A DNA stretch of 64,000 bases, taken from NCBI GenBank assembly GCA_003221695.1, contig QHSX01000046.1:1-64000 (forward strand), written 5' to 3'. The notes under the pieces were generated by a model. The model made no database searches. It saw only the letters and a list, made by a program, of their open reading frames with translations, and was not told the DNA's origin. Below, one piece after another: positions 1 through 64,000 of this stretch. Positions within the stretch are counted from its first letter, which is position 1. Each line of letters begins with the position of its first letter. The stretch is from Candidatus Rokuibacteriota bacterium. Lineage in GTDB: Bacteria; Methylomirabilota; Methylomirabilia; Rokubacteriales; CSP1-6. Position numbers and translations under genes: made by a program.

Positions 1-6959: not shown

Positions 6960-7949
6960 TCAGGCGTTGATCAGCCCGTACATGACGCGCCAGAGCGCGA
7001 GGAAGTCGCGCCCCTCCCGCCAGCCGCCGCCACCCTCGACGTGCTCCACGATGCCGACCAGGACGAGCGTGGTGCGCTCGGGCCGAGCGGCCGCGAGCCG
7101 GAGGGCCTCCGTGTAGGGGACCGCCCGGTCGCTCCGGCCGTGAATCAGGACCAGGCGCGCACGGATGTCGCCCACCACGCCCAGCGGCGAAAGGTCGTTG
7201 AGGTAGCGCTCGAGCGCGGGCGGGAGCGCGGCCAGGAACCGCGCCGCGCGGTCGGCGTCGGCGGTCATGAGCTCGGCGCGCGCGGCCGGCTCGAGCAGGT
7301 CGGTGTTGGCGGCGACGAACGACCGCACCACCTCGGGCTCGTGGGCGACGCGACCCCGGACGCCGCCGTACGCGTAGACACCCGTCAGCCAGAAACGGAG
7401 CACCTCGCGCGCCGACGCGTACCCGCCGAGGCTCACGACCGCCTGCACGCGCTCGCGCACGCGCGGATCGGCCGCCGCGAGAAGGGCGGGCCCAGCGCCG
7501 ACGCTCACGCCCAGGACGATCGATGGACGGGCGAGCGCAGCGAGCGTCGCCACGACGGGCGCGACGTCGTCCGAGCGCAGGCGCCCGTGGGTGAGTCCGG
7601 GGATCGTCGGGACGGCGACGTCGAAGCCGCAGCGCGCCAGGAGCGCCGCGGCCTCGCGGACGCGGGGGTCGTCCTTGCCCTGGGGGGTGAAGCCGTGGAC
7701 GAACACCAGGGGTGTGCCGCCGGCGGGCCCGGCGAGGACGTAGCGGTCCACGGCGGCGCCCGGAACCGAGAGCGGCTCGCGCGTCGGCGCGGACGTCAGC
7801 GCCGACAGCGGCGCCAGCCGGCCCTGGCTCAAGAACTCGACGAGGAACGCGCCGGCCCACAGCGCGCGGCGACCGGCGTGCGCGACGGGAACGAGAAGGA
7901 CGAGTGCGAGGAGGAGGCCGGCGAGCCGGGCTACTTCCGGTTGACGCAC
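6960..7949 (-). CDS. alpha/beta hydrolase, exported or membrane-anchored (329 aa)
   Basis: The fold is shown by the oxyanion segment PLVFVHGFTPQGKDD, the nucleophile elbow GVSVGAG (Ser in G-x-S-x-G), an Asp in LIHGRSDRAVP and a late His in VEHVEGG. The frame is open further upstream, but the GTG at 7949 places a signal-like helix (LAGLLLALVLLVPVAHA) at the N-terminus and overlaps the preceding methyltransferase by only 19 nt, so I chose it. The protein probably acts outside the cytoplasm on an ester or lipid substrate that cannot be named. The gene is coupled to the methyltransferase gene. Confidence 0.75.
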   Translation of the reverse strand: MRQPEVARLAGLLLALVLLVPVAHAGRRALWAGAFLVEFLSQGRLAPLSALTSAPTREPLSVPGAAVDRYVLAGPAGGTPLVFVHGFTPQGKDDPRVREAAALLARCGFDVAVPTIPGLTHGRLRSDDVAPVVATLAALARPSIVLGVSVGAGPALLAAADPRVRERVQAVVSLGGYASAREVLRFWLTGVYAYGGVRGRVAHEPEVVRSFVAANTDLLEPAARAELMTADADRAARFLAALPPALERYLNDLSPLGVVGDIRARLVLIHGRSDRAVPYTEALRLAAARPERTTLVLVGIVEHVEGGGGWREGRDFLALWRVMYGLINA

Positions 7950-8560
7950 TTCACGAGGCGCCACCCGTTGAGCATGTTCGCCCTCGCGACGAGCTCGGGC
8001 TCGAGCCCGACCACGGCGAGGAGCGGCCCGAACGCGAGGTTCGATTTCCAGCCGAGCCGCGTGCAGAGGGGTGCGACCAGGTCCTCGAGCCACCCCACGA
8101 TCCGTCGCTCGCTACGGAAGTGATTGAGGATGACGAGGACGCCGCCGGGCTTGACCACACGGCGCATCTCGCGGAGGACGGCGACCGGATCGGGGACCGC
8201 GGAGATCGTGTACGTCGCCACGGCCTTGTCGAACTCGTCGTCCTCGAAATCCATGGACGTGGCGTCCATGACCTTGAGCGTCACGTTCGGCATCGCCAGC
8301 GTCTGCACCCGCTCGACGGCTTTGTCGAGCATCTCCTCGGACAGGTCGATCCCGGTCAGGCGGGACGCCGGCGGGTAGAGGGGTAGGTTCAGGCCGGTCC
8401 CGATCCCCACCTCGAGCACGGACTCGCCGCGCTGGATGTCGAGGTGCTTGACGGCCGCCACGCGGCCGGGGGCGAAGATCCAGTCGAAGATGAAGTCGTA
8501 GACGGGAGCGTACAACTCGTAGGCGCGCTCGACCTGCCTCTTCTCCAGCGCCGCGTCCAC
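7931..8560 (-). CDS. class I SAM-dependent methyltransferase (PmtA/UbiE-like, 209 aa)
   Basis: The SAM-binding motif I is VLEVGIGTGLNLPLY, followed by the acidic strand end GIDLSEEML and the later MRRVVKPGGVLVILNHF. Size and layout match small Rossmann-fold methyltransferases such as bacterial phosphatidylethanolamine N-methyltransferase PmtA. YELYAPVYDFIFDWIFAPGR near the N-terminus is the typical start of that group. Phospholipid methylation is a reasonable guess, but the substrate is not shown by sequence. It overlaps the downstream hydrolase gene. Confidence 0.8.
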   Translation of the reverse strand: MDAALEKRQVERAYELYAPVYDFIFDWIFAPGRVAAVKHLDIQRGESVLEVGIGTGLNLPLYPPASRLTGIDLSEEMLDKAVERVQTLAMPNVTLKVMDATSMDFEDDEFDKAVATYTISAVPDPVAVLREMRRVVKPGGVLVILNHFRSERRIVGWLEDLVAPLCTRLGWKSNLAFGPLLAVVGLEPELVARANMLNGWRLVKCVNRK

Positions 8561-8670
8561 TCAGGGCCCTCCAACATTTTGGGTTTTGGATTTGAGGCCG
8601 GCGAACGACGGATCGAATGGCTGACGGTATTCTACCCGCTGCCCGGAGCCGTTGCCAAGCGTCTTTTGCG

Positions 8671-10017
8671 TCAGAGCAGAAACTTCATCAACAGGGTGGC
8701 GAGACCGAGGAACGAAAAGAATCCGCACACATCCGTGAAGGTCGTGATGATCACGCTGGACGCGATCGCGGGGTCGATCCTGAAAACTTTGAGCGCGATC
8801 GGGATGAGCGTTCCGACGACGGCGGCGACCAGCATGTTCAGGACGAGCGCGACCCCGAGGATCAGCGAGAGGAGCACCTGGCCCTTCCAGGCGTACGCGA
8901 TCGCGGCGATCACCAGGCCGTTCGCCGCGCCCGTCGTCAGCCCGAGCCAGAGCTCCTTCGAGAGGACGCGCCGCAGCACGCTCGATGTCATGTCGCCGAG
9001 CGCGATGCCCCGCACGACGACGGTCGCCGTCTGGGTGGTGCCGATGCCACCCATCGAGGCGACGATCGGCATGAACACGGCGAGGGTCGCGAGCGAGTGG
9101 ATGGATGACTCGAAGAGCCCGATGACCGACGCCGCCAGGACCGCGGTGCCGAGGTTGATGAGGCGCCAGATGAGGCGCTTGGTGAACACGCTCCGCGGCG
9201 GGTCGAGCACGTTCTCATCACCCGCGACGCCGCCGAGGCGCTGGATGTCCTCGGTCGCCTCCTCGCGGAGGACCTTGAGCACGTCGTCCACGCCGATCGT
9301 GCCGAGGAGCCGCCGGTTCGCGTCCACCACAGGGATCTGGATCAGGTTGTAGCGCTGGACGAGGCGCGCGACCTCCTCCTGGTCGGTGTCCACCGTGACG
9401 CTCTCCACGTCCTCGGTGCGGATCGTCCGGATCGGCGTCGCGGGGTCCGCGGTGATGAGGCGGTGTGGGGGCACGAAGCCGACCAGGTGGTCGTGGTCGT
9501 CCACGATGTAGACGTAGAAGGCGCCGTCGCCCGTCTTCGCCTTGCGGATGTGCTCGATCGCCCGCGCCACCGTCACCGTCTCGGGCACGGCGACGAAGTC
9601 GGGAGACATGAGGCGGCCGGCGGTGCCCTCGCGGTACTCGAGGAGCACCTGCACCTCCTCGGCCTTCTCCTCCTCCATGAGGTCGAGGAGCTCCTCGGCC
9701 TGCTCCTTCGGCAGCTCCTGGACGACGTCCGCGACCTCATCGCTGGGCATGCGGTCGAGGGCGCGCGAGACCTCCGCCTCGTCGAGTGAGCCGATCAGCT
9801 CGCGCAGGATCGGATCGTCGAGCTCGGCGAGGACCGCGCCGGCCTGCTGGGGGGTGAGGAGCCGGAACACGCGCACCTGGTCTTCGAGCGCGAGCTCGCG
9901 GATCACGCCTGAGACGTCGGCAGGATGCGCCTCGGCCAGAACGTCGGCGAGGCGCTCGTCGCGGCCGCCGTCGAGCAGCTCCCGGATCGCCTCGGTGAGC
10001 CGAGTCGTCTCTTCCAT
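8671..10017 (-). CDS. mgtE: magnesium transporter MgtE
   Basis: The 448 residues have the MgtE order: a helical N-domain (about 1-130) with repeated acidic MPSDEVADVVQELPKEQAE segments, two CBS domains (about 135-255, e.g. YVYIVDDHDHLVGFV and IPVVDANRRLLGTIGV), then five transmembrane helices from about residue 280 with VFMPIVASMGGIGTTQTATV, the signature pore region. MgtE passes Mg2+ into the cell and is gated by intracellular Mg2+ bound between the N- and CBS domains. It is followed 1 nt away by the DHH phosphoesterase stop-to-start junction, suggesting one transcript with 10019-11029. Confidence 0.93.
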   Translation of the reverse strand: MEETTRLTEAIRELLDGGRDERLADVLAEAHPADVSGVIRELALEDQVRVFRLLTPQQAGAVLAELDDPILRELIGSLDEAEVSRALDRMPSDEVADVVQELPKEQAEELLDLMEEEKAEEVQVLLEYREGTAGRLMSPDFVAVPETVTVARAIEHIRKAKTGDGAFYVYIVDDHDHLVGFVPPHRLITADPATPIRTIRTEDVESVTVDTDQEEVARLVQRYNLIQIPVVDANRRLLGTIGVDDVLKVLREEATEDIQRLGGVAGDENVLDPPRSVFTKRLIWRLINLGTAVLAASVIGLFESSIHSLATLAVFMPIVASMGGIGTTQTATVVVRGIALGDMTSSVLRRVLSKELWLGLTTGAANGLVIAAIAYAWKGQVLLSLILGVALVLNMLVAAVVGTLIPIALKVFRIDPAIASSVIITTFTDVCGFFSFLGLATLLMKFLL

Positions 10018-10018
10018 C

Positions 10019-11029
10019 TCAGCTCCGGAGCGCCTGGAGGAAGCGCGCCACGATCGCCTGTCTCAGCGCGTCGCCTGCCGGCTCGCCGACGCGGGCCTGC
10101 CAGTCGCGCAGGCGGATCACGGCCTTCGCCATCGCGCGGTGACCCCCGGCGCGGCCGACCTCGCCGAACGCGCGGCGCACCACGTCGCCCGCGGCGCGGA
10201 CGTAGCCCACGTTGCGCACGCTGATGTGGAGCTCGCCGTTCACGGTCCCGGACACGACCGACCACTCCGCGCCCTCGATCTGGAGGAAGAACTCCGCGAA
10301 CTGAGCGACCAGCTCGGGGTAGGCGACGGGACCGAGGTGCGAGAAGACGACCCCGTGCGTGAGCTGCCGGCGCGCGATCCCGAGCGCCAGGACGTCGAGG
10401 GCCTCGTTGGGCAGCTCGGGGCGCTCGATACGCCGGAGCGCCGAGTGGTTCGCGCGCGGGTGCAGGTACGCGAACGCCTCGAGGTCCGCACGGGTGGCGC
10501 CCCGCTCGAGGTGGAGCGTGTCGGTCTTGATGCCGTAGAGGAGCGCCGTCGCGAGGCGCTGCGTGATCTTTACGTCTGCGGCTCGCAGGTATTCGGTCAT
10601 GATCGTCGAGGTCGCGCCCCACGCGGGACGGATGTCCCGGAGGTGCGCCCGTGTGGGCGTCTCCTCGGGGTGGTGGTCGATGACGAGGTCGACCTCGCCG
10701 AACGCCTCCTCGAAGAAGCTCGGCTGGGTGTCCACCATCGCGACCATGTCGTACTCGTCGATCGCGTGCGCCTTGATCTCCTCGACGTCGATGTCCAGGA
10801 TGCGGGTCATCGCCCGGTTCTCGGGACGCGTGATCGTGCCGAACGTGGCGATGGGCGCCGCCGCCTTGGTCCGCCCGAGGAGCGTCCGAAGCGCGAGGGC
10901 CGAGGCGATCGCGTCGGGGTCAGGGTCGTCCTGCATCATGATGAGCACCCGGTCGGCGGACGCAAAATGGCTGCGAAGCCGTTCGACCCGGCTCCGTGCC
11001 GAGGCTCGCGCAGACGTCCGCTCAGGCAT
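10019..11029 (-). CDS. DHH/DHHA1-family phosphoesterase (336 aa)
   Basis: The DHH domain shows DDPDPDAIASALAL, a later MVDTQP and the name-giving DHH in LVIDHHPEETPT. The C-terminal DHHA1 part contains the GGH motif in GRAGGHRAMA. This architecture is shared by NrnA-type oligoribonucleases/pAp phosphatases and c-di-AMP phosphodiesterases, which need Mn2+ or Mg2+ held by the Asp/His ligands. No GGDEF or PAS domain is attached, so a soluble nanoRNase or pAp phosphatase is the best guess. It immediately precedes mgtE in the direction of transcription. Confidence 0.85.
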   Translation of the reverse strand: MPERTSARASARSRVERLRSHFASADRVLIMMQDDPDPDAIASALALRTLLGRTKAAAPIATFGTITRPENRAMTRILDIDVEEIKAHAIDEYDMVAMVDTQPSFFEEAFGEVDLVIDHHPEETPTRAHLRDIRPAWGATSTIMTEYLRAADVKITQRLATALLYGIKTDTLHLERGATRADLEAFAYLHPRANHSALRRIERPELPNEALDVLALGIARRQLTHGVVFSHLGPVAYPELVAQFAEFFLQIEGAEWSVVSGTVNGELHISVRNVGYVRAAGDVVRRAFGEVGRAGGHRAMAKAVIRLRDWQARVGEPAGDALRQAIVARFLQALRS

Positions 11030-11074
11030 GCTGTCTCAGAAGTATGCTCCGCCCACGCCGCGGGACAAGCGGAT

Positions 11075-12628
11075 TTATCCGAGGAACCTGTTCCGGAAAT
11101 CCCTGAGGGCAGGGCTCGCCTGGACCCGGCGGCGGAGGGCACGATCGGTCGCGCGCGGCCCGGTGGAGGCCCGCGGAGCGAGGATCCGGGCGAGCGCCCG
11201 GGGCGCCATCAACCCGTGCTCGAGGACAACATCGCGGATCGCGGCGGACCGGGCCTGCGCCTCCTTGACGACCTCGGCGGCGACGTCGTAGCCGAGGTAG
11301 GGCGCGAGCGCCGTGGCCTCGACGTGGCTCCGCGCGAGCAGCTCGCCCACCCGGGCGCGGTCGACACGGAGGCCGGCGATGCACCGCGTCCGCAATAACC
11401 GCGTCCCCCGCGTCAGGAGCTCGAAGCTCTCGGCGAGGTTCGTGGCGCAGAGCGGCGTCATCACGTTGAGCTCGAGCTCGCCCGCCGCGGCGGCCAGGGC
11501 GATCGCGTGGTCGTTGCCCGATACCTGAAAGCACGCCATCTGGACGGCCTCGGCCACGGAGGGGTTGACCTTGCCGGGCATGATCGATGAGCCCGGCTCG
11601 ACCTCCGGCAGGGAGAGCTCGCCGAGTCCCGCCCGGGGTCCGGAGGCGAGCAGGCGGAGGTCGAAGCAGATCTTGCCGAGGTCCACCGCGAGGCCGCGCA
11701 GCGCGCCCGAGCACGCCAGGAGCGGCCGCAAGCTCCAGGCCGCGGTGACCGTGCTCGGCGCCGGACGCAGGCGCAGGCCCGTGAGCCGGGAGAGCTCGCG
11801 GACGACCAGGACGCGGAAGCGCGGGTGCGCCGTGAGCCCGGTGCCCACCGCCGTGCCGCCCAGACCCACCGCCGAGAGCTCTGCCTCGGTGGCCATGAGC
11901 GCGGCCCCCGCGGCACGGATCGCTTCGGCCCAGCCGGCGAACACCTGTCCGTACGTGATCGGGACCGCGTCCTGGAGATGGGTGCGCCCGACCTTCACGA
12001 CTGCTCGCTCGCGGCGGGCGAGCTGGGCGAGCGCGCGCTCGAGCTCGCCGAGCTCGTCACGGAGCGCCGAGAGCAACTCCAGCGCCATCAGACGGATGGC
12101 GGTGGGCGTGACGTCGTTCGACGACTGGGCGAGGTTGACGTGGTCGTTGGGGTGGATCGGCGTGTAACGCCCGCGTCGGCCGCCGAGGCGCTCGTTGGCC
12201 AGGTTCGCGATGACCTCGTTCACGTTCATGTGGATGGGCGTGCCGGCGCCGGCCTGGAACGCGTCGAGCACCGCCGCGTCTGGGACCGTTCCCGCGGCGA
12301 CGCGGTCGGCCGCCCTGACGATGGCGCGCGCCCACCCGCGGGGGAGGAGGCCGAGCCGAGCGTTCGCCCGCGCCGCGGCCGCCTTGACGCGCGCGTAGGC
12401 GCGGATCAGCGCGGGGTGGGGCGCGCGCCCGGAGATCTCCCAGGTCTCTCGGGCTCGCTGGGTGAAGACGCCGTAGAGCGCCCGCGCCGGGACGTCCTTG
12501 ACGCCGAGGCTGTCGCGCTCCCGGCGGGTCCGCGTTACGCGCCGAATTTGGTCAGCCGGAGCGCGTTGGCCATCACGAGCGGCATCAAATGGTGCGACGG
12601 GAGGACGCCGAGGCTGCCGGCCGCACAC
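11075..12628 (-). CDS. fumarase/aspartase superfamily lyase (class II)
   Basis: The superfamily signature GSSIMPGKVNPS is present, with HLQDAVPITYGQ and SSNDVTPTAIRLM before it, all parts of the composite active site of tetrameric class II fumarases and aspartate ammonia-lyases. Homology begins at RERDSLGVKDVPARALYG, around base 12530. There is no ATG, GTG or TTG near that point: the only canonical start is the ATG at 12628, which would overlap the preceding phosphoglycerate mutase gene by 94 nt. An ATT codon at 12547 is an alternative. The residues after the signature (NPSVAEAVQMACFQVSGND) do not clearly decide between fumarase and aspartase. Confidence 0.8.
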   Translation of the reverse strand: MCGRQPRRPPVAPFDAARDGQRAPADQIRRVTRTRRERDSLGVKDVPARALYGVFTQRARETWEISGRAPHPALIRAYARVKAAAARANARLGLLPRGWARAIVRAADRVAAGTVPDAAVLDAFQAGAGTPIHMNVNEVIANLANERLGGRRGRYTPIHPNDHVNLAQSSNDVTPTAIRLMALELLSALRDELGELERALAQLARRERAVVKVGRTHLQDAVPITYGQVFAGWAEAIRAAGAALMATEAELSAVGLGGTAVGTGLTAHPRFRVLVVRELSRLTGLRLRPAPSTVTAAWSLRPLLACSGALRGLAVDLGKICFDLRLLASGPRAGLGELSLPEVEPGSSIMPGKVNPSVAEAVQMACFQVSGNDHAIALAAAAGELELNVMTPLCATNLAESFELLTRGTRLLRTRCIAGLRVDRARVGELLARSHVEATALAPYLGYDVAAEVVKEAQARSAAIRDVVLEHGLMAPRALARILAPRASTGPRATDRALRRRVQASPALRDFRNRFLG

Positions 12629-13764
12629 GCGCGCTCGGTGAAGGCGGTCACCGGATCCGCACCGCAGTAGCGGCTCCAGAGGAGCACGGGCACCGGCTGC
12701 CAGCCGTGCGCCGCGAGCACCGAGGGCGTCGCGTGGTCGCCCGTGATCACGAGGACATCGGGCTTGAGCGCGCGTAGGTCGGGGAGGAAGCCGTCGAGAC
12801 GCTCGAGGGCGGTCACCTTCGCGCCGAAGTCGCCATCTTCGCCCGCCTTGTCCGTGTCCTTGTAGTGCAGGAAGAAGAAGTCGTACGCGTCCCAGTGCGC
12901 GCGGAGCGTCGCGAGCTCCTCGCCGAACGTGCCGCCCGTCTTGAGCACCTCCATGCCCACGAGCCTGGCCAGACCGCGGTACATCGGGTAGGCGGCGATC
13001 GCCGCCGACCGGAGACCGAAAATCTCCGGGAAGCGCGGGAGCTTGGGGAGCTGGTCGAAGCCGCGCAGCAGGACCATGTTGGCGGGCGCCGAGTCGGCGA
13101 GCCGGCGGCGCGCGTCGGCGACGAACGCGTTCACCCGCTGCGCCGTGGCCTTCGCCTTCGGCTCGAGCGCCTTCACGGGAAGCGGAGCCTGGCCGAGCGC
13201 CTGCGGATCGGTCTCTGAGAGCCGGCCCGAGAGTTTGCCTGCCTTGCCTCGGCCGCGCAGGACCAGGGCGAAGCGGTGTTCCTTCACGGGCTCGACGAAC
13301 ATTTCGACGCCTGGCAGTCGGATCCCACGTAGCCGCTCGGTCAGGCGTACGCAGACCTCGGTGGTGATGCGCCCCGCGCGCCGGTCGGTGATGCGACCAC
13401 TGGAGTCGACGGTGCAGAAGTTACCGCGCGCGGCCACATCGCCGGGGCGGAGGTCGAACTCGATCCCGAGGGCCTCGAGGACGCCGCGCCCGACCTGGTA
13501 GCGGAGCGGGTCGTAGCCGAAGAGCCCGAGGTGCCCGGGACCGCTGCCGGGCGTGATCCCCGGCGCCACGTGGCGGACGAGGCCGCACGCCGACTCGGCG
13601 GCGAGCGCCGAAAGGTTCGGCAGGCGCGCGGACTCGAGCTCGGAGCGGCCGGTCTCGGGGCGCGGCAGGCCCCCCAGGCCGTCGAGCGAGAGGACGACGA
13701 TCTTCGTGGCGTTCTGGACGACGAGCGGTGCGATCAGCTCCAGCATCGCGTCGGACGCGCTCAC
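12535..13764 (-). CDS. apgM: cofactor-independent phosphoglycerate mutase, archaeal ApgM type
   Basis: This alkaline-phosphatase-fold enzyme interconverts 3- and 2-phosphoglycerate in glycolysis. Metal-binding signatures are VVLSLDGLGGL at the N-terminus and ITGDHATPSVLAAHGWQPVP near the C-terminus. The substrate loop GSGPGHLGLFGYDP and the central DKAGEDGDF block match ApgM rather than the larger GpmI. The GTG at 13764 overlaps the stop of the FAH gene (GTGA), so translation is probably coupled; an ATG at 13746 is the alternative. About 409 aa, normal for the family. Confidence 0.88.
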   Translation of the reverse strand: MSASDAMLELIAPLVVQNATKIVVLSLDGLGGLPRPETGRSELESARLPNLSALAAESACGLVRHVAPGITPGSGPGHLGLFGYDPLRYQVGRGVLEALGIEFDLRPGDVAARGNFCTVDSSGRITDRRAGRITTEVCVRLTERLRGIRLPGVEMFVEPVKEHRFALVLRGRGKAGKLSGRLSETDPQALGQAPLPVKALEPKAKATAQRVNAFVADARRRLADSAPANMVLLRGFDQLPKLPRFPEIFGLRSAAIAAYPMYRGLARLVGMEVLKTGGTFGEELATLRAHWDAYDFFFLHYKDTDKAGEDGDFGAKVTALERLDGFLPDLRALKPDVLVITGDHATPSVLAAHGWQPVPVLLWSRYCGADPVTAFTERACAAGSLGVLPSHHLMPLVMANALRLTKFGA

Positions 13765-14663
13765 GCCTCCTTCACGGAATTCTCGAGCCGCCCGAGCCCG
13801 GTGATCTCCATCGTGACGACGTCGCCCGGTTGGAGGAACACGGGGGGCTTCTTGGCGAACCCGACGCCCGGCGGCGTCCCGGTGGCGATGAGATCGCCGG
13901 GCGCCAGCGTCATGAGCCCCGAGAGATAGCTCACGAGGTAGCGGACGTCGAAGATGAACGTCTTCGTGTTGCCGTTCTGCATCTGCTTGCCGTTCACCCA
14001 GGTCCGGAGCTCGAGAGCGTGCGGGTCGGTGATCTCCTTCCGGTCGGCAATGTAGGGGCCGACGGGCGCCGCGGTCTCGAAGATCTTCCCGGCCATCCAC
14101 TGGCTCGTGATGAACTGGAAGTCCCGGGCGCTCGCGTCGTTGATGATCGTGTACCCCCACACGTAGTCGAGCGCCTGCTCCTTGGGGACGAAGCGGGCGG
14201 TCCGCCCGATGACGACGCCAAGTTCCACTTCCCAGTCGAGCTGCTGCGAGCCGCGCGGTCTCAAGATGGGCTCGCCCGGGTCGAGGATCGCGTTCGACCA
14301 CTTGGCGAAGATCGGCGGCTCCTTGGGAATCGGGTTGCCCGTCTCCTCGGCGTGATCGCGGTAGTTGAGGCCGATGCAGATGAACTTCCCCGGATCGGCG
14401 ATGGGCGCGTGAAGGCGAGCACTCGCGGCGGGCACGGTGACCCACTCGGTGATGGACAGGACCGCCTCCGCGGCGGCGGCGCCGCCCTCGAGGAAGCCTC
14501 GAGTGCTCTGCGGCACCAGGACTCGGGCGATCTCGTGGGCCCGCACGACGCCGCGCCGAGTGAGGGTGGTGGCGAGGCTCGCCTCGATGTCGGCGATGCG
14601 ATCGCCCTGGAGCGCGCCGAGGCGGGGTGACTGGCTGTTGGTGGAGAAGCGGACGAGCTTCAT
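13761..14663 (-). CDS. fumarylacetoacetate hydrolase (FAH) family protein (300 aa)
   Basis: The FAH catalytic domain is complete. ICIGLNYRDHAEETGNPIP opens it, the metal ligands appear in DWEVELGVVIGR and DASARDFQF, and LMTLAPGDLIATGTPPGVG closes it. Members are 2-hydroxyhepta-2,4-dienedioate isomerases, acylpyruvases or oxaloacetate decarboxylases; the exact substrate is not visible. Start at MKLVRFS (ATG 14663) follows a GGGAGG Shine-Dalgarno sequence. A TATAAT box lies about 33-38 bp upstream on the same strand. Confidence 0.88.
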   Translation of the reverse strand: MKLVRFSTNSQSPRLGALQGDRIADIEASLATTLTRRGVVRAHEIARVLVPQSTRGFLEGGAAAAEAVLSITEWVTVPAASARLHAPIADPGKFICIGLNYRDHAEETGNPIPKEPPIFAKWSNAILDPGEPILRPRGSQQLDWEVELGVVIGRTARFVPKEQALDYVWGYTIINDASARDFQFITSQWMAGKIFETAAPVGPYIADRKEITDPHALELRTWVNGKQMQNGNTKTFIFDVRYLVSYLSGLMTLAPGDLIATGTPPGVGFAKKPPVFLQPGDVVTMEITGLGRLENSVKEA

Positions 14664-14791
14664 GGGTCGCGGCCTCCCGGCAGAAATAGTGACCAATTAT
14701 AGCCTCTCGCGAATTTTCGCGCCGAGAGCGGTTTGATATATGCTGGGCTTCTCCAGATGGAGAGGCTCACCCGGGACCAGGAGGTCATCCG

Positions 14792-15397
14792 ATGAGGCTC
14801 ACGACTCGGTCGATCGCGTTCGCGGTCGTGGTGTCGCTGCTCGGTGCAGGTCCGCTCGCGACGTTTGCGCGCGCGCAGCAAGCGCAGCCGCCTGCCGAGC
14901 AGCCTACGCCACAGCCCGAGCAGCCTGCGCAGTCCGCCGAGCAGCCCATGCAGGCCTCACCGGAGCCGGGGCCGCAGCCTGCCGAGCAACCCGCCCAGGC
15001 CGCACCGCCACCCGCGCCGCAGCCCACCGCCGAGCCCGCGCAGGCCGCACCGCCACCCGCGCCGCAACCGGCGGTGCAACCCGCTCAAATGCCGGCGCCG
15101 CCCGCCCGAGAGCCGCAGGCCATGCCGGAGCCGGTCATTTTCGAAGAGCCCTCCGAGTCGACGGTGGGGTACGCCCTGGCCGCCACCATCATGAATTTCG
15201 CCTTCGTCCCGGGCAAGGCGGTGACGTGCGTCCTGGGCATGGCCGTCGGCGGCGGGTTGCTGCTCGTCACGCTGGGTGCCGCCTACAAGGGCTCCATGGC
15301 ATTCGCCAAGGAAGGGTGCGGGGGCAAGTGGGTCCTGACGGCCAAGGATCTCAGAGGGACCGACTACATCCTCGGCGTCGGCGAGCGCCGCGAGTAG
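14792..15397 (+). CDS. exported Pro/Ala/Gln-rich protein with C-terminal membrane domain (201 aa)
   Basis: A signal peptide (MRLTTRSIAFAVVVSLLGAG, cut near FARA) leads into about 90 residues of low complexity. These include repeats of AQAAPPPAPQP encoded by near-identical DNA units. The C-terminal 80 residues are conserved in character: two hydrophobic helices (YALAATIMNFAFVPGKAVTC and LGMAVGGGLLLVTLGAAYKG) and a Cys-containing end, GCGGKWVLTAKDLRG. I have seen this C-terminal pattern in hypothetical proteins of delta-proteobacteria-like genomes. The Pro-rich part may span the periplasm. Function unknown. Confidence 0.7.
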   Translation: MRLTTRSIAFAVVVSLLGAGPLATFARAQQAQPPAEQPTPQPEQPAQSAEQPMQASPEPGPQPAEQPAQAAPPPAPQPTAEPAQAAPPPAPQPAVQPAQMPAPPAREPQAMPEPVIFEEPSESTVGYALAATIMNFAFVPGKAVTCVLGMAVGGGLLLVTLGAAYKGSMAFAKEGCGGKWVLTAKDLRGTDYILGVGERRE

Positions 15398-15398
15398 A

Positions 15399-15716
15399 AT
15401 TCGGCGACGCGCGCTCGTCGCACTCCTCTTCGGCGCGCTGCTGGCGGCGTTCGCCGCCGGCCTCTGGGGCACCATCCTCCGACCCGCCGCGTACGAGGTG
15501 CGGGGTACCATCGTGGCGCGCCCCGCGCCGGACCTCGTCCTCGTCAGCCACGATGCGGTGCAGGGGCTCGGCATGAGCGCCATGGAGTTGATGGCGATCG
15601 CCGCCGAGCCCACCCTGCTCGACGCCGTCGGCCCGAGGCCCGGCGACCGCGTCAAGCTCGCCGTCCGGGCGACCGAGGATCGACTTGTCCTGCTCCGCAT
15701 CGAGCGGATCCCTTGA
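15399..15716 (+). CDS. membrane-anchored CusF-like small copper-binding-type protein
   Basis: The C-terminal 70 residues (GTIVARPAPDLVLVSHDAVQ, then GPRPGDRVKLAVR and LVLLRIERI) have the beta-barrel pattern of CusF/copper-binding domains. The usual Met ligands are partly present in LGMSAMELM. The same frame has an upstream hydrophobic helix (ALVALLFGALLAAFAAGLWG) directly after the stop of the previous gene, but no ATG, GTG or TTG before it. The first canonical start, GTG at 15498, would remove that helix. I suggest a non-canonical start near ATT 15399. Metal binding is inference. Confidence 0.5.
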   Translation: MRRRALVALLFGALLAAFAAGLWGTILRPAAYEVRGTIVARPAPDLVLVSHDAVQGLGMSAMELMAIAAEPTLLDAVGPRPGDRVKLAVRATEDRLVLLRIERIP

Positions 15717-15717
15717 C

Positions 15718-16098
15718 TCAGCGCGCGCGGCTGAGCCCGCGCACGTAGGCGACCAGCTCACGGATCTCTTCCTCCGACAGGGCGGCGCCGAAGGCGGGCA
15801 TCCCCGGCCGTCCGAAGGGCGCGCCGCCGTTCTTGATGATGTCGACGAGGTACTGGTCGGAGCGCTGATCGAGGCGAGCGGCGTCGGCGAGATTGCCGGG
15901 ACGGATCAGGAAGAGCGAGGCGCGCCAGGAACCGCGCCCGTCCACGCCGTGGCACGTGACGCAGAGCGCGTAGAAGAGCCGCTCGCCGCGCGAGGCGCCG
16001 CGGGGTGGCCGCGGCGTGTCGAGGAGCGCCGCGAGGCCCGCGGCGAAGACGCCGATCGCCGCGATCGCGAGGACGAGGACGATCAGCGGGCGGCGCAT
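15718..16098 (-). CDS. membrane-anchored mono-haem cytochrome c (126 aa)
   Basis: The ATG at 16098 gives MRRPLIVLVLAIAAIGVFAA, one N-terminal helix, followed by the haem motif CVTCH in LFYALCVTCHGVDGRGSW. GAPFGRPGMPAFGAALSEEE carries the expected distal Met. It is a class I cytochrome c of the CccA/cytochrome-c-oxidase-associated kind, periplasmic and tethered. It converges with the CusF-like gene, 1 nt apart. The electron partner is not in this neighbourhood. Confidence 0.85.
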   Translation of the reverse strand: MRRPLIVLVLAIAAIGVFAAGLAALLDTPRPPRGASRGERLFYALCVTCHGVDGRGSWRASLFLIRPGNLADAARLDQRSDQYLVDIIKNGGAPFGRPGMPAFGAALSEEEIRELVAYVRGLSRAR

Positions 16099-16169
16099 GG
16101 TCCCCGAGGATAGCACCCGGGCTCGCCGCGTCCGACGCACACGCCCTCGGGGTTTGCCCGAAAAGCCAC

Positions 16170-16199
16170 TTGACAAGAGCGGCCCCCGAAGCATAAAGA
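16170..16199 (+). promoter_or_regulatory. candidate sigma-70-type promoter for the first ABC operon
   Basis: A perfect TTGACA at 16170-16175 is followed after 17-18 nt by ATAAAG/TAAAGA. The binding-protein gene starts 70 bp downstream with a strong TAAGGAGG ribosome site at 16252-16259. Confidence 0.55.
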
Positions 16200-16267
16200 A
16201 GCTAATTCTTCAGCGTGGTTGGCGTTCCACTCGACCGGTCTTGAGGACAGCCTAAGGAGGCTCGGCG

Positions 16268-17602
16268 ATGAGCGATCCCCGATCCGCCCAAACCGCCCCC
16301 GCAACCTTCAACCGCCGGAAATTCCTGACGGTCACCGGGGCGGGGGTCGCGGGTGGCTCCCTTGTGGCCATGCTCGACGCCCGCCAGGCGCCAGCGCAGA
16401 TCAAAGGGACGACCCTGCGCATCTTACAGTGGAGCCATTTCATTCCCGCGTACGACGCCTGGTTCGACAAGTTCGCGAAAGAGTGGGGAGACCAGAACGG
16501 CGTCAAAGTGCGGGTCGACCACATCCCCCACCTCGAGCTGCCGGCGCGCATGGCCGCGGAGTTCGCCGCAGGCGCGGGCCACGACATCATCCACAACGGC
16601 TCGTCGATCCTGACGCGGCTCTACTACAAGAGCCTCCTGGACATCTCGGACATCTACGGCCAGATCGGAAAGAAATACGGCGGCTGGATCCCGGCGGCCA
16701 GGTCCTTGGTCGAGGTCGAGGGGCGGCAGTACGGCTTGCCGATCTACTACATTCTCCTCCCGATGCTCTGGCGCAAAGATCTGTTCGAACAGGCCGGCCT
16801 TCAGCCGCCTGACACCTGGGAGCTGGCCCGGCTGGCGGCGCGGACGCTCAAGCCCAAGGGCCATCCGACGGGCATCCAGTTCTCCCAGTGCGCCGACGCC
16901 AACCTGAACTGGCGGTCGCTCCTGTTCAGCTTCGGCGGCGCGGAAGCGGATCCATCCGGGGAGACCATCCTGGTCGACTCCAAGGAGACGCGGGAGGCGC
17001 TGCGTTTCGCCAAGGCGATCTTCGACGAGGGCATGACGCCGGAGGTCTTCTCCTGGGACGACGCTTCCGACAATCGCTTCCTCGCCTCGGGCGTGGGGTG
17101 CTGGATCCACGACGCGATCTCGGCCTACCGCACGACGGAGGACACCAACCCGCCCGTCTTCAAGAACACCTTCATCGCGATGGAGCCGGCGGGGCCGGGC
17201 GGCAAGCGCGTCAGCGTCTCGGCGGCGAACGTCTGGATGATCTGGAAGTTCGCGAAGAACCAGCCGGCGGCCAAGGAGTTCCTCGTCCATCTCCTGGACA
17301 ACGATCGCGAGGGCATGGTCCAGAGCCGCGGCTACAACATGCCGTACCTCAACGACGGCTACAAGAAGCCGATGCCGGTCATCGGGACCGACCCGAAGAT
17401 GCAGATCCTCCAGGATTTCCCGAAGATCGTCGCGTTCTACGGCTATCCCGGTCCCTTCACGACCCCGATCCAGGAGGTCGTCAACCTCTTCGTCCTGCCC
17501 GATATGTTCACGCGGGCGGCCCGCGGCCAGGCAATCGAGGACGTGATGAAGTGGGGAGCGGGGGAGTACCACCGGATCTTCGCCAAGCACAAGAGGGCAT
17601 GA
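16268..17602 (+). CDS. ABC transporter substrate-binding protein, CUT1/sugar type, Tat-exported (444 aa)
   Basis: The N-terminus holds a twin-arginine signal (FNRRKFLTVTGAGVAGG). The mature protein follows the cluster D binding-protein pattern: ILQWSHFIPAYDAWFDKFAK, then IIHNGSSIL, GLPIYYILLPMLWRKDLFEQ and FSWDDASDNRFLASG. It would capture a solute, probably a sugar or polyol, in the periplasm and hand it to the two permeases encoded next; the first permease gene overlaps its stop (ATGA). No ATPase gene follows in this operon, so the system must borrow one, most simply the gene at 23082-24173. Confidence 0.9.
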   Translation: MSDPRSAQTAPATFNRRKFLTVTGAGVAGGSLVAMLDARQAPAQIKGTTLRILQWSHFIPAYDAWFDKFAKEWGDQNGVKVRVDHIPHLELPARMAAEFAAGAGHDIIHNGSSILTRLYYKSLLDISDIYGQIGKKYGGWIPAARSLVEVEGRQYGLPIYYILLPMLWRKDLFEQAGLQPPDTWELARLAARTLKPKGHPTGIQFSQCADANLNWRSLLFSFGGAEADPSGETILVDSKETREALRFAKAIFDEGMTPEVFSWDDASDNRFLASGVGCWIHDAISAYRTTEDTNPPVFKNTFIAMEPAGPGGKRVSVSAANVWMIWKFAKNQPAAKEFLVHLLDNDREGMVQSRGYNMPYLNDGYKKPMPVIGTDPKMQILQDFPKIVAFYGYPGPFTTPIQEVVNLFVLPDMFTRAARGQAIEDVMKWGAGEYHRIFAKHKRA

Positions 17603-18585
17603 CCCCAGCTTCGCTGAGCGGCGGCCCGGAGCCAGCGGCCCGGGCCGCCGTCGTTTCTGTGCCCGTGGGGGCGACGCGGCGGGCCTGGTGGCGGACCCAC
17701 AGCGCCCAGCGGTACGTGTTTGGCTACACCCTCTTGGCGCCGGCGGCGCTCTACGTCCTGTTGCTCGTCGGAGCGCCGTTCGTGTTCTCGCTCTGGCTTG
17801 CGGTGAGCGACGCCAACGTGAGCGATCCCGTGGCCAGGTTCATCGGCCTCGAGAACTTCCGGTCCGCCTGGGAGATGGAGACGTTCTGGATCGCCTTCCA
17901 GAACAGCGTGGTGTTCCTGGTCGTGGCGGCGATTTTCAAGAGTGTTCTGGGCACGTCGCTCGCCTTCCTCCTGCTCCAGCAGTTCAAGGGAAAGAAGCTC
18001 ATCCGCGGTCTCGTGGTGATTCCGTTCACACTGCCGATCGCGATCAGTGTGCTCTCCTGGAAGTGGATGTACGACTCGCAGTTCAGCGTGATCAACTGGG
18101 CGTTGAGCCGCGCGGGACTGATCGGCGGGTACGGCTCGCCCGACTGGCCGATCTGGCTCGGCCAGCCGCATCTGGCGCTGGCCGCGTGTATCGCGGTCAA
18201 CGTGTGGCGCACCTTCCCGTTCAGCGCGATCGTGCTCCTCGCGGGCTTCACCGCGGTGCCGCTGGAGGTCCTCGATGCCGCCAAGGTGGACGGCTGCACC
18301 TTCATGCAGCGCTTCCGCCACGTGGTGGTGCCGATGATCTTTCCGATCCTGATGATCGGGTTTCTCTTCGACACGGTCTTCACGCTCTCCGACCTGAGCG
18401 TCGTGTACCTCCTGACCCAGGGCGGCCCCGGTAACGCGAGCAAGATTCTGCCCGTGCTCGCGTACCAGGTCGGCATCCAGGCCGGCAACCTCGGCCGGGG
18501 CGCCGCGATCGCGCTCTTCCTGGTGCCGCTGCTGTTCCCCGCGCTCTTCCTCGTCCTCCGGAACCTGAAGCGGCGGGAATGGTAG
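17599..18585 (+). CDS. ABC sugar permease, MalF/UgpA type (328 aa)
   Basis: The ATG at 17599 overlaps the upstream stop. A cytoplasmic tail of about 40 residues precedes six transmembrane helices (the first is YTLLAPAALYVLLLVGAPFV). The EAA loop that contacts the ATPase reads VPLEVLDAAKVDGCTFMQRF, matching the EAA-x3-G-x9-I-x-LP consensus in position. It forms a heterodimeric channel with the permease at 18776-19654. A small repeat-built ORF is inserted between the two genes. Confidence 0.9.
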   Translation: MTPASLSGGPEPAARAAVVSVPVGATRRAWWRTHSAQRYVFGYTLLAPAALYVLLLVGAPFVFSLWLAVSDANVSDPVARFIGLENFRSAWEMETFWIAFQNSVVFLVVAAIFKSVLGTSLAFLLLQQFKGKKLIRGLVVIPFTLPIAISVLSWKWMYDSQFSVINWALSRAGLIGGYGSPDWPIWLGQPHLALAACIAVNVWRTFPFSAIVLLAGFTAVPLEVLDAAKVDGCTFMQRFRHVVVPMIFPILMIGFLFDTVFTLSDLSVVYLLTQGGPGNASKILPVLAYQVGIQAGNLGRGAAIALFLVPLLFPALFLVLRNLKRREW

Positions 18586-18779
18586 TGCGAGCCGCAGCCG
18601 CGAGGCGAGGCGAGTCTGTGAGCGGGGTCGTGCGAGCCGCAGCCGCGAGGCGAGGCGAGTCTGTGAGCGGGGTCGTGCGAGCCGCAGCCGCGAGGCGAGG
18701 CGAGTCTGTGACCGGGGTCGTGCGAGCCGAGCGGCGGCCGCGGAGGCTCGGCGACGCGCGCCGCGAGGCGAGTCTGTGA
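18579..18779 (+). CDS. 66-aa repeat ORF bridging two permease genes (possible relay ORF)
   Basis: An ATG inside the last codons of the upstream permease opens a frame of 66 codons. Its stop TGA (18777-18779) overlaps the GTG start of the downstream permease (GTGA). The peptide is three copies of VVRAAAARRGESVSG plus a degenerate fourth, so it is simply the translation of the 45-bp repeats. The product need not have a function: translation through it would carry ribosomes from one permease stop to the next start. Whether it is translated is unknown. Confidence 0.3.
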   Translation: MVVRAAAARRGESVSGVVRAAAARRGESVSGVVRAAAARRGESVTGVVRAERRPRRLGDARREASL

Positions 18780-18788
18780 CCGGGGTCG
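18586..18788. repeat. 45-bp tandem repeat, three units plus a longer degenerate fourth
   Basis: Units start at 18586, 18631 and 18676 and are nearly identical; each begins TGCGAGCCGCAGCCGCGAGG. The unit at 18721 is expanded to 68 bp. Each unit ends in GTGAGCGGGGTCG or GTGACCGGGGTCG, which copies the first codons of the downstream permease, so the array looks like a serial duplication of that gene's start region. The 45-bp period keeps a 15-residue reading frame. Confidence 0.9.
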
Positions 18789-19654
18789 TGCAAGCCGTGG
18801 CGCCACCGCGGACCAAGCGCCAGAAGGAGCTCCGGCGTCATCTGCTGGTCTACGCGGGCCTCGCCCCGTTCGTCCTGATCGCCGTCTTCCCCATCTACTG
18901 GATGCTGATCACGGCGTTCAAGCAGGAGCCCGATCTCTACCGGATGGACAACATCCCGTTCTGGTTCAACCTGCCGCCGACGCTCAAGAACTTCGAGATC
19001 CTCTTCTACCAGACGAACTACGGCGCCTGGATCGTCAACACCATGACGATCTCGGCCTGGGTGGCGCTCATCACCCTCCTGACCGCCGTCCCCGCGGGGT
19101 ATGCGCTGGCCCGGCTCAGGCTCCCCGGCGCCGAGAACATCGGCATCACCATCTTCCTCACCTACCTGGTCCCGGCGATCATCCTCTTCCTCCCGCTCTC
19201 CCGCGTGATCGCGACGCTCGGGCTCCAGGACAGCTGGTGGGCGCTGGTCGTCGTCTACCCGACCTTCACCGTCCCCTTCTGCACCTGGCTGATGATGGGC
19301 TTCTTCAAGACGGTGCCGATGGAGATGGAGGAGGCTGCGCGCGTGGACGGCTGTGGCCAGTTGGGCGCGCTCGTGCGCGTGGTGCTGCCGGTGAGCCTGC
19401 CCGGGGTCCTGACCTCGGTGATCTTCGCCTTCACCCTCTCGATGCAGGACTTCCTCTACGGGCTCGCGTTCGTCTCCCCGGGGGACCAGAAGCCCGTGCC
19501 GGTCGGGGTGCCGACAGAGTTGATCCGCGGCGACGTCTTCTTCTGGGGCTCTCTGATGGGAGCGGCGTTGCTGGTCGGCCTGCCGGTCGCGATCCTCTAC
19601 AACTTCTTCCTCGACCGCTTCATCCAGGGGATCACGGGCGGTGTCGTCAAGTAG
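18776..19654 (+). CDS. ABC sugar permease, MalG/UgpE type (292 aa)
   Basis: The product begins with a basic tail and then six helices, the first being YAGLAPFVLIAVFPIYWML. The EAA loop is PMEMEEAARVDGCGQLGALV, close to the family consensus. LITAFKQEPDLYRMDNIPFW is the typical MalG extracytoplasmic entry. It pairs with the permease at 17599-18585. The GTG at 18776 is the only start that both keeps the first helix and meets the stop of the bridging ORF. A hairpin terminator follows the stop. Confidence 0.9.
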   Translation: MTGVVQAVAPPRTKRQKELRRHLLVYAGLAPFVLIAVFPIYWMLITAFKQEPDLYRMDNIPFWFNLPPTLKNFEILFYQTNYGAWIVNTMTISAWVALITLLTAVPAGYALARLRLPGAENIGITIFLTYLVPAIILFLPLSRVIATLGLQDSWWALVVVYPTFTVPFCTWLMMGFFKTVPMEMEEAARVDGCGQLGALVRVVLPVSLPGVLTSVIFAFTLSMQDFLYGLAFVSPGDQKPVPVGVPTELIRGDVFFWGSLMGAALLVGLPVAILYNFFLDRFIQGITGGVVK

Positions 19655-19682
19655 GACAAAGCTGGCGCGACGGGGAGGTTTT

Positions 19683-19706
19683 GGAGGGGGGGTGAAGCCC
19701 CCCTCC
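19683..19706. terminator. GC-rich hairpin between converging genes
   Basis: GGAGGGGGG pairs with CCCCCCTCC around a short loop containing TGAA. It lies 28 bp after the permease stop and 7 bp after the end of the cupin gene read from the other side, so it can serve both transcripts. No T-run is present. Confidence 0.7.
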
Positions 19707-19712
19707 GAGGAA

Positions 19713-20162
19713 TTACTCGGCGTCGGGCCTCTGCACCGGATCCGGCCGGCCGGGATAGCCGACGTGGAGCATCAGGTACTTGACCGTCTTGTCGGTCTTG
19801 TTGGTATGGTTGTGCCACCATCCGCCGTTGTCCATGAACGACTGGCCGCCGGCGTGGTACTGGACGCCCTTGATTCCGACGGGGCCCGCCTCGTAGTCGG
19901 TCGTCAGCACCCCTTCGATGACGTAGATGTACGTCGGGACTCTGAACTGCTGGCGACCGGTCTCACCGCCAGGTTCGAGGCTGACGGTCGCGCCCGTGAT
20001 GAAGAGCGGCGCATTGATGGTCGCGTTAAAGCTCCCGAGCGAGGTCACGAGTCCCTTGACCGTAACCCCCTTCGGAGCCTTTGAGTCCTGGGCATCGGCC
20101 GGCAGGCCCACGAGGCCGACGAGAAGGGCCACGATGAGGGCGAGAGACACTCGAGTGAGCAT
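19713..20162 (-). CDS. secreted cupin-domain protein (149 aa)
   Basis: The signal peptide is MLTRVSLALIVALLVGLVGL, cut after ADA. The mature part is a single small cupin barrel: TGATVSLEPGGETGRQQFRV and YIYVIEGVLTT form motif 1, and AGGQSFMDNGGWWHNHTN forms motif 2 with the metal-ligand His residues. Similar periplasmic cupins are annotated only generally. It reads divergently from the propeller protein gene at 20241, sharing the intergenic region that holds a perfect inverted repeat. Ligand unknown. Confidence 0.8.
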   Translation of the reverse strand: MLTRVSLALIVALLVGLVGLPADAQDSKAPKGVTVKGLVTSLGSFNATINAPLFITGATVSLEPGGETGRQQFRVPTYIYVIEGVLTTDYEAGPVGIKGVQYHAGGQSFMDNGGWWHNHTNKTDKTVKYLMLHVGYPGRPDPVQRPDAE

Positions 20163-20212
20163 GGGTTCACTCCTCGTGAAAGGGTGTGAGCGGCGGCTGA
20201 GTCCTCTAGCGT

Positions 20213-20240
20213 GGCGAAACCTAGCATCCGAGGTTTCGCC
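20213..20240. promoter_or_regulatory. perfect 10-bp inverted repeat abutting a start codon
   Basis: GGCGAAACCT and AGGTTTCGCC are exact complements separated by 8 nt, and the right arm touches the ATG at 20241. It could be a repressor operator for the divergent genes, or an RNA hairpin that hides the translation start. Confidence 0.6.
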
Positions 20241-21299
20241 ATGTCAAGAATGACGTGGGCCGGGCGGACGGTGTGGACGCCCGCGGTTATCGTCGGCATC
20301 CTCTGCCTTTCGGACGGCTCCGCTCCGCCCGCGAGAGCCGGTGAGGTTCACCTCGCGAGCGGGTTCAGGATCGAGGTCGTGGCGACCGGCGTCCCGAGGC
20401 CCGCCCAGCTCGCGTTCACGGCGTCGGGACGCCTCGCCGTCTTGAGCCACGGCTGGCGCGGCGATGCCGCGGCGGAGATCTTCTGGCTCGACCCTCTCGC
20501 CGCGATGCCCATCGACGCCTCTCGGGCCCCCAGGGTCGTGATCCCGTTCGCCGAGGGGCCGCGAAAGACCGTCCTGGGCAGCCTCGCCGTCGATCCGAAG
20601 TCGGGAGACCTCTTCCTCGGAGAGGAGAACGGGAACCGCATCTACCGGCTCACGGGCGTCGGACGCCTGACGTCGATCGCTGTCGGCCTCAACCATCTCG
20701 TCGGCGGCTCGAGCCTCGCGACCGATGGGCAGGGGCGGCTCGTGGTGCTCGACTATGCGAGCTTCGAGAGCCGGCTCCGCTCGGAGACGCCTCCGCCTCC
20801 GTCGTTCGACTGGCTCGCCGGCGAGGATTACACGGGGCCGCTCGTCTTCCGCATCGATCCCGAGGCGGACGTGCCGCTGCCGAGGCACCTGGACATCGTC
20901 GCTCCGATCTTCCCGAAACCCCCGATGCGCCGGGTCGCCGGGGAGCCGTTGCACCGGTTCATCGCGGTCGTGCCGATCGGCACGGGCGAGCTCGCCTTGC
21001 TCAACTCCGTGGGCGAAGTCTTCCTTCTGTCGCCGGAGGGCGACCTCCGGCGTCTCGCGCGGCTCCCCTCGGGGCACTTCCACCGGACCAACATGGCGGC
21101 GGCACCCGACGGCAGCGTGTTCGTGTCGAGCGGGTTCCACATCCGCGAGATGTACCGTGTCTCGCCCACCGGCGTCGTGACGAGCCTCGCCCGCGAGCTG
21201 AGCGACCCCCAGGGGATCGCTGTGGACCAGGCGGGCGCCCTCTACGTCGCGGAGACGGCCCTGCACCGGATCATGCGCATCGTCCCGACCGCCCGCTGA
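20241..21299 (+). CDS. secreted NHL/SMP-30-like beta-propeller protein (352 aa)
   Basis: An N-terminal signal (WTPAVIVGILCLSDGSAPPARA) is followed by propeller-like repeats: SGDLFLGEENGNRIYRLTG, GSVFVSSGFHIREMYRVSP and DQAGALYVAETALHRIMRI. The GxLYVA-x3-x-RI pattern is that of NHL/gluconolactonase-like propellers. The frame is open upstream to a GTG at 20211, but that start would precede the signal peptide with the inverted repeat; the ATG at 20241 gives a normal signal. It lies between the two ABC systems and might act on the same carbohydrate, which is speculative. Confidence 0.75.
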   Translation: MSRMTWAGRTVWTPAVIVGILCLSDGSAPPARAGEVHLASGFRIEVVATGVPRPAQLAFTASGRLAVLSHGWRGDAAAEIFWLDPLAAMPIDASRAPRVVIPFAEGPRKTVLGSLAVDPKSGDLFLGEENGNRIYRLTGVGRLTSIAVGLNHLVGGSSLATDGQGRLVVLDYASFESRLRSETPPPPSFDWLAGEDYTGPLVFRIDPEADVPLPRHLDIVAPIFPKPPMRRVAGEPLHRFIAVVPIGTGELALLNSVGEVFLLSPEGDLRRLARLPSGHFHRTNMAAAPDGSVFVSSGFHIREMYRVSPTGVVTSLARELSDPQGIAVDQAGALYVAETALHRIMRIVPTAR

Positions 21300-21303
21300 C
21301 CGG

Positions 21304-22176
21304 TCAGGCCCCTTCGACCATCGCCGCCGTCAGTCCGCGCACGTAGCTGCGGGCGAACACCGCGCAGATCAGCACCACCGGGATCGCCATGAGATTGATC
21401 CCTGCCACCGCGAGGAGCTCGTCGAGGGCGACCTCCATGGTGCCCAGGCCGGCCGGGATCGTCTGGTTGTGCTCGCTGAGGAGGAAGACCGACGCGAGCG
21501 TGAAGTCGCTGGCGATCGTTCCCAGTGCGAAGATCCCGGCGGCGATGACGACCGGCCGGCTCATCGGCAGGATGATGCGGAAGAAGGCGGTCGTGCGGCT
21601 GGCGCCCTCCACGAGGGCGGACTCCTCGACCTCACGCGGCAGGTGCTGGAAGTACGCCGAGAGGATCCAGACACAGAACGGCAGCGCGAGCGTGGGGTAG
21701 ATGAGCACGAGCGCAAGGATGTTGTCGTCCAGGTGGAGGCCAAGCACGACCTGGTAGAGAGGGACGAAGAGGATCGTGTGGGGGATGACGTAGACGGCGA
21801 AGATGGCCCGGCGCCACCACCGGAAGCCGGGCGGCTGGAGCCGTCCGAGGGCGTAGGCCGCGAGGATGCTCGCCACCAGGGTCACCGCCACCGAGCCCGC
21901 AAACACGATGATGGTGTTCTCGAGCCAGGCCAGGACGGGGTAGGAGCGGCGGAGCGCGCTTCCGACGAAGCCACGGACGTCTCCCTTCCGCGCGAAGAGC
22001 TCCTCGAAGTTCTCGAACGTGGGGTTCAGCACGATGAGGGGGTTGCCGAAGATGTCCTCCTGCGCGGTCTTCAGCGACTGCACGAGCATGAAGTAGATCG
22101 GGAAGACGCAGTAGATCGTCGCGACGAGGAGCAGGCCCCCGTGGCCGAGCCTGCGCCACCAGGGCTTCGGGTTCAC
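21304..22176 (-). CDS. ABC sugar permease, MalG type, last gene of operon (290 aa)
   Basis: Six helices are visible, starting with LLLVATIYCVFPIYFMLVQS. The EAA loop reads LPREVEESALVEGASRTTAF, matching the consensus position. It overlaps the upstream permease gene by 4 nt (GTGA) and forms its heterodimer. It is the distal gene of a seven-gene operon transcribed from about 28940. Confidence 0.9.
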   Translation of the reverse strand: MNPKPWWRRLGHGGLLLVATIYCVFPIYFMLVQSLKTAQEDIFGNPLIVLNPTFENFEELFARKGDVRGFVGSALRRSYPVLAWLENTIIVFAGSVAVTLVASILAAYALGRLQPPGFRWWRRAIFAVYVIPHTILFVPLYQVVLGLHLDDNILALVLIYPTLALPFCVWILSAYFQHLPREVEESALVEGASRTTAFFRIILPMSRPVVIAAGIFALGTIASDFTLASVFLLSEHNQTIPAGLGTMEVALDELLAVAGINLMAIPVVLICAVFARSYVRGLTAAMVEGA

Positions 22177-23066
22177 GCGCCTGTCCCTTCCGGGGGATCG
22201 AAGATTCTAAAGCACACCAGGAGGACGACGAGGAAGAAGGGGACCAGCATGAGTGAGAGGGCCGACGCCGCGCCGAACTGTCCCCCTCTGATCGCCAACC
22301 AGTACGCGTGGGTCCCGATCACGGGGAAGACGATCCGTCCCCCCGTGAGCATCCACACGTTGGCGAGGTCGGCGAAGGCCATCGCGAGCGAGAGGAAGAC
22401 CGCCAGGGCGAAGAACGGCTTGAGGAGGGGCACCGTCACGAGCCAGAAGCGGCGCCACGGGCTCTTCGACTCGAGCACGGCGCACTCGAACAGCTGGGGC
22501 GGGATGGCGTTGATCCCCGCGAGCAGGAAGACCCCGATGAACGAGCTGCCGCGCCAGATGTTGAACAGCGTGACGCTCACAAAGGCCCAGGCCCCCCCAC
22601 CGAACGCGCTGTCCACGGCGTACTTGATGTTTCCCATGAGCACGCTGTAGGCGGTCGGAATGGGCGGGCTCAGGGTCCAGTACCAGCCGATCACGCTCAC
22701 GCTCGCCGGGTACGCCCAGGGCAGGAAGACCGCCAGGAAGACCAGGGCGCGGCCGCGGAACGGCCGGGCCAGCAGCAGGGCGAAGCCCGTCCCGAGCGCG
22801 AGCTTGGCGACGCTCGTGACGGCGGCGTACACGACCGTGACCGCCGCCGCCCGCCAGAACTCGGGGTCGGCGAGAAAAGCGCGGTAGTTCGCGAGCCCGA
22901 CGAACGCCGGCGGGCCGTCCTTGAGCGGCGAGAGGTCGGTGAGGCTCGTCCAGACCTCCCAGCCGACCGGGTACGCCAGCACCGTCAGGAGCAGGAGCAG
23001 CGTCGGGGCGAGGAGGAGGTACGCGAGCTGGATATCGCGGCGCCGCGTCGTGGTGGCGGCGCGCAT
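22173..23066 (-). CDS. ABC sugar permease, MalF type (297 aa)
   Basis: Begins MRAATTTRRRDIQLAYLLLA, with helix 1 at about residues 15-35. The EAA loop region reads IPPQLFECAVLESKSPWRRF, somewhat degenerate: the expected Gly after Ala is replaced by an acidic/Ser stretch. It pairs with the gene at 21304-22176. Unlike the other permease pairs here, the two genes overlap directly with nothing inserted. Confidence 0.88.
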   Translation of the reverse strand: MRAATTTRRRDIQLAYLLLAPTLLLLLTVLAYPVGWEVWTSLTDLSPLKDGPPAFVGLANYRAFLADPEFWRAAAVTVVYAAVTSVAKLALGTGFALLLARPFRGRALVFLAVFLPWAYPASVSVIGWYWTLSPPIPTAYSVLMGNIKYAVDSAFGGGAWAFVSVTLFNIWRGSSFIGVFLLAGINAIPPQLFECAVLESKSPWRRFWLVTVPLLKPFFALAVFLSLAMAFADLANVWMLTGGRIVFPVIGTHAYWLAIRGGQFGAASALSLMLVPFFLVVLLVCFRIFDPPEGTGA

Positions 23067-23081
23067 GCTCAGCGCGGCGCC

Positions 23082-24173
23082 CTAGATCGCCAGCTCGGTG
23101 TTGACGTCGAAGAAGTGCGCGCGGTCGGGCGTCATGGCCAGCCGCGTCTTCTCGTGAACCTTTACGCGGACGGTCGGCTCCACCCGGGCGACGATCGTGC
23201 TGTTCGCCGCGCGGAGGTCCAGCAGGATCTCGGAGCCGAGCGGCTCGACGACGTCCACCACGGCGTCGAAGACGTACTCGCTCGGGTCGCTCCCGGACGC
23301 CAATTGGAGATCCTCGGGGCGGACCCCCAGCGTGACCTGCTGGCCCTTGTAGGGCATGAGGCGGCTCGTGTGGGCGGGGGGCACCTTCACGCGCAGCCCG
23401 TGGGCCTCGGCCCAGAGGGCGCCGTTGGCGTCGGCCACCTTCACGTCGAGGAAGTTCATCGCGGGCGAGCCGATGAAGCCGGCGACGAACTTGTTCGCCG
23501 GCTTCCCGTACAGCTCGAGCGGCTCGCCGACCTGCTGGATCCAGCCGTCCTTCATGACGACGACCCGATCGCCGAGCGTCATCGCCTCGACCTGGTCGTG
23601 GGTCACGTAGATCGCGGTGGTCTCGAGGCGCTCGTGAAGCCGCTTCAGCTCGACGCGCATCTGGACGCGGAGCTTGGCGTCCAGGTTGGAGAGCGGTTCG
23701 TCGAAGAGGAAGACCTGCGGGTGGCGCACGATCGCGCGCCCGACCGCGACCCGCTGCCGCTGGCCGCCGGAGAGCTGTCGTGGCTTGCGTCGGAGCAGCT
23801 CCTGGATGCCGAGGATCTCCGCCGCCTCCTGGACCCGCTTCTGGATCTCGAGCTTCGGAAACTTCCGCATCTTCAGGCCGAACGCCATGTTGTCGTAGAC
23901 GGTCATGTGCGGGTAGAGCGCGTAGTTCTGGAACACCATGGCGATGTCGCGGTCCTTGGGCGGGAGGTCGTTGACGACCCGGTCGCCGATCATGATCTCG
24001 CCCGCGGTGATCTCCTCGAGCCCCGCGACCATCCGGAGCGTCGTCGACTTGCCGCATCCCGAGGGCCCGACGAGGACCATGAACTCCTTGTCGCGGATGT
24101 GGAGGTTCACGTCCTTGACGGCATGCACCTCGTCGTACTTCTTGTTGAGGTTCTTCATCATCACCTGCGCCAT
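23082..24173 (-). CDS. ABC transporter ATP-binding protein, MalK/UgpC type (363 aa)
   Basis: Walker A is GPSGCGKSTTLRMVAGLEE, the Q-loop lies in MVFQNYALYPHMTV, the signature is LSGGQRQRVAVGRAIV, and Walker B is VFLFDEPLSNLDAKLR, followed by the switch His in YVTHDQVEAM. The C-terminal 120 residues form the regulatory TOBE/OB region (VTLGVRPEDLQL). MalK-type ATPases often serve several importers, and this is the only one in the region, next to three permease pairs. Start at ATG 24173. Confidence 0.95.
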   Translation of the reverse strand: MAQVMMKNLNKKYDEVHAVKDVNLHIRDKEFMVLVGPSGCGKSTTLRMVAGLEEITAGEIMIGDRVVNDLPPKDRDIAMVFQNYALYPHMTVYDNMAFGLKMRKFPKLEIQKRVQEAAEILGIQELLRRKPRQLSGGQRQRVAVGRAIVRHPQVFLFDEPLSNLDAKLRVQMRVELKRLHERLETTAIYVTHDQVEAMTLGDRVVVMKDGWIQQVGEPLELYGKPANKFVAGFIGSPAMNFLDVKVADANGALWAEAHGLRVKVPPAHTSRLMPYKGQQVTLGVRPEDLQLASGSDPSEYVFDAVVDVVEPLGSEILLDLRAANSTIVARVEPTVRVKVHEKTRLAMTPDRAHFFDVNTELAI

Positions 24174-24193
24174 GGTGGTCTCTCCCTCTCGGT

Positions 24194-25045
24194 TCAGCCC
24201 TTCACGGATCCGGTGAGGCCCGTGACGTAGTACTCCACGAAGAACGAGTAGACGAGGGCGACGGGGATCGAGCCGAGCAACGCGCCCGCCATCAGCTGAC
24301 CCCAGAAGTAGATGTCGCCGCGGATGAGCTCGGAGACGACGCCGACGGGGACCGTCTTCTTCTCGGGCGACGAGAGGAAGACGAGCGCGTAGATGAACTC
24401 GTTCCACGACAGCGTGAACGCGAAGATGCCGGCCGACAGGATGCCGGGGACGGCGATCGGGAAAACGATCCGCAGCATCGCGCCGAAGCGCGTCGCGCCG
24501 TCGATTCGCGCGCACTCCTCGAGCTCCCTCGGGATCGTCTTGAAGTAGCCCATCAAGAGCCACGTGCAGAACGGGATGAGGAACGTCGGGTACGTCAGGA
24601 TCAACGCCCACGGCGTGTCGCCCAGCTGGAAGGTACGGATGATGTTCGCGAGCGGAATGAAGAGCAGCGTCGGCGGCACCAGGTAGGTCACGAAGATCGA
24701 GGTCCCCAGGGTCCCCGCCATGGGGAACCGGAGCCGCGCGAGCGCGTACCCCGCCAGGAGCCCGCAGAAGAGCGAGATCGCCGTGGAGGCCACCGCGATG
24801 AAGAAGGTGTTCCACAGCCACTGCGGGAACGTCGTCTTCGCCATCAGGTCGCGGAAGTGCTCGAGCGTCGGCTGCAGGGTCCAGAAGGGCGTGTTGGTCG
24901 CCGCTCGCCACGAGCGGTACAGCTCGGCGTCGGGGCGAATGGCGGTGATCAACATCCAGTAGAAGGGGAAGAGCGTCCCCACGACGAAGACGGTGAGGGG
25001 GATGTAGAAGTACACCCACTTCTTCCACGTGCGCTCGATGAGCAT
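24194..25045 (-). CDS. ABC sugar permease, MalG type (283 aa)
   Basis: Begins MLIERTWKKWVYFYIPLTVF, with six helices. The EAA loop is IPRELEECARIDGATRFGAM, an almost exact family consensus. It pairs with the permease at 25189-26157. The 143 nt between the two genes hold a small ORF and a palindrome. The ATPase gene follows after 20 nt. Confidence 0.9.
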   Translation of the reverse strand: MLIERTWKKWVYFYIPLTVFVVGTLFPFYWMLITAIRPDAELYRSWRAATNTPFWTLQPTLEHFRDLMAKTTFPQWLWNTFFIAVASTAISLFCGLLAGYALARLRFPMAGTLGTSIFVTYLVPPTLLFIPLANIIRTFQLGDTPWALILTYPTFLIPFCTWLLMGYFKTIPRELEECARIDGATRFGAMLRIVFPIAVPGILSAGIFAFTLSWNEFIYALVFLSSPEKKTVPVGVVSELIRGDIYFWGQLMAGALLGSIPVALVYSFFVEYYVTGLTGSVKG

Positions 25046-25048
25046 GAC

Positions 25049-25192
25049 CTACGCGCCGTCCATTAACCGGGCACATCGCACGGCCCACTGGGCCGTGCGT
25101 CCCGGGCTGTCGCCACGCCCGTGCCCCGCCGCGACCACGGGCGCCGGCCGCTCGCTCGCGCGATCCGAGCCGCTGCGACGCGCCAGTCTCAT
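25049..25192 (-). CDS. 47-aa ORF bridging two permease genes (possible relay ORF)
   Basis: Its ATG overlaps the stop of the upstream permease (ATGA at 25192-25189), and its TAG ends 3 nt before the ATG of the next permease. The peptide (MRLARRSGSDRASERPAPVV...) is Arg/Ala-rich with no family resemblance. It ends MDGA, copying the MDGA end of the upstream permease, because a 12-bp direct repeat flanks the insert (25053-25064 and 25193-25204). It is either a relay ORF that keeps translation coupled or a chance open frame. Confidence 0.3.
   Translation of the reverse strand: MRLARRSGSDRASERPAPVVAAGHGRGDSPGRTAQWAVRCARLMDGA
25078..25098. repeat. 21-bp near-perfect palindrome inside the operon
   Basis: GCACGGCCCA and TGGGCCGTGC are complementary around a single central base. 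It lies in the insert between two permease genes, inside the bridging ORF. It may form a hairpin that tunes expression of downstream genes, or mark an inserted element. Confidence 0.6.
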
Positions 25193-26157
25193 GCGCCGTC
25201 CATTCTTCGCAGGTAGCGGAGCTGCAGCCAGACGACGACGAAGAGCACCGGGAGCATGAAGAGCGAGATCGCGGCGCCCTCGCCCAGGAGGCCCGTCGCC
25301 ACGCCGACCTGGTACGCGTACGTCGCGAGCAGGTGCGTGGAGTTCGCCGGCCCGCCTCCCGTGAGCACGTAGATCAGCTGGAAGTCGGAGAAGGTCTGGA
25401 TGACCGAGAAGACGACGACCACGAGCGTCACCGGCTTGAGGAGCGGCCACGTCACGTACCAGAAGCGCCGCCAGCCGTTGGCGCCGTCGAGCGACGCCGC
25501 CTCGTGCAGATCGGGATTGATCGTCTGCAGTCCCGCCAGCAGCGTGATCGCGAAGAACGGCATGCCGCGCCACGTGTTGACGACGATCGCGCACCACATC
25601 CCGTAGGTGCCGTCGGAGAGGAACGGGAGCTTGGTGGTGATGAGGTCGGCCCTGTACAGGAGCCAGTTGAGCACGCTGAAGGTCGGATCGAACATCCAGC
25701 GCCAGGCGAACGTGGACAGCACGGTCGGCACGATGAAGGGCAGCAGCATCGAGGCCCGGACGATGCGCTTGCCGCGAAAGTGTCGGTTCAGCAGGAGGGC
25801 GAGCCACATCCCGAGCGTCAGCTTGAAGATGGTCGCCCAGAACGTGTAGACGAACGTGTTCCCGAACGCCGTCCGGAAGATCGAGTCGTTCCAGGCCTTG
25901 GCGAAGTTCCGCATGCCGACGAACTCGCCCACGTTGCCGACGCTCGTGCTCGACAGCGCCAGCCAGACGCCCATGATGAAGGGATACGCGATGAAGGTGC
26001 CCAGCACCAGGACGGTGGGCGCGAGGAGGAGGGCCGCGAGCGCGCGCTCGTTCTCGAGGAACCGCGTGAGCCGCCGGGGCTCGGTGGCCCGCGGGTGGGG
26101 CAGCACCACCTCGAGCCGGGCGGCGCTCCCCGCTCCTCCGGCGATCGGCTTGTTCAC
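25189..26157 (-). CDS. ABC sugar permease, MalF type (322 aa)
   Basis: The GTG at 26157 gives MNKPIAGGAGSAARLEVVLP, a 45-residue tail, and then six helices beginning LAALLLAPTVLVLGTFIAYP. The EAA loop reads INPDLHEAASLDGANGWRRF, matching the consensus. It follows the binding-protein gene after 3 nt and forms a channel with the product of 24194-25045. Confidence 0.9.
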   Translation of the reverse strand: MNKPIAGGAGSAARLEVVLPHPRATEPRRLTRFLENERALAALLLAPTVLVLGTFIAYPFIMGVWLALSSTSVGNVGEFVGMRNFAKAWNDSIFRTAFGNTFVYTFWATIFKLTLGMWLALLLNRHFRGKRIVRASMLLPFIVPTVLSTFAWRWMFDPTFSVLNWLLYRADLITTKLPFLSDGTYGMWCAIVVNTWRGMPFFAITLLAGLQTINPDLHEAASLDGANGWRRFWYVTWPLLKPVTLVVVVFSVIQTFSDFQLIYVLTGGGPANSTHLLATYAYQVGVATGLLGEGAAISLFMLPVLFVVVWLQLRYLRRMDGA

Positions 26158-26160
26158 ACC

Positions 26161-27474
26161 TTACCCGTAGATCTTGCTCAGCTCACCCGCGGCCCACTTC
26201 ACCGCGTCCTCGGCCTTCGTGCCCTGGCAGGCCTTGGCGTACATGTCGACGATGATGTACTTCGTGTAGGCCTCGGTCGCCCTGGCCGACGGCGGGCCCG
26301 CGTAGCCGATCATGCGCGAGGCGGCCGCCGCCTGACGGTAGATCTTCATCGGCGGGTCGACCCGCTCCCACATGGGGTGTTGCTCCCAGTACTTCGTGGA
26401 GCCGACCGAGAAGCCCTCGGCGACCTCGAACCACTTCGCGAACTGCTGCTTGCCGTGGAGCCACGTGAGGAAGTCCTTGGCGAGCTTCACGTTCTTCCCG
26501 TACCGCATGACGGCGTGCGAGAACGCCACGTGGTAGCCGTGGGTGCCGGCGGGCCCGTTCGGGATCGGCCCGTGCTGGATGTCCTTCACCATCGGCTCGC
26601 CCTTCTCGTCCTTGATCTTCTCCTGGCCCCGCTTGGCCGCGATGTAGATCGAGGCGCCGTTGAGCGTCGCCGCGATCTCGCCCGCCAGGAAGGCGCGGTT
26701 GTTCGACGTGTCGTCCCACGCGAAGCCGCCCTCGTCGCACGCGTCCTTCCAGAATGCCTGCATGAACTTGACGGACTCGAGCGTGGCCGGGGCGTCGAGC
26801 ACGACCTTCTTGCCCGTCCGGTCCACCTCCATGCCGCCGAAGGCCCACACGAGCGGGTAGGACCACGCGGGCGCGTCGCCGAAGGTGTGGCCGAGCGTCT
26901 GGCCCATCGGCTTGCCCTTCTTCTTGAGCTTCATCCCGACCTGCCGCAGCTCGTCGAGCGTCCTCGGCCACGTGGTCTGCCCGACCTCCTCGAGCCAGGA
27001 CTTCCGGTAGGCGAACTGGAGCCCGACGATGCCGTGCGGGAGCGCGAGCCAGCGCGCGCCGTCCTTCGCCGCGGCCTCGGACTGCGCGTAATAGGCGCCC
27101 TGCTCCTTGCCCTGCCACTCGCCCAGCTCGGTAACGTCGACGAGGCCGTTCGCGTAAAGGTGCGGCCAGTTGTGGAGCATCATGATGATGTCTGGCCCCG
27201 CGCCCGACTGGATCGCCGCGGTGATCCGCGGCTGCAGGTCGTTGGCGTTGATGAACTCGAAGACGACCTCGGCGCCGAGGGCCTTCGAGGCCTCGCTCGC
27301 CTGGCGCCTGAGCTCCACGTCGCACGCGGGGACGAAGTCGACCCACCGCAGGATGTTGAGTCGCGTTCCCTGCGCGAACGCCGGCGCCCGGCGCGCGGCG
27401 ACGATGGACTCGAGGCCGGTCGCCGCGACGGACGCGGCGAGGCCGGTGGTCGTCAGGAACTCTCTGCGTCGCAT
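26161..27474 (-). CDS. ABC substrate-binding protein, Tat-exported (437 aa)
   Basis: Twin-arginine signal at the N-terminus (MRRREFLTTTGLAAS). The mature part includes LNILRWVDFVPACDVELRRQ, GPDIIMMLHNWPHLYANGLV and AWDDTSNNRAFLAGEIAATL. It is a close paralogue of the next upstream gene; the two proteins share long identical runs such as GQTLGHTFGDAP. The operon therefore supplies two receptors of similar specificity to one ATPase and two channel pairs. Probable sugar ligand, unproven. Confidence 0.9.
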   Translation of the reverse strand: MRRREFLTTTGLAASVAATGLESIVAARRAPAFAQGTRLNILRWVDFVPACDVELRRQASEASKALGAEVVFEFINANDLQPRITAAIQSGAGPDIIMMLHNWPHLYANGLVDVTELGEWQGKEQGAYYAQSEAAAKDGARWLALPHGIVGLQFAYRKSWLEEVGQTTWPRTLDELRQVGMKLKKKGKPMGQTLGHTFGDAPAWSYPLVWAFGGMEVDRTGKKVVLDAPATLESVKFMQAFWKDACDEGGFAWDDTSNNRAFLAGEIAATLNGASIYIAAKRGQEKIKDEKGEPMVKDIQHGPIPNGPAGTHGYHVAFSHAVMRYGKNVKLAKDFLTWLHGKQQFAKWFEVAEGFSVGSTKYWEQHPMWERVDPPMKIYRQAAAASRMIGYAGPPSARATEAYTKYIIVDMYAKACQGTKAEDAVKWAAGELSKIYG

Positions 27475-27500
27475 GTGCCCTCCCGGGCGGGGTCGCCCGC

Positions 27501-28832
27501 CTAGCCCTCGTAGATCTTCTTGAGCTCCGCCTCCGCCCACTTGACGGCGTCCTCGGCGCTCATGCCCTGGACGGCCTTGGCGTACATGTCCGTGAGGATG
27601 TACTTCGAGAACCCCTCCGTCGCCTTCGCGGTCGCCGGTCCCGCGTGGCCGAAGATCCGCGTGCTCCGGGCGGCTGTGCGGAAGATCTGGAGCGGCTTGT
27701 CGACCGTCGACCACATCGGGTTCTTCTCCCAGGCCTTCGTCGCGCCGACCGAGTAGCCCCCCTGCGTCTGGAACCACTTCTCGTAATTCTCCTTCTTCTG
27801 GAGCCAGCGCAGGAAGTCCTTCGCGAGCTTCGGGTTCTTCGAGTACTTCATGACCGCGTGCGACATCGGGACGTACATCGTGAACGCGCCGGCGGGCCCG
27901 GCCGGCAGGTTCTGGTGGTCGATGTCCTGCCACATGGGCTCGCCCTTCTCGTCCTTGATCTTCTCCTGCTGGCGCTTGGCCACGATGTAGATCGACGCGC
28001 CGTTGAGCGTCGCCGAGATCTCGCCGGCGTGGAACGCGCGGTTGTTGTTCGTGTCGTCCCACGCGAGGCCGCCCTCGTCGCAGCACTCCTTCCAGAACGC
28101 CTGCATGAACTTCACCGCCTCGACCGCGCCCTTGCTGTTGAGGACGACCTTCTTGCCGGTCTTGTCGGTCTCGGCGCCGCCGAAGCACCACAGCATCGGA
28201 TAGCAGAAGGTCGGGGCGTCGCCGAATGTGTGACCGAGGGTCTGGCCGTACGGCTTGCCTTTCTGCTTGAGCTGGGCGAACAGCCTCCGCGCCTCGTCCC
28301 AGGTCTTCGGGTATTCGTGAGCGCCGGCCTCCGCGAGCCACGACCGCCGGTAGGCGACGGCGTTCCCGATGATCGAATGCGGCACGGCGAGCCAGTGGCC
28401 GCCGACGTGGGCCGCCGACGGCCAGACGTCGTAGAAGCCGCCCTCGGACCTCGCCAGCGCCGTCGCGAGATCGCTGACGTCGACGAGCTGGCTCCCGTAC
28501 AGCTGCGCCCAGTTGTACAGCATGATGAAGATGTCGGCGCCCGAGCCCGACTGGATCGCGGCGGTGATGCGCGGCTGGAGGTCGTTCGCGTTGATCGTCT
28601 CGAGCACGACCTCGGCGCCGAGCGCCTTGGAGGCCTCCGGCATCTGGCGCTTGAGCTCGACGTCCGATTCGGGAATGAAGTCGACCCAGCGGACCCAGTG
28701 CAGCTTCGTCCCCTGCGCGTAGGCGGGAGCGCGGCGCGCGGCGACGACGCCCTCGATCCCGCTCAGTGCGACCGCCGCCGTGGTCCCCGTCGCCTTGATG
28801 AACTGCCGGCGATTCAACCGCTTGGCGTCCAT
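27501..28832 (-). CDS. ABC substrate-binding protein, Tat-exported, first gene of operon (443 aa)
   Basis: The Tat signal is LNRRQFIKATGTTAAVALSG. The mature part includes LHWVRWVDFIPESDVELKRQ and FIMLYNWAQLYGSQLVDVSD. The ATG at 28832 follows GGAGGATC, a good ribosome site. It is paralogous to 26161-27474 along its full length, so the pair arose by tandem duplication and has diverged in the N-terminal ligand-contact region. The promoter candidate lies about 120 bp upstream. Confidence 0.9.
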   Translation of the reverse strand: MDAKRLNRRQFIKATGTTAAVALSGIEGVVAARRAPAYAQGTKLHWVRWVDFIPESDVELKRQMPEASKALGAEVVLETINANDLQPRITAAIQSGSGADIFIMLYNWAQLYGSQLVDVSDLATALARSEGGFYDVWPSAAHVGGHWLAVPHSIIGNAVAYRRSWLAEAGAHEYPKTWDEARRLFAQLKQKGKPYGQTLGHTFGDAPTFCYPMLWCFGGAETDKTGKKVVLNSKGAVEAVKFMQAFWKECCDEGGLAWDDTNNNRAFHAGEISATLNGASIYIVAKRQQEKIKDEKGEPMWQDIDHQNLPAGPAGAFTMYVPMSHAVMKYSKNPKLAKDFLRWLQKKENYEKWFQTQGGYSVGATKAWEKNPMWSTVDKPLQIFRTAARSTRIFGHAGPATAKATEGFSKYILTDMYAKAVQGMSAEDAVKWAEAELKKIYEG

Positions 28833-28947
28833 GCGTGATCCTCCTTGATCAACACAGCGGGCAATCATCAGCCGGGAGCGACGGTGCTTCCGGCGGATCG
28901 CTCAGTGACCGCGCTGAGTGGGCTTGACCTCCGAGAAAAGCGCCGAA

Positions 28948-28976
28948 TTTGTAGCATCAGCGACGCGAGGTGTCAA
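28948..28976 (-). promoter_or_regulatory. candidate sigma-70-type promoter of the seven-gene ABC operon
   Basis: Read on the minus strand: TTGACA (28976-28971), a 17-nt spacer, then TACAAA (28953-28948). It lies about 116 nt upstream of the first gene. The sequence AGTTGACACCTC around the -35 recurs exactly in the candidate promoter upstream of the bactofilin gene. Confidence 0.6.
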
Positions 28977-28983
28977 CTGGCTG

Positions 28984-29003
28984 TTCCACCCTCCTGGGTG
29001 GAA
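28984..29003. promoter_or_regulatory. 8-bp inverted repeat next to the -35 box
   Basis: TTCCACCC and GGGTGGAA flank a 4-nt centre, 7 bp upstream of the -35 element on the minus strand. The position suits an activator site for the ABC operon. The regulator is unknown. Confidence 0.45.
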
Positions 29004-29113
29004 TTAGCGCACTCTAAAACACTCACCGCAAGTCGTGCAAGGGGCCGGACGGAGGGGCACGGCATCGCGGCGGGTGTTCCTTCCGGAAATTCCGCGCGCC
29101 GTTCGTTCGCGAG

Positions 29114-30328
29114 CTAACCGAGCGCGCCCTGGGCCAGCAGGCTGGGCCGTCGAAAGGTGAAGGCGAGCGCCATCGCCCCGACGCCAACCGCGGTCGAGGT
29201 GATGTAGAGCCAGGCGTAGGTCCCGAGGGCGTCGTGGATCCAGCCTCCGGCGAACGAGCCGAGCCCCATGCCGACCGTCGAGATGAGGAAGACCGCCCCG
29301 TAGGCCGTCCCCATCACCTTCTCGCCGAAGTACTCGCGCGTGACGAGAGCGTAGAGCGGCATGACGCCGCCGTAGGCGACGCCGAACACCACGGCGACCG
29401 CGTAGAAGCTCCAGGCCTCGCGCGTGAAGAGGTAGGAGGCGACCATGACCGCCTGGAGCGCCAGGCCAGCGACGAGCGTACGCTTGGCGCCGACCCGGTC
29501 GGCGAGGAGACCGCAGCCGATCCGCCCGGCGATCGACCCCAGGCCGGAGACGCCGAAGACGGTCGCGGCCGCCATCCCCGCCACGCCTTGCTCGATCGCG
29601 TGAGTCACCATGTGGAAGATGGGGCCCGAGTGCGCCGCGCAGCACGCGAAGTGCGTGAGCGCGATCGCCCAGAACTGCGGGGCGCGCAACACCTGGGCGG
29701 TCGAGTAGTCGCGCTGCGGGGCCGAGCGTCCTCCGAGCGCGACCGTCCCCACGTCACCCGGGGCGTTACGGATCAGGAGCGCCACCGGGATCACCACGAG
29801 CCACGCGAGGTCGCCCAGGAGCAGCATCGCGACGCGCCAGTCGAACAGGCTCGTCAGCCAGCGACTCAGCGGCGCCATCAGGAACGTGCCGAGGCCGATC
29901 CCGGCGGAGACGACGCCGACGGCGAGGCCGCGGTTCGTCGTGAACCACTTGGTCGCCGTGGCAGTGAGCGGCGCATAGAAGGCGCCCACCGCGAACCCCA
30001 CGAGGACGCCGAAGGTCACGTAGAACTGGCCGAGCGTCGCGACCTGGCTCGACAGCACGAGCCCCAGACCCAGGACGAAGCCGCCGGCGGCGGCGACGAC
30101 GCGGCCGCCGATGCGGTCGGAGAGCGCCCCCCACACGAACGAGCCGAGCCCCATCGCGAGCCAGTTGATCAGGGCGACCAGCGAGATCGCGCTCCGGCTC
30201 CAGCCCATCGTGTCCTCGATGGGCTTGAGGAAGACGCCGAGCGAGAAGAGGGCGCCCATCGCGACGGCGATCACGGTGGCGGCGGCCGCGAGGACGACCC
30301 ACCCGTAGAAGAGTCCGCGCTGACCCAT
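29114..30328 (-). CDS. MFS transporter, oxalate/formate- or monocarboxylate-like (404 aa)
   Basis: Twelve helices are suggested by the hydrophobic pattern. The start MGQRGLFYGWVVLAAAATVI is typical of the OFA/monocarboxylate-type families, and the loop 2-3 motif appears as GALSDRIGGRVVAAAGGFVL. A second conserved motif is GLLADRVGAKRTLVAGLALQ in the second half. Substrate is probably an organic anion, from family resemblance only. It is transcribed divergently from the MscS gene, with 19 bp between starts. Confidence 0.85.
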   Translation of the reverse strand: MGQRGLFYGWVVLAAAATVIAVAMGALFSLGVFLKPIEDTMGWSRSAISLVALINWLAMGLGSFVWGALSDRIGGRVVAAAGGFVLGLGLVLSSQVATLGQFYVTFGVLVGFAVGAFYAPLTATATKWFTTNRGLAVGVVSAGIGLGTFLMAPLSRWLTSLFDWRVAMLLLGDLAWLVVIPVALLIRNAPGDVGTVALGGRSAPQRDYSTAQVLRAPQFWAIALTHFACCAAHSGPIFHMVTHAIEQGVAGMAAATVFGVSGLGSIAGRIGCGLLADRVGAKRTLVAGLALQAVMVASYLFTREAWSFYAVAVVFGVAYGGVMPLYALVTREYFGEKVMGTAYGAVFLISTVGMGLGSFAGGWIHDALGTYAWLYITSTAVGVGAMALAFTFRRPSLLAQGALG

Positions 30329-30347
30329 CGGTGTCGATTACGATAGC

Positions 30348-31379
30348 ATGAGCGCCATGTGGCGTCTCGTGTGGCCGGCGGTCGCGTTCGTCGTCACCGT
30401 CGTGGCCGCGCTCGCCCTGCGCGCGCTCCTCGCGCGAGCCCTCCGCCGCCGGACTCGCGCCCAGGACGGCCTCGCGGCCTTCCTCCGGGCGGTCCGGCTG
30501 CCGTCCTTCCTGTGGACCGCCGTCCTGGCGCTCTACGTGGCGATCGAGGCGTCGGAGCTCCCGCCACGCCTCACCGCCGGCCTCGAGACCGTCTTTCAGG
30601 CCGCCCTGATCCTGTCCGTCACGTTCACGGCGGCCAGCCTCGTGGCGACCCTCGTCGGCCACGCGAGCGAGCGACGCGCCCTCGGTCTCCAGGTGACCGG
30701 GCTCGCCCAGACCGTCGCGCGGGTCACGATCTACATCGTCGGCGCGCTCGTCCTGCTGAGCGTGCTCGGGATCCACGTCACGCCGATCCTCACCGCGCTC
30801 GGGGTCGGCGGTCTCGCCGTCGCCTTGGCGCTCCAGGACTCGCTCTCCAACCTCTTCGCCGGCCTCCACCTGCTCGCCGACAAGCCGATCCGCGTCGGCG
30901 ACTACGTGAAGATCGCGGACGCGGTCGAGGGCTACGTCGTCGACATCGGCTGGCGCTCGACGCGTGTCCGGAGGCTCCAGAACACGGTCGTCGTGGTGCC
31001 GAACAAGAAGGTGGCCGAGTCGGTCATCACCAACTACGACCTGCCCGAGCCGCGCGTGTCGCTCGACATCCCGGTGAGCGTGGGCCATCGGAGCGACCCG
31101 GAGCACGTCGAGCGCGTGCTCGTCGACGAGGCGACGAAGGCCACGGGACAGATTCGCGGGCTCCTCGCCGAGCCCGCGCCGTTCACCCGCTTCATCCCCG
31201 GCTTCGGCGAGTCGTCGCTCGATTTCACGCTGATCTGCCAGGTCGCGTCGTTCGTCGATCAGTATCTCGTCCAGCACGAGCTGCGAAAGCGCATCCTGCG
31301 CCGCCTCCGCGCGGAGGGGATCGAGATCCCGTATCCGGTGCGGACGGTGGAGCTGCGGGACGAGCGACCCGACGTCTAG
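30348..31379 (+). CDS. mechanosensitive channel of the MscS family (343 aa)
   Basis: The pore helix and following beta domain are clear: ILTALGVGGLAVALALQDSL, then LSNLFAGLHLLADKPIRVGD and GYVVDIGWRSTRVRRLQNTV, the MscS signature stretch. Several hydrophobic helices precede it, more than in E. coli MscS (286 aa), so this is a YnaI- or YbdG-like longer member. Such channels open when membrane tension rises and release osmolytes. Start at ATG 30348; a second ATG lies 9 nt downstream. Confidence 0.9.
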   Translation: MSAMWRLVWPAVAFVVTVVAALALRALLARALRRRTRAQDGLAAFLRAVRLPSFLWTAVLALYVAIEASELPPRLTAGLETVFQAALILSVTFTAASLVATLVGHASERRALGLQVTGLAQTVARVTIYIVGALVLLSVLGIHVTPILTALGVGGLAVALALQDSLSNLFAGLHLLADKPIRVGDYVKIADAVEGYVVDIGWRSTRVRRLQNTVVVVPNKKVAESVITNYDLPEPRVSLDIPVSVGHRSDPEHVERVLVDEATKATGQIRGLLAEPAPFTRFIPGFGESSLDFTLICQVASFVDQYLVQHELRKRILRRLRAEGIEIPYPVRTVELRDERPDV

Positions 31380-31430
31380 CCCGAGACGGGCTCAGGCCCG
31401 GAACGACTCCACACGACGCTCCCCGGAACG

Positions 31431-32648
31431 CTATCCGAGGCGCGGGCGCTCGCGAACGAGCGCCAGGACCGGGAGCCCGCCCGCCATCGTGAGCGCCAGG
31501 CCGAGCCAGGGTCCGCGGTAGCCGCCCGCCCACTCGACGCAGGCGCCGAAGACCGGTGGGCCGAGCGTGACGCCGAGCGAGGAGACCGCGAGCCCGAGGC
31601 CCACGGCGGTGGCGGCCGCGCGCGGGCCCGCCAGCTCGGCCATCAGCGTATGCTGGACGCCGTTCCAGCCGATCCCGAAGAAGCCGAAGACGATCGCGAG
31701 CGGCACCAGCCAGAGCGCGGAGGACCCCGGCCCCGTGAACGCGATCGCGATCGAGCAGAGCGCCGAGCCGCAGCCAGCGATCGTGAGCGGCGTGCGGCGT
31801 CGGCCCCCGAACGTCCGGTCGGAGAGCACGCCGAACGCGATGCGTCCCAGCACGCCGCCGGCCTGGGCGAGTGCCAGATAGCGGCTCGCCGCGAGCAGCC
31901 CGAGGCCAACGACGCCTTGGAGGTAGAGCGCGAGGAACGCCATCCAGACGGTCTGCGTTGCGGCAAAGACGAGCGTGGCGAGGGCGACGAGCCAGAGGTC
32001 CTTCGTGAGGAGCACCGCGAGGACGGGGCCGCGCTCGCCGGGCGCGCGCCGCGCGAGGGCGTGGCCGGGCGGGTCGTGATAGATCAGCGCGCACGCGACG
32101 GCGCAGACGACGATGAGGAGGGCCCCGACCACGACCGCGCGCCGCCAGCCGAGGCGAAGCGCGAGCACGGGAAGGATCGCCGCGCCCAGCATTCCTCCGA
32201 ACGGCAGCCCCACCTGCTTGAGCCCGACGACCGTTGCGCGCCGCCTCTGCGGGAACCACGACATCGCGGCAGTGGTGGACGCGGGGTTGAGCGTCCCGTA
32301 GCCCACCCCCGCCACGACCATCAGCGTGACGAAGACCGCGTACGACCGCGCCGCGCTCGCGCCGGCGAGCCCTGCGGCGATCAGCGCCTGGCCGAGGACG
32401 AGCGTCTTCGCCGTGCCCCAGCGGTCGGCGAGCATGCCCGCGAAGAGCGACATGGCGACGGGACCGAGATAGTAGGCGGAGAGGAACGAGCCCGCCTGCG
32501 TGAGCGTGAGGCCGAGGTCGCTTCGGATCAGCGACGCGATCGCCGGGATCCCGAGCGGCCCGATGTTGGCGACGGTCTGCGCCAGCACGATGAGCGTGAG
32601 GATCACCCGGCGCCTGGTCGCCGGGTCGGCGTCCGGTGGGCGGGTCAC
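31431..32648 (-). CDS. MFS transporter (405 aa)
   Basis: A 12-helix carrier. The loop 2-3 motif is FAGMLADRWGTAKTLVLGQA, and a second-half equivalent appears near FGVLSDRTFGGRRRTPLTIA. The GTG at 32648 overlaps the kdsB stop by 4 nt, so the gene belongs to the kdsB/LLM/aldolase transcript. Within that transcript it may import the substrate of the aldolase or oxidoreductase. Substrate unknown. Confidence 0.85.
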   Translation of the reverse strand: MTRPPDADPATRRRVILTLIVLAQTVANIGPLGIPAIASLIRSDLGLTLTQAGSFLSAYYLGPVAMSLFAGMLADRWGTAKTLVLGQALIAAGLAGASAARSYAVFVTLMVVAGVGYGTLNPASTTAAMSWFPQRRRATVVGLKQVGLPFGGMLGAAILPVLALRLGWRRAVVVGALLIVVCAVACALIYHDPPGHALARRAPGERGPVLAVLLTKDLWLVALATLVFAATQTVWMAFLALYLQGVVGLGLLAASRYLALAQAGGVLGRIAFGVLSDRTFGGRRRTPLTIAGCGSALCSIAIAFTGPGSSALWLVPLAIVFGFFGIGWNGVQHTLMAELAGPRAAATAVGLGLAVSSLGVTLGPPVFGACVEWAGGYRGPWLGLALTMAGGLPVLALVRERPRLG

Positions 32649-33385
32649 GAGCGGCGGGTGGCGAGGCGGGCTTCGGCGGCGCGCAGGTCGGCCTCCGTGT
32701 CCACGCCGATCGTGGGCTCGTCCGTCTCGACGACCACGATCGGAATGCCGTGCTCGAGGAAGCGGAGCTGCTCCAGCCTCTCGGTTTGCTCGAGCGGCGA
32801 GGGCGGCAGGCGATGGAACGCCTCGAGCGCCGCGCGCGTGTAGGCGTAGAGGCCGACGTGCTTGAAGCGGGGGACGCCGCGGCCGTCGCGGTCGTAGGGG
32901 ACCGGGTACTTCGAGAAGTAGAGCGCACGGCCGTCGGTGGCGCAGACGACCTTGTTCACGGCCGGGTTGTCCGCCTCCTCCGGGCGGAGGCGAATCTTGA
33001 GGGTCGCCACCTGCGTGTCCGCACGCTCACGGAACGGTGCCAGGAGGCGCGCGATGTGGCCCGGTGTGACGCAGGGTTCGTCGCCCTGAACGTTGACGTA
33101 GACGTCCGCGGCGCGCGACTGGGCGACCTCCCAGACGCGATCCGTGCCGGACGGATGGTCGGCCGACGTCAGGAGCGCGGGGACGCCGTGCCGCGCGCAC
33201 GCCTGGACGACCTCGTCGGCATCGGTCGCCACGAGCACCTCGGCGAGGTCCGGCGAGCGGCGCGCCGCCTCCCAGACGTGGACGACCAGGGGCTTGCCCG
33301 CGATGTCGCGCAGTACCTTGCGCGGAAGGCGCGTCGAGGCCAGGCGCGCGGGGACGACGCCGAGGGCCGAGAGGCGCCGACTCAC
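32645..33385 (-). CDS. kdsB: 3-deoxy-manno-octulosonate cytidylyltransferase
   Basis: KdsB activates Kdo with CTP to give CMP-Kdo for lipopolysaccharide synthesis in the cytoplasm. Signature parts are VVPARLASTRLPRKVLRDIA at the N-terminus, the DVYVNVQGDEP loop that binds CTP and Mg2+, and KHVGLYAYTRAALEAF. Length 246 aa is normal. Start is GTG 33385, 10 nt after the LLM gene stop. Its presence is strong evidence for a Gram-negative envelope. Confidence 0.93.
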   Translation of the reverse strand: MSRRLSALGVVPARLASTRLPRKVLRDIAGKPLVVHVWEAARRSPDLAEVLVATDADEVVQACARHGVPALLTSADHPSGTDRVWEVAQSRAADVYVNVQGDEPCVTPGHIARLLAPFRERADTQVATLKIRLRPEEADNPAVNKVVCATDGRALYFSKYPVPYDRDGRGVPRFKHVGLYAYTRAALEAFHRLPPSPLEQTERLEQLRFLEHGIPIVVVETDEPTIGVDTEADLRAAEARLATRRS

Positions 33386-33395
33386 GACCCCACGC

Positions 33396-34391
33396 TCACG
33401 GAAACGCGCGCAGCGTCCGGCGGAGCCCGGCCCGTGCCTCGGGCGGCGCGAACGGCACGATCACCGGCTGCGTCAGCCCGGCGCGGACGAACTCGACGAT
33501 GCGAGCGCGGCAGAACGCCTCCTCGCCGACCACGCCGAGGCCGTCGAGGACGCGCGCCGAGATCCGCTTCACCGCACCCGCCCGATCGCCCGCCTTCCAG
33601 GCGGCGTTCACGCCGTCGACCTCGTCGCCGAACCCCGCCGAGCGGAAGAAGCTCGCGTAGGCGTCCACGATCGCGTAGCCGGTGATCTCGCGCGCCAGCG
33701 CCTCGCGCGCCGTGGCGGGGTCGTCGGTGACGCACGTGCGGACGAACGACGCGATCTCGAAGCCATCGAGCGTCCGCCCCGCCCGCCGCGCGCCGCCCGC
33801 CAGGCGCTTGATCGAGGCCGGCACGGTCTCGGGCGGGATCCAGTTGAGTACCACGCCGTCCGCGATCTCGCCCGCCAGCTCCAGCATCTCGGGGCCGAGC
33901 GCGGCCAGGACGATGCGGACGGGCGTCTCGGGAGGCGACGCCGTCATCCGGAAGTTCTTCACGCGGTAGAACGTGCCATCGAAATTCACGCGCTCCCCGG
34001 ACGCCGCCAGGCGGACGATCTGGACGGCCTCGCGGATCTGCCGGAGCGAGTTCTCGAAGGGGAGTCCGTGCCAGTCGGAGACGATCGTGCGACTCGAGAG
34101 GCCGAGCCCGAGGACGACACGCCCCGGCGCCAGGTGGCCGAGGCTCGCGGCCGAGACTCCCAGGACCACGGGCGTGCGGGTCTGGACGGGGACGACCGCC
34201 GAGCCCACGTGGAGCCGCTCGGTGTGGGACGCGATGAGCGTCATCACGCTGATCGCATCGTACCCGGAGGACTCGCCCACCCACGCGGTGTGGTAGCCGC
34301 GCGCCTCGGCCTCGCGCGCGATGGCGACAAAGTCCGCCACGGGTTCGGAGGCGAACGGGGAGAGGCCGATGCCGAGCCGCGGCGCGCTCAC
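33396..34391 (-). CDS. LLM-class flavin/F420-dependent oxidoreductase (331 aa)
   Basis: The bacterial-luciferase-like TIM barrel is shown by LGIGLSPFASEPVADFVAIA, RGYHTAWVGESSGYDAISVM, TERLHVGSAVVPVQTRTP and LAPGRVVLGLGLSS. These are typical of the F420-binding subgroup, though FMN use cannot be excluded. Start GTG 34391 overlaps the aldolase stop by 4 nt. It may oxidise or reduce a metabolite made or consumed by the aldolase; this is context inference. Confidence 0.85.
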   Translation of the reverse strand: MSAPRLGIGLSPFASEPVADFVAIAREAEARGYHTAWVGESSGYDAISVMTLIASHTERLHVGSAVVPVQTRTPVVLGVSAASLGHLAPGRVVLGLGLSSRTIVSDWHGLPFENSLRQIREAVQIVRLAASGERVNFDGTFYRVKNFRMTASPPETPVRIVLAALGPEMLELAGEIADGVVLNWIPPETVPASIKRLAGGARRAGRTLDGFEIASFVRTCVTDDPATAREALAREITGYAIVDAYASFFRSAGFGDEVDGVNAAWKAGDRAGAVKRISARVLDGLGVVGEEAFCRARIVEFVRAGLTQPVIVPFAPPEARAGLRRTLRAFP

Positions 34392-35161
34392 ACGTCGGTC
34401 TTGACGGCGTCGCGCGCGGCCTTCGCCGCTCCGAAGAGGAAGCGCTGGTCGTTCACCATCCCGACGAGCCTCCAGCCCTCGCGGATGCGCCGGTTGACGG
34501 TCTCGGGCTGGAGGCTGTGGATGCCGGCGGCGACCCCGTGGCGACGGGCCGCGGCGAGGACCGTCTGCATCGCCGCCTCGAACTCCGGATACGGCGGCTC
34601 GAGCGAGGGCGGGAGGCCCGCCGACGCGCACCAGTCGTTCGGCCCGACGTAGCACGCGTCGACCCCGGGGACCGAGAGGATCGCGTCGATGTTCGCCACG
34701 GCGTCGACGTGCTCGATCTGGGCGATGACGAGGATCTCGTCGTTGGCGCGCTGGAAATAGGTCGGCGCGTCGGTCTTGAACGACAGCGCGAAGCGCCCGG
34801 CGCCGAGGCTGCGCACGCCCTCGGGCGGGTACTTGCACGCCCGGACGAGCAGCTCCGCCTCCTCGCGCGTGCGGATGTTGGGCGCGAGCACGCCCCACGC
34901 GCCGGCGTCGAGCACGCGCTTGACGTTCTCCTCGTCGAGCGCGTGGACGCGGACGAAGGGCGCGCACGGGTAGCGCGTGATCGTCGCGAACATCGTCGCC
35001 AGGGTCGCGAGGTCGATGGGCCCGTGCTCGGTGTCCACGAGGAGCCAGTCGAAGCCGACCGACGCCATCAGCTCCGCCACGAGCGGGTCGCCGAAGTTCA
35101 GGAGCGAGCCGAAGCACGCCTTGCCGGCGGCGAGCCGCTGCTTCACGTGGTTCGGGGTCAT
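34388..35161 (-). CDS. HpcH/HpaI-family class II aldolase (257 aa)
   Basis: The metal-dependent aldolase signature is DWLLVDTEHGPIDLATLATM, and later ILVIAQIEHVDAVANIDAIL supplies the conserved Gln/Glu metal ligands. Family members cleave 4-hydroxy-2-oxo acids such as 4-hydroxy-2-oxoheptanedioate to pyruvate plus an aldehyde. VGMVNDQRFLFGAAKAA closes the barrel. First gene of a four-gene transcript; a TATACT box lies only 8 nt upstream of the ATG. Confidence 0.9.
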   Translation of the reverse strand: MTPNHVKQRLAAGKACFGSLLNFGDPLVAELMASVGFDWLLVDTEHGPIDLATLATMFATITRYPCAPFVRVHALDEENVKRVLDAGAWGVLAPNIRTREEAELLVRACKYPPEGVRSLGAGRFALSFKTDAPTYFQRANDEILVIAQIEHVDAVANIDAILSVPGVDACYVGPNDWCASAGLPPSLEPPYPEFEAAMQTVLAAARRHGVAAGIHSLQPETVNRRIREGWRLVGMVNDQRFLFGAAKAARDAVKTDV

Positions 35162-35169
35162 CGGACGGC

Positions 35170-35175
35170 AGTATA
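35170..35175 (-). promoter_or_regulatory. -10 box 8 nt before the aldolase start (leaderless-type)
   Basis: On the minus strand TATACT is followed by exactly 8 nt and then the ATG at 35161. With normal initiation 6-8 nt past the -10 box, the mRNA would begin at or next to the start codon. No clear -35 is seen. Confidence 0.45.
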
Positions 35176-35240
35176 GCGCGGGAGGCTTGCCGCCGGTCGA
35201 GCCGTGCGCTAGGCTCGCATGAGTCCTTGAGGTCCCGCGG

Positions 35241-36014
35241 ATGGGTCTGCTCGACGGCAGGACCGGCATCGTCTTCGGTGTCGCCAACAAGCGCTCGATC
35301 GCCTGGGCCATCGCCCAGGCGCTCGCGGGCGCCGGGATGCGTCTCGGGTTCACCTACCAGGGTGACCGCCTCAAGGAGAACGTCGAGGAGCTGGCGGGGA
35401 CGCTGCCCGGCTCGGTGATCTACCCCTGCGACGTCGCGTCGGACGGCGAGATCGGCGCCGTCTTCGCCGGCGTCGCGCGCGACCTCGGGCGTCTCGACAC
35501 GCTCGTCCACTCGGTGGCGTTCGCCCAGCGCGAGGACCTCGAGGGCGACTTCGTCGGGACCTCGCGGGAGGGGTTCCGCGTGGCCCACGACGTCTCCGCG
35601 TACTCGCTCGTCGGGCTCGTGCGCGCGGCGCTGCCGCTGCTCGAGAAGTCGGATGCGGCGTCGGTGATCGCGATGACGTACCTCGGCGCCGAGCGTGTCG
35701 CGGCCGGCTACAACGTCATGGGCGTGGCCAAGGCCTCGCTCGAGGCCTCGGTGCGCTACCTCGCCGCGAGCCTCGGCCCGAGGGGGATCCGTGTCAACGC
35801 GATCTCGGCCGGTCCCGTCAACACGCTCGCCGCGCGCGGGATCCGCGGCTTCACCGAAATGCTCAAGCATCACGCGGAGAAGGCGCCCCTCCGCCGCAAC
35901 GTCGAGCTGCGCGAGATCGGAGACACCGCGCTCTTCCTCGCCTCCCGCATGGCCTCGGGGATCACGGGCGAGGTCATCTACGTGGACTGCGGCTACAACA
36001 TCATGGCGGTGTAG
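35241..36014 (+). CDS. fabI: enoyl-[acyl-carrier-protein] reductase (NADH)
   Basis: FabI reduces trans-2-enoyl-ACP in the last step of fatty-acid elongation. The protein has the FabI variant of the Rossmann start (TGIVFGVANKRSIAWAIAQA) rather than the usual TGxxxGIG. The catalytic pair is Tyr157-x6-Lys164 in GYNVMGVAKASLEASVRYLA. SAGPVNTLAARGIRGF is the substrate-loop segment contacted by triclosan in known FabI enzymes. Its stop is directly followed by the hutU ATG, so the two genes are co-transcribed. Confidence 0.93.
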   Translation: MGLLDGRTGIVFGVANKRSIAWAIAQALAGAGMRLGFTYQGDRLKENVEELAGTLPGSVIYPCDVASDGEIGAVFAGVARDLGRLDTLVHSVAFAQREDLEGDFVGTSREGFRVAHDVSAYSLVGLVRAALPLLEKSDAASVIAMTYLGAERVAAGYNVMGVAKASLEASVRYLAASLGPRGIRVNAISAGPVNTLAARGIRGFTEMLKHHAEKAPLRRNVELREIGDTALFLASRMASGITGEVIYVDCGYNIMAV

Positions 36015-37685
36015 ATGAGCGTCCCGAGGGGGCGGCCCGTCGAGCCGGTCAGGGCGCCGCGCGGCGCCGCGATCTCGTGCAAGGGCTGGCCGCAGGAGGC
36101 GGCGCTCCGGATGCTCATGAACAACCTGGACCCCGACGTGGCCGAGCGCTGGGAGGACCTCGTCGTCTACGGCGGCTCGGGCAAGGCCGCGCGGAGCTGG
36201 GAGGCCTACCACGCGATCGTCGCGACGCTCCGGCGGCTCGAGGCCGACCAGACGCTGCTGATCCAGTCGGGGAAGCCCGTCGGCGTCTTCAGGACGTCTC
36301 CCGACGCGCCGCGCGTCCTGATCGCCAACTCCATGCTCGTCCCGGCGTGGGGTGACTGGGAACATTTCAGGCGCTACGAGGCGATGGGGCTCACGATGTA
36401 CGGCCAGATGACGGCGGGCTCGTGGATCTACATCGGGACGCAGGGGATCCTCCAGGGCACCTACGAGACGTTCGGGGCGTGCGCGCGGAAGCACTTCGGC
36501 GGGACGCTCGCCGGACGCCTCGTGCTCTCCGCGGGGCTCGGGGGGATGGGCGGGGCCCAGCCGCTCGCCGTCACGCTGAACGGCGGCGTCGGGCTCTTCG
36601 TCGAGATCGATCGCGGCCGGATCGAGCGGCGGCTGCGCCTCGGCTACGTCGACCGGATGACGTCCTCGATCGACGAGGCTCTCGGCTGGGCGGAGGTGGC
36701 GCGGGCGACGCGCACGGCGCTCTCGATCGCGATCCACGGCAACGCGGCGGACGTTCACCCGGTCCTGGCGAGCCGCGGGGTACGGATCGACGTCGTCACC
36801 GACCAGACCGCGGCCCACGACATGCTGAACGGCTACATCCCCGCGGGGCTCTCGGTCGAGGCCGCGGCCGCGCTCCGCGCCCGCGATCCCAGGGACTACC
36901 TCACGCGCGCGTACGCCTCGCTCGCCGAGCACATGCGCGCGATGCTCGAGCTCCAGAAGAGCGGCGCGATCCTCTTCGACTACGGCAACAACGTCAGGCG
37001 CGAGGCCGAGAACGCCGGCGTCACCGACTTCGCCTACCCCGGCTTCGTGCCGGCGTTCATCCGCCCGCTCTTCTGCGAGGGGCAGGGGCCGTTCCGCTGG
37101 GTCGCGCTCTCGGGAGACCCAGAGGACATCTACGCGACCGACCGGGCACTCATGGACGCGTTCCGGGACAACGCGCACCTGGTCCACTGGCTCCGTCTCG
37201 CGCACGAGCGGGTTCAGTTCCAGGGGCTCCCCGCCCGCATCTGCTGGCTCGGCTACGGCGAGCGGGCGACGGCAGGGCGGATCTTTAACGACCTGGTGGC
37301 CACCGGGCGGGTGAGGGCGCCGATCGTGATCGGCCGCGACCACCTCGACTCGGGCTCGGTCGCCTCACCCAACCGCGAGACGGAGTCGATGCGCGACGGC
37401 TCGGACGCGATCGCCGACTGGCCGATCCTCAACGCCCTCGTGAACACGGCGGCCGGCGCGACGTGGGTCTCCGTCCACCACGGCGGCGGCGTCGGCATCG
37501 GTTATTCGATCCACGCCGGCATGGTCGTCGTCGCCGACGGCAGCCCCGACGCGGCGCGGCGGCTCGAGCGCGTGCTGACGACCGACCCGGGCACCGGCAT
37601 CATGCGCCACGCCGACGCTGGCTACCCGGAGGCGATCGCCGGGGCCCGGCGCCACGGCCTCGACCTGCCCGGGATCACGTCGTGA
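36015..37685 (+). CDS. hutU: urocanate hydratase
   Basis: HutU adds water to urocanate to give imidazolonepropionate, the second step of histidine breakdown, using NAD+ as an electrophile. Conserved features include [15 protein letters not shown], the NAD-loop [19 protein letters not shown], the Cys-containing CWLGYGERA, and [18 protein letters not shown] near the C-terminus. Length 556 aa is typical. It overlaps hutI by 4 nt (GTGA at 37682). The substitution of AVTLNGG for the usual AATMAG shows a divergent member, but catalytic segments are intact. Confidence 0.95.
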
Positions 37686-38938
37686 GGGTGGGGGCGATGC
37701 TCCCGGCCGACCTCGTGGTCACGAACCTTGCCGAGCTGGTGACGTGCGAGCCCGCGCTCGGCGAGGGGCCGCTCGGCGTGATCACGCGGGGAGCGCTCGC
37801 GGCTCACGGCGGCCGCATCGTGTGGGTCGGTCCCGAGTCGCGCCTGGACGCGGAGGTGGCCGCGGCGCTGGGCGCACGACGACTCGACGCCGGTGGCGGC
37901 GTCGGGCTCCCCGGCTTCGTCGACTCCCACAGCCACCTGATCTTCGCGGGCTCGCGCGAGGAGGAGTACGCGCTCCGCGCGAGCGGCGCGACGTACCGGG
38001 AGATCGCGGCGGCGGGCGGCGGCATCCTCTCCACCGTGCGCGCCACGCGGGCGGCGAGCGTCGACGCGCTGGTCGAGCTCGCGCTGCCGCGCCTCGCGAC
38101 CGTGCTCGCGCACGGCACGACGACGCTCGAGGTCAAGTCGGGTTACGGGCTCACGACGCCGGACGAGCTCAAGATGCTCGACGCCGCGCACCGCCTGGGC
38201 GCGCTCCAGCCCGTTGCGCTCCACGCGACCTTTTGCGGCGCGCATGAGGTTCCACCCGAGTTCAAGGGGCGAACCGACGCGTACGTCGATCACGTCGTGC
38301 GCGAGATGCTACCCGCGGTCGCCGAGCGGCGGCTCGCGGAGTACGTCGACGTCTTCTGCGACGAGGGCGTGTTCTCCGTCGCGCAGGCCCGACGCATCCT
38401 CGAGGCGGGAGCGCGGTACGGGCTCCGGGCCAAGTTCCACGCCGACGAGTTCGTCTCGCTCGGCGGCGCCGCCCTCGCCGCCGAGCTGGGCGCCCTCTCG
38501 GCGGATCACCTGTTGAAGTCGCGCGTCGAGGACGTGGTCAGGATGAAGGCGGCGGGCGTGACCGCCGCGCTGCTCCCCGGGACCGCGTTCTTCCTCGGCC
38601 TGCCGTACGCGCCCGCCCGGAAGTTCCTCGAGACCGGCGTGCGCGTGGCGCTCGCCTCCGACTTCAACCCCGGCTCCGCGATGGGGCCGAACCTCCAGCT
38701 CGTCATGACGATGGCGGTGAGCCAGATGACGATGAGCCCCGAGGAGGCCCTCCTCGGCGTGACGCTCCACGGCGCCTACGCGATGGGGCTCGAGGCGGAG
38801 CTCGGGTCGCTCCGACCCGGGAAGCAGTGCGACCTGCTCCTCGCCCAGGTCCCGAACTGGCGGTACCTCTCGTACCTCTACGGCGTGAACCACGTGAGCC
38901 GCGTCGTCAAGCGCGGCCGGCTGGTGTGTGGGCAATGA
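37682..38938 (+). CDS. hutI: imidazolonepropionase
   Basis: This amidohydrolase-fold enzyme opens the imidazolone ring to N-formimino-L-glutamate. Metal ligands appear in [40 protein letters not shown] and [32 protein letters not shown] is also HutI-specific. GTG 37682 overlaps the hutU stop; GTG 37688 and ATG 37697 are alternatives. The stop overlaps the ATG of a 25-codon bridging ORF that leads to the next gene. Confidence 0.93.
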
Positions 38939-39012
38939 TCGGACGGAGCCGGGTCGCTCCTTTGTCAGGCCACCCGCCGCGTGCGGCGGCCTCGCGGCCC
39001 CCGCTACCATGA
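38935..39012 (+). CDS. 25-aa ORF bridging hutI and the amidohydrolase gene (possible relay ORF)
   Basis: Its ATG overlaps the hutI stop (ATGA) and its own TGA overlaps the next ATG (ATGA at 39009-39012). The peptide [20 protein letters not shown]... has no recognisable fold. It spans the 50-nt element that also precedes secF. Translation is unproven. Confidence 0.3.
   Translation: MIGRSRVAPLSGHPPRAAASRPPLP
38959..39008 (+). repeat. 50-nt leader element, copy 1 (also upstream of secF)
   Basis: CCTTTGTCAGGCCACCC at the 5' side and CTCGCGGCCCCCGCTACC next to the ATG match the element at 63481-63531, with a variable GC-rich centre. The centre of this copy can fold (CCGCCGC/GCGGCGG). Shared position directly before a start codon suggests a functional leader or a mobile repeat. 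Confidence 0.65.
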
Positions 39013-40325
39013 CCCAGCGGCTCGTTCCCGACCTGGTCCTCACGGACGCAGGTTGGCAATCCGGGCGGGTCGTGGTGGTGGAGGGCGGCCGCATCGCCGC
39101 GCTCGAACACGTGCACCGCGTCTGGCCGAGCGATGTCATGCTCACGGGCAAGGCGCTCCTGCCCGGGACGGTCAACGCCCACTGCCACACGTTCCAGTCG
39201 CTCCTGCGCGGTCTCGGTGACGACCTCGACTTCATGAGCTGGCGCGACCGGGTGCTCTACCCGTTCTCGGAGAAGCTCGACCGCGCGGGAATCGCGCTCG
39301 GCGCCGCCTTCGCGTTCGCCGAGCTGCTGCTGCACGGGGCCACGACGTGCGTGGATTTCTTTTACCTCAATGACGACGGCAACGAGAACGCCGAGGCGGT
39401 GATCGACGCGGCTCGCCGGGTCGGGATCCGTCTCGTCCTCGCGCGCACGATGTACGACTGGGAGGGCGCGCCCCGGCGGTACTGCGAGACGGTCGCCGAC
39501 GCCGCGCGAAGAACGCGCGCGCTGGTCGCCGCCCATGCGGGCGACGCGACGGCGCGCGTGCAGCCCGCACCCCACAGCCCTCATGGCGCCTCGCCCGCGA
39601 TGATCCGGGCTGGGTGGGAAGTGGCGGAGACGGAGCAGGTCCCGTTCCACATCCACGTGGCGGAGGGACGCTACGAGGGCCAGCGGACGCTCGCGGAGCA
39701 CGGCGCCACGCCCATCCGCTACCTCGACGCGCTCGGCGTGCTCGGGCCACGGATGATCGGGGTGCATGGCGTGTGGCTCGACGACGACGAGATCGCGAGG
39801 ATGGGGGCGCGCGGCGCGGCGCTCGCCTACTGCCCGAGCTCCAACATGTTCCTCGGCGACGGCATCACGCGCATCCCGGAATTGCTGGCCGCGGGCGTGC
39901 GGATCGCGCTCGGGACCGACGGCGGGTCGGCCAACAACCGGCTCTCCGTGTTCGAGGAGATGCGGATGGCCTCGCTGCTCCAGCGGGTCCGCCTCCTCGA
40001 CGGCTCGGCGCTCGACGCCGAGCGCGCGTTCGCGATGGGGACACGTGCGGGCGCCGCGCTGCTGGGGCTCGACGCCGGCGTCATCGAGCCCGGCAAGCTC
40101 GCCGACCTGGTCGCCGTGAACCTCGAGGACCCCTCGCTCCACCCGCGCACCGACCTCCTCAAGTCCGTCGTCTACGCCATGTCGCCTCGAGCCGTGAGCG
40201 ACGTCTGGGTGCACGGGCGCCACGTGGTCGCGTCGGGACGCCTCACGACCGTGGACGAGCGCGAGCTCCTCGCGCGCGTCCTCGAGCTGACCAAGGGATG
40301 GTCGATCTCGACGGCGGCCCGCTGA
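39009..40325 (+). CDS. amidohydrolase; candidate formimidoylglutamate deiminase (438 aa)
   Basis: Metal ligands of the ATZ/TRZ amidohydrolase group are present: LLPGTVNAHCHTFQSLLRGL, then PFHIHVAEGRYEGQ, MIGVHGVWLDDDEI and ALGTDGGSANNRLSVFEE. Its place between hutI and hutH suggests HutF, which converts formiminoglutamate to formylglutamate and ammonia. The sequence itself, especially the LLRGLGDDLDFMSWRD segment, is more like the general 8-oxoguanine/SAH deaminase-type branch. Family is certain; substrate is inferred from context. It overlaps hutH by 28 nt. Confidence 0.75.
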   Translation: MTQRLVPDLVLTDAGWQSGRVVVVEGGRIAALEHVHRVWPSDVMLTGKALLPGTVNAHCHTFQSLLRGLGDDLDFMSWRDRVLYPFSEKLDRAGIALGAAFAFAELLLHGATTCVDFFYLNDDGNENAEAVIDAARRVGIRLVLARTMYDWEGAPRRYCETVADAARRTRALVAAHAGDATARVQPAPHSPHGASPAMIRAGWEVAETEQVPFHIHVAEGRYEGQRTLAEHGATPIRYLDALGVLGPRMIGVHGVWLDDDEIARMGARGAALAYCPSSNMFLGDGITRIPELLAAGVRIALGTDGGSANNRLSVFEEMRMASLLQRVRLLDGSALDAERAFAMGTRAGAALLGLDAGVIEPGKLADLVAVNLEDPSLHPRTDLLKSVVYAMSPRAVSDVWVHGRHVVASGRLTTVDERELLARVLELTKGWSISTAAR

Positions 40326-41824
40326 GCCTCGAAACGGTCGAGGCCGTCTCGCGCCGCGGCGAGGAGGTCCACCTGGCGCCTGCCCCGGCGCGCGCGCTCG
40401 CCGCGGGGCGGCGCTTCGTCGAGGGGCTCGCGGCGAGCGCGACGCCGATCTACGGCATCACGACCGGCGTCGGCAAGCTCAAGGACGTCGTCATCCCGGC
40501 CCCCGAGCGCGCGGAGCTCCAGCGGAACCTCGTCCTGAGCCATGCGGGCGGCGTCGGCGCGCCCCTCGCCGAGGAGGAGGTTCGCGCCGTCATGCTCCTG
40601 CTCGCCGCGTCGCTCGCGCGGGGCGCCTCGGGCGTACGCCCGGCGGTCGTCGAGACGCTGCTCGCCTGCCTGAACCGGCGCGTGCACCCCCTCGTGCCCG
40701 AGCAGGGATCGCTGGGCTCGTCGGGGGACCTGGTGCCCCTCGCGCACGTGGCCCTGTGTCTCATCGGCGAGGGCGAGGCCTGGTTCGACGGGCAGCGCGT
40801 GCCGGCGCGAGAGGCGCTCGCGCGCGCCGGGCTCACCGCGCTGGCCCTCGAGGCGAAGGAGGGCTTGGCCCTCCTCAACGGGACGCACCTGATGACGGCG
40901 CTCGCGGCGCTCGCCGTCACCGACGCGCTTCGTCTGGTTCGCCTCGCGGACGTCGCCGGGGCGATGTCGCTCGAGGCGCTGATGGGGACCAACGCGGCGT
41001 TCGACGAGCGGATCCACCGGCTCCGGCCGCACCCGGGCCAGCTCGCGTCCGCGGCGAACCTGCGCCGCCTGACGGCCGAGAGCGGGATCATCGCCTCGCA
41101 CCGCGACTGCACGCGCGTGCAGGACGCGTACAGCCTGCGCTGCATGCCACAGGTCCACGGGGCGGCGCGCGAGGCGCTCGGCTTCGCACGCGACGTGGTC
41201 CTGCGCGAGCTCGGGAGCGTCTCGGACAATCCGCTCATCTTTCCGGCGGACGGCGCCGTGCTGAGCGGCGGCAACTTCCACGGTGAGGTGCTGGGCCTCG
41301 TCCTCGACACGCTGGGGATCGGCCTCGCCCAGCTCGCCGGCATCGCCGAGCGCCGCGTCGACCGCCTCGTGAACCCGCTGACCTCGGAGGGGCTCCCGCC
41401 CTTCCTCTCGCCGCATGGCGGACTGCATTCGGGCTACATGCTCGCCCAGTACGTCGCCGCGGCCCTCGTCGCCGAGGTGAAGACCCTCGCGCATCCGGCC
41501 AGCGTCGACTCCATTCCTACCTCCGGGCTCCAGGAGGACTACAACTCGATGGGCGCCGGCGCGGCGCTGAAGCTCCGGCGGGCGCTCGGCCTCGTGCGCC
41601 AGGTGCTCGCGATCGAGCTCGTGCTCGCGGCGCAGGCGCTCGACCTGCGCGCCCCCCTCGAGCCCGGCCGTGGCAGCGAGGCGGCCCGCGCCGCGGTCCG
41701 CCGGCGTGTCGCGCCGCTCGGCAACGACCGCTACCTCAAGGCGGATCTCGATGCGGCGCGTGCCCTCGCCGAGGACGGAAGCGTGCTCGCGGCGGTGGAG
41801 GCCGCCGTAGGACCGCTCGGGTGA
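40298..41824 (+). CDS. hutH: histidine ammonia-lyase, divergent (508 aa)
   Basis: HutH deaminates histidine to urocanate. The fold is complete: YGITTGVGKLKD, NLVLSHAGGVGAPL with the His of HALs, GLALLNGTHLM, LSGGNFHGEVLG and ASVDSIPTSGLQEDYNSMG. The tripeptide that cyclises to the MIO cofactor is Ser141-Ser142-Gly143 (GSLGSSGDL) instead of Ala-Ser-Gly. Other usually fixed positions also differ: Thr for Asn in YGxNTG, His after NGT, and QEDYNS for QEDHVS. The hut context supports a HAL role, but activity or substrate may be altered. Start ATG 40298. Confidence 0.85.
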   Translation: MVDLDGGPLSLETVEAVSRRGEEVHLAPAPARALAAGRRFVEGLAASATPIYGITTGVGKLKDVVIPAPERAELQRNLVLSHAGGVGAPLAEEEVRAVMLLLAASLARGASGVRPAVVETLLACLNRRVHPLVPEQGSLGSSGDLVPLAHVALCLIGEGEAWFDGQRVPAREALARAGLTALALEAKEGLALLNGTHLMTALAALAVTDALRLVRLADVAGAMSLEALMGTNAAFDERIHRLRPHPGQLASAANLRRLTAESGIIASHRDCTRVQDAYSLRCMPQVHGAAREALGFARDVVLRELGSVSDNPLIFPADGAVLSGGNFHGEVLGLVLDTLGIGLAQLAGIAERRVDRLVNPLTSEGLPPFLSPHGGLHSGYMLAQYVAAALVAEVKTLAHPASVDSIPTSGLQEDYNSMGAGAALKLRRALGLVRQVLAIELVLAAQALDLRAPLEPGRGSEAARAAVRRRVAPLGNDRYLKADLDAARALAEDGSVLAAVEAAVGPLG

Positions 41825-42408
41825 ACACGCGTGTCCCCGCGCTCGTCGGAGCGACGCTGCTCGTCGCCTCGGCCGTGCGCGCCGAGCCGCCGCGCGAGTG
41901 GTCGCTCGGCCCGACGGGCAGGGGCGCCGCCCAGTGGACGGCGCGTGAGGGCCGGCTGATCTACCGCGGCGGCGCGACCGTCGGGTGGGCGCTCGTCCAG
42001 GACGCGCCGCTCCGCGACGGGTTCGTCCAGGTGCGCTTCCGATCCATCGGTGGCCGGGAGGACCGCGCGGGCGGCGTCATCTGGCGCTGGCGCGACCCGC
42101 GCAACTACTACGTCGCCCGTGCCCACACGCTGGCCGGCAACGTCCAGGCCTTCAGGGTGGTGGAGGGCCGGCGCGACGACCTCGTGCCGGACGGCGGGGC
42201 GACCGACTTCGACAGCCGCGGCGCCGAGTCGCGGGCCTGGCACACGCTACGTGTGGACTTCGCGGGCGCCGAGTTCCGGGTGTCGCTCGACGGCCGGCGA
42301 CTCTTCGCGGTGCGCGATGCGACGCTCGAGGGGCCGGGGGCGGTGGGGCTCTGGTCGAAGGCCGACAGCGTGACGGAGTTCGAGCGGTTCGAGTACGGAG
42401 CGAGGTGA
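41821..42408 (+). CDS. secreted DUF1080/laminin-G-like domain protein (195 aa)
   Basis: GTG 41821 overlaps the hutH stop. A signal peptide (ALVGATLLVASAVRAEPP) leads into a single jelly-roll-like domain: DGFVQVRFRSIGGREDRAGG, RWRDPRNYYVARAHTLAGNV and VDFAGAEFRVSLDGRRLFAV. The pattern resembles 3-keto-disaccharide hydrolase/DUF1080 and concanavalin-like domains. It is last in the hut transcript, but no link with histidine metabolism is evident. Confidence 0.75.
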   Translation: MNTRVPALVGATLLVASAVRAEPPREWSLGPTGRGAAQWTAREGRLIYRGGATVGWALVQDAPLRDGFVQVRFRSIGGREDRAGGVIWRWRDPRNYYVARAHTLAGNVQAFRVVEGRRDDLVPDGGATDFDSRGAESRAWHTLRVDFAGAEFRVSLDGRRLFAVRDATLEGPGAVGLWSKADSVTEFERFEYGAR

Positions 42409-42430
42409 TCCGACGGCGACGCGTCGGCGC

Positions 42431-42841
42431 TCAGCCCGGGCGCTTCAGAGAAACGACGGTGTCCCGGGTCGCGGGCGCCGCCTCGGCCTTGGTCATGCGA
42501 CAGTGCCCCTCGAAGAGCACGCCCTCCTCGATCACCACGACGGGCGCCTCGACGTCACCGAAGACGCGCGCCGTGCCCCGGATCTCGACGCGCTCGGAGC
42601 CGAGGACATTACCGACGACCTCGCCGTTGATCAGCACGACCCCGGCGCGGATCGCGGCGTTGACCACGCCCTTCTCGCCGACGATGAGGGTGTCGTTCGA
42701 CACGATCTCGCCCCGGAAGCGCCCGTTCACCATCGCGGTTCCGGTGAACGTGTACTTTCCTTCGATCTCGGAGCCCTCGTCGATGAACGCGGTGAGGTCG
42801 CTCGGCTTGCCCGACGGTTTCGTCCGCTTCTTCCCGAACAT
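42431..42841 (-). CDS. bactofilin (136 aa)
   Basis: The DUF583/bactofilin core is a right-handed beta-helix with short repeating rungs, seen here as LTAFIDEGSEIEGKYTFTGT, GEIVSNDTLIVGEKGVVNA and GEVVGNVLGSERVEIRGTA. Bactofilins self-assemble without nucleotide into membrane-associated filaments that place cell-wall enzymes or chromosome factors. The ATG at 42841 gives the usual MFGKKR start; the frame is open further upstream to 42979. Confidence 0.9.
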   Translation of the reverse strand: MFGKKRTKPSGKPSDLTAFIDEGSEIEGKYTFTGTAMVNGRFRGEIVSNDTLIVGEKGVVNAAIRAGVVLINGEVVGNVLGSERVEIRGTARVFGDVEAPVVVIEEGVLFEGHCRMTKAEAAPATRDTVVSLKRPG

Positions 42842-43239
42842 AGTCGACGCTCCGCGCGCCGCGGATGGCCGCTGCGCGGTTTGCTGGCCCGCCCGCTTGT
42901 CTCGATCACGTCGACCGGCCGCTGGGCGCGCGGCTGGCCGTTCTCGTCCCTGAACATCCGCGCCCCGCTCACGAGTCACGCACCGCTCGAGTGAGCGCAG
43001 AAATTCAGATTAGGGCTCGTGCCCCGGAGGTGTCAACTGCGGCGTGGTTATACATCGGGTTGGGCAGGCCCGGACCGAACCACCTCCACGCTGTGGGTCG
43101 GCCCGCTCGATCCGGCCGAACGCCTCCGCCAGAGCCCGCTCGGGCCCCCGCCACACCGTGAGATCATACCCCTACAGCCGTGATCGCAGGGCGGCGCCGC
43201 CCTGCCGCGGCGGTCCACGAACGCCAGAGGAGAAACGGG
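42842..43239. other. intergenic region between divergent bactofilin and Yip1-like genes
   Basis: No convincing gene is present. It holds one promoter candidate reading toward the bactofilin gene (43036-43007), and the AGAGGAG ribosome site of the Yip1-like gene at its right end. I see no clear promoter on the plus strand. Confidence 0.5.
43007..43036 (-). promoter_or_regulatory. candidate promoter of the bactofilin gene
   Basis: On the minus strand: TTGACA (43036-43031), an 18-nt spacer, then TAATCT (43012-43007). The -35 context AGTTGACACCTC is identical to that of the ABC operon promoter near 28976. Confidence 0.45.
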
Positions 43240-43821
43240 ATGAGCCTCCGAGATCGGGTCAAGAATATCCTGATGCAGCCTCGACGCGAGTGGCGGGTGA
43301 TCGCCAGGGAGCCTTCGAGCGTCGCCGAGTTGTACCTGTCATACGTCGCCCCGCTGGCAGCCATCGGCCCGCTGGCCTCGATCGTCGGTCTCTCGGTGAT
43401 CGGTTACGGCAACCCCGTGACGGGACGCACCCGCGTCGCGTTTGGCACGTCCATCGGCCACGCCGTCGTGGCATACGTCGGGAGTCTGATCGGTGTCTAC
43501 GTGCTCGCGCTCATCATCGAGCGCCTGACCACGACCTTCTCCGGCTGGGAGGATCAGCTCCAGGCGTTCAAGCTCGCCGCGTATTCTTGCACCGCCGCCT
43601 GGCTGGCCGGCGTCTTCCGCCTGATTCCGGCGCTGGACATCCTGATGCTCCTGGGCTTCTACAGTCTCTACCTCCTGTACCTGGGCGTTCCCGTGCTCAT
43701 GAGGGTGCCGGAACGGAGCGTCGTGGGTTACACGGCGACGGTCGTCGTCGCGGCGTTCGCCATCGTCCTCGTGATCGGCGTGATCATCACCTGGGTCGTT
43801 CCCGATTCGACGTCTCCGTGA
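43240..43821 (+). CDS. Yip1-family multi-pass membrane protein (193 aa)
   Basis: The start MSLRDRVKNILMQPRREWRV is the typical amphipathic N-terminus of bacterial Yip1-domain proteins. It is followed by five hydrophobic helices, e.g. YLSYVAPLAAIGPLASIVGL and FRLIPALDILMLLGFYSLYL. An AGAGGAG ribosome site precedes the ATG at 43240. The family's role in bacteria is not settled. The gene converges with pafA, 40 bp apart. Confidence 0.8.
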   Translation: MSLRDRVKNILMQPRREWRVIAREPSSVAELYLSYVAPLAAIGPLASIVGLSVIGYGNPVTGRTRVAFGTSIGHAVVAYVGSLIGVYVLALIIERLTTTFSGWEDQLQAFKLAAYSCTAAWLAGVFRLIPALDILMLLGFYSLYLLYLGVPVLMRVPERSVVGYTATVVVAAFAIVLVIGVIITWVVPDSTSP

Positions 43822-43861
43822 GGCGGAGGACGCCGCGACCGTCTGAGTGATCGGAAGGGCT

Positions 43862-45217
43862 TCAGAACGACCGGATCAGGCGCTCGACCCGTTCGTCGTG
43901 CGACTGGAACGGGTCCTTGCAGAGGATCGTCTCGCGCTCCGGGTCGTTGAGCTTGAGGTAGACCCAGTCCACCCGGTAGTCCTTGCCCTTGAGGTTGGCC
44001 TGCCGGATGAACTCGCCGCGGAGGCGTGCGCGCGTGGTCTGCGGCGGCACGTGCTTGGCCTGCTCGATGGTCTCGTCGTCGGTGATCCGGTCGACGTGGT
44101 CGTTGGCGACGAGACGGTAGTAGACGCCTTTGTCGGGGCGGATGTCGTGGTACTGGAGATCCAGGAGCGAGACCTTGGGGTCCCGCCACGTCAGCCGGTG
44201 GCGGTTCATGTAGTTCTCGATGAGCTGGCGCTTGATGACCCAGTCCAGCTCGCGGCCGAGCTGCATGGGGTCCGTCTCGAGCTTCCCGAGCACGTCGGTC
44301 CAGCGCGTCAGGACGTCCTTCGTCGCGGGGTCGGGGCTGATCGAGTCCACGTACCGCGTTGCGTACTCGAGGTACTCGAGCTGCATTTGGAGCGCGCTGA
44401 TCGTACGCCCGTCCTTGAGCTTGATGGCCTCCCGCAGCGTCGGATCGTGAGAGATGTCGCGGATGGCCTGCACGGGCGATTGCAGCGAATAATCGCGGTC
44501 GAAGAATCCGTCTTCGATCATGTCAAGCACGAGCGCGGTCGTCCCGATCTTCAAGTACGTCGCGACTTCAGACATATTCGAATCGCCGACGATGACGTGG
44601 AGGCGCCGATATCTCTCCGCGTCGGCGTGGGGCTCGTCGCGCGTGTTGATGATCGAGCGCGACGACGTGGTCGCGCCGGAGATCTCCTGACAGATATGCT
44701 GCGCCCGCTGGGAGAGGCAGTAGTGGAAGCCGCGTGGGGTCTGGAGCACCTTGCCGGCGCCCGCGAAGATCTGCCGGGTGACGAAGAAGGGGATGAGGGC
44801 CTCGGCCAGCCGCTGGAAACTCACGTCCCGGCTCACGAGGTAGTTCTCGTGACAGCCGTACGAGTTGCCCGCCGAGTCGGTGTTGTTCTTGAACAGCAGG
44901 ATGTTTCCCGAGATCCCGTCCTCGCGCAGGCGCTTCTCCGCCTGGTGCAGGAGGTCCTCGACGATGCGCTCGCCCGCCTTGTCGTGGATGACGAGCTCGG
45001 CCACGTCGTCGCACTCGGGCGTCGCGTACTCGGGGTGGAATCCCGTATCGAGGTACAGGCGCGCCCCGTTCTCGAGGAACACGTTGGCGTTCCGCGCGCC
45101 GGGGATCACCTTCTCGAACAAATAGCGCGCGACGTTGTCGGGGCTGAGGCGCCGCTGGCCGTTCAGGGTGCAGGTGAGACCGTATTCGTTCTCGAGACCG
45201 AAGATCCGACGCTTCAT
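43862..45217 (-). CDS. pafA: Pup-protein ligase
   Basis: PafA joins the C-terminal glutamate of Pup to lysines of target proteins, using ATP in a glutamine-synthetase-like fold. The N-terminus [20 protein letters not shown] carries the Mg-binding Glu residues. [38 protein letters not shown] and [20 protein letters not shown] are shared with Dop, but the extra Dop loop is absent, which identifies this copy as the ligase. Length 451 aa is normal. It is the last gene of the proteasome operon. A 7-codon mini-ORF ends on its start (ATGA at 45217-45214). Confidence 0.93.
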
Positions 45218-45257
45218 CGGAGGGGCGGCTCCATGCCTGCCCTCAGCCTAGCACGCC

Positions 45258-45950
45258 TTACCTCGCCGTGCCCAGGAGTTGGCCGAGCGCCTCCACGGGA
45301 ATGCGCCGGAACTTGCGCTGAACCTTCGTCCGGTCGAGGACCGCCACCTCGAGGTCGCGCTCGCTGAGCGGCTTGTTCTGCGTCACCGTCAGCGCGCGGA
45401 CGCCGAGACCGAGTGCCTCGCCGAGTGTCTGCCCCTCGCGGTAGTGGTCCTTGAGGAACCGGCGGATCTCGTCGGCCTGGCCGCCCATCGCCGCGTAGTT
45501 GTGCTCGTCCTCGATCGTGCCGTCGTAGAGGATGTGGTAGATCTCGTTCTTCGAGCCGTTCGCCTCGGCCACCTCGGCCACGAGGACCTCGACCTCGAAC
45601 GGCTTGATGTCCTGGGTGAAGATGCTCCCGAGCGCCTGCGAGTAGGCGTTCGCCAGTGCCTTGGCGGTCACGTCGCCGCGGCTGTAGGAGTACCCCTTGA
45701 CGTCCGCATGGCGGATGCCGGCGATCCGGAGGTTTTCGAACTCGTTGTATTTGCCGACGCCCGCGAAGGCGATCCGGTCGTAGATTTCCGAGATCTTATG
45801 GAGCAGGGTCGAGGGGTTCTCGGCGACCAGCAGGATGCCGTCGGCGTACTCGAGGCTGACGATGGAGCGCCCGCGCGCGATGCCCTTGCGGGCGTACTCC
45901 GCCTTGTCCTTCATCATCTGCTCGGGGCTGACGTAGTAGGGCAGCGGCAT
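45258..45950 (-). CDS. prcA: 20S proteasome alpha subunit
   Basis: The alpha ring opens and closes the bacterial 20S proteasome. YYVSPEQMMKDKAEYARKGI is the typical gating N-terminus, and SIVSLEYADGILLVAENPST begins the conserved Ntn fold without the catalytic Thr. FEVEVLVAEVAEANGSKNEI and GGQADEIRRFLKDHYREG complete it. Length 230 aa. It starts 4 nt after prcB. Rings of seven assemble with PrcB and bind the C-terminal tail of Mpa. Confidence 0.93.
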   Translation of the reverse strand: MPLPYYVSPEQMMKDKAEYARKGIARGRSIVSLEYADGILLVAENPSTLLHKISEIYDRIAFAGVGKYNEFENLRIAGIRHADVKGYSYSRGDVTAKALANAYSQALGSIFTQDIKPFEVEVLVAEVAEANGSKNEIYHILYDGTIEDEHNYAAMGGQADEIRRFLKDHYREGQTLGEALGLGVRALTVTQNKPLSERDLEVAVLDRTKVQRKFRRIPVEALGQLLGTAR

Positions 45951-45954
45951 GACG

Positions 45955-46782
45955 TCAGGCGCCCGTCGCGTTGCGGGCCCGGTCGGCGCGGATGGCCTCC
46001 CACACGCGGCGCACCTCGTCCTCGGGCACCTCGGCGAACCCGGAGCGGGTGATCAGCTTCACGGTGGGGAAAATGCCGCGCACGAGGTCGGCGCCGCCGG
46101 TGCCCACGTCCTCGTCGGCGGCGTCGAAGAGCGCCTCGAGCGTCGCCCGGAGCGCCTCCTCGCGCGTCATGTCGCGCTTCCAGAGCTTCTTGAGCGAGTC
46201 GCGGGCGTAGCTGGCGCCGGAGCCCTGCGCGTCGTAGTTGGTCTCCTCGTAACGGCCACCGGTGATGTCGTACTTGAAGAGCCGCCCGACGCCCGCCTTC
46301 TCGTCGTAACCCGCGAAGATCGGCACGACCACGAGACCTTGCATCGCGGCGGGCAGGTTCATCCGGATCATCTGACTGAGCCGGTTGGCCTTGCCCTCGA
46401 GCGAGAGGTTCTCGCCCTCCACCTTCTCGTAGTGCTCGAGCTCGGTCTGGAAGAGCCGCGCCATCTCCGTCGCGGGCCCGGCCGCGCCGGCGATGCCGAC
46501 GCCGCTCAGCTCGTCGGCCTTGAAGATCTTCTCGATTCGCCGGCTCGCGACCTGAAAGCCAGCGGTCGCCTGCCGGTCGCCGGCCATGATGACGCCGTCG
46601 CGGTACCGTACGGACAGCACCGTCGTTCCGTGCGGCGGCTCGTGCGGCACCTCCTGGGGCGTGGGCGACGCGCTCGGCATCAGGTGCGGCGCCTCGCGCC
46701 GGAGCAGGTCCATGAAGCTCGGGTTCGAGTAGTCGTTGAAGACGCCTCGCCAGCGGCCCCCCGTGTCCATCATTGCCGTCAC
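45955..46782 (-). CDS. prcB: 20S proteasome beta subunit with propeptide
   Basis: The catalytic beta subunit is made with a propeptide of about 50 residues, removed before the nucleophile Thr in PPHG-TTVLSVRYRDGVIMAG. The active-site Asp (GDRQATAG) and Lys (RIEKIFKADEL) follow at the right distances. The GTG at 46782 overlaps the dop stop (GTGA); ATG 46773 is the alternative. There is no space between dop and prcB for a pup gene, which normally lies here. Confidence 0.94.
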   Translation of the reverse strand: MTAMMDTGGRWRGVFNDYSNPSFMDLLRREAPHLMPSASPTPQEVPHEPPHGTTVLSVRYRDGVIMAGDRQATAGFQVASRRIEKIFKADELSGVGIAGAAGPATEMARLFQTELEHYEKVEGENLSLEGKANRLSQMIRMNLPAAMQGLVVVPIFAGYDEKAGVGRLFKYDITGGRYEETNYDAQGSGASYARDSLKKLWKRDMTREEALRATLEALFDAADEDVGTGGADLVRGIFPTVKLITRSGFAEVPEDEVRRVWEAIRADRARNATGA

Positions 46783-48278
46783 ATCCCGCCGCTCGACCGG
46801 GAGATGTTGCGGAGCAGGTCCGCCGCGGTCGGCGACTCGGTGAGGAGCTGGCGGACGTGCGCCTCGGTGCCGCGGAGCGGCTCGAGCATGAAGATTTTCT
46901 TCAAGGGCCCCTCTTTGAGATCGAAGATCACCGAGTCCCAGCTCGCCGACACGATCTCGTCCGCGTAGCGCTGCAGGCACATCCCGCGGAAGTACGCGCG
47001 CGTGTCCTTGGGCGGGTCGTAGATCGCCTTGGAGATCTCGTCGTCGGTGACGAGACGCTCGACGGCCTCCGCCTCCTCCAGCTTGGCGTACAGGCCCTTC
47101 CCCGGGCGGATGTCGTGGTACTGGAGGTCGATCATCTGCACGCGCGAGTCGTCCCAGGCGAGTCCGTGCTTCGCCATGTAGTTTTCGATGAGCTGGCGCT
47201 TGATCACCCAGTCCAGCTCGCGGCCGAGCCGCATGGGGTCCCCGGCGAGGCCGTCGAGCGTGTGCTCCCAGCGCGTGAGGACGTCCCCGACCCAGCCCTC
47301 CTTCTCGCGGTCGCGGTAGTAGCGCTGCGCGAGCTCGAGGAACTCTCGCTGGACGTCGACGGCGGTCACCGAGCGGCCGTCCTTGAGCCGGATGGGCTCC
47401 CGGCACGAGAGGTCTCGCGACACCTTGCGGAACGCGAGGACCGGGCTGTCGAGCGAGAGGTCGCGGTCGATGAAGTCGTCCTCGACCATGCTGAGGACGA
47501 TCGCCATCGTGCCGACCTTCAGGTAGTTGGCGATCTCGCTCAGGTTGGCGTCACCGACGATGACGTGGAGTCGACGGTACTTCTCGGGGTCGGCGTGGGG
47601 CTCGTCGCGCGTGTTGATGATCGGGCGCGAGTGCATCGTTTCCAGGCCCACCTCGGTCTCGAGGAAGTCGGCGCGCTGCGAGATCTGGTAGTCGCACTGG
47701 TCGGCGTTGTTCTCTGCGCCGACCTTGCCGGCACCGGTGAAGATCTGGCGCGTGACGAAGAAGGGCATGAGGTGCTGCACGATCCGCGCGAACGGCACCT
47801 TGCGATCCATGAGGTAGTTCTCGTGGGTGCCGTACGAGTTGCCCTTGCTATCGGTGTTGTTCTTGTAGATCAGAATGCGCTGTTCCGGGGGCGAGACCGC
47901 CTCGGCTCGCTGCCGCGACAGGTTCAGAATGCGTTCGCCAGCGCGATCCCAGATGACCAGGTCTCTTGGATTCGTCGTTTCTGGACTCGAGTACTCGGGG
48001 TGGGCGTGATCGACGTAGAAGCGCGCGCCGTTGGACAGGATGAGGTTGATGAGGCGCGACTCCTCTTTGGACGTGCCTTCTTTCTCCTCCATGTACTCGA
48101 AGCCGCGCGCGTCGCGCAGCGGACTTTCGGCCTCGTAGTCCCAGCGCACGCGCGAGGACCGGTACGTCTCGTAGGAGTTGATGAGCAGGAGAGACGAGAG
48201 GATCGGGTTGAAGTCCGGCTGGTTCTTGACCGTGATCCCGTACTCGGTCTCGATGCCCATGACTTTCGGGATGGCCAT
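46779..48278 (-). CDS. dop: Pup deamidase/depupylase
   Basis: Dop deamidates a C-terminal Gln of Pup and removes Pup from substrates. It shares the GS-like fold of PafA (MGIETEYGITVKNQPDFNPI, FYVDHAHPEYSSPETTNPRD, YKNNTDSKGNSYGTHENYLM) but has the Dop-specific insertion around RVRWDYEAESPLRDARGFEY and KEGTSKEESRL. Its presence implies a Pup ending in Gln, or at least a need for depupylation. Length 499 aa. It lies 90 bp after mpa, behind two strong hairpins. Confidence 0.93.
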   Translation of the reverse strand: MAIPKVMGIETEYGITVKNQPDFNPILSSLLLINSYETYRSSRVRWDYEAESPLRDARGFEYMEEKEGTSKEESRLINLILSNGARFYVDHAHPEYSSPETTNPRDLVIWDRAGERILNLSRQRAEAVSPPEQRILIYKNNTDSKGNSYGTHENYLMDRKVPFARIVQHLMPFFVTRQIFTGAGKVGAENNADQCDYQISQRADFLETEVGLETMHSRPIINTRDEPHADPEKYRRLHVIVGDANLSEIANYLKVGTMAIVLSMVEDDFIDRDLSLDSPVLAFRKVSRDLSCREPIRLKDGRSVTAVDVQREFLELAQRYYRDREKEGWVGDVLTRWEHTLDGLAGDPMRLGRELDWVIKRQLIENYMAKHGLAWDDSRVQMIDLQYHDIRPGKGLYAKLEEAEAVERLVTDDEISKAIYDPPKDTRAYFRGMCLQRYADEIVSASWDSVIFDLKEGPLKKIFMLEPLRGTEAHVRQLLTESPTAADLLRNISRSSGGM

Positions 48279-48307
48279 GCGGTTCCTCGCTCCCTAGAGA
48301 ACAGAAA

Positions 48308-48358
48308 CCCCTGGCCCCGGGGCCAGGGGAAGGACGAGGGGGGCGCGCCGCCCCCCTC
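48308..48358. terminator. two consecutive GC hairpins between mpa and dop
   Basis: The first is a 22-bp perfect palindrome (CCCCTGGCCCC/GGGGCCAGGGG, 48308-48329). The second has a 10-bp stem GAGGGGGGCG/CGCCCCCCTC (48336-48358) with a 3-nt loop. They lie inside the proteasome operon and could end part of the transcripts or protect the mpa mRNA, lowering dop and downstream expression. Confidence 0.7.
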
Positions 48359-48368
48359 TCGATCGCGA

Positions 48369-50177
48369 TTACAGATATTGTCCGGTGTTGACGATGCGCT
48401 CGACGCTCCGCTGCTTCTCCTTGGACTCGCCCATCAGTGGCTTCACGTAGACGATCCGCTCACCCTTCTTCCCCGCGATCTTCGCCCAGTCGTCGGGGTT
48501 CGTGGTGTTCGGCAGGTCCTCGTTCTCCTTGAACTCCTCGCGGACGGCGGTCTTGAGATCCTCGGTGGTGATGCCCTTGGGGCCGCCGCCAATCAGGCGC
48601 TTGAGTGCCAGCTTCTTGGCGCGACGGACGATGGACTCGATCATCGCACCCGAGGCGAAGTCCTTGAAGTAGAGGACTTCCTTGTCGCCGTTCGCGTACG
48701 TGACCTCGAGGAACCGGTTCTCCTCGGAGAGCGCGTACATGGCCTCCACGGCCCCGGTGATCATGACCTCGATCGTCGCGCCCATCTCTCCCCGCTTCTC
48801 CGACTCGGCGATCGGGACGTCCGCGGTGAGGTACTTCTGGAAGATGTCGGTGGCGGCGCCGCGGTCGGGCCGCTCGATCTTGATCTTCACGTCGAGCCGG
48901 CCCGGGCGAAGGATCGCCGGGTCGATGAGATCCTGCCGGTTCGAGGCTCCGATGACGATGACGTTCTTGAGGCCCTCGACGCCGTCGATCTCGGCGAGGA
49001 GCTGGGGAACGATCGTGGTCTCGACGTCCGAGGAGATGCCGGTGCCACGCGTGCGGAAGAGCGCGTCCATCTCGTCGAAGAAGACGACGACCGGGACGTC
49101 CTCGTTGGCCTTCTCCTTGGCCTTCTGGAAGATCTCGCGGATCTTCCGCTCGGTTTCGCCGACGTACTTGTTGAGGAGCTCGGGGCCCTTGATGTTGAGG
49201 AAGTAGCCCTTGATTTTCTCGCCGCGCTTCTCGGAGATCTTCTCGGCGAGGTTGTTGGCGACGGCTTTGGCGATCATGGTCTTGCCGCACCCGGGCGGTC
49301 CGTAGAGGAGCACGCCCTTGGGCGGGGTGAGCTTGTGCTCCTTATAATAGTCGGCGTAGAGGTAGGGGAGCTCGACCGCGTCCTTGATCGCCTCGATCTG
49401 GTCGATGAGCCCTCCGATATCGTCGTAGCCGATGTCCGGGACCTCTTCCAGAGTGAGATCTTCCACCTCGCTCTTCGGAAGCTTCTCCAGGAGGTATCCG
49501 GACTTGGCGTCCATGAGGATGTGGTCGCCGGTCTTGAGCCGCTGCGAGCGGAGCGGGTCGGCGATGATCCCGACCTTCTCCTCATCGGCGCGGAGCGTGA
49601 CGACCGCACGCTCGGGGTCGAGCTGCTCCTTGAGCACGACGACCTCGCCCTGGATCTCGTAGCCGGCCGCCTCGATGACGTTGAGCCCCTCGTTGAGGAT
49701 CAGCTCTTGTCCGGGCTTGAGCGCCTCGGGCTTGAGCGAGGGATGGAGGTTGACCTTGACCTTCCGGCCCTGCGAGAGGATGTTGACGGTCCCGTCGTCG
49801 TTCGGGGAGAGGTACACACCGTACGTCGAGGGCGGCGCGCAGAGCTTGTCCACTTCTTCCTTGAGCGCCGTAATCTGCTCGCGCGCCTCGTAGAGGGCGT
49901 TCACGAGCTTCTCGTTCTGGTTGAACGCCTGCACGAGCTGGCGGTTCGCCTCTCGCAGCTTGTTCTCGAGGATCATGAAGTCCTTGGGGGCGTCCTCGAG
50001 CTTCTTCCGGAGATGGACGGTCTCGGCCTCGAGCGATCGGATGTAGGCTTGCAGGTCCTGGATCTGAATTTCGTATTCCGTGAGCCGGCGGCGCGTGCTC
50101 GAATCGGACATGGAGGCGGGCAGGAACTTTGAGAAGCCCTCGCGACTGGGGCTACTCTTTTTGTCGAACTCCTTCAT
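48369..50177 (-). CDS. mpa: proteasome-activating AAA+ ATPase Mpa/ARC (602 aa)
   Basis: Mpa hexamers recognise Pup through N-terminal coiled coils, unfold the tagged protein and feed it into the 20S core. The coiled coil spans about residues 28-110 ([20 protein letters not shown]). Two OB domains follow (about 115-245), then the AAA+ domain with Walker [14 protein letters not shown] (near 291), Walker [13 protein letters not shown] (near 364) and [18 protein letters not shown]. The C-terminus is GQYL, the docking tail known in Mpa. The start follows AAGGGA, and a good promoter lies about 60 bp upstream. Confidence 0.95.
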
Positions 50178-50237
50178 AGCCCATCCCTTCTCACCGGTGT
50201 GCGCCGCTCGTCCAGGAGCACTCGCCTCGTGCTCGAA

Positions 50238-50267
50238 GTATAGGCGGCTGTAAAAAAGAAAGTCAAG
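50238..50267 (-). promoter_or_regulatory. candidate sigma-70-type promoter of the proteasome operon
   Basis: On the minus strand: TTGACT (50267-50262), an 18-nt A/T-rich spacer, then TATACT (50243-50238). It lies about 60 nt upstream of the mpa start and is the best -35/-10 pair in the window. Confidence 0.65.
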
Positions 50268-50465
50268 GTTGGCCGCTTACTTACCGTCAGTTGAATCCTT
50301 GAATTTGCAGCATTTTTTACCTCATGGGCCGTTCCGGGCCCGTTCCGTGTGTTCGCTCGGTCACTGTCGGCTTTGGACAGCAAGTTTCGTACCGCGGTTC
50401 CCGTTCCTCTGCCCGTCGGAACGGCTGGCAGACGCCCAGGGTTCCACGTATATACGTATCTAAGG

Positions 50466-52031
50466 ATGTCGATGCGTGTCCGGCTCGTGCGTCTGCCCGT
50501 CATTCTCCTGACGCTCGTCCTTGCGTGGCCCTCGTTTGCGCTGTCCCAGCCCGAGAGCACGCCGGCCCCGTCCAGCACTCGGCGCGAGGTGCGCGTCGGT
50601 GTGCCGGGCGTTCCCGCGGCGCTCGATCCCGCCGTGGCGCTCGAGGGGACGATCCCCCTTATCGCGCGCCAGGTGTTCGACACACTCGTCGCCTATCACG
50701 ACGGCACGACCGACGTGGAGCCGGCACTCGCGACCCGCTGGTCCGTCTCTCGCGACGGCCTCACATGGTCGTTCACGCTGCGCGACGGCGTGCGGTTTCA
50801 CGACGGGACCCCGCTCACCGCGGCGGAGGTCACGGCGAGCTTCATGCGCCAGCTCGGTCCCGAGGGCGCCGCGACGGCCACGGTCTGGCCGGCCCTTTTC
50901 CGAGGGACACCCGGCGTCGTCAGGGAGGTGAGGGCGGCCGACACGCGCACCGTGCAGATCGTGCTCGTCCAGCCCTATGCGCCGCTTGTCACCGTGCTCG
51001 CACATCCCGGGCTGGGAGTCGTCAAGATCGTCACCGGGAGTGACGGCACGGCACGCCTGATCGGCACGGGCGCCTACCGTGTCGTCGACGCGTCTTCCGG
51101 ACGATTGGCACTCGAGGCCGTGCCCGGCTACTGGGGGTCTCCCCCGAAGTCGGAGCGTCTCGTCTTCCTCGAGGTCGATGACGACGACCAGGCCGAGGCC
51201 GAGCTCGATGCGCGGACGCTCGACGTCTGGTTCCCGCCGGGGCCGCCGCGGCGCACCGAAGGCGCGCTCTCGCTGCCCGGCCTCCGCGTCGGCTACCTCG
51301 CGTTCGAGACCGAGAAGGTGCCCTTCTCCCGGCGAAAGGTGCGCCAGGCCCTGGCCGCGGCCCTCGATCCGGTGATCATCGGCGTGGCGCTCGAGCGCGC
51401 GGCAGTTCCGCTTCAGTCGTTCTTGCCGCCGGGTATGTGGGCGCGGCGGGAAGGCTCGCCCGTGCTCGGCGGAAGCCGCCGCGCGGTCAAGACGCTGCTC
51501 ACCGAGGGCGGCTGGTCCGAGGGCTTGCGGCCCAGACTGCTCGTGCCGTCGGAGGCGTCGTCGGTGAACCTCCTCAAGGTGGCCGAGGCCATCCGGGCCG
51601 CGCTCGCCCCCCAGTCCATCCACCTCGCGCTCAGACCCGAGCCCGCCGACGCAGCGCGCGCGATCCTCCAGCGGGGCGATCACGACCTGGCGCTCCTCGA
51701 GGCGCCGGTGACGGGGGGGGACCCCCACCTGTTCCTGTTTCCGCTCTCGACGAGCGAGGCGGCGATCAAAGGACCCCGGGCCGCGAACTTCTCCTTCTAC
51801 CGGAACCCACAGCTCGACGGACTCCTGATCCGCGCCAGCCAGCTCACGTTCCGCTCCGAGCGGCAGCGGCTGTACCAGCGCGCCCAGGTCGTGCTCGCTC
51901 AGGAGCTGCCGTGGCTGCCGATCTACGTGCGCCTCAACTGGGCGCTCGCGCGAGAAGGCGTGCGGGGGCTGCGTCTGCATCCCACGGGCTTCCACCGACT
52001 CGACACCGTCACGATCGAAGCTCCGCGCTAG
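50466..52031 (+). CDS. peptide/oligopeptide-type ABC substrate-binding protein, family 5 (521 aa)
   Basis: The signal peptide is LVRLPVILLTLVLAWPSFAL. The mature part fits DppA/OppA-type proteins: LDPAVALEGTIPLIARQVFD, LATRWSVSRDGLTWSFTLRD, VRFHDGTPLTAAEVTASFMR and VPFSRRKVRQALAAALDPVI. It is reduced in the N-terminal lobe but of normal length. No permease or ATPase lies nearby, so it is an orphan receptor. It is transcribed divergently from mpa; the ATG at 50466 has AAGG just upstream. Confidence 0.88.
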   Translation: MSMRVRLVRLPVILLTLVLAWPSFALSQPESTPAPSSTRREVRVGVPGVPAALDPAVALEGTIPLIARQVFDTLVAYHDGTTDVEPALATRWSVSRDGLTWSFTLRDGVRFHDGTPLTAAEVTASFMRQLGPEGAATATVWPALFRGTPGVVREVRAADTRTVQIVLVQPYAPLVTVLAHPGLGVVKIVTGSDGTARLIGTGAYRVVDASSGRLALEAVPGYWGSPPKSERLVFLEVDDDDQAEAELDARTLDVWFPPGPPRRTEGALSLPGLRVGYLAFETEKVPFSRRKVRQALAAALDPVIIGVALERAAVPLQSFLPPGMWARREGSPVLGGSRRAVKTLLTEGGWSEGLRPRLLVPSEASSVNLLKVAEAIRAALAPQSIHLALRPEPADAARAILQRGDHDLALLEAPVTGGDPHLFLFPLSTSEAAIKGPRAANFSFYRNPQLDGLLIRASQLTFRSERQRLYQRAQVVLAQELPWLPIYVRLNWALAREGVRGLRLHPTGFHRLDTVTIEAPR

Positions 52032-52115
52032 TGTTCGTCCTCGGAGGTCGCGGTCGACCGCCGGCACGCGGCGCGGTCACGCCTCGAGCCCCGGACAAGG
52101 TGGTAGAGTGCCCCT

Positions 52116-53102
52116 ATGCCGTCGATCGCCGACTCCGTCGTCGAGATGGTCCAGTGGGTGTTCCCGGAGCACGCGGGCGCGCCGGGCCAGATCCACGGCG
52201 GGCGGATGATGCAGTGGATCACCGAGGCGGGAACGCTGGCGGCGGCGCGCGTCGCGCGCGGCCACGTCGTCCTCGGAGCGACCGACGACATCGACTTCCT
52301 CCACCCCGTGAGGGTGGGCCAGATCGCCATTCTGAGGGCACAGGTCGAGTACGTGGGGACGTCTTCGCTCGAGGTCGGCGTGCGCGTGTGGGCCGAGGAC
52401 GTCGCGACCGGCGCGCGCGCGGTGACGCTCAACTCCCACCTCGTGTTCGTGAAGGTGGGCGACGACATGCGGCCGCGCCCCGTCCCCGTGAAGATCGAGG
52501 CCGCGGACGCGGCCGAGGCGAGCCTCGCCGAGGCGGCCAGGCGGCGGCGCGCGCAGCGGCTCGCGCGGTTCGCGCAGAAGGCAGCGCGGCCGCGTGACAC
52601 GACGACCGAGCCCGACGGCGACGTGCGCTGGCGCTTCGAGTCGGCGCGCAGCGTGCTGCCGGAGGACGCGCTGTTCGGGAACACGATGTTCGTCGGCAAG
52701 ATGCTAATGGCGCTCGACGAGGCCGGCGGGATCCTGTCGATGCGGTACTGCAAGGGCCTCGTCATGACGGCGTGCCTGGACGCGCTGGACTTCTACTCGC
52801 CGATCTTCACGCACGAGGTCGTCACCTTCCGGGCGGGGCTCAACCACGTGGGCACCTCCTCGCTCGAGATTGGCGTCAAGGTCCTGACTGAAGTACCGTG
52901 GTCGGGGGAGGTGCGCCACGCCTGCACGGCGTTTCTCACCTACGTGCACCTGGGCCCGGACCTGAGGCCACGGCCGTGCCCGCCGTTCACCCCGGAGACA
53001 CCGGGCGAGCGGCGGCGCTGGAGCGAGGCGGTGGCCCGGCGCGAGGTGCGGCTCGAGCGCGTGAAACGACTCAAGGCGGCACTCTCGAACGAAAGAGGGT
53101 AG
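52116..53102 (+). CDS. tandem hotdog-fold acyl-CoA thioesterase (328 aa)
   Basis: Two YciA/BFIT-type hotdog domains are fused. The first contains HGGRMMQWITEAGTLAAARV and DFLHPVRVGQIAILRAQVEY; the second, from about residue 185, has LFGNTMFVGKMLMALDEAGG and DFYSPIFTHEVVTFRAGLNH. VGTSSLEVGVRV occurs in the first domain and its match VGTSSLEIGVKV in the second. The enzyme would hydrolyse acyl-CoA esters in the cytosol. The acidic catalytic residues (ITEAGT; ALDEAGG) are present in both halves. A TAGAGT box lies 6 nt before the ATG. Confidence 0.9.
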   Translation: MPSIADSVVEMVQWVFPEHAGAPGQIHGGRMMQWITEAGTLAAARVARGHVVLGATDDIDFLHPVRVGQIAILRAQVEYVGTSSLEVGVRVWAEDVATGARAVTLNSHLVFVKVGDDMRPRPVPVKIEAADAAEASLAEAARRRRAQRLARFAQKAARPRDTTTEPDGDVRWRFESARSVLPEDALFGNTMFVGKMLMALDEAGGILSMRYCKGLVMTACLDALDFYSPIFTHEVVTFRAGLNHVGTSSLEIGVKVLTEVPWSGEVRHACTAFLTYVHLGPDLRPRPCPPFTPETPGERRRWSEAVARREVRLERVKRLKAALSNERG

Positions 53103-53106
53103 GGCG

Positions 53107-53859
53107 ATGTCAGGGCATTCCCGGTGGTCGCAGATCAAGCGTAAGAAGGGCAAGGCGGACGTCCAGCGGGGCAAGCTCTTCTCGAAGATCCTCCGCGAGA
53201 TCACCGTCGCCGCGCGGAACGGCGGCGGGGATCCCAAGGCGAACATGCGCCTCAAGGCCGCGATCGAGATGGCCAAAGAGGCGAACATGCCCCAGGACAA
53301 CATCAAGCGGGCGATCCAGAAGGGCACGGGCGAGCTGCCCGGTGAGTCGTACGAGGAGATCACGTACGAGGGGTATGCGCCCGGGGGCGTCGCCGTCCTG
53401 ATCCACGTCCTGACCGACAACCGTAACCGGACCGGGCCCGAACTCCGTCACGTTTTCGAGAAGCAGGGAGGCAACCTGGGCTCCGCGGGCGCCGTCGCGT
53501 GGATGTTCGAGCGCCAGGGCATGATCCAGGTGGATGCCGAGAAGATCGGCGAGGACGACCTCCTCGCGAAAGCCCTGGACGCCGGCGCCACCGACATGCG
53601 GCGCGCCGAAAAAGTTTTCGAGATCACCACCGCGCCTGCTGAAATGGACCGGGTGCGTGAGGCGCTCCAGCGGGCGGGCGTGCCCGTCCTCGAGGCCCGG
53701 GTGACCTACGTGCCGAGGTCGACGGTCCGGGTCGAGGGCAAGGACGCGACCAGCGTGGTGCGACTGATCGAGGCCCTGGAGGAATTGGACGACGTCCAGT
53801 CCGTGTACGCTAACTACGACATCCCCGACGAGGTCCTCGAGGCTATCGCGGCTGCCTAG
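53107..53859 (+). CDS. yebC: YebC/PmpR-family protein (250 aa)
   Basis: The N-terminal signature MSGHSRWSQIKRKKGKADVQ and the KAAIEMAKEANMPQDNIKRA segment are diagnostic. YEGYAPGGVAVLIHVLTDNR belongs to the second domain. YebC proteins were described as transcription factors and more recently as helpers of translation at difficult peptide sequences. Gene order yebC-ruvC-ruvA-ruvB is common in bacteria. It starts 4 nt after the thioesterase stop. Confidence 0.95.
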   Translation: MSGHSRWSQIKRKKGKADVQRGKLFSKILREITVAARNGGGDPKANMRLKAAIEMAKEANMPQDNIKRAIQKGTGELPGESYEEITYEGYAPGGVAVLIHVLTDNRNRTGPELRHVFEKQGGNLGSAGAVAWMFERQGMIQVDAEKIGEDDLLAKALDAGATDMRRAEKVFEITTAPAEMDRVREALQRAGVPVLEARVTYVPRSTVRVEGKDATSVVRLIEALEELDDVQSVYANYDIPDEVLEAIAAA

Positions 53860-54346
53860 CCTCACGGTTCTCGGGATCGACCCCGGCCTCGCCGCCACGG
53901 GGTATGCGGTGATCACGCCGGCCCCGGGCCGCGCCGTGGTCGTCGACAGTGGCGTCGTCGACACGGCGTCCGACCTGCCCCTCGAAGCGCGGCTCTCCAC
54001 GATCTACGACGTCGTGGACCGGCTCCTGGTGAGCCACGCGCCGTCCGTGCTCGTCCTGGAGGACGTCTACACCGCCTATCGGTTCCCGCGGGCGGCGCTG
54101 CTGATGGCGCACGCCCGTGGCGTGGTCTGCCTCGCCGCCCGCCGGCACGACGTGACGGTCCTGACGCTCAGCCCCGCGGAGGTCAAGCGCGCCGTGTCGG
54201 CCAACGGCGCCGCCTCGAAGGATCAGGTCCAGCGCTCGGTCGGACGGCTCCTCGGGCTCGAGCGACTCCCGACGCCCTCGCACGTGGCCGACGCGCTCGC
54301 CCTCGCGCTCACGGGGCTGTCGCGGCTCGGCGGGCGGCTCGCGTGA
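53852..54346 (+). CDS. ruvC: Holliday-junction resolvase RuvC
   Basis: RuvC cleaves Holliday junctions in complex with RuvAB. The catalytic acids lie in [27 protein letters not shown] and [13 protein letters not shown]. The first canonical start, GTG 53909, would cut off the essential IDPG motif, so translation must begin upstream in the same frame. No ATG, GTG or TTG is available there. A CTG at 53852, overlapping the yebC stop region, is the best candidate and gives 164 aa, a normal length. Its stop overlaps the ruvA start. Confidence 0.85.
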
Positions 54347-54993
54347 TCGCCATGCTGTCGGGAGTCGTGAGGAAGAAGCTCGAGGACCGGATCGTGCTCG
54401 AGTGTGGCGGCGTCGGCTACGAGGTGTTCCTGCCGCCGATCACGATTGCGCAGCTCGAGCACGTCACGGCGGGGCGCGGCGACAAGGCGAGCGAGCTCGA
54501 GCTGGTCGTCTACTACCACGCGACACGCGATCAGCCCCGCCCCGCGCTGATCGGGTTCACGTCGGACCTCGACAAGGAGTTCTTCGAGAAGCTCATCACC
54601 GTGAAGGACGTCGGGCCGATGGTCGCGGCTCGCGCGCTCGCCGCGCCCGTCGCGGAGGTGGCGGCGGCGATCGCGCGCCAGGACGAGAAGTACCTGCGCG
54701 CGCTGCCGGGCATCGGCCCACAGAAGGCGAAGAACATCGTCGCGCAGCTCCAGGCCAAGGTCGCGAAGTTCGCCCTGGCACGGCCCGGCGTCTCCGCGGA
54801 GCCGGTCGCGGCCACGCCCGCCACCGGTGCCGCCGACGGTCTGCGCGAGCTCGCGTGGGAGGTGCTCGTCAAGCAGCTCGGCCACCGCCCGTCCGAGGCC
54901 TCGCAGCTCATCACCGACGCGCTGCGGCGCCGACCCTCGATCACGACGCCCGAGGAGCTGTTCGACGAGATCTATCGCGGGCAGAAGGCGTGA
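54343..54993 (+). CDS. ruvA: Holliday-junction DNA-binding protein RuvA
   Basis: RuvA tetramers bind four-way junctions and load RuvB. The OB-fold start [20 protein letters not shown] and the helix-hairpin-helix [20 protein letters not shown] are typical. The C-terminal domain that contacts RuvB follows an Ala-rich linker. GTG 54343 overlaps the ruvC stop; ATG 54352 is an alternative. Length 216 aa is slightly longer than usual because of the linker. Confidence 0.95.
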
Positions 54994-56036
54994 GCGCGGC
55001 GGCGGACGAAGGCCGGATCCTGAGCCGGGAGGCGGCGCCCGAGGAGGCGCTGTTCGAGCGCCAGCTCCGCCCGCGCTCGTTCGACGAGTACGTGGGCCAG
55101 GAGCAGACGGTGGCGAGCCTGCGCGTCTCCGTCGAGGCGGCCAAGCTCCGCCACGAGTGCGTGGACCACGTGCTGCTCTACGGTCCGCCCGGACTGGGCA
55201 AGACCACGCTCGCCGGCATCATCACCAACGAGATGGGAACGACGCTGGTCACGACGTCGGGCCCGGCGATCGAGCGCGGCGGGGATCTCCTCGGCATCCT
55301 CAGCAATCTCAACGAGAAGGACGTGTTCTTCATCGACGAGATCCATCGCCTGCCGCGCGTCGTGGAGGAGCTGCTCTATCCGGCGATGGAGGACTTCGCC
55401 GTCAACTTCGTCATGGAGAAAGGCCTGCACGCGCGATCGATCAAGCATCGCCTCGCGCCGTTCACGCTGGTCGGCGCGACGACGCGCCCCGGGATGCTGT
55501 CGGCGCCGCTGCGGGAGCGGTTCGGGATCTTCCATCACCTCGACTTCTACTCGGAGACGGAGCTCGCGCGTATCGTCACCCGCTCGGCGGCTATCTTAGA
55601 ATCGCCCGTCGATGCGGCGGGCGCGCGCGAGATCGCGCGCCGGGCGCGCGGGACGCCGCGCATCGTGAACCGCCTGCTGCGTCGCGTGCGCGACTACGCG
55701 CTGGTCCACGGCCACAAGGAGATCACCGACCCGGTCGCGCGCTCCTCCCTCGACCGCGAGGGCGTCGATGCGCGCGGGCTGGACCAGCTGGACCGTCGGT
55801 TTCTGACGGCGATCATCGATCAGTACGGCGGCGGGCCGGTGGGCATCGAGGCGATTGCGGCGACGATCAACGACGAGGCGGAAACGCTCGCCGAGATGGT
55901 CGAGCCCTACCTCCTGAAGATCGGCTTCGTCACCCGGGCGGGAACCCGCGGCCGCCGTGCGACGCGCGAGGCGTATCTGCATCTCGGCAAACAGCCGCCG
56001 GCGTCGGCCCCGGGGCAGGCGGGCCTGTTCGAGTGA
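54990..56036 (+). CDS. ruvB: Holliday-junction branch-migration ATPase RuvB
   Basis: Walker [13 protein letters not shown] lies near residue 65 and Walker [17 protein letters not shown] follows. Sensor [17 protein letters not shown] and the winged helix [20 protein letters not shown] complete the AAA+ motor. GTG 54990 overlaps the ruvA stop. A length of 348 aa is normal. Confidence 0.96.
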
Positions 56037-56257
56037 GCGGCGTGCACGAGATCGGCCGGATGCTCGTCGTCTTCGGGCTCCTGATCGCGCTCGTCGGCGT
56101 CGCCCTGGTGCTCGTGGGCCGGGTGCCGTGGCTCGGCCGGCTCCCGGGCGACGTTCACATCCAGCGCGGCAACTGGACCTTCTACTTCCCGCTCGCCACG
56201 TCGCTCCTGCTGAGTGTGGTCCTCAGCCTGATCCTGTGGCTCCTGGGCCGGCGGTGA
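56033..56257 (+). CDS. DUF2905 small membrane protein (74 aa)
   Basis: Two hydrophobic helices flank the family signature [20 protein letters not shown], which I recognise from the DUF2905 family often found next to ruvB. Both ends overlap neighbours by 4 nt (GTGA). Function unknown; probably inner membrane. Confidence 0.88.
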
Positions 56258-57504
56258 GGACGGTCCGAGCGGCCCTCACGACGCTCGGGTTCGTCCTCTT
56301 CCCCCTTTCCGCCTTCCTCGTCCTTTCCCCCTTCCTCACCGTTGCCCCCTTCCTCGCCGTTGCCCCCTTCCTTTCCGTTCCCCCCGCTCACGCGTCGGGC
56401 ACGATCCGCGTCGCGATCGTCGAGAGCGCGCGCACCGTCGAGCTGCACGGGGTGTCCATCGTGGTGACCGAGCTCGGCGCCTCGGGCACCGACGCGAGCG
56501 CGTGGCGGGCGGACGTCGTCCGGGCGCTCGCCACCGGCCCGAGCGTCGAGATCGACGGGCGTCGCGCGCGGAGGTTCCGGCTGACGAGCGAGCGCCCGAT
56601 CCAGATGAACGGCCGCGAGTACCCGGCGACGCTCGAGGTCGTGAAGAACGGCGAGGGCCTCGCGGTCGTCAACGAGTTGCCCCTCGAGGACTACCTGGTC
56701 GGCGTCCTGCGCGCCGAGACCAGCGAGCGGTGGCCGCGCGACATGCTGCGCGCCCAGGCGATCGTCGCGCGCACGTACGCCGCGTACCATCGGATGCTCA
56801 ACGCGTCGAAGCCGTACCACATCGTCGCCTCGACGGTCCATCAGGCGTACGTCGGGGTCGTCCCGTCGTCCTCGCCCGTCTGGGACGCCGTCCGTGACAC
56901 GCGGGGCCAGGTGCTCTTCTGGCGAGGGGGTCTCTTCCCGGCGTTCTACCACGCCACGAGTGGCGGATACACCGAGGACCCGCGCACCGTCTTCGCGGCG
57001 CCCAACATGCCCGCGCTCAAGGCGATTCGCGACGAGTTCTCGGCGGGCGCGCCGCACTCCGCCTGGAGCCTCGACCTCCGGCTCGCCGACCTCTCGGAGA
57101 TCCTGCGGCGCCACGGCCTCGACATCGGGTGGGTCAAGGCGGTGGAGGTGACCGAGCGCACGCCGTCGCTCCGCGTCTCGGCACTCACGATTCACGGCAC
57201 GCGCGGGCGGGCGCCCCTGCGCGGCAACGACTTCCGCCGCATGGTCGGCTACGAGATGCTCAAGTCCACGCTCTTCGCCGTCGCCGTGGACGGTGCGAGG
57301 GCGCACTTCGCCGGACGCGGCTACGGTCACGGCGTGGGCATGTCGCAGTGGGGCGCAAAGGCGATGGCCGAGCGTGGCTACAGGGCGGAGGGGATCCTCG
57401 AATTCTACTACCCGGGCGCAACGCTCGGTGTGCTCGACGAGCCGGCGCGCGCCTCCCTCAGACCGCCCTCGGTGGTTCCGCCCGCGCGGCTTGGGCTCCC
57501 GTGA
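56254..57504 (+). CDS. SpoIID/LytB-domain protein, exported (416 aa)
   Basis: SpoIID-type proteins are lytic transglycosylases or their relatives acting on peptidoglycan stripped of stem peptides. The domain is shown by LPLEDYLVGVLRAETSERWP, AQAIVARTYAAYHRML, FPAFYHATSGGYTED and GRGYGHGVGMSQWGAKAMAE. The long signal region contains a repeated PFLAVAPFLSV stretch from an 18-bp DNA repeat. In this non-sporulating context a cell-wall remodelling role is likely but inferred. The start overlaps the DUF2905 gene stop. Confidence 0.88.
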   Translation: MRTVRAALTTLGFVLFPLSAFLVLSPFLTVAPFLAVAPFLSVPPAHASGTIRVAIVESARTVELHGVSIVVTELGASGTDASAWRADVVRALATGPSVEIDGRRARRFRLTSERPIQMNGREYPATLEVVKNGEGLAVVNELPLEDYLVGVLRAETSERWPRDMLRAQAIVARTYAAYHRMLNASKPYHIVASTVHQAYVGVVPSSSPVWDAVRDTRGQVLFWRGGLFPAFYHATSGGYTEDPRTVFAAPNMPALKAIRDEFSAGAPHSAWSLDLRLADLSEILRRHGLDIGWVKAVEVTERTPSLRVSALTIHGTRGRAPLRGNDFRRMVGYEMLKSTLFAVAVDGARAHFAGRGYGHGVGMSQWGAKAMAERGYRAEGILEFYYPGATLGVLDEPARASLRPPSVVPPARLGLP

Positions 57505-57863
57505 ACGGCGACATGCGGAACGGAGCCGGGGCGCCGATCACCTGGGGGGATTTCGAGAAGGTCGACATGCGCGTGGGCGTCGTCACCGACGCGCGGGCGT
57601 TTCCCGAGGCGCGGCGTCCGGCGTACCGACTCTGGATCGACTTCGGCCCGCTCGGCGTGAAGCGCTCGAGCGCGCAGATCACGGCCCACTACCGGGCCGA
57701 GGAGCTGATCGGCCGGCGCGTGGTCGCGGTCGTCAACTTCCCGGCGAAGCAGATCGGCCCTTTCGTCTCGGAGGCCCTGGTGCTCGGCGCCTACGACGAA
57801 GCGGGCGAGGTGATCCTGCTCCACCCCGACCGGCCTGTCCCGCCAGGCTCGAAGATCAGCTGA
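57501..57863 (+). CDS. csaA: CsaA-like tRNA-binding-domain protein (120 aa)
   Basis: The single OB-fold domain matches CsaA: ITWGDFEKVDMRVGVVTDAR, YRLWIDFGPLGVKRSSAQIT, and VVAVVNFPAKQIGPFVSEAL. CsaA dimers bind tRNA-like ligands and were proposed as export chaperones in Bacillus. GTG 57501 overlaps the SpoIID gene stop; ATG 57513 is possible. Confidence 0.9.
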   Translation: MNGDMRNGAGAPITWGDFEKVDMRVGVVTDARAFPEARRPAYRLWIDFGPLGVKRSSAQITAHYRAEELIGRRVVAVVNFPAKQIGPFVSEALVLGAYDEAGEVILLHPDRPVPPGSKIS

Positions 57864-57916
57864 GTCCGCCTCCCTCGCCGGGTCGCGTCTCGCGCGTCTC
57901 CATCATGATGACGGCG

Positions 57917-58783
57917 TCAGGGCTCCGGCTCGTCGATCCCGCTCTCCGCGCCCGCCGCTCGCAGCGGGTGGTCGGGTGTCGGTCCCGCGACTCCGAAGAA
58001 CAGCGTCCCCGCGACCGCCACGTACGCCACGTACGCGGCGACCTCGAGCAGCGACGGCCGGGCGCGATAGCCGACGAGGCCGCTCAAGAATCCGCCGAGG
58101 ACGCTGTGATCGCTCAGGAGCGCCGAGGTGTCCCACAGCGCGTCGGTCGCCGGCAGCACGCCGAGGCCCTGGAGCTTGCCGAGACCCGTGCTGAAGAGCC
58201 CGGCCGCGAGGAACAGCAGCACGATGGACGTCACGGCGAAGAAGTGCCGCACGCTGAGGCGCGTCCCGCCACGGAAGATCGTCCAGCCGAGCGCCGCCGC
58301 TGTGAGGACGCCGAGGACGCCGCCGGTGAGGCCGCCCCAGCCCGCCCCCTCCGCGGTCTGCGACATGAGCCCCCAGAGAAAGAGGACGGTCTCGGCGCCT
58401 TCGCGGAAGACCCCCGTGAACGCGATGAGGCCGAGGACCGAGAGCCGGCGCGTCGCCTCCGCCTCCGCCACGCGTCGCTGGACGTCGCGCCCCATGGCGC
58501 GCGCGTGGCGGCTCATCCACCAGCCGTGCCAGGTGAGGAGACCGACGGCGGCGAAGATCACGGCGGCACCGACGAGGTCGGGGCCGAGGTCCAGCAGAGG
58601 GCCCGAGAGGAACGTGACGGCGATTCCCATCAGGATGCTGGCGACGAGACCCAGCGCGCCGCCGAGCGTCACCCAGCGGTAGTGGGCGCGCGCCCCGAAG
58701 CGGTCGAGGCACGCGTACACGATACCGAGGAGCAGCGCGGCCTCGAACCCCTCGCGGAGGGTGATGACGAACGTTGCGACCAT
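57917..58783 (-). CDS. FTR1-family iron permease (288 aa)
   Basis: Two iron-transport motifs, REGFEAAL (residues 10-14 for REGFE) and REGAETVLFL (near 126), supply the Glu ligands for Fe. Seven hydrophobic helices are visible, as in EfeU/FTR1. A cupredoxin-domain gene lies 3 bp upstream and shares the transcript; together they resemble an EfeUO-like ferrous or ferric iron uptake system without the peroxidase part. A DtxR-like palindrome lies ahead of the operon. Confidence 0.9.
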   Translation of the reverse strand: MVATFVITLREGFEAALLLGIVYACLDRFGARAHYRWVTLGGALGLVASILMGIAVTFLSGPLLDLGPDLVGAAVIFAAVGLLTWHGWWMSRHARAMGRDVQRRVAEAEATRRLSVLGLIAFTGVFREGAETVLFLWGLMSQTAEGAGWGGLTGGVLGVLTAAALGWTIFRGGTRLSVRHFFAVTSIVLLFLAAGLFSTGLGKLQGLGVLPATDALWDTSALLSDHSVLGGFLSGLVGYRARPSLLEVAAYVAYVAVAGTLFFGVAGPTPDHPLRAAGAESGIDEPEP

Positions 58784-58786
58784 CGG

Positions 58787-59125
58787 CTACTCGGCGACGA
58801 TCCGGCCCTTCGCCGTGCTCGCGTGGTACTCGCCGAAGAACGGGTACGTGCCCGGCTTCAGCGCGCGTACCCGGATTCTCAGCGTCTTCCCACCGGGGAT
58901 CACCTTCTCGATCCTGAGCTCCTTGCTCTCGAACTCCTCAGGCCCGGGATCCTTGTTGGTGACGACGAGGACGAAGGCGGCGCCCGCCTTGACGCGGACC
59001 TCCTCGGGTTGGAAGCGGTTCTGCTCGATGACGATCGGCACTTCCGACGGCGGGTCGGCCGCTCGGGCGACGCCCGGGGTGGCCGCCAGGGCGCCGAGGG
59101 CGAGTGCTGCCGCGAGAGCTCCCAT
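58787..59125 (-). CDS. periplasmic cupredoxin-domain protein, iron-uptake partner (112 aa)
   Basis: A signal peptide (MGALAAALALGALAATPGVA) leads into a cupredoxin-like barrel: VPIVIEQNRFQPEEVRVKAG, FVLVVTNKDPGPEEFES and PGTYPFFGEYHASTAKGRIV. The usual Cys of blue-copper proteins is absent, with Glu, His and Met-poor ligands instead, as in the EfeO N-domain and related iron partners. GGGAGG precedes the ATG. First gene of the FTR1 operon. Confidence 0.85.
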   Translation of the reverse strand: MGALAAALALGALAATPGVARAADPPSEVPIVIEQNRFQPEEVRVKAGAAFVLVVTNKDPGPEEFESKELRIEKVIPGGKTLRIRVRALKPGTYPFFGEYHASTAKGRIVAE

Positions 59126-59161
59126 CACGACCTCCCTCCGGCGCGGGCACGCGCCGCGGAG

Positions 59162-59177
59162 ATTAGGTGTACCTAAT
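59162..59177. promoter_or_regulatory. DtxR/IdeR-like palindrome upstream of the iron operon
   Basis: ATTAGGT and ACCTAAT are perfect complements around 2 nt, 37 bp upstream of the cupredoxin start. The half-site TTAGGT is that of DtxR-family metalloregulators, although the spacing is shorter than in the 19-bp IdeR box. A TTGACG -35 at 59194-59189 would put the -10 inside the palindrome, so binding would repress. Confidence 0.6.
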
Positions 59178-59329
59178 TCTAAAAATACCGTCAACCTTCT
59201 TTTTCCCGCGTCGCTCGGCCTTCCGGAAAATCGCCGGCGGCGCCGTCGGGGCCGGCGTGGGCGGAGCCTCGGCGGGAGGCTCGGGCGCGGACCGGGGGCG
59301 ATCGCGCCGACCATGTACACTGACGCGTC

Positions 59330-61831
<2,502 letters not shown>

Positions 61832-61839
<8 letters not shown>

Positions 61840-63388
61840 GAACGTCTGGTCGCGGGTCAGCCTCGTCACCGTCATGGTCATCGTGTCCGCCTGGTCCCTC
61901 TACCCCCTGAAGCGGACGATCAACCTCGGCCTCGACCTGCAGGGCGGTATCCATCTCGTGCTCGGCGTGGAGACCGACAAGCACGTCGCGAGCCAGACCG
62001 ACCGCGCCGCGGAGGACCTCAAGGCCACGCTCGAGCGCAAGGGCATCGCGGTCAAGCGCATCGCCCGCGAGGGTGACGCGACCGTGGTCGTCGAGCTCGC
62101 GAGCCCGCAGAGCTGGAACGACGCCTTGACCGCGGCCTCCGAGCTCGGGAACTTCGAGCGGCGCGACGAGGACCAGGCCGCGGGCCGCTTCAAGCTCATC
62201 ATGAGCGAGCGCGTGATCAGCCGGCTCCGCGACGACGCGGTCCGCCAGGGGCTCGAGACGATCCGCAACCGCGTCGACCAGTTCGGCGTGGCGGAACCCA
62301 CCATCACGCGGCAGGGGACCGAGCGGATCCTGATCCAGCTGCCGGGCATCCAGGATACGGCGCGGGCGAAGGCGCTCATCGGCAAGACGGCGCTCCTCGA
62401 GTTCAAGCTGCTCGACGAGCGAACGCCGGTCGAGCAGGCGCTTGCCGGCCAGCTCCCGGAGACGTCCCAGGTCCTCTACCGGCGCGAGATCGAGAAGCAG
62501 ACCAAGGTCGAGCGCAAGGTGCCGTACGTCGTGCAGAAGCGCAGCCTCCTGACGGGGGCGGAGCTGACGCGCGCCGAGGTGCAGGCAGACCCGAACTCCC
62601 CCGGCAACTGGCAGGTGGCGATCGAGTTCACGTCGACGGGCGCGCGGATCTTCGGCGAGGTCACCGAGCAGAACGTCGGCAAGCACCTGGCGATCATCCT
62701 GGACGGCAACGTCTATTCGGCGCCCCGCATCAACGAGCGCATCCCCGGCGGGCGCGCGGTCATCACGGGCCAGTTCACGGTGGACGAGGCGCGCGACCTC
62801 GCGATCGTGCTCCGCGCCGGTGCGCTGCCCGCTCCGGTCACGATCCTCGAGGAGCGGACGGTCGGACCGTCGCTCGGCGCCGACTCGATCCGCCAGGGGC
62901 TGATCGCGATCACGGCGTCGGCGGCGGTCGTTTTCGCGTTCATGCTCTTCTACTACCGGCTCTCAGGCCTCATCGCCGACGTCGCCCTCGGGCTCAACCT
63001 CCTCTTGCTCTTCGCCTGCATGGCGGCGATCGGGGCGACCCTCACGCTGCCGGGCCTGGCGGGGATCGCGCTCACCGTGGGCATGGCGGTGGACACGAAC
63101 ATCCTGATCTTCGAGCGGATCCGCGAAGAGCTGCGGGTGGGGAAGACGCCGCGAGCGTCGATCGAGGCCGGATTCAGGCGCGCCCTGCGCACCATCATCG
63201 ACACGCACCTGACCGTCATGGGGACCGCGGTCATTCTCGTGAGCTTCGGGACAAGTTCCGTCAAGGGCTTCGGAGTGTCGCTGTTCATCGGGCTCGCGGC
63301 GAGCCTCTTCACCGCCTACTTCTTCACGCGTCTCCTGTTCGACCTCGTGTACATGGGCCGCCGCAAGGCCGAGGCCGTCTCGATATGA
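61832..63388 (+). CDS. secD: protein translocase subunit SecD (518 aa)
   Basis: SecD uses the proton motive force to pull exported proteins across the membrane. DLQGGIHLVLGVETD follows helix 1, and the large periplasmic P1 domain spans about residues 40-350. The C-terminal five-helix block contains GLNLLLLFACMAAIGATLTL and GMAVDTNILIFERIREELR, with the conserved Asp of proton transfer. Its stop overlaps the ATG of a 9-codon mini-ORF. Confidence 0.95.
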
Positions 63389-63415
63389 AGCCTCGCGCAT
63401 GGAATGGATAGCGAA

Positions 63416-63535
63416 ATGAGGAACGGAACCGGTGCGCACGATGGAGCGCACGGTGACGTGCGGAACGGCGCCGCGCCGCACCTTTGTCAGGCCACCCACC
63501 GAGTCGCGCCTGGCTCGCGGCCCCCGGTACAATGA
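63416..63535 (+). CDS. 39-aa ORF between secD and secF (possible relay ORF)
   Basis: A 9-codon mini-ORF (MKPRAWNG) starts on the secD stop (ATGA, 63385) and ends at 63411. Five bases later this ORF starts and runs to a TGA that overlaps the secF ATG (ATGA at 63532-63535). The peptide has no family resemblance. Together the two mini-ORFs bridge the whole 143-nt gap. Confidence 0.3.
   Translation: MRNGTGAHDGAHGDVRNGAAPHLCQATHRVAPGSRPPVQ
63481..63531 (+). repeat. 50-nt leader element, copy 2 (upstream of secF)
   Basis: It shares CCTTTGTCAGGCCACCC (17 of 17) and CTCGCGGCCCCCGGTAC with the element before the amidohydrolase gene at 38959-39008, and ends directly at the start codon. The centre differs between copies. 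Confidence 0.65.
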
Positions 63536-64000
63536 TCGAGCTCTTCAGGAACCCGAACTACGACTTCATCGGCAAGCGCAAGTGGGCGTACTACGCCTCG
63601 ATCGCCTTCACCCTGATCAGCCTGACCTCCCTGATGGCCAAGGGTGGTCTGCGGTACGACATCGACTTCACCGGGGGCACGCTCACCCAGGTCCGCTTCG
63701 AGCAGGCGCCGTCCGTCGCGCAGATCCGTTCGAGCCTCGCGACGATCCATCTGGGCGAGTCCATCATCCAGAGGTTCGGGGACGAACGCGAGTTTATCAT
63801 CCGCTTGCCGCTCGCGGCCGTGAGCTCCGAGGAGGTCCAGCAGCGCGTCCGGGCGGCGCTGACGGCCGGCGGGCTCGGAGGGTTCGAGATCCGTCGCGTC
63901 GAATTTGTCGGGCCTCAGGTCGGCCGTGACTTGCAGCTGCAGGCGGCCTACCTCGTGCTCATCGGCCTCGTGTGGATCGCGATCTACATCGCCCTCCGCT
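63532..64000 (+). CDS. secF: protein translocase subunit SecF, N-terminal part
   Basis: The first 156 residues are present. MIELFRNPNYDFIGKRKWAY opens the protein, RYDIDFTGGTLTQVRF is the SecF hallmark after helix 1, and GLGGFEIRRVEFVGPQVGRD closes the periplasmic domain before helix 2. The gene runs off the right edge. It forms the SecDF complex with the preceding gene. Confidence 0.94.
   Translation, partial: MIELFRNPNYDFIGKRKWAYYASIAFTLISLTSLMAKGGLRYDIDFTGGTLTQVRFEQAPSVAQIRSSLATIHLGESIIQRFGDEREFIIRLPLAAVSSEEVQQRVRAALTAGGLGGFEIRRVEFVGPQVGRDLQLQAAYLVLIGLVWIAIYIALR

Follow-up and report, generated by a model that had tools for sequence, protein, structure and literature searches.

The array between two permease genes

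The window, the whole 64,000-nt stretch of DNA that we analyzed, comes from a genome of Candidatus Rokubacteria, uncultured bacteria of soil, and carries two genes encoding ABC permeases (both BPD_transp_1) with a tandem repeat array between them; the permease genes, the repeat units, and the ORF described below all lie on the + strand. Permease 1 (17599..18585) ends in a TAG at 18583-18585; its ATG start at 17599 was our choice and overlaps the stop (TGA) of the gene for the solute-binding protein (16268-17602). The first three units of the array are 45 bp each (18586..18630, 18631..18675, and 18676..18720), the first having a 32-bp core, one base more than the usual 31 bp; they are followed by a 68-bp unit with a 55-bp core (18721..18788) and, at the array end, by an 8-bp partial unit, TGCAAGCC (18789..18796). 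Tandem Repeats Finder scored the array at 284 (period 45, 3.5 copies, 96% matches), and the 21-bp unit head, with ≤3 mismatches allowed, occurs three times in the window versus a mean of 0.04 in shuffles. The earlier note had placed three 45-bp units and a longer fourth between two permease genes; we found the same layout, and the genes are closely spaced in relatives, but the fourth unit belongs to a separate 68-bp subtype, found at other places in the genome.

A relay ORF of 64 codons plus a stop (18585..18779) spans the array. It starts at a GTG that shares bases with the permease 1 stop (TAGTG), its frame is unbroken across all units, and the TGA that closes it overlaps the GTG at 18776 (GTGA, 18776-18779). 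This GTGA is the repeat's own end; counted from the coupled GTG, permease 2 spans 18776..19654 and gains 7 residues, while the start that agrees with relatives in alignment is GTG 18797. The relay ORF does not resemble a known protein: it had no NCBIfam match, and all of its Pfam matches fell below the cutoff. Two other repeats occur in the window. At 14928-15084, a repeat with a 45-bp period lies within an ORF rich in Pro, Gln, and Ala whose start resembles a signal peptide, and has no relation to the array; at 56303-56385, an 18-bp tandem repeat codes for part of a signal-peptide-like stretch (SPFLTVAPFLAVAPFLSV).

In relatives, 76 of 80 loci for the permease pair gave a junction, and 74 of these 76 have −4 to +7 nt between the genes, a range biased to small gaps because the gap was measured to the in-frame start nearest the stop. 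The remaining loci were L103 and L123 (without one gene), L090 and L128 (no pair), L061 (mis-paired), and L116 (a 102-nt gap). The same-genus genome G003 has an empty site, TAG-CGCC-ATG, with 4 nt between the permeases. Its ATG aligns with GTG 18797 of the window, where 211 bases separate the permease 1 stop from this homologous start; thus, about 207 bp were added in the window. Together with the wider explanation developed below, we think it quite probable that the array arose by insertion and tandem amplification of a dispersed element. Local duplication of the permease start, the origin implied by the earlier note when it took the repeat to copy that start, was rejected: family members are spread over the whole genome, and the start was ancestrally 21 nt further downstream, at GTG 18797 rather than GTG 18776. 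The dispersed family arrived at this place.

A dispersed family at stop/start junctions

Conserved ends (GTGCGAGCC ... GAGGCGAGYC, with TRTGA often next) enclose a variable, mostly hairpin-forming middle in this element, which is dispersed over many sites as single or tandem units. Blast with the window array gave 62 matches in the source genome (self counted) and matches in 23 of 40 relatives' genomes (own counted). The genome search for the unit that the earlier note proposed thus uncovered a dispersed family: the exact family pattern, GTRCGAGCCG-N6-36-GGCGAGYC, matched 84 times in the source genome, versus once for the reversed pattern used as a control. Same-genus G001 likewise had 84 matches versus 0 reversed, and the remaining two genomes of the genus had 7 and 3.

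Across the phylum, 49 of 95 genomes have at least one pattern match. Of these, 45 are among the 57 members of the taxonomic family; the other 4, each with a single match, are among the 38 remaining genomes. The 57 genomes of the taxonomic family hold 562 matches, compared to 56 for the control, and 12 of them have at least 10. Low counts carry little meaning because the control equals the pattern matches in 3 of the 45 positive genomes (G009, G018, and G080). An assembly artifact is unlikely, since the family recurs on many contigs and reaches at least 10 matches in those 12 family genomes. A literature search for Rokubacteria with tandem repeats returned no match, and no title among the matches listed for Rokubacteria with repeats concerned such elements.

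Allowing mismatches to the pattern, we listed 117 arrays (51 in the source genome and 66 in G001, with L211 entered twice); genes were called by our own codon-usage score, trained on long ORFs of these loci, in place of a standard gene finder. Element and downstream gene run in the same direction in 99 arrays and in opposite directions in 8, the gene being uncalled in 10; for the upstream gene, the corresponding numbers are 86, 13, and 18. Among the 86 arrays with a called upstream stop, that stop lies ≤30 nt before the element in 59. The common site in these arrays is a stop/start junction, often an RTGA overlap, and not a gene interior; the genes on either side belong to unrelated pathways. 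Flank duplication is in modest excess, with 14 flank pairs over the 117 arrays sharing ≥7 bases (shuffles, mean 3.9 and maximum 9). It could be argued that the element is neutral junk, which lands in gaps since insertions into genes are lethal and whose reading phase is inherited from its length; however, the orientation bias of 99 to 8 is unexpected under neutral landing.

We compared empty and filled junctions in relatives at hisB-hisH, glyS, and purN-purH, taking loci from the best 30 matches of 57 genomes at each junction. At hisB-hisH, the 30 genomes comprise 7 with direct 4-nt GTGA/ATGA overlaps, 11 with the element, and 12 with other spacers. Seven of the nine single-unit sites have a 40-nt gap, versus −4 in empty sites, so that 44 bases were added, and all seven carry RTGATYG on both sides of the element; the gaps at the other two are 37 and 50 nt. 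RTGA flanks both sides in most filled sites. The source genome has four units here and its three genus mates have none, with a 4-nt gap. Unit number differs among species (4, 2, 1, and 0). At L248-L250 and L261, 4-nt gaps such as TGTGAGCCTATGA resemble deletion remnants of the element.

The glyS junction was readable in 22 of 30 genomes, the other 8 lacking a recognizable upstream gene; the gene upstream of glyS had no family match. An in-frame start lies at −4 in 10 of the 22, and one to three units are found where the element is present. The earlier note called for a comparison of repeat number among relatives at the locus of the window; at shared junctions elsewhere, copy number differs between species: glyS has two units in the source genome, three in G001, and one in G009. 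At purN-purH, 23 of 30 genomes have a 4-nt overlap, 3 reach the start via one relay, and 4 do not. In the source genome, PurN (L182, G000 C35:40200-43700) runs into the element and acquires a repeat-coded tail past the PurN profile end; the element TGA that ends PurN overlaps the purH start.

Two further kinds of arrangement were seen. On the minus strand of L014 (G000 C98:6800-8737, about 285-321), an element with a 36-base core lies in frame within pdxT and adds about a dozen residues; a four-unit array at the pdxT start adjoins it. In L035, L037, L038, and L183, the hairpin of a longer core apparently contains a 31-base core, as nested insertion might produce.

Reading phase and the proposed relay

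Core length is 1 mod 3 in 127 of 136 units with TRTGA next; therefore, the GTG within the element shares its frame with the TGA of TRTGA. Units are spaced 2 mod 3 in 45 of 63 cases in the source genome and 35 of 40 in G001 (80 of 103 in all); therefore, each TGA overlaps the next start, and a mini-ORF closes and restarts at every unit. A period that is a multiple of three, which the earlier note stressed, holds for the 45-bp units of the window and is the exception in the family. With a core one base longer (32) and a period of 45, the small relays of the window fuse into the single 64-codon ORF: three 45-bp units are read through in one frame, and the 68-bp unit closes it. The earlier note was right that changing the number of 45-bp units leaves this ORF open.

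We defined a relay test at hisB-hisH and glyS junctions whose upstream stop is RTGA and whose gene start lies further down (stops other than RTGA occur at 5 of 30 hisB-hisH and 1 of 22 glyS junctions), and ran a shift test on both sets. The genomes are related, so the relay and phase counts here are not independent, and a binomial value computed for the relay test is too optimistic. At hisB-hisH, the relay reached the gene start at 18 of 18 junctions, compared to 2 and 3 of 18 after insertion of 1 or 2 nt; at glyS, it did so at 8 of 11, compared to 4 of 11 after either insertion. The three glyS junctions without a relay include L280, in which no start was found. Among filled hisB-hisH sites, 10 of 11 have a relay with the stop overlapping the next start by 4 nt; the exception has a TAG stop. 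Strict element sites (a start that overlaps the stop, 1-nt overlaps being allowed too) have a relay in 22 of 28 cases, compared to 14 after a +1 shift and 10 after a +2 shift, and none in 6 of 28; this contrast is weaker because several starts can serve, and shifted controls keep up to half of the relays. A looser count that accepted any start ≤15 nt after the stop (14 of 22 and 17 of 22) contrasted weakly with shifted copies, and we adopted the strict form.

Eight of the 18 hisB-hisH relays have no recognizable element. In these element-free spacers with an RTGA stop, phase is kept in 8 of 8, with start-to-start distances of 8, 11, 17, and 101 nt; four of the 12 element-free, nonoverlapping hisB-hisH junctions have no relay, and their stops are not RTGA. 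The 101-nt distance belongs to L267, in which the frame runs without interruption between the hisB stop and the ATGA of hisH.

Inheritance could account for some of this regularity: core and unit lengths are passed on within subtypes (44 and 68), which is why the counts are not independent, and some sites manage without a relay, both as expected of neutral junk. That the element-free RTGA-stop spacers at hisB-hisH are also in phase speaks against such an account, which, with the orientation bias added, we regard as improbable. Still less probable, in our judgment, is the proposal of the earlier note that copy number acts as a switch or tuner, with gain or loss of units altering permease 2 expression. 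Unit number does differ between species at hisB-hisH and glyS, and passages of PMC2734929 link a variable repeat array upstream of fpg1 in Mycobacterium tuberculosis to fpg1 expression. However, gain or loss of whole units leaves the frame of the window unchanged and, by length, that of 2-mod-3 units as well. Copy number makes no difference in either design, so the idea of a switch lacks support.

We consider it quite probable, from sequence comparison, that these are short, mobile, MIRU-like elements, tolerated at coupling sites by relaying ribosomes. Such an element would insert, in gene direction, at junctions whose stop and start codons overlap or are almost adjacent. At an RTGA site, insertion would leave RTGA on both sides, the left copy serving as the upstream stop and the right copy giving the downstream gene a new start. 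The lengths of core and linker would preserve a mini-ORF that begins at the left RTG, or at the element's GTG, and ends on the TGA of the RTGA that follows. A terminating ribosome could then restart, read the mini-ORF, terminate, and restart at the downstream gene. In the window, the three units with the extra base would fuse these relays into the 64-codon ORF, and the 68-bp unit would end it at GTGA. We therefore agree with the earlier note, as a reading of the sequence, that coupling between the two genes is the relevant function. Use of the relay by ribosomes may be the reason that the element is tolerated, and the element probably moves by itself.

Structure, movers, and known systems

Consensus cores of 31, 37, and 52 bases share one folding plan, in which short outer pairs enclose a variable stem. 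Window unit 4 has the 55-base core, for which the plan is different. Across the 18 distinct 52-base cores, pairing holds in 98% of cells and 6 pairs are changed on both sides; either value was reached by 0 of 500 shuffles, slid controls collapsed, and this covariation is compatible with action as DNA or RNA.

RAYT is the Y1 transposase that moves REP/BIME. Passages of PMC3733652 describe REP/BIME as short dispersed palindromes, which our hairpin elements with compensatory changes resemble. However, the Y1_Tnp profile had no match in the four genus genomes (drafts, two of them element-rich) or in element-rich G015, G016, and G020, compared to matches in 5 of 14 control genomes, and the Rokubacteria element, unlike REP/BIME, carries an ORF phase; we therefore rejected a RAYT mover and hold that the family is very unlikely to be REP/BIME-like. 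A reverse transcriptase was also ruled against, as RVT_1 had 0 matches in the four draft genomes of the genus; it is present in 20 of 57 taxonomic-family genomes, including element-rich G015, G020, G073, and G092. A phage or plasmid carrier was put aside after viral contigs gave 0 matches to one exact 31-base pattern and blastn of 18560-18800 gave no match in plasmids.

A regulatory RNA, attenuator, or terminator between the permeases, to which the strong hairpin of the 52-base core subtype could lend itself, is equally hard to credit: RNA of the window array does not exceed shuffles in stability (z = +1.33), a terminator search found no terminator-like site in the array, an Rfam search of 16000-21000 gave no match up to an E value of 1, and the element lies between genes of unrelated pathways.

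The closest likeness is to MIRU. Passages of PMC12548453 describe these as short, apparently mobile units at start codons, whose unit ORF is coupled to the gene with −4-nt spacing; passages of PMC2734929 give 40 to 100 bp and 41 places in H37Rv, with copy number variable in 12. (In passages of PMC9189399, "miru-like" is a species name only.) The Rokubacteria element is likewise a dispersed short unit, co-oriented with genes at stop/start junctions, with an ORF overlapping the next start; unlike MIRU, it belongs to another phylum and has conserved ends around middles of several lengths. Likened via published descriptions, it is best called MIRU-like by mechanism, as judged from its sequence, rather than a MIRU.

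Among the Rokubacteria copies, one is read in frame within pdxT and another makes up the purN tail. Rickettsia palindromic elements are short mobile or palindromic repeats similarly able to stay in frame inside genes. Enterobacterial RU are described in the same terms in passages of PMC2759123; in contrast to both, the Rokubacteria arrays lie mostly at stop/start junctions, not inside genes. Translational coupling, in passages of PMC6728339, is termination-reinitiation at overlapping stop and start codons, and native hisB-hisH and purN-purH junctions often or mostly have such overlaps; unlike plain coupling, the element puts a repeat-derived relay ORF between two genes.

Whether the family is an independent class of mobile element, with variable middles and conserved ends, that targets coupling sites as a ribosome relay, MIRU being a convergent instance and the mover in the genus neither Y1 nor a reverse transcriptase of the searched family, seems to us evenly balanced. 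The two usual movers gave no match in the four draft genomes of the genus. The relays are ready-made reporter constructs. Outside mycobacteria, insertions of this element appear to preserve the coupling of stop and start, and relatives offer empty sites next to filled ones; since the phase rule at hisB-hisH also holds in the eight element-free RTGA-stop spacers, it offers a comparative test of selection on coupling itself.
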